Virus record (IMG/VR): IMGVR_UViG_3300025771_000121 | Span: 1-30,497 of that record | Direction: 5' to 3' (one strand) | DNA from: a virus | DNA length: 30,497 nt | In this document: positions 1 through 30,497 of the stretch, in pieces | Layout of the letters: each line of letters starts with the position of its first letter | How positions within the stretch are numbered: the first letter of the stretch is position 1 | Translations under genes and position numbers: made by a program | The notes under the pieces: model-generated | The model's input: only the letters and a program-made list of their open reading frames with translations | Told to the model about the DNA's origin: nothing | Databases searched by the model: none

Positions 1-273
1 ATGTGTATACCCTAACTTTTTCGCTAAAGTAATTCTTTGATTTCCTTTTAAAACTGTATACCTCTTTTCTATATAGGGGATTCCTAGAGCACCCATTCTA
101 GGTGTTTTTGAAATATGTCTTTGTTCTACTTCTATAGCATTTATCATATTAAATTTTTTTGATAAATCTTGTAAGTAAACTTCGTTTTCTTCGTAGTATT
201 TAATATAACTTATATCACTTATCTTTAATATCTTCTTTTTCGGGTGTGATGTTTTTGCTTTTAGTATTTTCAT
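1..273 (-). CDS. ParB/sulfiredoxin-like domain protein, partial (3' end outside window)
   Basis: This is an open frame running off the left edge, 91 codons visible. I chose the ATG at 273, which overlaps the end of gp16 by 59 nt in another frame. The only later in-frame ATG is at 147 and would remove much of the domain. The visible protein has a basic start, then an Ile/Tyr-rich stretch (residues 17-36) and a GNQRITLAKKLGY motif at residues 77-89. That motif resembles the G-N/x-R-xx-A-xx-LG signature of ParB-type nuclease and sulfiredoxin-fold domains, where the Arg contacts a nucleotide. In T4 the terminase large subunit gp17 directly follows gp16, so this gene is inserted between them or displaces gp17. 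Function is unknown; a nucleotide- or DNA-binding role linked to packaging is only an inference. The upstream Shine-Dalgarno is weak, suggesting translational coupling to gp16. Confidence 0.65.
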   Translation of the reverse strand, partial: MKILKAKTSHPKKKILKISDISYIKYYEENEVYLQDLSKKFNMINAIEVEQRHISKTPRMGALGIPYIEKRYTVLKGNQRITLAKKLGYTH

Positions 274-682
274 CTTTATTCTTTAACATCTTTTGTAACT
301 CAGCAGTAGAACCAACAAACAAGGCATTTTTAATTTGAGGACTTGCTGTTTTTGGTAATTCTTTTAAATCTTTTAATTTTTTTTGTAAGTCTTGTAACTT
401 ATCAACTGTATTAGCAACATTTGTAATTAATTGACCAGCAACTTCATAAGCTCTTGGGTGTTGTCCTTCTCTGGCAATATCTAATATGCCTTCTATTGCT
501 TCTTGTCCTTTTTCTATTAGATTATAATAATTTTCTCTACTATAATCGTAGTCATTATCAATGTCAGCTTTATTTTTATTTTCAGTTCTAGGAACAATTG
601 GAACCTGTGGCTTAGGTTCTTCTTTAGGTTTTTCTTTTTCAACACCTAAAATTTCATTGACTCTATCTTCTAATTTACTCAT
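215..682 (-). CDS. 16: Terminase small subunit (T4 gp16-like)
   Basis: This is the DNA-recognition/regulatory subunit of the packaging motor, working with the ATPase-nuclease gp17 at the prohead portal. At 155 aa it is close to T4 gp16 (164 aa). Residues 1-40 are charged and Pro-rich. Residues 46-60 (YDYSRENYYNLIEKG) start the conserved helical core, followed by the AREGQHPRAYEVAGQL block at 70-85 and a coiled-coil-like heptad stretch at about 86-108. A conserved NALFVGSTAELQKML block lies at 119-133. These blocks are typical of gp16 in marine T4-like phages. The gene lies downstream of the 2OG oxygenases. A possible late box (AATAAATA) ends only 6 nt before the ATG and no Shine-Dalgarno is seen. 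Its 3' end overlaps the next gene. Confidence 0.85.
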   Translation of the reverse strand: MSKLEDRVNEILGVEKEKPKEEPKPQVPIVPRTENKNKADIDNDYDYSRENYYNLIEKGQEAIEGILDIAREGQHPRAYEVAGQLITNVANTVDKLQDLQKKLKDLKELPKTASPQIKNALFVGSTAELQKMLKNKDENTKSKNITPEKEDIKDK

Positions 683-688
683 AATAAT

Positions 689-696
689 TATTTATT
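689..696 (-). promoter_or_regulatory. Possible late promoter box AATAAATA before gp16
   Basis: Read on the minus strand, the octamer is AATAAATA, one base off the T4 late consensus TATAAATA. It ends 6 nt before the gp16 ATG, so any transcript would be almost leaderless. The same octamer also occurs inside coding sequence in this window, so this is the weakest of the boxes. Confidence 0.3.
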
Positions 697-1357
697 ATAT
701 GTTTTTTTTAAAATAATTAGGTAAGCCTAAATGTTCTCTTGTATCAAACATATTTTCCTCAGCTCCTGGAGTTTTTTTATTATTATAATGTAAAAAAACT
801 TGAGCACAATCATTTCCTTCAAATTTTTCTCTCCAATGTTCTAAAATATTTCCTTTATAAACTAACATATCTCCTGGATCCATATCTACAGATAATCCTT
901 TATTGTCTGTAGTTCCAGGATATCCTTCGCTAGGTGTTCCTATATTTTTATATGGTTCTATAAAAATAGGCCATTTATCTCCACCTAAAAACATTGTGGT
1001 TGATATTTCACAGCTAAATCTATCTTTATGTCTTTCTAATACATCACCTTTTTTGTAGATACGAGCATATGAATATGTTGGAGTTAATTCTAATCCTGTT
1101 GTTTTTTCCATAATATTATGACACAACAACAATAATGTTTCCATAGCAATATCAGCATAATGAGAGTAGGTATTAGGTGCTTGAGGGTCGCTATAATAAC
1201 CCCAATCATTATTAAATTTTGATATATAGTTGTATTTAGAAAATATACTATGTACCTGTCTTTTCATTAAAAAATAATTATAAACAAACTCTGCAACTTT
1301 AGGTTCTATTGCTTTTCTAATTATTGTTATATTGTCTTTTTGAAAATCAAATTCCAT
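695..1357 (-). CDS. 2-oxoglutarate/Fe(II)-dependent oxygenase
   Basis: A putative cytosolic non-haem iron dioxygenase of 220 aa. The double-stranded beta-helix signature is visible: HxD at H110/D112 (RHKDRF), the distal His at H174 in ILEHWREKF, and a preceding MDPGDMLVYKGN strand typical of the fold. The 2OG-binding Arg/Lys that usually follows the distal His by about ten residues is not obvious. The substrate is unknown; such enzymes hydroxylate proteins, nucleotides or small molecules. It is the last of three consecutive oxygenase genes, starting one base after the stop of its neighbour. The GGAGATAG Shine-Dalgarno lies within that neighbour's last codons, so translational coupling is likely. 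Confidence 0.75.
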   Translation of the reverse strand: MEFDFQKDNITIIRKAIEPKVAEFVYNYFLMKRQVHSIFSKYNYISKFNNDWGYYSDPQAPNTYSHYADIAMETLLLLCHNIMEKTTGLELTPTYSYARIYKKGDVLERHKDRFSCEISTTMFLGGDKWPIFIEPYKNIGTPSEGYPGTTDNKGLSVDMDPGDMLVYKGNILEHWREKFEGNDCAQVFLHYNNKKTPGAEENMFDTREHLGLPNYFKKNI

Positions 1358-1358
1358 A

Positions 1359-1997
1359 CTATCTCCAAGGTTGTCCTAAATTCCATAACACTAAAGAATA
1401 TCTTGTTCCTTTTACAACAGGAGATACTCTATGCCATACAAAACTAGGAAAAATTATTATCGACCCTCTAGGTCTTATTTGTGTACAGGTATTTATTGAA
1501 GCGTTTTTGTGTCTTTCCCAATCAACTTGATTTCTAAAATCAAATTGTAAATTACCACCTTCATATTCGGACGGATCATTTAACGAAATTGTTACGGATA
1601 ATTTTCTTATTTTACCATTTGTATTTGGATTATCAGGAGCATTATAGGGTTCTTCCCAACTATCACAATGCCAGCCATAGTATTGTCCTAAACCATATTT
1701 TGTAAATTGACAACTTTCTGAAAAATCCCATTGAAAATTCCAACCAGCTTTTTCATTAGCATCGTGTATGAAAGGGTGTATTGTATTATAAATCCACTGA
1801 TCGTTTAACCAAACAACTTCTGATTTTCTTTTTTCTTGTATATTGTTTATTTCTTTAGCAGTCAAATCTTTTCTTCCTTCACTGCTACCTGTTACAGCCA
1901 TTTGAGCTTGTTGCTGTTTTCCTGTGTTTATAACATCATCACAAAATTTTTGAGGTAATGCTGCTTCATAATAGTAATAATAATTTTTTAAATTCAT
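1359..1997 (-). CDS. 2-oxoglutarate/Fe(II)-dependent oxygenase, PKHD/prolyl-4-hydroxylase type
   Basis: At 212 aa this is the clearest member of the oxygenase trio. The iron triad is HxD at H110/D112 (YGWHCDSW) and H189 in FPSFVWHRVSPV. R199 in KGTRYSLVLWN is the expected 2OG carboxylate ligand. Between them lies the LSVTISLND...EGGNLQF block (133-152) typical of PiuC/P4H-like enzymes. A Tyr run (residues 6-10) starts the protein. The reaction is presumably hydroxylation of a protein or small-molecule substrate, with 2OG and O2 converted to succinate and CO2; the substrate is unknown. A GATAAATA late box ends 5 nt before the ATG and no correctly spaced Shine-Dalgarno lies between, so translation may begin leaderless or by read-through coupling. 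Confidence 0.85.
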   Translation of the reverse strand: MNLKNYYYYYEAALPQKFCDDVINTGKQQQAQMAVTGSSEGRKDLTAKEINNIQEKRKSEVVWLNDQWIYNTIHPFIHDANEKAGWNFQWDFSESCQFTKYGLGQYYGWHCDSWEEPYNAPDNPNTNGKIRKLSVTISLNDPSEYEGGNLQFDFRNQVDWERHKNASINTCTQIRPRGSIIIFPSFVWHRVSPVVKGTRYSLVLWNLGQPWR

Positions 1998-2002
1998 ATC
2001 GT

Positions 2003-2010
2003 TATTTATC
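2003..2010 (-). promoter_or_regulatory. Late promoter-like box GATAAATA before the 212-aa oxygenase
   Basis: GATAAATA on the minus strand is one base off the T4 late consensus. It touches the stop codon of the upstream gene and ends 5 nt before the next ATG. If used, transcription would start at or next to the start codon. Confidence 0.4.
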
Positions 2011-2597
2011 TATCTCCTATCTCCTCTATAATCATAATGACACATATGTAACCATCCTGTTATAATATATTTTTCCTGTGTTGGTGAAACTATACCTCTG
2101 TGTGTGTGAGTAAAATCTGTAGGCCAGATAACAGTTAATCCCTTTTTAGGTTGTATTTTTATATTTTGATATAACCATTCAGTTTCTCCTTTATCTGTAA
2201 CATCATTTAAATATGTCATAAAAACTAAAGCTCTATTATACATTATTGAACCACTGGATAATGCTGCGTTATCTCTTTCACAGTGCCATTTTTTATAACC
2301 ACCACCAGGAGCATAATGTTGTATTATAGTTGCATCTAAAGTATGATACAATCCATATAAATTATATTTGTCAATATATGATTGAGTACCTTTACTCAAT
2401 TCTTTAAAATATTTTTGTATTGCTGAATTGTTAGAAGAATTAAAAATTGCTACATCTGTCGAATCTTTTATACTTTTATCTACACCAAAATTAGAGGATC
2501 CTACGGATTTATATTCTTCGTGTTTTTTATGATAGTCTATAAGTTGATCGCAAAGACTCAGGTCTTCTAAAAAATATTGATATATAAAAGTTTCCAT
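2010..2597 (-). CDS. 2-oxoglutarate/Fe(II)-dependent oxygenase with HxE variant motif
   Basis: A 195-aa protein with a double-stranded beta-helix layout. IIQHYAPGGGYKKWHCERDN (91-110) contains the first metal-binding His, but the expected HxD reads H105-C-E107, so the carboxylate would be Glu. The distal region PTDFTHTHRGIVSP (159-172) offers H164 or H166, and K176 or a nearby residue could bind 2OG. The RALVFMTYLND strand (122-132) is standard for the family. It could be an active variant, use D109, or have altered metal chemistry. First of the three-oxygenase run, it has its own TATAAATA box 13 nt before the ATG and no Shine-Dalgarno. Confidence 0.75.
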   Translation of the reverse strand: METFIYQYFLEDLSLCDQLIDYHKKHEEYKSVGSSNFGVDKSIKDSTDVAIFNSSNNSAIQKYFKELSKGTQSYIDKYNLYGLYHTLDATIIQHYAPGGGYKKWHCERDNAALSSGSIMYNRALVFMTYLNDVTDKGETEWLYQNIKIQPKKGLTVIWPTDFTHTHRGIVSPTQEKYIITGWLHMCHYDYRGDRR

Positions 2598-2610
2598 AAT
2601 ATAATAAGAT

Positions 2611-2618
2611 TATTTATA
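2611..2618 (-). promoter_or_regulatory. Late promoter box TATAAATA before the oxygenase block
   Basis: An exact T4-type late box on the minus strand, between the gp15 stop and the 195-aa oxygenase. It ends 13 nt before the ATG, leaving a leader of about 7 nt if initiation follows T4 spacing. Confidence 0.6.
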
Positions 2619-2622
2619 CTAG

Positions 2623-3417
2623 TTATTCATCACCATCTTTTGTAGGATTATATGATCTACCATCATCAAATACACTTATTGTTGTTGTAAATCCAAAATC
2701 ATCATCTGCATCTGCACTTAATGGATCAGGAACAACAGTAACTCTACTTTCTCTTGCTGTTGCCGTAGTATCACTATATGTGTCTGCTTGTGTTTCTTTG
2801 ATAACTTTTGAAGTATATGGAGGACCAAATAAATAAGTTTTTGCTGTAAAACTTAAAGTATAAGTTACTGCTCTTCTTGTAGTAAAATCACCATCGTAAG
2901 TGTCTTCATAACTTACATCTGTCAATATAATAGGAACATCTCTTTTTATTCCCATTTCAGGTATCAAGTTTAATGTTACTGTATAATCAGGTTGAAAATA
3001 TGGTAAAATTTGTTCTACTATTTGTAAACCATTTTCAGCGTTTGCTGTAAAAACATATAGTTTATAACTTATATTATAAGGAACAGGTGTATAATTATAA
3101 TTAGTAACTTCTGTACTTCCTGTTTTTACTGTTCTATATTTTTGTATTCTTGTTAATTTTCTGCCACCATCATAAGCAATACCTGAAATTTCAAATCCCA
3201 TTCTTGGTAATGTTATCGCAAACTCTCTATTTTCTAAACTAGACTGTTGATCCAATCTAACCATAAATTTTTCTTTAGGACCATAAGCTAGAGGAACTCT
3301 AATACTTTGTATGGTACTATCCCCTGATCGTTTCTTTACTTGAATATTATTGAAAATTGTACCAAATGCAACGGTCAATTTTCTCATACCTTGATTGTAA
3401 AAATAATTATTAAACAT
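2623..3417 (-). CDS. 15: Tail sheath stabilizer/completion protein (T4 gp15-like)
   Basis: At 264 aa this matches T4 gp15 (272 aa), the hexameric terminator that caps the tail tube and sheath and joins the tail to the neck. The recognisable N-terminus is NNYFYNQGMRKLTVAFGTIF (3-22), followed by VKKRSGD, the VPLAYGPKEKFMVRL block (about 42-56) and ITLPRMGFEISG, all typical of gp15 from marine T4-like phages. The acidic tail (about 235-264) is probably flexible. Its ATG overlaps the gp14 stop (TTAATG), with a GGAGAT Shine-Dalgarno inside the gp14 end, so gp14 and gp15 are translationally coupled. It is the last gene of the gp13-14-15 set. Confidence 0.85.
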   Translation of the reverse strand: MFNNYFYNQGMRKLTVAFGTIFNNIQVKKRSGDSTIQSIRVPLAYGPKEKFMVRLDQQSSLENREFAITLPRMGFEISGIAYDGGRKLTRIQKYRTVKTGSTEVTNYNYTPVPYNISYKLYVFTANAENGLQIVEQILPYFQPDYTVTLNLIPEMGIKRDVPIILTDVSYEDTYDGDFTTRRAVTYTLSFTAKTYLFGPPYTSKVIKETQADTYSDTTATARESRVTVVPDPLSADADDDFGFTTTISVFDDGRSYNPTKDGDE

Positions 3418-4208
3418 TAATTAAAATCTCCTGGTTCACCAAAAGGATTACTTTCAGAAAAGTCTAAAATATCATCTAAAGTGGTTTCAGTATTAAATCC
3501 TGCTTCACTCTCAAAATCATCATTATCAGCATATGCAGATTGTGTTCCTATGTCGTAACTTTCTAATATTAGATAATTAGATTGACCATCTGCTCTATCG
3601 TGTTCTAACAATAAAGAACCATCTTCATTTTCTAAATCAATTTGGAATGCTGTTTGATTTAGTGAGTAAGTATCTTCTGCTGCGTCTATAACTCCAACAC
3701 CTGTGTCTAATTCTTCACTACTGTATTCCCATCTAGTTACTTTTAATTTATATACAGGTAAATTTCCTAATTGAAAAAATGGTTGTTGATCTTCTACAAA
3801 TAATATTTCAAAAAAACTATTCATCAAAGGAAGATATATAATATCACCTTCATTAGGTCTTCCTTCTTTTACAAGTGTTGCTTTTTGATCTACTAATAAT
3901 TCAAATCTTCTTTTAGAAATCATAAAAGTAGTATCTTCTCTAATTTCTAGTCCAAACTTATTAATTAATTCTTGTTGACCAGCAAAACCCTCCGCCGTTT
4001 CAAAGTATGCTTCTATTGGAAATGCATCACCAAATCTACTTGCAACATCTTCACCTAATATAATGTCTTTATTTACAATTGATCTTGGTAAGTAATATAC
4101 CATATGACCATATTGTCTTAAACCTTCTATGATTAAATCTTCGTGTAATCTTTGTTCGGCTGTGTTTCCTATGCCGTTACCGTTTTGAAAATAATGGTTA
4201 ACTGGCAT
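3417..4208 (-). CDS. 14: Neck protein (T4 gp14-like)
   Basis: This neck component joins gp13 to form the collar between the filled head and the tail. At 263 aa it is close to T4 gp14 (256 aa). The conserved start is VNHYFQNGNGIGNTAEQRLHE (3-23), followed by YGHMVYYLPRSIVNKD and LGEDVASRFGDAFPIEAY. ISKRRFE (about 98-104) and IIYLPLMNSFFEILFV (about 123-138) follow. The C-terminal 50 residues are acidic and low in complexity, ending in SNPFGEPGDFN. It starts 4 nt after the gp13 stop with an AGGAT-like site within the gp13 end. Confidence 0.88.
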   Translation of the reverse strand: MPVNHYFQNGNGIGNTAEQRLHEDLIIEGLRQYGHMVYYLPRSIVNKDIILGEDVASRFGDAFPIEAYFETAEGFAGQQELINKFGLEIREDTTFMISKRRFELLVDQKATLVKEGRPNEGDIIYLPLMNSFFEILFVEDQQPFFQLGNLPVYKLKVTRWEYSSEELDTGVGVIDAAEDTYSLNQTAFQIDLENEDGSLLLEHDRADGQSNYLILESYDIGTQSAYADNDDFESEAGFNTETTLDDILDFSESNPFGEPGDFN

Positions 4209-4212
4209 ATCA

Positions 4213-5031
4213 TTATCCTACCATTATTGCTGGTGCAGTTTCGTATGTATCTCTGATTTCTTTTTCTAATTTTTCAATATCAGCCTCAGCTTCTTGCATA
4301 ATTTTTGTTCCGTTTAAAGTTACATTACCTATCATAGTAACGCCATCAAACTTACTCAAATTTTGTCCCCATTGTTTTTTAATTAAGGCAGTTGTATATC
4401 TTTTCAACCATATATCATTAAATACATCAGTATATGTTGCTGGATCTAATTTTCTATAACAATCTATAATTAAAAACTCATCTTCAGTCAAATCATTAGT
4501 CCAATCCATATCAATATATAATCTATTATCGTGTTGTTGAAATCTTATTGGTTTCTTACCTACTAAAATCTGGTCTAAAAAGTCCAAATGTCTTAAAACC
4601 ATATCATAGTTTATAACTGATGTAGAAGCAAAATCATATAAATCGTTTAATCTTAATTGGTATCTAACATCAAACATATTCATATTGGCTTTATCAGAAA
4701 AAGAAAAAATGTTTGTGACTGCTAAAACAGTATCAGGTACAGATAGATAATTGTTTTGCTCGTACCAAGTAGTTGTGTTGCCTGATGCTATATCAGTGGC
4801 AACTTCTGATGATTGTGTAGGATTTTTTAATCTTAATTTGTCGGCAGCTGTTAATTTATATTTTAGATATGTTCTTCTTATACCCTCATAGTGAAATTGA
4901 GCATAAAATTGTAACGCCTCGTCAAGTCGGTCTTCTAGTTGGTCATTGTCAACGTTAATTTCAATGACAGGTTTTCCTAGTCTTCGTAAAGCGTATTGTT
5001 TTAATGTTTCTCTAGTATTAGGGTTTGCCAT
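4213..5031 (-). CDS. 13: Neck protein (T4 gp13-like)
   Basis: This head-completion/neck protein binds the portal after packaging and, with gp14, prepares heads for tail joining. It has 272 aa against 309 in T4. Recognition rests on the N-terminus (RETLKQYALRRLGKPVIEIN, 7-26), the DQLEDRLDEALQFYAQFHYEG block (30-50) and the central DYDM/LDQILVGKKP-type segment. A late LKRYTTALIKKQWGQNLSKF block (about 209-228) is typical of the family. The ATG at 5031 is preceded by AAGGA at 9-nt spacing; an ATG 7 nt upstream is out of frame. That Shine-Dalgarno lies in the 3' arm of an 11-bp hairpin (see 5035-5069), so access may be regulated. Confidence 0.88.
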   Translation of the reverse strand: MANPNTRETLKQYALRRLGKPVIEINVDNDQLEDRLDEALQFYAQFHYEGIRRTYLKYKLTAADKLRLKNPTQSSEVATDIASGNTTTWYEQNNYLSVPDTVLAVTNIFSFSDKANMNMFDVRYQLRLNDLYDFASTSVINYDMVLRHLDFLDQILVGKKPIRFQQHDNRLYIDMDWTNDLTEDEFLIIDCYRKLDPATYTDVFNDIWLKRYTTALIKKQWGQNLSKFDGVTMIGNVTLNGTKIMQEAEADIEKLEKEIRDTYETAPAIMVG

Positions 5032-5034
5032 TCA

Positions 5035-5069
5035 CCATATTCCTTTTATAATGAGATGAAGAAATATGG
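5035..5069 (-). promoter_or_regulatory. 13: RNA hairpin enclosing the gp13 Shine-Dalgarno
   Basis: On the minus-strand RNA, CCAUAUUUCUU pairs with AAGGAAUAUGG: 11 bp including one U-G pair, with a 13-nt loop. The 3' arm contains the AAGGA ribosome binding site of gp13, and the 5' arm starts just after the stop codon of the upstream 138-aa gene. Transcripts arriving from upstream could therefore mask the gp13 start. There is no poly-U run, so it does not look like a terminator. Confidence 0.5.
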
Positions 5070-5070
5070 A

Positions 5071-5487
5071 TTAACCTAATGCGATAGCTTGTGCGATAGC
5101 GAAAGGTTTAGTAGAAACATCAGCACCATTTACTTGAAGTGAACCTGTTACGTTCAAAGCTGAACCTTCAATGTATGTTTGTATATCACTTGCTAGTACA
5201 TATTTTTCAGTACCACCATCTGAAATAGCAAATTTATCACCATCTACAAGTGTTGTTCCTGACCCATCGGTCATTCCATCTATGTTTAGAACAGCCTCAA
5301 CATTTCCAAATTCCAATGCTGTTGCACCCGAATTTACTTTTAATACCTGACCTGCTGTTCCTAAACTTAAAGAGGCACCTAGACCACCGTAAGCTAAACC
5401 TACAAATTCACCTGATTGAAATTCCGCTAATCCTGTAGCGTTTCCATCTCCATCAAAGACTGTTCTTATTGGTACTTTTGCTGCCAT
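5071..5487 (-). CDS. Small fibre-type virion protein
   Basis: A 138-aa Gly/Ala/Thr-rich beta protein. Its first 30 residues (VPIRTVFDGDGNATGLAEFQSGEFVGLAY) parallel those of the neighbouring 894-aa fibre (TPIRLVF.DG.PTGIAEYQSGDTIGNSY), suggesting a shared assembly or attachment module. Its last residues, PFAIAQAIALG, are identical to the end of the 153-aa protein at 15466-15927. A central FAISDGGTEKYVLASDIQTYI stretch is typical of phage fibre modules. It has its own late box and a strong AGGAG site, and precedes gp13 in the same unit. The exact role is unknown; it may be a fibre cap or an attachment subunit. Confidence 0.7.
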   Translation of the reverse strand: MAAKVPIRTVFDGDGNATGLAEFQSGEFVGLAYGGLGASLSLGTAGQVLKVNSGATALEFGNVEAVLNIDGMTDGSGTTLVDGDKFAISDGGTEKYVLASDIQTYIEGSALNVTGSLQVNGADVSTKPFAIAQAIALG

Positions 5488-5509
5488 AATTCTTCTATTC
5501 TCCTATCTC

Positions 5510-5517
5510 TATTTATA
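5510..5517 (-). promoter_or_regulatory. Late promoter box TATAAATA before the 138-aa protein and gp13-15
   Basis: An exact late box on the minus strand, 22 nt before the ATG, with AGGAG between. It would drive the 138-aa protein and gp13, gp14 and gp15. Confidence 0.65.
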
Positions 5518-5529
5518 ATGTTTTTGTCC

Positions 5530-8214
5530 TTAAAACTCAAATAAAGTTACTCCAGTTTGATTGCTACCATTTGCTAAAGTAAATGTTTGATTTTGAGTAA
5601 ATACTGTAGATGTTGTACCTGCTGAAAACTTAAATGATCTAGCGGCCGTAACTAATCCACCAGCATTTGTGAAAAATGGTACATTTCTAACAGCAGCACC
5701 TGTAGCCGCATCAGCGGATGCTATACTATCTTCTCCAACTTTTGATCCTGTTGGTAAAGTGGCACCTGTAGCCGAAATTAAAATTTGTCCTGTTCCATCA
5801 CCAGAGATAGTTGCACCACCAATATCTATCGTATTGCCTGATAAGTATAAATCTCTCCATCTTCTATTTGGTGAACCTAAATCATATGTAATATTATTTA
5901 ATGGTTCTAAATTTGAAATAAATCTACCATTAACAGTAATTGTATCTTCGGTAGAGTCACCTGAATTAACTCCTAAAGTAACATTACCTCTTAATGTAGA
6001 AGCGCCAGAAACATCTAAAGCTCCTGTTGCTGTAACATCAGCCGCTCTAATATTAGCATTTGTTATTGATAAATTACCTGTACTTGAACCAGTAAATGTA
6101 CCTGTTCCAAATACTACTTCATCTTCCGACTCATCATATCCTAAAAATACATTATTGTCGTCACCTCTTTCAATAATAATACCAGCGTCACCTGTAGCTG
6201 AACCTGTACGACCATTTCCTAATTCAAGCAATTGATCTGAAACTGTTGTATTAGTTGTTGAAACTGTTGTGGTTGTTCCATTTACAGTTAGATTTCCTGT
6301 TACTGTTAAATCATTACCTATTGTAACATCATTCGGTAATCCTATTGTAATCGTGTTGTCGGTAACAGCAGTTTCTATTTCATTTGCTGTACCAGAAATT
6401 GTTAGTGTATCTCCTGTATTAAATGTATCAGGTGTTCCACTATCAGCGTCAAGTGTAAATGATGTACTAATAGCAGCTGTACTTAAAGATGTAATTCTTC
6501 CTTGTTGATCTACAGTTATTTGAGGTACCGCTGTTGACGAACCATATGAACCTGGAGTTACTGCAGTGTCATCTAAATCAAAAGTAATAGTATCTTGGAC
6601 AATACTACTTGTTAAACCAGTTCCACCTTTAACTGTAAGTGTATCTGTTAAAAGAGATATTGTTGCATTAGTTGAACTATCATCTGCAACTGTTAAGTTT
6701 GTTGCAACTGAAGTTGTACTAGCAGCAGTTAATCTACCTTGAGCATCAACAGTAAATGTAGGTATTTCTGTTGCTGAACCATAACTTCCAGCAGAAACAG
6801 CTGTATCATCTAACGTAACCGTTATTGTATTTGTTGCACCTGATGTACTAATACCTGTTCCACCAGAAACTGTAAGTGACTCACTATCTAAATCTATTGA
6901 TAATGCTCCACCAGTGTCAGCTGAAAAATCTAAATCTTGTGCTGTAACTTGACTGTCAACATAAGTTTTAATTGCTTTTGCTGAAGCAAGAGTATTATCA
7001 CTAGCAGATACACTTGTTAAATCAGTATCTAAAACGCCAGAAGCAAAATCAGCAACTTCTAAATTTGTAATAGAGTTACCTGTACCATTTGCGTCAAATG
7101 TTTTATTTGTTAAAGTATCGGTACTGTCAGCAAGTATATAAGATTGTAAATCTGAAATATCTGCCTCAACAACTGTGATTGTGTTAGAAGCAGTATTAAT
7201 TGTTTTACCCGTTAGTGTATCAGTCGTATCTCTACCAACTAATGTATCAGTTGATGTAGGTAATGTTAACGTACCTGTATTTGAGATTGATGAAATAACA
7301 GGAGTTGTTAATGTTTTATTTGTTAAGGTTTGTGTAGAAGTTAATAATACTATATCACTTGTATTTGATAAATCTGTTGAAGCAATAGTTATATCAGCAC
7401 TACCATTAAATGATTGACCAGCGATTGTTCTTGCTGTTTCTAAAGTGGTTGCCGTATCAGCATTACCTGTTACATCACCTGTTACGTTACCAGTGACATT
7501 ACCTGTTACGTTACCTGTTAAATCACCTGTTACGTTACCAGTGACATTACCTGTTACGTTACCTGTTAAAGCACCTTCAAATGTTCCAGCAACAAATGTT
7601 TCTGAACCGACAGTCCACTTATCAGTTGTTTCGTTCCATATTAATGTTTTATTTGCATCATCACCACGTTCTATTTCAATACCACCATTTTCTGAAGCAG
7701 AACCTGTAGCGTTAGAATTTAAAAGAATTGTATTGTCAGCTAAATTAATGGTTTCTGTATTAATAGTTGTTGTTGTGCCACTTACTGTTAAGTTACCAGA
7801 AATTGTTACATTACCAGAACCATCTTGTGTTACAAAATTTGCGTCTGATAATGCTGAATTAAATTCAGCAGTTGTACCAGTTAAAGTACCTTCTGATAAA
7901 TCTAAAGTTAATGTGTTTGAAGCACTATCTATTGTTTTGTTTGTTAATATATCATTTGAATTTTCTGTAACGATAGAACCATCAACAGCAATTGTTAATG
8001 TATCACCGCTTAATGTTGCTGTAACACCACCACTACCTGCTATTTTTAATGTTTCACCTAAAGAAATAGTTGTTGATGTAGATGAAGTATCTACAAGTGT
8101 GAAACCTGAATTAGTTAAATACGAATTTCCAATAGTATCACCTGATTGATATTCAGCTATACCTGTAGGAGTACCGTCTGTAAATACTAGTCTTATTGGT
8201 GTTTTTTCTGCCAT
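5530..8214 (-). CDS. Long tail fibre protein with repeated modules
   Basis: An 894-aa, Thr/Ser/Gly-rich, low-aromatic beta-structured fibre. The N-terminal module (1-30) is shared with the 138-aa protein. A GNLTVSGTTTTI...IEIERGDD module occurs near residues 145-185 and again near 635-690. A VTGN/VTGD tetrapeptide array lies near 215-250, encoded by a perfect 48-bp tandem repeat. Three related SYGS...PTFTVDAQGRLTAAS-type modules fill the middle. Near the C-terminus, YDLGSPNRRWRDLYLSGNTI is a motif often seen before fibre tips, and the protein ends in GVTLFEF. It is presumably exposed and contacts the host surface. It starts 6 nt after its neighbour's stop without an obvious Shine-Dalgarno, so coupling is likely. 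Confidence 0.75.
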   Translation of the reverse strand: MAEKTPIRLVFTDGTPTGIAEYQSGDTIGNSYLTNSGFTLVDTSSTSTTISLGETLKIAGSGGVTATLSGDTLTIAVDGSIVTENSNDILTNKTIDSASNTLTLDLSEGTLTGTTAEFNSALSDANFVTQDGSGNVTISGNLTVSGTTTTINTETINLADNTILLNSNATGSASENGGIEIERGDDANKTLIWNETTDKWTVGSETFVAGTFEGALTGNVTGNVTGNVTGDLTGNVTGNVTGNVTGDVTGNADTATTLETARTIAGQSFNGSADITIASTDLSNTSDIVLLTSTQTLTNKTLTTPVISSISNTGTLTLPTSTDTLVGRDTTDTLTGKTINTASNTITVVEADISDLQSYILADSTDTLTNKTFDANGTGNSITNLEVADFASGVLDTDLTSVSASDNTLASAKAIKTYVDSQVTAQDLDFSADTGGALSIDLDSESLTVSGGTGISTSGATNTITVTLDDTAVSAGSYGSATEIPTFTVDAQGRLTAASTTSVATNLTVADDSSTNATISLLTDTLTVKGGTGLTSSIVQDTITFDLDDTAVTPGSYGSSTAVPQITVDQQGRITSLSTAAISTSFTLDADSGTPDTFNTGDTLTISGTANEIETAVTDNTITIGLPNDVTIGNDLTVTGNLTVNGTTTTVSTTNTTVSDQLLELGNGRTGSATGDAGIIIERGDDNNVFLGYDESEDEVVFGTGTFTGSSTGNLSITNANIRAADVTATGALDVSGASTLRGNVTLGVNSGDSTEDTITVNGRFISNLEPLNNITYDLGSPNRRWRDLYLSGNTIDIGGATISGDGTGQILISATGATLPTGSKVGEDSIASADAATGAAVRNVPFFTNAGGLVTAARSFKFSAGTTSTVFTQNQTFTLANGSNQTGVTLFEF
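7475..7570 (-). repeat. Perfect 2 x 48-bp tandem repeat inside the fibre gene
   Basis: Units 7475-7522 and 7523-7570 are identical base for base. Each is made of four related 12-bp units encoding VTGN/VTGD. The array is in frame, so copy changes would lengthen or shorten the fibre by 16 residues (or 4 for single 12-bp units) without disrupting it. Confidence 0.9.
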
Positions 8215-8220
8215 ATTTTA

Positions 8221-8664
8221 TTAAAATAGATAAGCTGGATTATTGTCATCATAGTTTGATGATGATGTAATCGCAGGCGAACCTAAACCTCCTGAATTAG
8301 TATAAACTTCTGTAAAATTTTTTGCTTCTGTATTTATTCTAAAAACAAATCCAGCAGCAGCTGTAGATAATCCACCTGAATTAGTAAATATATCTACTTG
8401 TTTTTTCGGTTTACCAGATAAAAACAAATCTGTAAAACTATTCGTACTTGAACCAATACTATAAGCATTATCAGTATCAGGTAATAAATTAGCACTAACA
8501 CTTGAAAAATTAGAATTGTTAGCTATTTCAACAATGTCATTACCATTACGTTGATATATTTTTTTATCAGTAATGTTAACAGCAACTTCACCATCTGCCA
8601 AATCACTTGTAGTTGGTATTGAAGAAGCTGTTGTACTTCTTTTTAATTTAATTACAGCTGCCAC
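8221..8664 (-). CDS. Small fibre-type virion protein with IKLKRS N-terminal domain (GTG start)
   Basis: A 147-aa protein starting at GTG, with AGGAG 6 nt upstream. Residues 4-40 (IKLKRS...TTSDLADGEVAVN...KKIYQRNG) form a small domain found at the N-termini of many phage fibre and receptor-binding proteins; the 771-aa fibre next door has a related one. A DNAYSIGSSTNSFTDLFLSG segment (64-83) resembles the fibre-tip motif of the 894-aa protein. TNSGGL occurs twice (94-99 and about 122-127). It lies between the two long fibres in one transcription unit and may be a fibre-joint or short fibre subunit. Exact role unknown. Confidence 0.7.
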   Translation of the reverse strand: MAAVIKLKRSTTASSIPTTSDLADGEVAVNITDKKIYQRNGNDIVEIANNSNFSSVSANLLPDTDNAYSIGSSTNSFTDLFLSGKPKKQVDIFTNSGGLSTAAAGFVFRINTEAKNFTEVYTNSGGLGSPAITSSSNYDDNNPAYLF

Positions 8665-8680
8665 TATAATCTCCTAATTA

Positions 8681-10996
8681 TTATGCGTATGTTCCGCCGT
8701 CAATTTCAGTAACAGTAACAACACCTGTTGTAACTGTAAAGTTATCTGAACTAAATGAAGCAACACCTTTATTTGATGTACTTGCTAATTCAGCAGTGAT
8801 TGTTAAAGTATCACCTGATTGTGAAGTATCAATACCCTCACCACCAGTTACAGTTAATGTATCACCTAAATCAATATCATTATTACCACTATCTGTAGTA
8901 ACATTAATTATACTGTTTGCTAATTCACTATTTGATATTTCGCCACTCGCAAGAGTTACTGATTTACCAGATAAATCTAATGTGTTTGCTAATTTAGCAG
9001 CAGTAACATTTAAGTCAGTAATTTTCGCAGTTGTTACAGCGTCATTAGCCAAATGTTGAGTATCAATACCACCATCTACAACATTTAATGCATCTGATGT
9101 TACTTCGATAGTTGTTCCATCAACTCTTACATCTAAAGTATTTCCAGTTTTTAATAACGCATCACCAGCAGAGATTTGACCTGCGCCAGAGAATTGTGCA
9201 ACTGTAATATTAGTTGAACCTAGTGTAGGTGTTCCGTTATGTGTAAATACATAACCGTTATCAGCATTAGCTGTACCTTCTTCAACGAATACAAAAGCAC
9301 CACCTGTAATTTCAATCGCTTCATCACCATCTGGTGTTCTTGTTAATACATAAGCACTTGAACCATCTCCAACTGTTGTAACTCTATATAAACCGTTTTG
9401 AACAGCGTCTGACTGATCTTTTAATAATACTCTATCGTTTGTTGATGGAGTTTGACCATCAATTGATAAAGCACCGTTTGAACCAGCAGTAATTGTTCCA
9501 GCACCATTGTCATATGTTCCAGCAATATTGGCTGTTGAAGCAAATCTTACAGAATCTTTAACATCTAAACCATTGGCAACACTATCAACATATGCTTTTG
9601 TAGCAGCGTCCTGAGAACCAGATGGATCAGATACGTTAGTAATTCTACTTGAATTAACATCAACTGTACCAGAACCTTTAGGGTCTAATATAATATTGAT
9701 GTTAGTATCATCACCAGCAGATGATAATGTAACACCTGTTCCAGCATCTCCGTTAGTTATCTCTAACTGATTGACTGCTGAAGCTGTTGTGTTAAATACA
9801 ATTTGTTCATTACCATTTGCGTCAGCAATAAAACCACCATCAGCAATTTTAGGAGCTGTTAATGTTTTATTAGATAATGTTTCTATTCCAGCAAGTGTCG
9901 CAAAATCAGCGTCACTTAATGCTGTATTAAATTCAGATATTGTACCTGTTAAAGTACCTTCAGATAAATCTAAAGTTAATGTGTTTGAAGCACTATCAAT
10001 AATTTTGTTTGTTAAAGTATCTGATGTATCTCTACCAACTAATGTATCAGTTGATGTAGGTAATGTCAATGTACCTGTATTACTAATTGTTGAAATAACT
10101 GGTGACGTTAACGTTTTATTAGTTAATTCTTGTGTACCAGTTAAAGTAGCAACTGTACTATCAATATCTAAAGATACAGTATCACCTGAAATAGATGATG
10201 TAATACCTGTTCCACCAGCAATCTTTAATGAATCTGTTAATAGATCAATTCCTGTTGATGTTGAACTATCATCAACAACAGTTAAAGTAGTTGCAACCGC
10301 AGCAGTTCCAGCAGCAGTTAATCTACCTTGTTGGTCAACTGTGAATGTTGGAATTTGTGTTGCTGAACCATAACTACCTGGAGTTACAGCTGTATCATCT
10401 AAATCAATTGTAATTGTGTTATCAGTTACACTTGTTGTAATACCTGTGTCACCAGAGAAAGTTATTGTTTCACCTGTTGATACTGAATCATTTGAACCAC
10501 TATCAGCAGCAATAGAGAGAGTTTGCGTTACTGTGCTAAATGATAAATTACCAGAACCATCAGTTTTTAAAAATTGGCCGCTTGTTCCATCACCATCTGG
10601 CAACGTGAAAGTAGTGGAAGTTGTTACGGCATTTGGAGCTTTTAATCCAATGTAATTTGTACCATTGTTGGTACCTTCGTTTAATTTTAATTGACCACCA
10701 GTAGTTGAGTTATTACCAATAAAGATTTCATCAATTGCTTTATTACTATCAACTAGAATTGCTGATGATGCTGTTAATGTTCCTAAAGCGTGATCTAATT
10801 TTTCTGTAAAATATACACCACCAATTACTTCTATATTGGCTGCTACACCCGCTGTTTCGACACCTGTTCCTATATAAAGACGATCACCGCCATTTGATCC
10901 ATTATCTGCAAGATATGAATATGCTAATTCCCCTTGTGCGAGTTGGGAAGGTGATCCAGACGTGCCTGATCGTTTAATCTGAATTATTGTTGCCAT
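8681..10996 (-). CDS. Long tail fibre protein
   Basis: A 771-aa repetitive beta-rich fibre. The N-terminus (ATIIQIKRSGTSGSPSQLAQGELAYS, to about 30) and the following LYIGTG are a common fibre attachment module. The middle holds SYGSATQIPTFTVDQQGRLTAAG and GTLTLPTSTDTLVGRDTSDTLTNK modules also present in the 894-aa fibre. From about 465 (DAATKAYVDS) a recognisable conserved domain follows (GLDVKDSVRFAST, then DRVLLKDQSDAVQNGLYRV, then GAFVFVEEGTANADNGYVF), widespread in phage tail fibres. The C-terminus (FTVTTGVVTVTEIDGGTYA) is short. It was probably assembled by module exchange and should be exposed on the virion. An AGGGAG site precedes the ATG. Confidence 0.78.
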   Translation of the reverse strand: MATIIQIKRSGTSGSPSQLAQGELAYSYLADNGSNGGDRLYIGTGVETAGVAANIEVIGGVYFTEKLDHALGTLTASSAILVDSNKAIDEIFIGNNSTTGGQLKLNEGTNNGTNYIGLKAPNAVTTSTTFTLPDGDGTSGQFLKTDGSGNLSFSTVTQTLSIAADSGSNDSVSTGETITFSGDTGITTSVTDNTITIDLDDTAVTPGSYGSATQIPTFTVDQQGRLTAAGTAAVATTLTVVDDSSTSTGIDLLTDSLKIAGGTGITSSISGDTVSLDIDSTVATLTGTQELTNKTLTSPVISTISNTGTLTLPTSTDTLVGRDTSDTLTNKIIDSASNTLTLDLSEGTLTGTISEFNTALSDADFATLAGIETLSNKTLTAPKIADGGFIADANGNEQIVFNTTASAVNQLEITNGDAGTGVTLSSAGDDTNINIILDPKGSGTVDVNSSRITNVSDPSGSQDAATKAYVDSVANGLDVKDSVRFASTANIAGTYDNGAGTITAGSNGALSIDGQTPSTNDRVLLKDQSDAVQNGLYRVTTVGDGSSAYVLTRTPDGDEAIEITGGAFVFVEEGTANADNGYVFTHNGTPTLGSTNITVAQFSGAGQISAGDALLKTGNTLDVRVDGTTIEVTSDALNVVDGGIDTQHLANDAVTTAKITDLNVTAAKLANTLDLSGKSVTLASGEISNSELANSIINVTTDSGNNDIDLGDTLTVTGGEGIDTSQSGDTLTITAELASTSNKGVASFSSDNFTVTTGVVTVTEIDGGTYA

Positions 10997-11006
10997 TTAT
11001 TTCTCC

Positions 11007-11249
11007 CTAAAAATTTCCACCGTTGAACTTTAATGTTCCCGTTGTGGTATCTAATTCGTTTCTTGTTGTAAATTTTTCAGAACTTGCATCATATTGAATC
11101 AAAGCACCATCTTCTAACGTAGAAGCATTTACATCTCCTAACAATCTTAACTTTAAATTACTATTTTTAACATTTTGGCTAGAAGGTAAAGTAACGCTTA
11201 CATTCGCTGGTTTTCCTGCGATTCTTGTTGTTACCCTAGCTTTGACCAT
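11007..11249 (-). CDS. Short virion/fibre-associated protein
   Basis: An 80-aa protein with an N-terminal beta-like half (VKARVTTRIAGKPANVSVTLP) and a fibre-style second half with LRLLGDVNASTLEDGALIQYDASSEKF. That second half resembles the DGALIQYDA.t.kf repeat seen in many marine phage fibres. It ends in TGTLKFNGGNF. First gene of the long-fibre unit, it starts 22 nt after an exact late box with a second box farther up, and an AGAGAG-like site. It may be an adaptor or joint for the 771-aa fibre that follows; inferred from position only. Confidence 0.6.
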   Translation of the reverse strand: MVKARVTTRIAGKPANVSVTLPSSQNVKNSNLKLRLLGDVNASTLEDGALIQYDASSEKFTTRNELDTTTGTLKFNGGNF

Positions 11250-11271
11250 AGTTGTATCTCTCTTATAGTAA

Positions 11272-11279
11272 TATTTATA
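11272..11279 (-). promoter_or_regulatory. Late promoter box TATAAATA (proximal) before the long-fibre unit
   Basis: An exact late box on the minus strand, 22 nt before the ATG at 11249. It is one of two boxes in the 90-nt gap 11250-11339. Confidence 0.65.
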
Positions 11280-11300
11280 ATAAAACTATTATTTTTTTAA

Positions 11301-11308
11301 TATTTATA
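11301..11308 (-). promoter_or_regulatory. Late promoter box TATAAATA (distal) before the long-fibre unit
   Basis: A second exact late box in the same gap, 21 nt upstream of the proximal one. A tandem pair could raise expression of the fibre genes. Confidence 0.5.
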
Positions 11309-11339
11309 ATTAAAGTATGTTGTAGAATAACAAAAATAA

Positions 11340-11681
11340 TTAATAATTTGTAGAGATTCTAGGATTGACTGTGATAATTCCTTCTAAAACTCTTGTTACT
11401 GTGCTGTCTTCAAGTTTCACAATAACAACATCAAAAAGATAACGGCCCTCTTCTAAATTAGAGGTTTGGGCCGCTGTTAAGCTAATAGTAACAACACCCT
11501 CATCTGTGTTGTTTGAAGTAGTTAAAGATGTTCTTGTATGAGATGTAGCATATCCTTTTGACATTTGTGCGTAAGACGCATAACCAGACAAATCAAACAC
11601 TGCGTCTGTATCAGTTGTAACGGTTACGTCAGAACTGAAAGATGTTCCTTGTTCTATTTGTAGATTTGCTATCGCTGACAT
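11340..11681 (-). CDS. Small Ig-like virion structural protein
   Basis: A 113-aa beta-rich protein. The pattern IEQGTSFSSDVTVTTDTDAVFDLSGY (9-34), then ISLTAAQTSNLEEGRYLFDVVIV (about 71-93) and a closing LEGIITVNPRIS, is common in phage baseplate or fibre adaptor domains of BppU N-terminal type (extended Ig-like fold). It follows the 68-aa gene by 3 nt and probably shares its promoter. I infer a structural role, perhaps anchoring fibres; no specific partner can be named. Confidence 0.62.
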   Translation of the reverse strand: MSAIANLQIEQGTSFSSDVTVTTDTDAVFDLSGYASYAQMSKGYATSHTRTSLTTSNNTDEGVVTISLTAAQTSNLEEGRYLFDVVIVKLEDSTVTRVLEGIITVNPRISTNY

Positions 11682-11684
11682 CTA

Positions 11685-11891
11685 TTATTTTTTAATGTTT
11701 TTAATTTCTTCTTCTATTTTCTTATTATAATGTGCCAATAATACTTCAATTTTTTCCATTTCGATTTCGTGCCTTACTTTTGATTGTAGAATTTCACTTC
11801 TAGCAACAATTGTATTTTTTATATCAGCACTTAAATCGCTTTCGTTGTACTCAACACCATTTATTGTTATAGTTTTTATTTCAGTTGTCAT
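11685..11891 (-). CDS. Small DUF6447-like protein
   Basis: A 68-aa protein with a TITINGVEYNESDLSADIKN start (8-27) and a helical, charged C-terminal half (about 30-68) likely to form a coiled coil. The ITI.G..Y...DLS...K/Q pattern resembles DUF6447-type small phage proteins of unknown function, which often sit among fibre genes. It has an AAGGTG site and a GATAAATA late box 23 nt upstream. A chaperone or structural role is possible but not shown. Confidence 0.6.
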   Translation of the reverse strand: MTTEIKTITINGVEYNESDLSADIKNTIVARSEILQSKVRHEIEMEKIEVLLAHYNKKIEEEIKNIKK

Positions 11892-11914
11892 AATTTTTCA
11901 CCTTTTTTTATTAC

Positions 11915-11922
11915 TATTTATC
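11915..11922 (-). promoter_or_regulatory. Late promoter-like box GATAAATA
   Basis: A one-base variant of the late box at the end of the 205-aa gene, 23 nt before the ATG at 11891, with AAGGTG between. It would drive the 68-aa and 113-aa genes. Confidence 0.5.
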
Positions 11923-12535
11923 TTTTTATTTGATATCTAAATAAAAGATTTATCATATTTTCATCTCTTTTATTTTCTGTAATTCTGTGTAATAAAGTTG
12001 AATTGTAAAGAATATAATTTTTGTAGTCTAATCTAGCATTCCAAGAACAATCTTTTATTCTATTGTCGTCATATTCAAAACGTAGAAAACATCTATCGTC
12101 ATTTTCATCTACCACATTATCATTAACATCATTTTTACCTAATTTTTTTGTAGTATCAGTAAGTGTTAACAAGGCACAATAATCAAAAGATTTAGATAAA
12201 TTCCAGTTATCTACCAATTGTGTTAAATGTGTGTACTGACCTTTCTTTAGAACATTAACTAGTATAGGGTCTTCGTTGTGAGGAATTAATTGCAAATTGT
12301 CTAATTCATCTGCTCTATCACAAATATATCTACTAATCCATCCGAGATGTTGGTGATAAGAAACTTTATAGTAGTGAGGATATTTTGTAAAGACTAAATT
12401 ATTATCAAATATAAATTTTTCATTATAATGTTTTAAAACGTGATTGGTCACTAAAGACCAATCAACATTAATTTCACTAGGTAATAATTCTTTTTTTAAG
12501 AATTGTTGAGTTAGAATTTGTTTATGTGAAGCCAT
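11918..12535 (-). CDS. Conserved-type hypothetical protein, possibly a degenerate beta-helix oxygenase
   Basis: A 205-aa protein I cannot assign. It is charged, with many aromatic residues, and unlike the Thr/Ser-rich fibre proteins around it. VLKKGQYTHLTQLVDNW (95-111), ALLTLTD (121-127) and ILYNSTLLHRITENKRDENMINLLFRYQ (175-202) resemble in order the strands of a 2OG oxygenase or cupin fold. H183 and R200 sit where the distal His and 2OG Arg would be, but the HxD motif is absent (H103 is followed by Leu-Thr). It may be a non-catalytic relative of the oxygenases at 695-2597 or something unrelated. No late box or Shine-Dalgarno precedes it, so it is probably read from the 14960-14967 promoter. 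Confidence 0.5.
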   Translation of the reverse strand: MASHKQILTQQFLKKELLPSEINVDWSLVTNHVLKHYNEKFIFDNNLVFTKYPHYYKVSYHQHLGWISRYICDRADELDNLQLIPHNEDPILVNVLKKGQYTHLTQLVDNWNLSKSFDYCALLTLTDTTKKLGKNDVNDNVVDENDDRCFLRFEYDDNRIKDCSWNARLDYKNYILYNSTLLHRITENKRDENMINLLFRYQIKR

Positions 12536-12562
12536 AATATAAACATCAATATAATTTAATTA

Positions 12563-13069
12563 TTAAATATCAATCCAAACTTTTGGATCAGCAGTATGGT
12601 TCCATTTTTTATTATTTACTAAACACACCCATTGAGAATTATCTTGGTCCCAAGTTATATTGTAATATCTAGTTTCACCACCTACATCAAAAGTCGTAGT
12701 TGTAGGGAAATCTACTGGTGCTTTCCACTCATATGTAGATAAATCTTTTACCCAATCCCTATAAGGTTTAGGTTCCCAAAAACAATCATTATCTTCATCA
12801 TAAGAACCACCTTTACCTGCGGCATTTCCTCTAAATGCTTTAGATTGATCGGCAGAGACAGTTCTTGTTCCATTTCCATCATCAGTATAATGAACACCTC
12901 TACTAGTATTTAAAGAAAATCTTTTCCAAATTGGCCAACCGTGTATTGATTCAAGGTATGCTCTACCCATTTCTTCATTATCAACACCATTTAATAGTTG
13001 TACTTCATCTGCAACTACGTGTGTGGATAACACTGCACCGTTTAAACCTATTTTAGCATAATGCGCCAT
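12563..13069 (-). CDS. Virion-associated protein of unknown function, widespread in marine T4-like phages
   Basis: A 168-aa, Trp-rich protein. The layout MAHYAKI...VLSTHVVADE (1-22), then GWPIWKRFSLNTSRGVHY (44-61), FRGNAAGKGGSYDEDNDCFWEPKPY (79-103) and DWVKDLSTYEWKAPV (105-119) follows a pattern I recognise as recurrent in structural gene clusters of marine phages, where it remains uncharacterised. The alternating aromatic-Pro-Trp pattern suggests a compact, possibly ligand-binding beta domain. A very strong AAGGAGAT site precedes the ATG, implying high expression. It lies directly downstream of the glycine-rich adhesin and could be its partner. Confidence 0.65.
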   Translation of the reverse strand: MAHYAKIGLNGAVLSTHVVADEVQLLNGVDNEEMGRAYLESIHGWPIWKRFSLNTSRGVHYTDDGNGTRTVSADQSKAFRGNAAGKGGSYDEDNDCFWEPKPYRDWVKDLSTYEWKAPVDFPTTTTFDVGGETRYYNITWDQDNSQWVCLVNNKKWNHTADPKVWIDI

Positions 13070-13094
13070 TCTTTTTATCTCCTTTTAAAATTCA

Positions 13095-14693
13095 TTACTG
13101 GAATTTGTACCTTAATACTACAACTCCAGAACCACCTGTTGTTTGTGTAGATGGAGAACCTGTTGATCCACCAGCACCTGAACCTGTTGTAGGAGGAGCA
13201 GGGGATAAAGAGCCACCACTAGCAGCACCACCACCGCCACCAGGGCCATTGCTTCCACCAGAGCCACCAGCTCCACCAGCAAAATATCTATTATTACCAT
13301 CTGGTCCAGGCCAACCAATACTTGGTGCGTTTGATCCTAACCAACTATTTGGTACATAACCTGCAGAACCACCTGGTCCACCTTGAGCTGTACTTCCAGA
13401 ACCTAGAGCGCCGCCGCCTCCGCCGCCGCCCATATTATTTCCTCTTGGACCACCTGAACTACCACCATTATTTCCTTGAGGAGGAGATGTAGGAGGTGTA
13501 TTTCCTAGTCCAGTTGGTTTGTTATCGTGGCCACCACTACCAGAACCGCCTGGGTTACCAGATCCGTGTCCTTGGCCTCCGCCACCTGTTGATGTAATTG
13601 TTGAAAATATTGATTCGCTACCTTGTGTAGGACCTGTTCCACCAGAACCAACAGTTACTGGATAAGTACCGTCTGAAGTTATAGAAAGACCTGTAGGATT
13701 TGCTAAAGGCATTCCTGTGAATGGTCCTAGTGGACCTTGTTCATTTGAAAGTCTAAAGCCACCGCCTCCAGCGCCTCCACCATTTTCGAAAGCTTGAGGG
13801 TGGTCACCTCTTCCGCCACCACCACCTGCTAATACGAAATAGTCAACTGATGTTGGATAACTAGCTGGACCTACTGCAGCAGTTACTACAAAAGTACTGT
13901 CTGATGTAAATGTGTGAACTTTAAAGTCACCTTCTGTTGTTACTGTACCACCTGTTGCTGACATAAACGCAGCATTTGTTAAAGTGATTACAAACTGTCT
14001 TGGAACACTATAATTAGTTGTTGCCGCTGTGACTGTAAAAGTAAAATCTTGGTCTGATAAAGGATCAGCAACTGTACCACCAAAAGAACCATCAGTTCCC
14101 ATTGTCATACCTGTTGGTAGTGAACCAGCTGTTACTGTGTGTGTTACTGTATCTCCATCTGGATCAGTAGCTGCCGCAGATGATAAAGCAGAGAAATCTG
14201 TTGCACCTGGTTGTACTGAACCTAAATTAGTATTTGCTGGATTAGCAAATTCTGGTGGATTGTCTAATGTTAAAAGGTTTGTTGCATTAGCGATAATACC
14301 ATTACCATTTACTATTTTTAAATCGTACGGCGAATTTGCCGCTGTCATAGTAGCTGTTGTATCTACTGTGATTGAAGTTGAATTTGTATATGTAGTTGCA
14401 CCTGGAGTATATTCGGTACCATCATCACCAACCCAAGTTGCAACGAAACCGTCTTCTATGTTAGCACCTGTAACTGAAACTGTAGTTGTTGTACTTCCAT
14501 CTGGATCAATAAGTGTAGGACTAATTGATGTTATTGCAGGTGTTTGAAAAATGAAATTTGATCTTTTCATTTTTCTTAATTCGCCAGCAGAAGTGTCGTA
14601 AATAAGAACTTGGTCTAAATCATTAACAGTAGTTTCTTCTGTATGGCCTGTAATTACTGTTGAATCTAAATTTGATTGTTTTATTTTTGTCAT
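13095..14693 (-). CDS. Ig-like plus glycine-rich tail adhesin (putative receptor-binding protein)
   Basis: A 532-aa modular protein. Residues 20-46 are a short fibre attachment motif (TTVNDLDQVLIYDTSAGELRKM). Residues 53-145 look like an IPT/TIG Ig-like domain (ITSISPTLIDPDG). Residues 150-240 are a cadherin/putative-Ig type repeat (ATDPDGDTVTHTVTAGSLPTGM). From about 245 (MSATGGTVTTEGDFKVHTF) runs a glycine-rich tail domain with Gly runs and Pro/Asn loops, closing in GGSGVVVLRYKF. Glycine-rich domains of this kind occur in phage adhesins, such as the gp38-type tips of T-even relatives that bind outer-membrane proteins. The DNA under it (about 13110-13830) is visibly GC-richer than its surroundings. 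It overlaps its upstream neighbour (TAATG). Confidence 0.72.
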   Translation of the reverse strand: MTKIKQSNLDSTVITGHTEETTVNDLDQVLIYDTSAGELRKMKRSNFIFQTPAITSISPTLIDPDGSTTTTVSVTGANIEDGFVATWVGDDGTEYTPGATTYTNSTSITVDTTATMTAANSPYDLKIVNGNGIIANATNLLTLDNPPEFANPANTNLGSVQPGATDFSALSSAAATDPDGDTVTHTVTAGSLPTGMTMGTDGSFGGTVADPLSDQDFTFTVTAATTNYSVPRQFVITLTNAAFMSATGGTVTTEGDFKVHTFTSDSTFVVTAAVGPASYPTSVDYFVLAGGGGGRGDHPQAFENGGGAGGGGFRLSNEQGPLGPFTGMPLANPTGLSITSDGTYPVTVGSGGTGPTQGSESIFSTITSTGGGGQGHGSGNPGGSGSGGHDNKPTGLGNTPPTSPPQGNNGGSSGGPRGNNMGGGGGGGALGSGSTAQGGPGGSAGYVPNSWLGSNAPSIGWPGPDGNNRYFAGGAGGSGGSNGPGGGGGAASGGSLSPAPPTTGSGAGGSTGSPSTQTTGGSGVVVLRYKFQ

Positions 14694-14935
14694 TATACTG
14701 GATACTCCCTTATTACAATATCATCATTGTTAGCTGGTGCCGTTGTAAAAGATAAAGTTGTACCTGATATTGTATAATCTGTTGTTGGAGCTTGAGCAAC
14801 ACCGTTAACTGTTACTAACACTTTATCAACTGTAGAATTTTGAGTTACAGTAAAATCAGTGTTTGAACCATCACCAACAGTCTGTCTTACATTTATTTCA
14901 GTTGGTCTATCTTTTGCGTTTATGTATCGGACCAT
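14693..14935 (-). CDS. Short fibre-module protein
   Basis: An 80-aa protein made almost wholly of one beta module: VGDGSNTDFTVTQ (20-32), VLVTVNGVAQAPTTDYTISGTTLSF (39-63) and PANNDDIVIREYPV. This GDGS...F...VNGV.Q.P..DYT.SGT.L.F module is widespread in phage fibres and recurs near the C-terminus of the 2085-aa protein in this window. It starts 24 nt after an exact late box with AAGGAA, and its stop overlaps the start of the adhesin gene. It may be an attachment adaptor for that adhesin (inference). Confidence 0.68.
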   Translation of the reverse strand: MVRYINAKDRPTEINVRQTVGDGSNTDFTVTQNSTVDKVLVTVNGVAQAPTTDYTISGTTLSFTTAPANNDDIVIREYPV

Positions 14936-14959
14936 TTGTAAATTCCTTTTTAATACTAA

Positions 14960-14967
14960 TATTTATA
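14960..14967 (-). promoter_or_regulatory. Late promoter box TATAAATA before the adhesin unit
   Basis: An exact late box immediately after the stop of the 122-aa gene and 24 nt before the ATG at 14935, with an AAGGAA site. It likely drives the 80-aa, 532-aa, 168-aa and 205-aa genes. Confidence 0.65.
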
Positions 14968-15336
14968 TTACACGTCTTCTAAAACTGATGCAACAACATC
15001 AATTGATGAACCAACAGAAGCCTCTGCTCTTAATACATCGCCAGTTGTTCCATTGTTTTGTAATACTATTTTGTTACCTGACATAATTTCAACTGTAGTG
15101 TTTCCTGGAATTTTTAAATCTTTTACGATATAACCATCATTAGTCCCATCGTAATTATCTAAAAATAATCCTACTGTTCTTTCGGAAGCATTCTTATTAC
15201 AAACTGAAATACCGATAACGATTGATTCTAATGCTGTAGAACCAGCACCTGCTGGAGTAGAGTACACAGCATCAGCTGAAGCACCTGTAGATGTTCCTAC
15301 GTCTGCTTTAACTTCTCTTTTAAAATCGTTGGCCAT
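14968..15336 (-). CDS. Small virion structural protein of a type common in marine myophages
   Basis: A 122-aa beta-sandwich-like protein. Its start (ANDFKREVKADVGTSTGA), central SIVIGISVCNKNASERTVGLFL (38-59) and VKDLKIPGNTTVEIMSGNKIVLQ (about 71-93), and a final SIDVVASVLEDV match a small virion protein family I recognise from T4-like cyanophages and pelagiphages; its position in the virion is unknown. It is a single-gene unit with three upstream late boxes and an AAAGGAA site, suggesting a highly expressed multicopy component, perhaps a capsid or tail decoration. Confidence 0.68.
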   Translation of the reverse strand: MANDFKREVKADVGTSTGASADAVYSTPAGAGSTALESIVIGISVCNKNASERTVGLFLDNYDGTNDGYIVKDLKIPGNTTVEIMSGNKIVLQNNGTTGDVLRAEASVGSSIDVVASVLEDV

Positions 15337-15371
15337 TTTTTAATTCCTTTATCTTTTTAAAAACTTGTTTA

Positions 15372-15385
15372 TATTTATATTTATA
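15372..15385 (-). promoter_or_regulatory. Two overlapping late promoter boxes (TATAAATA at 15378-15385 and 15372-15379)
   Basis: Two exact late boxes share two bases. They sit inside an inverted repeat (GTTTATAT at 15367-15374, ATATAAAC at 15383-15390). The proximal box ends 35 nt before the ATG at 15336, with AAAGGAA in the leader. Confidence 0.6.
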
Positions 15386-15420
15386 TAAACTTTTAATTTA
15401 AGATTTTGACTTATATAAGT

Positions 15421-15428
15421 TATTTATA
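15421..15428 (-). promoter_or_regulatory. Distal late promoter box TATAAATA
   Basis: A third exact late box in the 129-nt gap 15337-15465, 84 nt before the ATG of the 122-aa gene. The rest of this gap is AT-rich with no gene or clear terminator. Confidence 0.45.
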
Positions 15429-15465
15429 TCAGTAAAATCTATTATAACGAAAAATATTTCAAAAA

Positions 15466-15927
15466 TTATCCTAAAGCAATCGCCTGAGCAATCGCAAAAG
15501 GTGTCGTTGCAACACTTACACTATTTATTGTAATTGCCGCACTATCTAAACTAGTCAAACCTGTCATTGAACCACCCGTTAAAGTGGCGGTTCCGTCGGT
15601 TAATGTCGTAGAAGACACACTAGTTAAACCTGATATTGTACTATTAAGAGTTATTGTCAAACTATCTTCTGCTGACACAGTTGCGGTAATATTCGAATCA
15701 CCTAAAACACTCATAGTATCATTAGCAGATATCACCTGTGTTGTAGATGTTTCATCTCTTAAAGTAAAACTAAATGTAGAAGTTAAAACTTCATTTATAG
15801 CACCAACAATTGTTGATTGATTCGTTGTACTTAAACCACTTAAATCACCTACATCTGTACCAAGATTATTGAACGTTGTTCTAAACGTTTCTAAAGTATC
15901 TGTTGTTGCTACTGATCTTATTGCCAT
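15466..15927 (-). CDS. Small fibre-type virion protein ending in the PFAIAQAIALG motif
   Basis: A 153-aa Ser/Thr-rich protein. The N-terminal helix-like region (TLETFRTTFNNLGTDVGDLSGL, with TIVGAINEVLTS after it) is a common phage fibre module. The middle is beta-rich (DTMSVLGDSNITATVSAEDSLTITL). The last eleven residues, PFAIAQAIALG, equal those of the 138-aa protein at 5071-5487 although the codons differ. It follows the 74-aa gene, sharing one base between stop and start, so the two are coupled. It may be a tip or attachment subunit connected with the 2085-aa protein upstream (inferred from position). Confidence 0.66.
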   Translation of the reverse strand: MAIRSVATTDTLETFRTTFNNLGTDVGDLSGLSTTNQSTIVGAINEVLTSTFSFTLRDETSTTQVISANDTMSVLGDSNITATVSAEDSLTITLNSTISGLTSVSSTTLTDGTATLTGGSMTGLTSLDSAAITINSVSVATTPFAIAQAIALG

Positions 15928-16151
15928 TATTTGTTAATAACCTCTTTTAATAAATTTTTAATTTCTCTCAATTCTGCTTTCAAAGTATTTATTTCCTTTA
16001 CGGTATCTCTAATTTGATCGCCTTGTTTTTCTCTTGCTCTCGCTCTAGCCATATATATTTTAAAATCAGTATTAGAACCATTAATAATTGCATTAGAGTT
16101 TAAATCTCTTAATAAATTATCATAACCTTCAACTTTCAATTTTCTAGTCAT
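15927..16151 (-). CDS. Small coiled-coil protein downstream of the giant structural protein
   Basis: A 74-aa protein with an N-terminal KLKVEGYDNLLRDLNSNAIIN (4-24) and a strongly helical second half (about 34-74). Its spacing of Ile, Leu and Val suggests a coiled coil (IRDTVKEINTLKAELREIKNLL). Similar small proteins beginning RKL.VEGY..L.RD occur in baseplate clusters of marine T4-like phages. It is coupled to both neighbours. A trimeric connector or whisker-like role is possible, but nothing in it identifies one. Confidence 0.62.
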   Translation of the reverse strand: MTRKLKVEGYDNLLRDLNSNAIINGSNTDFKIYMARARAREKQGDQIRDTVKEINTLKAELREIKNLLKEVINK

Positions 16152-16152
16152 A

Positions 16153-19100
16153 TTATAGTGCTAAAGCAATTGCTCTAAAGTCCTTTAATCTTGGTGGTAA
16201 CGCAGAGTTTGTACCATTAAATACAATCTTAATTTGGAAAGATGTAAATTCTGGTAATTCACTTGCACTAAATTTGTAATCTTTAAAATCTAAATCTAAT
16301 ACTAGATCGCCGTTTGATGGATCAACCGACACATCTGGAGAACCATCTGTGTTAAATGGTGTATAAGGTAAATCTTCTATTCTTCTTGTTTCTTCACCAC
16401 CAGATAGTCTAAAGAAACATTTAATTGATGAAGTTGATCTTACACTTGCTGCTAATCTTATATCTAATGCTGTAGATGGATTTGAAAGATTGATAGGTTT
16501 TGTAATATAAGAACCTTCTGAAGAACCATTACACACAGCACCACAAGCTGTATCATCTTCGTAATCAACTGTGTTTGTAATTTTAGCAACAACTTTTGAA
16601 CCCGCTGCTGGAGCTGAATCTAATGTTAATAGTGTTCCTGAAACTGTGTAATCATCAACTGGTTGTAATTTTTTACCATCTTTTTTAACCGCCATAATAT
16701 GAACGTTACTAGGTGTTCCAGACAAAGTAAATGCTTGTGTTGAACCATCTCCTGTAAATGTATCTGTAGTTGATACTGTAGGATTATTTAATCTATTTGA
16801 AATCGCAAAAGCATTTGCTCTTTTTATATCTATCACAGGTGAAACTTTTGAGTTTGTTGAACTAAATGTTAAGTTAACAAACATAGATTGATAAGTTGAT
16901 CTTGTAGAAGAACCATTACCAATTTCAGCTTTTTCATTTATTTCACTTGCAACTAATCTTGGAACATCAAAATAGATATTGTCATTTAATACAACTGGCA
17001 ATGCATCACTTGTAGATTGTCTAGCAAATGCTGTTTCTAAACCGTGAACTGATCTACCAGATGTTGTTCTTAAATTAGATGTTAAAGTACAACCTGGGTG
17101 TACTACGTGTCCTATTTGTAATTGTAGAACATCAAACAATCTATTTTGAGTAGCTGTTACAGTTGAACCACCAACATCTCCTGTTGCTGTAGCTGTACCT
17201 GAAGTTGTAATATCATAACTATCTAAAGTAATATTAGAAATTGTAGCGTAGTCACCATTAATTTCTGAACCTTGTATTCCATTATAATCTGTACCTGATG
17301 TTAACCCTGCGATAGTTACATTATCAGTAGATGAATGCATACCGTGATTTGGATGGAATATTCTAACTAAAGAACTTCCATTAAATGTTCTAATAGAATT
17401 AGCATTTAGAGTTTTAGCAGATAACGCTTTATTCGTCAACGTTAGAGTACCAGAACTTGAAACATCAAACTCTGCTCTTCTCATTGTAAATTTTAAATCT
17501 TCCATTTGTTCAGCAGTCCAAGTACGATTGTTTGCTGATTTAAATAAGATACCTACTGCTGGTTGAGCTGACACTGTTCTATCAGAACCAATTACAGTGT
17601 CACCTAGTCTAGCAACATAAGCTGTATAATCCTGAGAATCTGTATATAGTACAAGTGCATATTCAGTTTTTTCTTTTAAATATACTGGTGAATTGAATGT
17701 AAATTTAGTTGCAACTGAACCATCAGAACTTGTATTTACATCACTAGGATTTAACCATTTAACTGAAAAAGGAACAATTTTATTTCCAGGATAACCATTA
17801 ACCATATTTCTAATTTCAGCTTTAACTGGTAATGTATCTGATTTTGTAGCAAAATAAGCGTCAACGCTTGTTATGAATACACCGTCCTCATCATCAATTT
17901 GAAATGATTGTGCCAATGGATCTCTACGACCAATTGTTGTAGATGTTTGCCTTGACATTGCTCTTCTTTCAGTAGTATCTTGTCTAACTGTTTGAGCTTC
18001 TCTTGTAGAAACTACAGCCTCTTGTACAGTTTCTAGTAAACCTTTTGCATCATAATCTGCTTCCGCAGCAGTTGCTGTTGCTGTTCTATCTGATGTATTT
18101 GTAGATGAACTTGTTAATCTGAATACTCTTTTACCTGTTCTCCATCTAGGATTTGACGCTGTGTTTGGATCAGGTATTGAAAAAACTCCTTTAACATAAC
18201 CATTTGCGTTAGTAGTTATATTTCCGCCTAGTGAACCACCATCAGGAGTTACATATGCTGAAACATCTACGTTATCAAAGAAAGGATAAACTTGGGTATT
18301 AGGTCTCAAACCATAACCTTCAAAAGTTACGTTTCTACTTCTAATAAAAGGAACAAAAGCAACAGAAATTACTCTATTTCCTAAACTTTGTCTTATAGTT
18401 TGAGGAACAATTACTGTTCTAATTCCACTTCTTGTTTGAACTACATCTGTAGACGTTGTTCTAACTAAACTATTACCTTGCCATCTAGTATCTGTTCTAG
18501 GATTACCTGACCATTGATCTTGCCATTCATTCCATTCAGTACCTACTGGTATTTCGGAAACACTTGTATTATCTAATCCAGCATTAATTGCTAAATTATC
18601 AAAAGTACCATTTACATTGACAACTATTTCTGGCGCAACTCTTGTTTCTTTCCATTCATCTACTGGTGGATCCAATTCTACATCACCAATCCAATCAAAA
18701 ATTAAAAATGGATTTAAGTTTTCTGTTTTAGTTGCATATGGTTGTTGTATTAAAGTTGTTTCTGAATAAGGTAAGGTAATTAAATCACCTGTTTTGGCAT
18801 AATTTGCTGCTGTTCTATCTGCTGCTGAAATTGTTGTTCCATCATCATCAGATTCTTCTAACTCAATAACATCTTCATTAAAAGGTGTTCTTGCCTCACC
18901 TCTTGCTCTATCAATTGAAAGTTTGTAGTCATTATTTCCTACGTCACCAACATTGTGACCAGAGAAGTTATCAACAACAAATCCATTTTTAAATCTATCA
19001 AAACCATCAGCATCTTGTATTTGTAAACTTTGAGCATCTTGTTCTAATAATGAAAGTTGAGTATAATATTCTAAATTTTGTATTCTATCTTCTAACTTAC

Positions 19101-22100
19101 CAATATCTCTCATTGTATAACGTCTATTGTCTTCTTTTTTAATAGTGACATCAGAAGTTTGTAATGTATAACTTGGTATAGTTATAGTTGCTAATAATAA
19201 GTGACCATCTAAATTTCCTGGTTCTAAAGGATTAACAGCAGATGCACCTTTTAGTGCTTTTAATTCACCATCTCTAGTTATGAAAATTTTGTCTATTCTG
19301 TTTAGATAATATTCAAAGTCAGTTGTAACATCTGAATTAAACTGTACTACATCTACTGTTGATGAACCTGTACCGTCAAAACTTCTATCAGAAGAACCTG
19401 AATTAATTGTACTAGCATCATCTACTCTAGGTCTAAAATCTAAACAATCTCTTAATTCAAATCTATCACCTGTTGTATCTGAAGTGTAACTTGGAATATT
19501 CTCATAATCAACAACACCTGAATACGAATCAACATCAAAATAATCACCTGAACCGTGAGAGAAATAATCAAAATTAATTAATAATTGACCTGTTGGTCTA
19601 ATCGCACCAGGTTTTAAAATTAGTCTTCCAATATCATAGAAGTTATCTCTTTGTCCTGTGTCTAAATTAAATCTATCTGAAATATCAGTATCACTTGCGC
19701 TTGCTGATGTACCAAAACTACTTGACATATAAACTGCATTGATTGCATAAATATCAGCTTTACCTAATCCAATTGTTCCACCTTCTATTGTTGATTGATT
19801 GGAAATGGCAACTGTTGAACCAGAATTTAAAGTTTTTGTTTTTGAACCAGCAATCGTTCTTTGTACAGTTGCTAAAATTTTAATTTTATGACCTTGAAAG
19901 TCAGCACCAAAATCTAATTTTAATGTTTTACCAGTTGGGGATCCAATCAATTCAAATATTGCGTCACCTTCGTGGTTATTACCTTCTAGGTTTAAAACAT
20001 CTCCAATTGCACCAGATGTTCCAGCACCAAGTGTCATAATAGAAACTGAAAAATCATCTGTAGAATTTGAAGCAAAAGTTTCATTTGTACCAGCAGAAAT
20101 AGTTTCATCACCATTAGATGATAAAGTAACTGTAAATTGTCTTCTTACATTAAAGTTTGTATCAGTTGCTCCACCATTAGCTGTTGTTTTTAATGTTTTA
20201 ACTGTTGTATGTGGTAATTGGAATATAGAAATATTACTTTCAGGATTTGTTAATTTTGCTCGTCTTCTTGTAACAATTGAGGCAGTAGTTACATCAGAAC
20301 CACCTACAGCAGAAGTTAATTCTAATTCGTTTTGAGATACAATATATTTTACTGTACCTGTTACTGTAGAACCAGCGTCATTTGTAAATGAAATTGAATC
20401 ACCTATTTTTAAATCTATTGTAAAGTTTGTACCTTTACCTTGTAAAGTAGCATCTGAATTTGCTATTGAAACGTTACCTACTAAAGTATAGTTATCTCCG
20501 TATGTTGAATCTAATACTGTGTCAGCAGTATAAGTAGGACTTCCTGCCATACCAATTTGTTTAACAGCAGAAATATCTCTTGTTCTAACACCTTTAAAAC
20601 CTAAAGCATCTACTTGAATTGTACCCGAAGCTGATGATGTTTGACCTGAAATAGTTTCTCCAGCAATAAAGCTTCTTCTAACACCTGAAACTACGACTGT
20701 AGTATGAGATACTGTGGGAGCTGAACTATAAGAAGTAACGTTAACAGGTGTTGTACCATCTGTTTCGTATAATTCGAATGTTGATGAAGTTGCGTTTCTT
20801 ACACAATAAGTAGTATCACTCGATACTGCAACTGAATCTACAGCATATCCGCCACCACTTAAAGTAACTATTTGACCATCTGTTAATCCGTGTCCACTTA
20901 AAGTTACGACACCTGGACTTGCTACTGAAATTGTTGTTACAGCTGATGATACATTTTCGGTCGTATTTTGTACGATACCAATTGCGCCTGAAGTGGCACC
21001 TGATACTATTTCACCTGTTGTAAAAGAAGCTGAAGTAGTTAAATTTAAATGTGTAAACATTTCTATATCAAATAGATAATGTCTGTATATTGAAGACGTA
21101 CTGTAAATATCAGATGATTGTGTTCCTGATACAAATTCAAAACCACGAGATTTTGCTCTACCTATTTCAGGAACTATAACACCTGTTGATGATTGTTCTG
21201 TTCCTCTACTATCTGTAGGTGTATCATATAAATTAACAGTTTTAAACGCTTCAACATCACCAGAAACAAATCCTATATCTGGCGATCCATAAACGTTTGT
21301 TACATTGATATAATTTTTTACATTAAATCTTGTTTTGTGATTATTTGCTGTTTCAAAATCTCTAGCTTTATCAATGTCAACAAAAGTTGTTCCAAGTCTT
21401 TCAGCCTCATAACCTCTTACGTATGCTTTAAAAGGTGAAACACCAACTGCAAGTTTAGTAGCGTCACCACCATTTCCAGAAGTATAGATACCTCTATTAT
21501 TACCTGATATTAAATGTTCTCTTACATCAAAGTCAGGATTACTTAAAACATAATCTCCTGATTCGTCAAATGTTCTTCTTGCTAGTGTGTCTTCTAATAC
21601 TGCATATTCAGTATTTCTTACAAGTGTTTTAATTATACCATTTTCAACTCTAGCGATTTCAAAAAAATTATCGTCTTCAGTTGATGTTAATGTTTTTTTA
21701 GCTAATGATAATGTAATCTTAAATCTATGAGCACCTGGAGCATTGGCATTAGAAGAACCAGCAGCGTTATCATTCAAACTATTATCGTCATTAGGAGTTA
21801 TTAAAGCTTCAGTAACTGAAAAACCTACTCTGTAACTAGGTGTATTTGTATATTTGTCTAATACTAATGTTTCATCACTTACTTGTACAAAAAATCCATT
21901 TATATAAAAAATACCAGACTTAACACTAGCTGAAGAACCTATTGCTGTAGTATCTACAACACACGATACTCCTGTACCTGTTAGTGTTTCGCCGTTAGAA
22001 AAAGTTGTTGTAGTATTATTAGTACCTGTTTTTTCATATTTTACAAATAATGTATCAGGATCAGTACCATCAGTTGCTGATGTTCCTACTACAGTTGCAA

Positions 22101-22410
22101 TAACACCAGATGTGCCACCTGTTAATTGTATATTAGAAAAATCTGATAATGTGTTTGAACTATCAATACTAGATAATTTGACAGCATAATAGTTTGTATC
22201 TATTCCAATCTGACCTGGAATAATCATTGCACCTTGTTTGAAAAGGTGATCGCCCAATCTTTCTATTTGATTTTGTAAGATTGTTTGTGATTGTGTTAAT
22301 TCTCTCGCTTGAACAGCTAAACTTGGTCTAAAAAGTATTCTATAAAAGTTTTTAGACTCTGTAAAGTCATCATAATAAGGCGAGAGGTTAAAGTCAGTTT
22401 TTGCTGCCAT
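16153..22410 (-). CDS. Giant virion structural protein (DUF4815-type), at the gp10 position
   Basis: At 2085 aa this is the largest gene in the window. The N-terminus (FNLSPYYDDFTESKNFYRIL, then FRPSLAVQARELTQSQTILQ and IERLGDHLFKQG, to about 63) is typical of DUF4815 proteins of marine myophages. Several GE.I.G.TSGA-like mini-repeats occur near 460-620. A heptad-rich stretch follows RRYTMRDIGKLEDRIQNLEY (about 1090-1125). Beyond 1280 are repeated beta modules, and a fibre module (GDGSTQAFTLSG...DYTVSGTLLTL) lies near 1940-1985. It ends LKDFRAIALAL. The position after gp8 is that of T4 gp9-gp12, and none of those is separately recognisable, so it may combine wedge-tip and fibre-anchor roles (inference). 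An AGAGGG site precedes the ATG. Confidence 0.72.
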   Translation of the reverse strand: MAAKTDFNLSPYYDDFTESKNFYRILFRPSLAVQARELTQSQTILQNQIERLGDHLFKQGAMIIPGQIGIDTNYYAVKLSSIDSSNTLSDFSNIQLTGGTSGVIATVVGTSATDGTDPDTLFVKYEKTGTNNTTTTFSNGETLTGTGVSCVVDTTAIGSSASVKSGIFYINGFFVQVSDETLVLDKYTNTPSYRVGFSVTEALITPNDDNSLNDNAAGSSNANAPGAHRFKITLSLAKKTLTSTEDDNFFEIARVENGIIKTLVRNTEYAVLEDTLARRTFDESGDYVLSNPDFDVREHLISGNNRGIYTSGNGGDATKLAVGVSPFKAYVRGYEAERLGTTFVDIDKARDFETANNHKTRFNVKNYINVTNVYGSPDIGFVSGDVEAFKTVNLYDTPTDSRGTEQSSTGVIVPEIGRAKSRGFEFVSGTQSSDIYSTSSIYRHYLFDIEMFTHLNLTTSASFTTGEIVSGATSGAIGIVQNTTENVSSAVTTISVASPGVVTLSGHGLTDGQIVTLSGGGYAVDSVAVSSDTTYCVRNATSSTFELYETDGTTPVNVTSYSSAPTVSHTTVVVSGVRRSFIAGETISGQTSSASGTIQVDALGFKGVRTRDISAVKQIGMAGSPTYTADTVLDSTYGDNYTLVGNVSIANSDATLQGKGTNFTIDLKIGDSISFTNDAGSTVTGTVKYIVSQNELELTSAVGGSDVTTASIVTRRRAKLTNPESNISIFQLPHTTVKTLKTTANGGATDTNFNVRRQFTVTLSSNGDETISAGTNETFASNSTDDFSVSIMTLGAGTSGAIGDVLNLEGNNHEGDAIFELIGSPTGKTLKLDFGADFQGHKIKILATVQRTIAGSKTKTLNSGSTVAISNQSTIEGGTIGLGKADIYAINAVYMSSSFGTSASASDTDISDRFNLDTGQRDNFYDIGRLILKPGAIRPTGQLLINFDYFSHGSGDYFDVDSYSGVVDYENIPSYTSDTTGDRFELRDCLDFRPRVDDASTINSGSSDRSFDGTGSSTVDVVQFNSDVTTDFEYYLNRIDKIFITRDGELKALKGASAVNPLEPGNLDGHLLLATITIPSYTLQTSDVTIKKEDNRRYTMRDIGKLEDRIQNLEYYTQLSLLEQDAQSLQIQDADGFDRFKNGFVVDNFSGHNVGDVGNNDYKLSIDRARGEARTPFNEDVIELEESDDDGTTISAADRTAANYAKTGDLITLPYSETTLIQQPYATKTENLNPFLIFDWIGDVELDPPVDEWKETRVAPEIVVNVNGTFDNLAINAGLDNTSVSEIPVGTEWNEWQDQWSGNPRTDTRWQGNSLVRTTSTDVVQTRSGIRTVIVPQTIRQSLGNRVISVAFVPFIRSRNVTFEGYGLRPNTQVYPFFDNVDVSAYVTPDGGSLGGNITTNANGYVKGVFSIPDPNTASNPRWRTGKRVFRLTSSSTNTSDRTATATAAEADYDAKGLLETVQEAVVSTREAQTVRQDTTERRAMSRQTSTTIGRRDPLAQSFQIDDEDGVFITSVDAYFATKSDTLPVKAEIRNMVNGYPGNKIVPFSVKWLNPSDVNTSSDGSVATKFTFNSPVYLKEKTEYALVLYTDSQDYTAYVARLGDTVIGSDRTVSAQPAVGILFKSANNRTWTAEQMEDLKFTMRRAEFDVSSSGTLTLTNKALSAKTLNANSIRTFNGSSLVRIFHPNHGMHSSTDNVTIAGLTSGTDYNGIQGSEINGDYATISNITLDSYDITTSGTATATGDVGGSTVTATQNRLFDVLQLQIGHVVHPGCTLTSNLRTTSGRSVHGLETAFARQSTSDALPVVLNDNIYFDVPRLVASEINEKAEIGNGSSTRSTYQSMFVNLTFSSTNSKVSPVIDIKRANAFAISNRLNNPTVSTTDTFTGDGSTQAFTLSGTPSNVHIMAVKKDGKKLQPVDDYTVSGTLLTLDSAPAAGSKVVAKITNTVDYEDDTACGAVCNGSSEGSYITKPINLSNPSTALDIRLAASVRSTSSIKCFFRLSGGEETRRIEDLPYTPFNTDGSPDVSVDPSNGDLVLDLDFKDYKFSASELPEFTSFQIKIVFNGTNSALPPRLKDFRAIALAL

Positions 22411-22420
22411 CTATTTCCCT

Positions 22421-23884
22421 CTAAAATTCAATAATCAATTTAACGTTTTCAGTTTGATCTGCAGCTCTTGTAATTGGTGCTCTATTTTCAACATAAATTA
22501 CATCACCACTATCAGACTCGATTTCAGCAGTAGCATAACCACTTGTAAATGAAATGTTATCTACTGTAGTTGTACCATCTGGTGTTCCAGATGCTCCTGA
22601 TGATTGTCCTGTTACTGCATTTGAACCAGAAAACGCTGTTAAATCTCCGTTGCTATCAATTCCTTCATCATTAAATCTTGTTTGAATGTAATATAGTAAA
22701 CTATTTGAACTATCCCACTCTACAACTTTACCCACAGCACCAGTTGAAGTTTGATTAATTTCTTCATCAGCAGTAAAGTTACCACTTACTGAAGTTAATC
22801 TCATAACCTTAACTCCTCTCAGTGTAGAAGCACTTGCTGCGCCTCCTCCAGTTGCGTTAGGGTCTCTTATCAAACAAACTCGTCTAAAATCATTATCTGT
22901 TGTAAAGTCACCTGAATTAGAAGTTTCAGCTCCTTCAAAGTTAACATTTAACATCACATAATATCCACCTAATTCTTTTACCGCATCTTCGCCGTGTCCA
23001 CCTTTTGGCTCTATGATACAATCTAATTCTGCGCCAGTTAAACTTGTTGCTCCAGCTGATACTATATCAGCATTTCTAATATAAGCAAAAGTATAATTTG
23101 AACCTGCGTTTGTAACAGTTACACCAGTTACAACACCACCAGCAACTGTTACTGAAACTTTACCACCAGAACCATCTCCGTGTATATCAATGTTTGTAAA
23201 CGTATTATTTACTAAAGAACCAGAACCTGCTGATTTGATAGTAACTATATTAACTGTTCCGTTTGAGTTAGCTGCTGCAACAGTTGAGTTAGTTGCAACT
23301 GCCATAAAATCTGTTGATAGGAAACTAACTCTTTGAGCAGCACTCAAGGTGTACATATATTTCCATTTGTAATCATCATCTGTTTCAATAATAGATGTAG
23401 ATGTTCCTTCAGGTTTTGAAGTAGAAGCACCACCATTGTTGTTCCATAAACATTTGTAAACATTAAAATCATCTGTAACTACATAAAATAAAGAATCCCA
23501 TAAACTAGTAGCACCACTTGTTGCAGTTTGTACAGTAGTTGTACCTGTAATTCTATTTCCGTAATCGTGTCTATAATAATCGTAAACTGTACCTGATGTC
23601 CAATTTCTTCTAGGTATTACGTAAGACACATCTGAAGATGTAACTTTTTTAGCTGACAATAAGTCATCAAAAGTATAAAATTCATCTTGTATTGAATCTA
23701 CTGGAGTTAAAGGTGAAGAATCTGAACCTTCGTTTACTGTTCTACTATCACCTCTAGTAGATGTAGTAAAAGCTTGTGGCCTTCCTATACCTAAATAGTA
23801 AACGTTTGGAGAAGCTTCTGAAAACGATTCACTAAACTGTTCAGCGTTGTGTATTCTAAATTTGTTAGTTATTATTGCCGGCAT
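22421..23884 (-). CDS. 8: Baseplate wedge protein (T4 gp8-like)
   Basis: A dimeric wedge component linking gp6/gp7 to the peripheral baseplate. At 487 aa it is well above T4 gp8 (334 aa). Diagnostic ends match: an N-terminal ITNKFRIHNAEQF (5-17), the VIPRRNW...DYYRHDYGN stretch (about 88-112), DDYKWKYMYTL (about 168-178), and the C-terminus VIYVENRAPITRAADQTE before the last strand, which parallels YMENRPPI..AMDQTE of T4. The extra length is in the middle and includes GAVGKVVEWD and GQSSGASGT segments like the small repeats of the neighbouring wedge proteins. It has its own late box and AAGGAA. Confidence 0.85.
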   Translation of the reverse strand: MPAIITNKFRIHNAEQFSESFSEASPNVYYLGIGRPQAFTTSTRGDSRTVNEGSDSSPLTPVDSIQDEFYTFDDLLSAKKVTSSDVSYVIPRRNWTSGTVYDYYRHDYGNRITGTTTVQTATSGATSLWDSLFYVVTDDFNVYKCLWNNNGGASTSKPEGTSTSIIETDDDYKWKYMYTLSAAQRVSFLSTDFMAVATNSTVAAANSNGTVNIVTIKSAGSGSLVNNTFTNIDIHGDGSGGKVSVTVAGGVVTGVTVTNAGSNYTFAYIRNADIVSAGATSLTGAELDCIIEPKGGHGEDAVKELGGYYVMLNVNFEGAETSNSGDFTTDNDFRRVCLIRDPNATGGGAASASTLRGVKVMRLTSVSGNFTADEEINQTSTGAVGKVVEWDSSNSLLYYIQTRFNDEGIDSNGDLTAFSGSNAVTGQSSGASGTPDGTTTVDNISFTSGYATAEIESDSGDVIYVENRAPITRAADQTENVKLIIEF

Positions 23885-23904
23885 TTAATTTAATTCCTTT
23901 TTCA

Positions 23905-23912
23905 TATTTATA
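23905..23912 (-). promoter_or_regulatory. Late promoter box TATAAATA before gp8
   Basis: An exact late box on the minus strand, 20 nt before the gp8 ATG, followed by an AAGGAA Shine-Dalgarno. It probably also drives the 2085-aa, 74-aa and 153-aa genes. Confidence 0.65.
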
Positions 23913-23915
23913 TTA

Positions 23916-24206
23916 TTAAAAAGACTCTAAAGTAATTCTTTTCCATATAGTTGTAGAACCATCATATGTTGCAGTACACACATATAGATATGTTCCGTCT
24001 TGTACAACAAGTCCAGCAACATCACCACTTTGTCCTGTATTTGTTGGTGTTCTTGTAGTTATTTTTGTAGTAGAAGGTAAAGTATTACCTCCTAAAAAAG
24101 AATAAATTTCATTAAAGTTGTCGTTTATAAGGTCACCACCATCACGGATAGTTGAACCTGTACCATCATTCGCAACTGTTCCTATATTAATACTTTGTTT
24201 AGCCAT
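23916..24206 (-). CDS. Small fibre/baseplate-associated protein
   Basis: A 96-aa protein. Residues 5-37 (INIGTVANDGTGST, then LINDNFNEIYSFLG) are the NIGT.ANDGTGD.LRDGG.KINDNFNE module found in many phage fibre and baseplate proteins. The second half (GDVAGLVVQDGTYLYVCTATY and the closing WKRITLESF) is another common virion module. Placed between the gp7-like gene and gp8 with its own promoter and an AGGAAA site, it is likely a small peripheral baseplate subunit. No T4 counterpart is clear. Confidence 0.68.
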   Translation of the reverse strand: MAKQSINIGTVANDGTGSTIRDGGDLINDNFNEIYSFLGGNTLPSTTKITTRTPTNTGQSGDVAGLVVQDGTYLYVCTATYDGSTTIWKRITLESF

Positions 24207-24235
24207 TTTTTCCTAAATTTTAATAATAATATTAT

Positions 24236-24243
24236 TATTTATA
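24236..24243 (-). promoter_or_regulatory. Late promoter box TATAAATA before the 96-aa gene
   Basis: An exact late box on the minus strand, 29 nt before the ATG at 24206, with AGGAAA in the leader. It lies in the 45-nt gap after the gp7-like gene. Confidence 0.65.
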
Positions 24244-24251
24244 CTCATTTT

Positions 24252-26828
24252 TTATGCCACATCAAACTTAATATTTGTTGTGTCAAAAGTAATCTGGTCT
24301 TCATCAAAACTATTTTCATCTAAATGCCATATTTGAGATGGAATAGCAAAGTTTGTTTTTAATTTGTAATTAAAATCTGATAGATTATTTAACTCACCAT
24401 CAATATTCGTATTTAATGTACCTGATAATCTTAAATTATTTAAGTCTTGTATTTGAACTTGACTTGCATAATTTGAACTTAATACTAAATGTGATAAAGA
24501 ATGTAAATTTGGACCTGCTACTGCTCTACCAAATTTAGTTGTATTATTTCGTATATCAGTTAATTCTTTGATTTGAGATATAATTTTATATCTTCTACTT
24601 AATGTTAAATCTCTTGTATTATCTGTAAATAAATCTGGAGTTGAGTCTGCCATCATATCTGGATTTACTCCTAATTGTGGACTAGCATTTAAAGAAGTAC
24701 CATCATCTATTGTTCCTAATCTTCTACCAAATACTGTTGAGAATAAAGTATTAAGTACATCTTGGATAGGTGTTGTAGTAACACCAGAATTTTCAGTTGT
24801 AAATGGTCTCATTTGAGCATTAACCTGTGTTGCAATATCTACTCGGCCTGTAAAGTAGAAACCACCAGTATGCATTGTTTTTTTAAATGAATCTCTCCAT
24901 TGATTAATTGACTCACCAACTTTAATTATGTAAGAGAAATCTTGGTACAATAAACTGTCTTGTATCTTCATTGTTATTTCTGATATATGTCCATCTTCAT
25001 TAATATACGAACCTGTTGTATCTAATGTTGAAACAACTGTGGTTGTGGCAGTTGCTTGATCAGTTTTAATAACCATAGCTGAAGCGTTAGAGGTATTACC
25101 AGATAATACTGTGTGAGGACTAAAACTTCCAGATGCACTTGTTAATTTCATTAAGCCTAAATTTGTGTTAACTGATTCTACAGTTGCTGTTACAATAGAT
25201 GAACTTGCATCTAAACCTGAAACAGTTTCACCTATAGTAAAACTTCCTAAAAAATCTTTAACAATTAAATAAGTAGGAAGTGTTAAAGTGGGAGGTGTAG
25301 GAGAATTTTGAAAACCTTTACCTGATTCTATAATTTTTAATTCTTGTACTCTTCCAATTTGATCTCCATATGCATATATAACAGCACCATTTCCACTAGT
25401 GCTTGTAACAGTCACATTAGGTAATGATAAGAAATTATATCCACCGCTAATAATTCTTATATCTGTAATATCACCAGAACCTGTGCCACTCTCTTGTACA
25501 ATTTTATTTCCTGTGTAAGGATCACCTCTTACTGTCTCGTCTTCTAATATAATATGATCTTCTGTAGTAGATGTTGATTCTTCCTGTGTGAAACCACCAT
25601 TAACAACTGAAACTTTTGCTGAAGCAGAACCGCCACCTGTTCCTGTATTTGTAAATGTTATACTATCTCCTATTTCATAATTTGAACCAGCTTCATCTAT
25701 TATAAAATCGGTAATACTTCCACTTCCTACAGCACCTACTTGAATTAATGCTCCCTCACCACCTGTAATTAAAGAAACGCTATCGCCAATAGAATATAAA
25801 CTACCATCATTTGTTAAAATAGGATTGTTAGGTAATCCTGTTACAGATGCTTTTATATAAACATCACTTATATCAGTTTCTGTTCCCCATATTTCTTCTC
25901 CTACAATAAACGTACCTGTAATACTATCATCATTTAAAATATATTCGGAAACTGTATCTGTACCAATTTGAAATTTGAGCACACTTTCAATAATAGCTGT
26001 AGCACCAGAAGTTTGACCTTCAATCGTTCTTCCTACCAAGTCGTTACTATCACCTACGATTGAAATACCTCTTAATACTTTTGATGTATTCCATTTTCCA
26101 TCTGATACTCTTAAAACTTGTTCTCTAGGATATATTGTTTCTATTTCTTCGTTAAACAATAATCTAAAAAATATTTGATGTCCTACATCTGTACCTTTAA
26201 GTCTATAAAGTGATCTTATATTTTTAATTAATTTTCTTTTATCAATACTATCATTTAAAACTTCAGGTAATGTATTTAAAAATTCATTTCTAAATTTTGT
26301 TAAAAAACTAGAAATTGCTTTATCAGGATCTCTAAATTCTAAAAGTTGTTGTATATTTGCTACAGGATTCAATTTAAATCCATTTATAATACCACTAGCA
26401 TTAGATGATGAACCTATTATAGTTTCACCTTCTTTAAATTTATTTTGAGATGTTATGAAAATTCTATTGTTTATTAAATCTTCAGATAATATAGTTGCTG
26501 TTGCACCCGAAGTTTGTCCTGTTATAGTTTCACCATTTGTAAATTTTCCAAATGCAGAACTTTCTAAAATAATTTTATCACCAGAATCTAATTGAGTTTT
26601 ATCTGAACCAATTTTTGAACCATTTAATAAAAGTAAATTTTCTTGGTTTGTTTCAGTTTCTAATAAAATACCATCAGTTGTTTGAATACTTGTAAAAGAT
26701 ATTTCAGCCGCTTCCATAAAGGTAAAGTAGGCTTTTAAAAACTCTACAAATTTAGGATGGTCTTCTAATACAAAACCAGGAACCTGTGAGTTTAATAGAT
26801 GTGTAATTTTATCATTAAACTTTGCCAT
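24252..26828 (-). CDS. Baseplate wedge structural protein at the gp7 position
   Basis: At 858 aa it is shorter than T4 gp7 (1032 aa). The start (FNDKITHLLNSQVPGFVLED, then HPKFVEFLKAYFTFMEAAEI, to about 43) and the KNIRSLYRLKGTDVGHQIFF / RLLFNEEIETIYPREQVLR block (about 200-240) belong to a structural family common in marine T4-like phages. Between and after these lie repeated beta units of the form F..GETI.G.TSGA.A.I (about 95-110, 130-145, 265-280, 535-555 and others). The C-terminal part (SDFNYKLKTNFAIPSQIWHLDE) is distinct. Placement between gp6 and gp8 makes it the positional equivalent of gp7, which links gp6, gp25 and gp10; sequence alone does not prove homology. It starts 5 nt after gp6. 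Confidence 0.68.
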   Translation of the reverse strand: MAKFNDKITHLLNSQVPGFVLEDHPKFVEFLKAYFTFMEAAEISFTSIQTTDGILLETETNQENLLLLNGSKIGSDKTQLDSGDKIILESSAFGKFTNGETITGQTSGATATILSEDLINNRIFITSQNKFKEGETIIGSSSNASGIINGFKLNPVANIQQLLEFRDPDKAISSFLTKFRNEFLNTLPEVLNDSIDKRKLIKNIRSLYRLKGTDVGHQIFFRLLFNEEIETIYPREQVLRVSDGKWNTSKVLRGISIVGDSNDLVGRTIEGQTSGATAIIESVLKFQIGTDTVSEYILNDDSITGTFIVGEEIWGTETDISDVYIKASVTGLPNNPILTNDGSLYSIGDSVSLITGGEGALIQVGAVGSGSITDFIIDEAGSNYEIGDSITFTNTGTGGGSASAKVSVVNGGFTQEESTSTTEDHIILEDETVRGDPYTGNKIVQESGTGSGDITDIRIISGGYNFLSLPNVTVTSTSGNGAVIYAYGDQIGRVQELKIIESGKGFQNSPTPPTLTLPTYLIVKDFLGSFTIGETVSGLDASSSIVTATVESVNTNLGLMKLTSASGSFSPHTVLSGNTSNASAMVIKTDQATATTTVVSTLDTTGSYINEDGHISEITMKIQDSLLYQDFSYIIKVGESINQWRDSFKKTMHTGGFYFTGRVDIATQVNAQMRPFTTENSGVTTTPIQDVLNTLFSTVFGRRLGTIDDGTSLNASPQLGVNPDMMADSTPDLFTDNTRDLTLSRRYKIISQIKELTDIRNNTTKFGRAVAGPNLHSLSHLVLSSNYASQVQIQDLNNLRLSGTLNTNIDGELNNLSDFNYKLKTNFAIPSQIWHLDENSFDEDQITFDTTNIKFDVA

Positions 26829-26833
26829 AGAAA

Positions 26834-28687
26834 TTAGTAGCTAGATGTTGTCGTATAACCTACTCCAGCATCTGACGATCCTCCAACAAAAGTATCTGCC
26901 TCTACATTTATTGATGAATTAGCAACGTCAATTTCTATAATCTGATTTCTTACAGGAACAATATCATTTGAAGAAGGAGTTACAGTTAATTCTATTTGTG
27001 TAGAGGAACTTCCTCTTATATTTGATATTTCTGAAACATTTAAAGAATTTAACTGAATTTCACCTGTTATATAATTAATTGTTCCTTGAGTATTATTAGC
27101 ATATGTTCTTACTCCGCTAATCACTCTATATCTTCTAATATTTCCTTCACCATCATCATCTAAAAAATATTCATTGCTATCACCTGATACTTTAAATCCA
27201 GTTGATGTTAATATTCCTCCATTGGTTGCATTGTAACCTGAAACAGGATTATATAATGTGTTTCTAAAATAAACATTATATCTTAAAGACGAACCTATTG
27301 TAGGAGAAAATGATTTTCTAATTTTTATAGTTGTAATATTTGAAACTATACTTGTATCTGCATCATCAACAATTCCAATAACTTTTGAATATCTAAACAC
27401 ACCATCAAATCTTTGAAGTGTATTTGTATTATATGAAGTTAATGCATTTGAAATATCTGTTTTTAAAGTTGCCGCAGTTTTTGTGGTTAATTTTTCATCA
27501 TATTTTGCATTAACAGTTAATAGAACAGAAGTTGTTTCAGGATCAACAATTTCAGGTCTTACAGAAGCAACATTATATCTTTTAAGTTGAGTTACTAAAC
27601 TATTTTTAGTTGTTTGTGTTAATGTGGAACCACTAACAGCTTTAATTGAAATTTTTACTACACCATATACAGGAGTTTCCTCATCTTCACCACCCCAAGC
27701 TGAAACATATTGAGCATTAGGATATAAAGTCTTAACAAGACTTTCATAATCAGAAGTTGTAACTGCTCTATTTTGAGCTGAATAAGTTAAAGGTGCATTG
27801 TATCTTATTGATTCTTTTGATTCCGCAGAAATGCCGCCTTGTGCTTCACTTACAGTAGAAATTGTTATATTTGAAAATCCGTCTATCGTTGATGAATAAG
27901 AAAAAGTATTTGCACCATTTGCGGCATCAACGTTTGTAACAATATATTCTAAAACAACTATGTTACCATCTGTTAATTTATTACCTATAACACCATCTCC
28001 AAAATAAACTTCAAATTTACCATCATCACCTTCTTGTAAAAAATATGCTTTTGTTGTTCCAGTAATATTTGCTAAACTTGTTGCTTTGGTGTAAGTATGT
28101 GTTGTAGAATCACCAGCACTATTTTGAACTTTTACGATTAAAGTTGATAAATCAGCTAATGCACTTGGTATTGTAAATTTTTGGTCAGGATCGTTTGAAT
28201 CTACAGTGTATTTAAAATTAACTAAAGTACCTTCATAAATTCTTACACTTGAAAATTTATAAACACCATTTAATGGAGTTGTAGTTACTTCCGAATTATT
28301 TACAAAATAATAAGTTGTTTCATTTACAGTTGTTTCAAAAGTTGTACCTTTAGATAATGTTACTGAAGCACCTGTTGCATCTCCTATAGTAATATCAATG
28401 TCAGCATATGGAGCTCTTACTGATGATGGAGTATAACCTAATGCTTTTGCCAATGACACAATATTTTTTCTAATGTCAGCACTTTCAAGGTATAACTCAT
28501 TTGATAACATATTAGCATTGAAACCTAAATAATGTGTGTTGTATGCTAATGTATCTAATAGAACTGAAAAGCCAGAACCCTCAAAATCATAATCTCTAAA
28601 TTCTGCTTGATTTCTTAAAAATGATTTTAGATTTTGTTTTATCTGATCAAAATCGAAATCTGAAACTGTTAATTTATTACTTGCCAT
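26834..28687 (-). CDS. 6: Baseplate wedge protein (T4 gp6-like, baseplate J family)
   Basis: gp6 dimers form the inner baseplate ring that triggers sheath contraction. At 617 aa it is near T4 gp6 (660 aa). Conserved features are the N-terminal FDFDQIKQNLKSFLRNQAEF (11-30), FSVLLDTLAYNTHYLGFNANM (40-60), ESADIRKNIVSLAKALGYTPSS and the baseplate-J core (APLTYSAQNRAVTTSDYESLV, about 300-320; AWGGEDEETPVYGVVKISI, about 332-350). A C-terminal beta region of about 150 residues follows. It starts within 2 nt of the gp25 stop, so wedge components gp25-gp6-gp7-like form one coupled unit under the promoter at 29132-29139. Confidence 0.9.
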   Translation of the reverse strand: MASNKLTVSDFDFDQIKQNLKSFLRNQAEFRDYDFEGSGFSVLLDTLAYNTHYLGFNANMLSNELYLESADIRKNIVSLAKALGYTPSSVRAPYADIDITIGDATGASVTLSKGTTFETTVNETTYYFVNNSEVTTTPLNGVYKFSSVRIYEGTLVNFKYTVDSNDPDQKFTIPSALADLSTLIVKVQNSAGDSTTHTYTKATSLANITGTTKAYFLQEGDDGKFEVYFGDGVIGNKLTDGNIVVLEYIVTNVDAANGANTFSYSSTIDGFSNITISTVSEAQGGISAESKESIRYNAPLTYSAQNRAVTTSDYESLVKTLYPNAQYVSAWGGEDEETPVYGVVKISIKAVSGSTLTQTTKNSLVTQLKRYNVASVRPEIVDPETTSVLLTVNAKYDEKLTTKTAATLKTDISNALTSYNTNTLQRFDGVFRYSKVIGIVDDADTSIVSNITTIKIRKSFSPTIGSSLRYNVYFRNTLYNPVSGYNATNGGILTSTGFKVSGDSNEYFLDDDGEGNIRRYRVISGVRTYANNTQGTINYITGEIQLNSLNVSEISNIRGSSSTQIELTVTPSSNDIVPVRNQIIEIDVANSSINVEADTFVGGSSDAGVGYTTTSSY

Positions 28688-28688
28688 A

Positions 28689-29123
28689 TTATCTTAATCT
28701 CTTTAAAAATGTTTCTACTACTACTGGTGCAGTTGTTCCTACCACATAAAACATAATCTTTAAATCATAAGCATTTTCATCATAATTAGGTCTAGCAACA
28801 ATTTGTACTAAACGAACTCTTGGTTCAAAATTACTTATTACTTCTTCTACTTTTCTTTGTAAGTTTAAAGCAGTCAAAGGATTCATAGGTTCAAACAATA
28901 ATGCTCTTACATTTGAACCAATCTCAGGGTGAAAAGGTCTTTCAAAGTGATTAGTATTAATTAAATTTCTAACCGATCTTTTTACTGCTTCTACACCTGT
29001 CAATTTATTTACATCATCTGTAACTATATTTCTACCAAAACTTAAATCTAAATCACTATACTCCCTAGTTGCTCTTTTACTCTTATTTAAATTCGTTGTT
29101 CCTGAAGCATCGTAGTTTGGCAT
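28689..29123 (-). CDS. 25: Baseplate wedge protein (T4 gp25-like)
   Basis: gp25 nucleates sheath polymerisation and holds the gp6-gp7 bundle at the baseplate core. At 144 aa it compares with 132 in T4. The family signature is complete: YSDLDLSF near 22-29, HFERPFHPEIGSNVRALLFE (59-78), the TALNLQRKVEEVI helix and the invariant EPR triad at 100-102 (NFEPRVRL). The N-terminal 15 residues are Asn/Thr-rich and variable. An exact TATAAATA box ends 8 nt before the ATG and there is no Shine-Dalgarno, so the mRNA would be almost leaderless. Confidence 0.92.
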   Translation of the reverse strand: MPNYDASGTTNLNKSKRATREYSDLDLSFGRNIVTDDVNKLTGVEAVKRSVRNLINTNHFERPFHPEIGSNVRALLFEPMNPLTALNLQRKVEEVISNFEPRVRLVQIVARPNYDENAYDLKIMFYVVGTTAPVVVETFLKRLR

Positions 29124-29131
29124 AGTGTTAA

Positions 29132-29139
29132 TATTTATA
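29132..29139 (-). promoter_or_regulatory. Late promoter box TATAAATA before gp25
   Basis: An exact T4-type late box on the minus strand, 8 nt before the gp25 ATG, leaving a leader of about 3 nt under T4 spacing. It would drive gp25, gp6 and the gp7-like gene. Confidence 0.65.
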
Positions 29140-29151
29140 ATGGGTTTTTGA

Positions 29152-29466
29152 TTATACTCCTATAAAAACATTAGGAGAACCTTGTATCATAGCACCTAAA
29201 TCCGCTGAATCTCCTATTCTTCCAACAGGTATACCTTGTATTCTTACAGTGGCAGAACCACTATTGAGTATTTGATTAGGGTGAGATATACACGCAGGTG
29301 GTGGACTAGGATTAGTAATCGTATGAGGCGCTACAGGTGTTCCTACTACTGAAGCCAAGATACCATTTACTCTTACAGTAGATTGTAAAGGTGTTAAAAG
29401 GGTAGATGTTGAATCACAACCGTGTCCAGTTGCCAAAGTATCACCAAATCTACTTACAGCTGGCAT
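29152..29466 (-). CDS. PAAR-repeat central spike tip protein (gp5.4-like)
   Basis: PAAR proteins form the sharp cone at the end of the cell-puncturing spike (gp5 in T4) and often bind a metal. This 104-aa protein has the standard pattern: PAVSRFGDTLATGHGCDSTS at the start (2-21), VRVNGILASVVGTPVAPH in the middle, ISHPNQILNSGSATVRIQG, then PVGRIGDSAD and the final GSPNVFIGV. H15, C17, H48, C59 and H62 are candidate metal ligands. Its ATG overlaps the stop of the 48-aa gene (TAATG). gp5 itself is not in the window. Confidence 0.87.
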   Translation of the reverse strand: MPAVSRFGDTLATGHGCDSTSTLLTPLQSTVRVNGILASVVGTPVAPHTITNPSPPPACISHPNQILNSGSATVRIQGIPVGRIGDSADLGAMIQGSPNVFIGV

Positions 29467-29612
29467 TACTTACCCTGTCCGTTGTACGCTTTCCAGCTTC
29501 TTTTTTTGTGTTTATTCATAGAGGCAAATTTAGCACTTCTTTTTCTTTTAGTTTGAGAAGTTTTTTTGTAAACTGTTTCGTGTTTTACAAAATCTTTTGA
29601 TAATCTTGCCAT
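29466..29612 (-). CDS. Small basic protein, 48 aa
   Basis: A short gene with one-base TAATG overlaps at both ends, between the 71-aa gene and the PAAR gene. The protein begins MARLSKDFVKHETVYKK and ends KRSWKAYNGQGK. About a third of it is Lys/Arg and there is no hydrophobic stretch. The tight coupling supports its being real. It could bind nucleic acid or act as a small assembly factor; no function can be assigned. Confidence 0.65.
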   Translation of the reverse strand: MARLSKDFVKHETVYKKTSQTKRKRSAKFASMNKHKKRSWKAYNGQGK

Positions 29613-29827
29613 TATCTACCTAATTTCTTTTTTCTACCCCAAGGCAATTGAATACCTTCAGAGATTTTTTGACCTTTTTTGCTAATATATTCAACTCCTA
29701 TAATTTTATCTTTATTTTCTAAAAATTTTGATTGAATTGACTTAACAGCTTTCTTTAAACTTATTTGTTCCGTTTTTTCTTCTAATCCTTTATCATTCCA
29801 AAAGAAAAATTCACGCATTTTTGCCAT
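29612..29827 (-). CDS. Small basic hypothetical protein, 71 aa
   Basis: A 71-aa protein with an aromatic N-terminus (MREFFFWND, 4-12), a helical middle (SLKKAVKSIQSKFLENKDKI, 23-42) and a basic C-terminus (PWGRKKKLGR). I do not recognise a family. A GGAG Shine-Dalgarno, overlapping the 63-aa gene's end, lies 9 nt before the ATG. A second in-frame ATG three codons in is an alternative start. Coupled to genes on both sides, it is probably co-transcribed with the Cys-rich protein and PAAR genes. Confidence 0.62.
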   Translation of the reverse strand: MAKMREFFFWNDKGLEEKTEQISLKKAVKSIQSKFLENKDKIIGVEYISKKGQKISEGIQLPWGRKKKLGR

Positions 29828-29830
29828 TTT

Positions 29831-30022
29831 TTAAGCTCCATTAAAAGAATCGTAATCCATTGAATCGTATTTCACTTCAGCTGGATCGAATCCATCATTT
29901 TCTTTGTGCCGACAATGTGTACAGCACAATGTTTGTTGTTCTTCGCCATAATTTTGAAAACAATAACCATCACAATGACAGTCGTGTCCACAATTTTGAC
30001 AATATTTTTTTTCTTTAACCAT
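29831..30022 (-). CDS. Cys-rich putative metal-binding small protein
   Basis: A 63-aa protein with eight Cys: C8, C11, C15, C17, C21, C33, C34 and C37, plus His at 13, 16, 36 and 39 (YCQNCGHDCHCDGYC, then LCCTHCRHK). The CxxC pairs at 8/11 and 34/37 resemble a zinc ribbon; the other Cys/His could hold a second metal. The C-terminal 25 residues are acidic with Asp/Tyr repeats. The function is unknown; it may bind zinc and interact with nucleic acid or another protein. A GATAAATA box ends 9 nt before the ATG, with no Shine-Dalgarno. Confidence 0.68.
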   Translation of the reverse strand: MVKEKKYCQNCGHDCHCDGYCFQNYGEEQQTLCCTHCRHKENDGFDPAEVKYDSMDYDSFNGA

Positions 30023-30031
30023 TTTTAACTA

Positions 30032-30039
30032 TATTTATC
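30032..30039 (-). promoter_or_regulatory. Late promoter-like box GATAAATA before the Cys-rich gene
   Basis: A one-base variant of the late box, directly after the stop of the lipoprotein-like gene and 9 nt before the ATG at 30022. Use would give a leader of only a few nucleotides. Confidence 0.4.
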
Positions 30040-30261
30040 TTAAAAATTACAACTTGCTGTCGCTGTTGTTGTTCCTTTTTTTAACGAATCAACTATTTTT
30101 TCTTCAGTATTCATTTTTTTATCACTTGATTCGGTTTTTTCACTTGTTTTTACTTCAATTTTTGGGAAAAATTTACAATTTTTAAGGTTTTTTACACAAC
30201 CAGAACAAAAAGAGAACAAAAAAAGTAAAAAAATGACTAAAAATAAGGGTTTTTTATGCAT
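30040..30261 (-). CDS. Putative small lipoprotein, 73 aa
   Basis: Residues 1-4 are basic (MHKK), 5-18 form a strongly hydrophobic segment (PLFLVIFLLFLFSF) and CSGC (19-22) follows, so C22 could be lipidated by signal peptidase II. The -3 residue is Cys rather than Leu/Val/Ile, so the lipobox is imperfect. The rest is polar and Lys/Ser/Thr-rich with two more Cys (29 and 71). Phage lipoproteins of this size include outer-membrane spanins and superinfection-exclusion proteins; neither is shown here. It is first of the leftward genes beside the strand switch, with neither a late box nor a Shine-Dalgarno seen. Confidence 0.58.
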   Translation of the reverse strand: MHKKPLFLVIFLLFLFSFCSGCVKNLKNCKFFPKIEVKTSEKTESSDKKMNTEEKIVDSLKKGTTTATASCNF

Positions 30262-30280
30262 ATTTTTTTGGTTTTTACCA

Positions 30281-30309
30281 TTGACAATCGCATTTATTCC
30301 ATATATTAT
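30281..30309 (+). promoter_or_regulatory. Sigma70-type promoter for the rightward gene
   Basis: TTGACA at 30281-30286 matches the -35 consensus exactly. TATTAT at 30304-30309, one base off the -10 consensus, follows after a 17-bp spacer. Predicted initiation is near 30316, giving a leader of about 26 nt that carries the AAAGGAG site. This would be a host-polymerase (early) promoter, unlike the late boxes of the other strand. Confidence 0.7.
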
Positions 30310-30341
30310 TAACGTATATGAACAATAAAGGAGTAAACACT

Positions 30342-30497
30342 ATGAAAAACAATATCGGTGACGAAATGAAAATGTTTAACAATCATTTATTTAGTATGAG
30401 TGTTGATGAGTTAAACACTACTAAAGATTTAATTAATGATTTGATTAAAAGTAAAATTAAATCTGTCTTAAAAGTTGGTATGAAAGTAAATGTAGTA
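30342..30497 (+). CDS. Rightward hypothetical protein, partial (3' end outside window)
   Basis: The only plus-strand gene. 52 codons are visible before the window ends. AAAGGAG at 30327-30333 is a strong Shine-Dalgarno 8 nt before the ATG. The first 40 residues look helical (FSMSVDELNTTKDLINDLI, then KSKIKSVLKVGMKVNVV at the edge). The closing VGMKVNVV could begin a small KOW/SH3-like beta domain as in other small phage proteins, but this cannot be confirmed from the part seen. The promoter and strand suggest an early-expressed gene at the boundary of the late region. Confidence 0.68.
   Translation, partial: MKNNIGDEMKMFNNHLFSMSVDELNTTKDLINDLIKSKIKSVLKVGMKVNVV

Follow-up and report, generated by a model that had tools for sequence, protein, structure and literature searches.

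Known ParB-fold proteins

Proteins with the ParB fold have come to be described as general NTP-binding modules, and solo phage versions are already known. Kaljevic et al. (2025, PMC12704722) reported short phage proteins with the ParB-CTPase fold as likely genuine single-domain proteins, without a function being attached to them. In the ATP and CTP binders tested in that work the Box I helix is about 12 residues long, and the arginine of the GxxR motif is the residue mutated to obtain the non-binding control. The word 'terminase' is absent from the main text of PMC12704722, which gives no packaging context. A further group, the DdrB-like ParB domains, occurs in solo or fused form among late phage genes, beside those of the virion, and has been proposed to consist of NTP-regulated DNases (PMC5512222).

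As regards packaging, the ATPase and nuclease activities of T4 gp17 are under the control of gp16, whose C-terminal region appears to confer specificity; an ATP site without canonical motifs is also described for gp16, under the caveat of a lacking correlation for nucleotide binding (PMC9958956). Among the papers listed in searches of the open-licence literature on pelagiphages, cyanophages and T4-like phages, none was seen to describe a ParB-like gene beside the terminase, and the main text of the pelagimyophage survey PMC7029224 contains 0 occurrences of ParB.

The locus and its gene

The window, i.e. the whole stretch of DNA analysed here, is an entire virus record of 30,497 bases, classed as linear; such records are often fragments, and since the window comprises the whole record, the ParB-like gene at its start is truncated by the end of the contig. 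A sequence-only reading had described there a 91-codon minus-strand frame, running from position 273 to the window edge, sharing exactly 59 nt with gp16 (682-215) and containing the string GNQRITLAKKLGY, and these coordinates are all correct (Table 1). The IMG/VR contigs L001 and L002, which match the window at 6,273 of 6,273 positions, extend beyond the edge and show that the frame closes after 8 further codons, the protein being complete at 99 aa. Closure shortly past the edge had been named in the same reading as grounds for giving up the ParB assignment; it does occur, literally, and refutes nothing, because the domain is complete at that length. Beyond the ParB-like gene, both contigs carry a 204-aa 2OG-Fe(II)-oxygenase-like protein (PF13640 at 24 bits, under the cut-off of 27), gp17 (545 aa), gp18, gp19 and the start of gp20, gp18-gp20 being named from the gene order of phage Mosig. 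Extension leftward, as the reading had proposed, therefore did lead to gp17, behind an oxygenase gene.

Table 1. Coordinates in the window of the ParB-like gene, its motifs and gp16
Feature	Position	Strand	Basis or remark
ParB/Srx-fold single-domain gene, codons 1-91 of 99	1..273	-	Last 8 codons and stop outside the window, in L001/L002; AlphaFold, fold searches
gp16, terminase small subunit, 155 aa	215..682	-	PF11053 E 7e-8; phrog_445 E 2e-49
59-nt overlap of the ParB-like frame and gp16	215..273	-	dN/dS 0.19 (ParB-like frame) vs 0.92 (gp16), from the 63 loci overlapping by exactly 59 nt
Conserved N-terminal segment MKILKAK, codons 1-7	253..273	-	Encoded within gp16; upstream of the part aligned with ParB structures
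Family signature R59-x-G-x2-G-x2-Y67-x-E69, between strands 2 and 3	67..99	-	Member alignment
P-motif GNQR (G77-R80)	34..45	-	Member alignment; motif role from PMC12704722

The family comprises 164 distinct closed members of 87-135 aa (median 97), which, together with a dN/dS of 0.32, rules out a chance open frame. The gp17 of L001 is 79% identical to that of Pelagibacter phage Mosig EXVC030M and 66.5% to that of HTVC008M, and by these identities the window very probably comes from a pelagimyophage-like member of the Kyanoviridae; the groupings 'relatives' and 'lineage' were likewise based on identities.

Some other features of the window were recorded. Three tandem genes lie between gp15 and gp16 (695-2597, minus strand), the second and third being 2OG-Fe(II) oxygenases by Pfam, while the frame at 695-1357 (minus strand) has no Pfam match and carries the doubtful label 'ferrochelatase' (phrog_2954), resembling its neighbours by eye. 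On the same strand, a 63-aa Cys-rich protein, zinc-ribbon-like by eye and without a Pfam match, is encoded at 29831-30022, and an 894-aa open frame with runs of GNVTGN-type repeats at 5530-8214.

Fold

Searches with sequences only are nearly blind to the ParB/Srx fold, which is faintly visible in their results. With 27 members, a Pfam search at E up to 10 and with filters on returned no ParB family, and the top PHROG matches were families of unknown function (phrog_8947, E 1.9e-4; phrog_3951, E 9.3e-4). Eleven of the 27 matched phrog_498, 'DNA methyltransferase' (best E 0.0013), and eight weakly matched the ParB-like phrog_4715 (best E 0.0035). A PDB profile search placed MrsD at the top (E 0.62), followed by Noc (E 0.91), neither being meaningful by itself; the weak Noc alignment covers strand 3, the helix and strand 4, and sets GERR opposite GSQR.

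Two AlphaFold2 models were built, one with 49 family sequences (model 1; pLDDT 93.5, pTM 0.80) and one headed by another branch of the family (model 2; L047, 31 sequences, pLDDT 94.6, pTM 0.81). The best 50 Foldseek rows, out of 122 for model 1 and 197 for model 2, were all ParB, Noc, KorB, PadC, SbnI, SerK, Srx or the structural-genomics entries 1vk1/2hwj. The best E-values were modest (1.5e-2 and 2.6e-3, respectively), with best-row probabilities of 0.99 and 1.00; for model 2 the best matches were Noc 7ol9_B and 7nfu_B, both at E 2.6e-3 and probability 1.00. VIA-align gave model 1 a Z of 8.0 to both SerK 5x0b (rmsd 3.1, 77 aligned) and ParB 7bnk_A (rmsd 2.5, 66 aligned), and model 2 a Z of 8.1 to Srx 6ky4 (rmsd 2.2, 69 aligned), 8.0 to SerK and 7.7 to Noc, MoeA rows reaching at most 2.5. 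Since the tool itself warns that a best Z of 7 to 8 is typical even of models with no clear match, the fold is assigned from the consistency of the rows together with the motif, and no weight is put on Z. Among the viral models of BFVD, the best match was A0A8S0HY47 (95 aa, 48% identity, E 1.3e-11), followed by M1IP63 and A0A8E5BER7 (3.2e-5) and by two giant-virus ParB proteins (2.0e-4 and 3.9e-4).

The ParB/Srx-like nucleotide-binding fold suggested by the earlier reading is thus backed by two AlphaFold models, Foldseek and VIA-align, and the prediction that the protein represents one complete ParB/sulfiredoxin domain of 99 aa is well supported by the models. Both of them show a single domain, after which the protein ends, with no HTH, and in both the only helix of 4 or more residues in the interval between strands 1 and 2 is 4 residues long.

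Conserved residues

Nine residues are invariant in all 164 distinct closed members (L4, R59, G61, Y67, E69, G77, R80, A84 and G88), while Y89 is retained in 159 and G64 of the signature in 152. The GxxR phosphate motif is present in every one of the 164, as GSQR (106), GNQR (43), GGQR (7), GSSR (7) or GSRR (1), so that position 78 is always S, N or G and position 79 is R in a single member; the Glu of GERR was found in none of the 164. Box III is missing because the protein stops. Given the invariance of GxxR, the protein probably binds NTP through this motif. Within the analysed data, the signature R59-x-G-x2-G-x2-Y67-x-E69 and the N-terminal K-x-L-K-A-K mark the family as judged from the member alignment, and limited literature searches returned no earlier mention of either.

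In sulfiredoxin the catalytic Cys sits in the GxxR loop. No member of the family (0/164) has a Cys at positions 76-80 and, therefore, Srx chemistry is ruled out. The catalytic Glu of SerK is E30 according to PDB titles, and a conserved Glu is absent from the tabulated positions 22-26 of the ParB-like family. Positions 51-53, which close strand 2, are occupied mostly by K/Q, H/Y/R and T/K/E.

Position between the terminase genes

The position of the gene was followed in ParB-seeded loci, of which 122 remained out of 142 after removal of the window itself (L077), 17 contig repeats, one locus with no member (L079) and one with a 26-aa fragment (L075), identical sequences from different assemblies being kept. 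These loci were picked for encoding the protein, so that they show where it lies and not how often it accompanies gp16. The gene immediately upstream is gp16 in 121 of the 122, overlapping by 59 nt in 90 of these 121, by 56 nt in 17 and by 38-83 nt in 14. On the downstream side, gp17 is the direct neighbour in 88 of the 122 and lies beyond one or two 2OG-like genes in 22, so that it follows in 110 altogether; the rest comprises 1 locus with a 2OG-like gene whose contig ends before gp17 is reached, 6 with other open frames and 5 in which the contig ends. A 2OG-like gene is thus the direct neighbour in 23 of 122. In none of the 122 was the ParB-like gene encountered away from the terminase genes.

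The ParB-like gene and gp17 share exactly 8 nt at 80 of 102 distinct junctions with gp17 next, a further 48 rows having no gp17 start within reach of the gene. The ParB-like gene is the central one of three overlapping genes, gp16 - X - gp17. An 8-nt start-stop overlap is also seen between it and the 2OG gene of L001, which indicates that such an overlap is not special to terminase genes.

Loci seeded with gp16 (the best 80 for each seed) correct the bias of the ParB seed, although they favour near relatives and include partly the same contigs. With the gp16 of the window, a ParB-like gene on the same strand was found in 79 of 80, the remaining contig ending inside gp16. With Mosig gp16, it lay at gp16 in 73 and behind an interposed 2OG-like gene in 2, was absent from 3, and 2 loci were too short, so that it is present in 75 of 78 evaluable loci. 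The place inside the packaging operon that the sequence-only reading had described is a fixed one by these counts.

Cargo genes come and go around the ParB-like gene, which stays. In L115 (879-2083), the gp16 frame is broken within 79 codons and followed by an endonuclease gene and then by the ParB-like gene; the intervening gene is homing-endonuclease-like, with NUMOD3 above and SegE GIY-YIG below the Pfam cut-off, and an Rfam scan of L115 gave no match. Other genes also precede gp17 in the group L049-L054: in L051, the ParB-like gene is followed by proteins of 107 and 203 aa without Pfam matches, then by a 2OG-like gene and gp17, and the frames of L050 are of similar size.

The expectation that gp17 should directly follow gp16, as in T4, did not hold in the other marine T4-like phages inspected. 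Among six hand-picked genomes, the stretch from P-TIM40 lacks gp16 and the five others show both genes, with other genes between them in five of five. In HTVC008M these encode a 2OG oxygenase and a tryptophan halogenase, in Melnitz an F5/8C protein, and P-SSM2, S-SM2 and S-H38 have genes without a name and tail-fibre or virion genes there. As the junction is occupied by other genes in these five relatives, position alone proves little.

Selection and the gp16 overlap

Selection was estimated from 112 complete gp16/ParB-like/gp17 triples, 79 of which are non-identical and 78 of which also have a recognisable start. In these 78, dN/dS was 0.32 for the ParB-like gene, 0.15 for gp16 and 0.12 for gp17. 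Over the first 20 alignment columns of the ParB-like frame, which all lie in the overlap and owing to gaps amount to about 14 codons in most rows, dN/dS was 0.12 and pS 0.59 (0.57 in the rest of the frame), against 0.98 and 0.24 for the last 24 columns of gp16. A count over codons 1-19, restricted to the 63 loci (of 78) whose overlap is exactly 59 nt, gave 0.19 and 0.51 for the ParB-like frame and 0.92 and 0.24 for gp16.

Since dN/dS in the overlap is low for the ParB-like frame and near neutral for gp16, selection acts mainly on the former, and the gp16 tail looks like a largely passive overprint, a by-product of the overlap; gp16 as the constrained frame finds no support in its tail values, whether by columns or by codons. 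Little extra constraint is visible at the DNA level, and a DNA pac site in the overlap is unsupported in the sequence, with pS at 0.59 or 0.51 there and 0.57 elsewhere. HTVC008M-type gp16, in the sample inspected, ends near the point where the ParB-like gene would begin, which, together with a K-x-L-x-A-K start kept by the distant HTVC008M relatives away from gp16, fits a newer origin of the gp16 tail.

Pairwise identities of the ParB-like protein track those of gp17 (Mantel r 0.49) and gp16 (0.39), neither value being reached in any of 999 permutations, and gp16 and gp17 correlate with each other (0.63) above the level of either with the ParB-like protein.

Distribution and natural loss

In a tblastn search of 50,697 phage records, a clear orthologue was found only in Pelagibacter phage Mosig EXVC030M (48% identity), whereas in IMG/VR at least 462 stretches encode relatives. 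The Mosig gene, Mosig_00048 (MT647606.1 35677-35964), is annotated as hypothetical, and its start has been placed 26 codons past the conserved one, so that the overlap with gp16 is concealed. A scan of genome contigs for cellular relatives, a weak search with one pattern and 598 candidate stretches, gave none.

With HTVC008M gp16 as seed (best 80, 3 of them too short), the ParB-like gene was present in 0 of 77 evaluable loci, in 54 of which gp17 is the first recognised gene downstream. HTVC008M itself encodes two distant relatives, I899_gp038 and I899_gp041 (NC_020484.1 26289-26552 and 27595-27948; profile E 6e-6 and 3e-3), both annotated as hypothetical and separated by two genes. The same stretch contains genes annotated as 'DNA endonuclease V', as 2OG oxygenase and as spermidine-synthase-like methyltransferase.

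Three Mosig-type loci (L331, L347 and L350) have lost the ParB-like gene and keep gp16 and gp17, the latter starting 27 nt past the gp16 stop. In these three and in the cut locus L328, about the first 20 ParB-like codons survive within the 3' end of gp16 (from about 3421 up to its stop codon at 3480), in a frame that stops after 28-29 codons. These relics are deletion remnants of the ParB-like gene and, the four contigs being alike, perhaps derive from one deletion event. With gp16 and gp17 retained after the loss, the gene is not essential everywhere.

The ParB-like gene is thus carried by a widespread ocean virus group, one member of which infects the SAR11 bacterium Pelagibacter. As far as our searches show, four things are new: the family, its signature, its escape from Pfam and its lock between the terminase genes. 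Mosig, an isolate on Pelagibacter HTCC1062, carries the gene, the related isolate HTVC008M lacks it at the terminase, and natural losses are at hand as well, so that the function of a solo ParB-fold protein in a phage is directly testable. As regards annotation, the misplaced Mosig start can be corrected and the gp16 C-terminal tail viewed as a likely by-product of overlap.

Possible roles

A role as packaging accessory, one of those proposed in the sequence-only reading, is possible. The explanation preferred here, to which we give a probability of roughly 0.4, is that the ParB-like protein is a nucleotide-dependent terminase accessory, a group-specific and dispensable aid and not a core subunit. 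Its single ParB/sulfiredoxin-fold domain would bind NTP via the invariant GxxR; encoded in the middle of the overlapping gp16 - X - gp17 unit, from which co-production is inferred, it would probably be made with the terminase subunits in the late phase; and in one nucleotide state it would contact gp16 or gp17, tuning packaging initiation or motor activity. With T4 gp16 regulating gp17 and having an ATP site (PMC9958956), a nucleotide-responsive regulator at the packaging step is plausible. Constant position, regular overlaps, purifying selection and identities tracking gp17 and gp16 were counted for this explanation, and the absence from all 77 HTVC008M-type loci, the three losses, the faster evolution and a looser tracking than that between gp16 and gp17 against it. 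In a bolder form, the protein would be a third nucleotide-switched part of the T4-type packaging machine in widespread marine phages, sensing NTP (perhaps the CTP or dNTP pool) and gating initiation; this we consider unlikely.

The evidence separates the terminase accessory only weakly from a late-gene moron, an alternative which we also regard as a real possibility, somewhat short of an even chance. The protein would then be an NTPase or nuclease of the DdrB/Osa type of ParB fold, carried in the virion or made late, whose targets are NTP pools or the DNA of the host or of rivals, and its position would reflect an old insertion inherited vertically. The occurrence of DdrB-like ParB domains among late phage genes (PMC5512222) fits such an origin, as do the other genes at the gp16-gp17 junction of related phages, the dispensability of the gene, which is missing from HTVC008M-type loci and lost elsewhere leaving a relic, and the setting of the two distant HTVC008M relatives away from the terminase. 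Against it stand the 122 ParB-seeded loci, none of which has the gene away from the terminase, and the gp16-seeded loci (best 80 each), where it is retained in 79 of 79 evaluable ones with the gp16 of the window and in 75 of 78 with that of Mosig while neighbouring cargo varies; two DdrB features, the D/N of strand 2 and the extra helix, were not seen.

A small enzyme of the SerK/SbnI/Srx type, transferring phosphate to a metabolite, a protein or a modified base, perhaps together with the adjacent 2OG-Fe(II) oxygenases, seems improbable. In its favour, the best structural matches include SerK, SbnI and Srx, the invariant R59, Y67, E69 and R80 could form an active site, and 23 of 122 loci have a 2OG-like gene directly downstream; nevertheless, gp17 follows without one in 88, 2OG genes are scattered over many places in HTVC008M, no Cys occurs at GxxR (0/164), and a single domain contrasts with the 239-254-residue chains of SerK and SbnI. 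Still less probable is an adaptor that has kept the fold and lost nucleotide binding: a 4-residue helix between strands 1 and 2, compared with about 12 residues for Box I (PMC12704722), would agree with it, but the constancy of G77 and R80 in all 164 members would be hard to explain for a scaffold.

A 'DNA-site factor', also suggested in the earlier reading, is unlikely for a single domain without HTH whose overlap has synonymous sites nearly as free as the rest, and a true ParB-like DNA clamp, acting in partition or at a pac site, is the least probable reading despite the fold and the GxxR motif, since neither an HTH nor a C-terminal dimer domain nor Box III can be accommodated in 99 aa, GERR is replaced by GSQR, GNQR, GGQR or GSSR in 163 of 164 members, ParA is named in 0 of 14 annotated features around the Mosig gene (by annotation only), and the overlap shows little of the added synonymous constraint that would mark a DNA site.

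Comparison with known systems

The SerK and SbnI chains (239-254 residues) include a second domain, whereas the ParB-like protein has 99 aa and one domain. Canonical ParB CTPases combine the fold with HTH and C-terminal dimerisation domains, neither of which the 99-aa protein has. The CTPase domains of Noc, ParB and KorB are the best Foldseek matches of the ParB-like models; compared with them, GERR is changed mostly to GSQR or GNQR and the Box I helix is reduced, with no Box III, HTH or C-terminal domain. With the DdrB-like domains (phage P1; PMC5512222) the ParB/Srx fold, a pocket Arg, a late-gene setting and solo forms are shared, whereas the D/N ending strand 2 and the extra helix with a conserved Tyr before the last strand, described for those domains, are absent from both models, although Y89 is kept in 159 of 164 members.

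The short phage proteins of PMC12704722 are similar in being about 100 aa long, phage-encoded and composed of the fold alone, with a GxxR P-motif; that survey used PF02195 and related models, whereas the 27 members searched here match no Pfam ParB family. I899_gp038 and I899_gp041 of HTVC008M share with the family the N-terminal K-x-L-x-A-K stretch, but lie away from the terminase genes. Mosig_00048 is an orthologue, 48% identical to the gene of the window and, like it, placed between gp16 and gp17.
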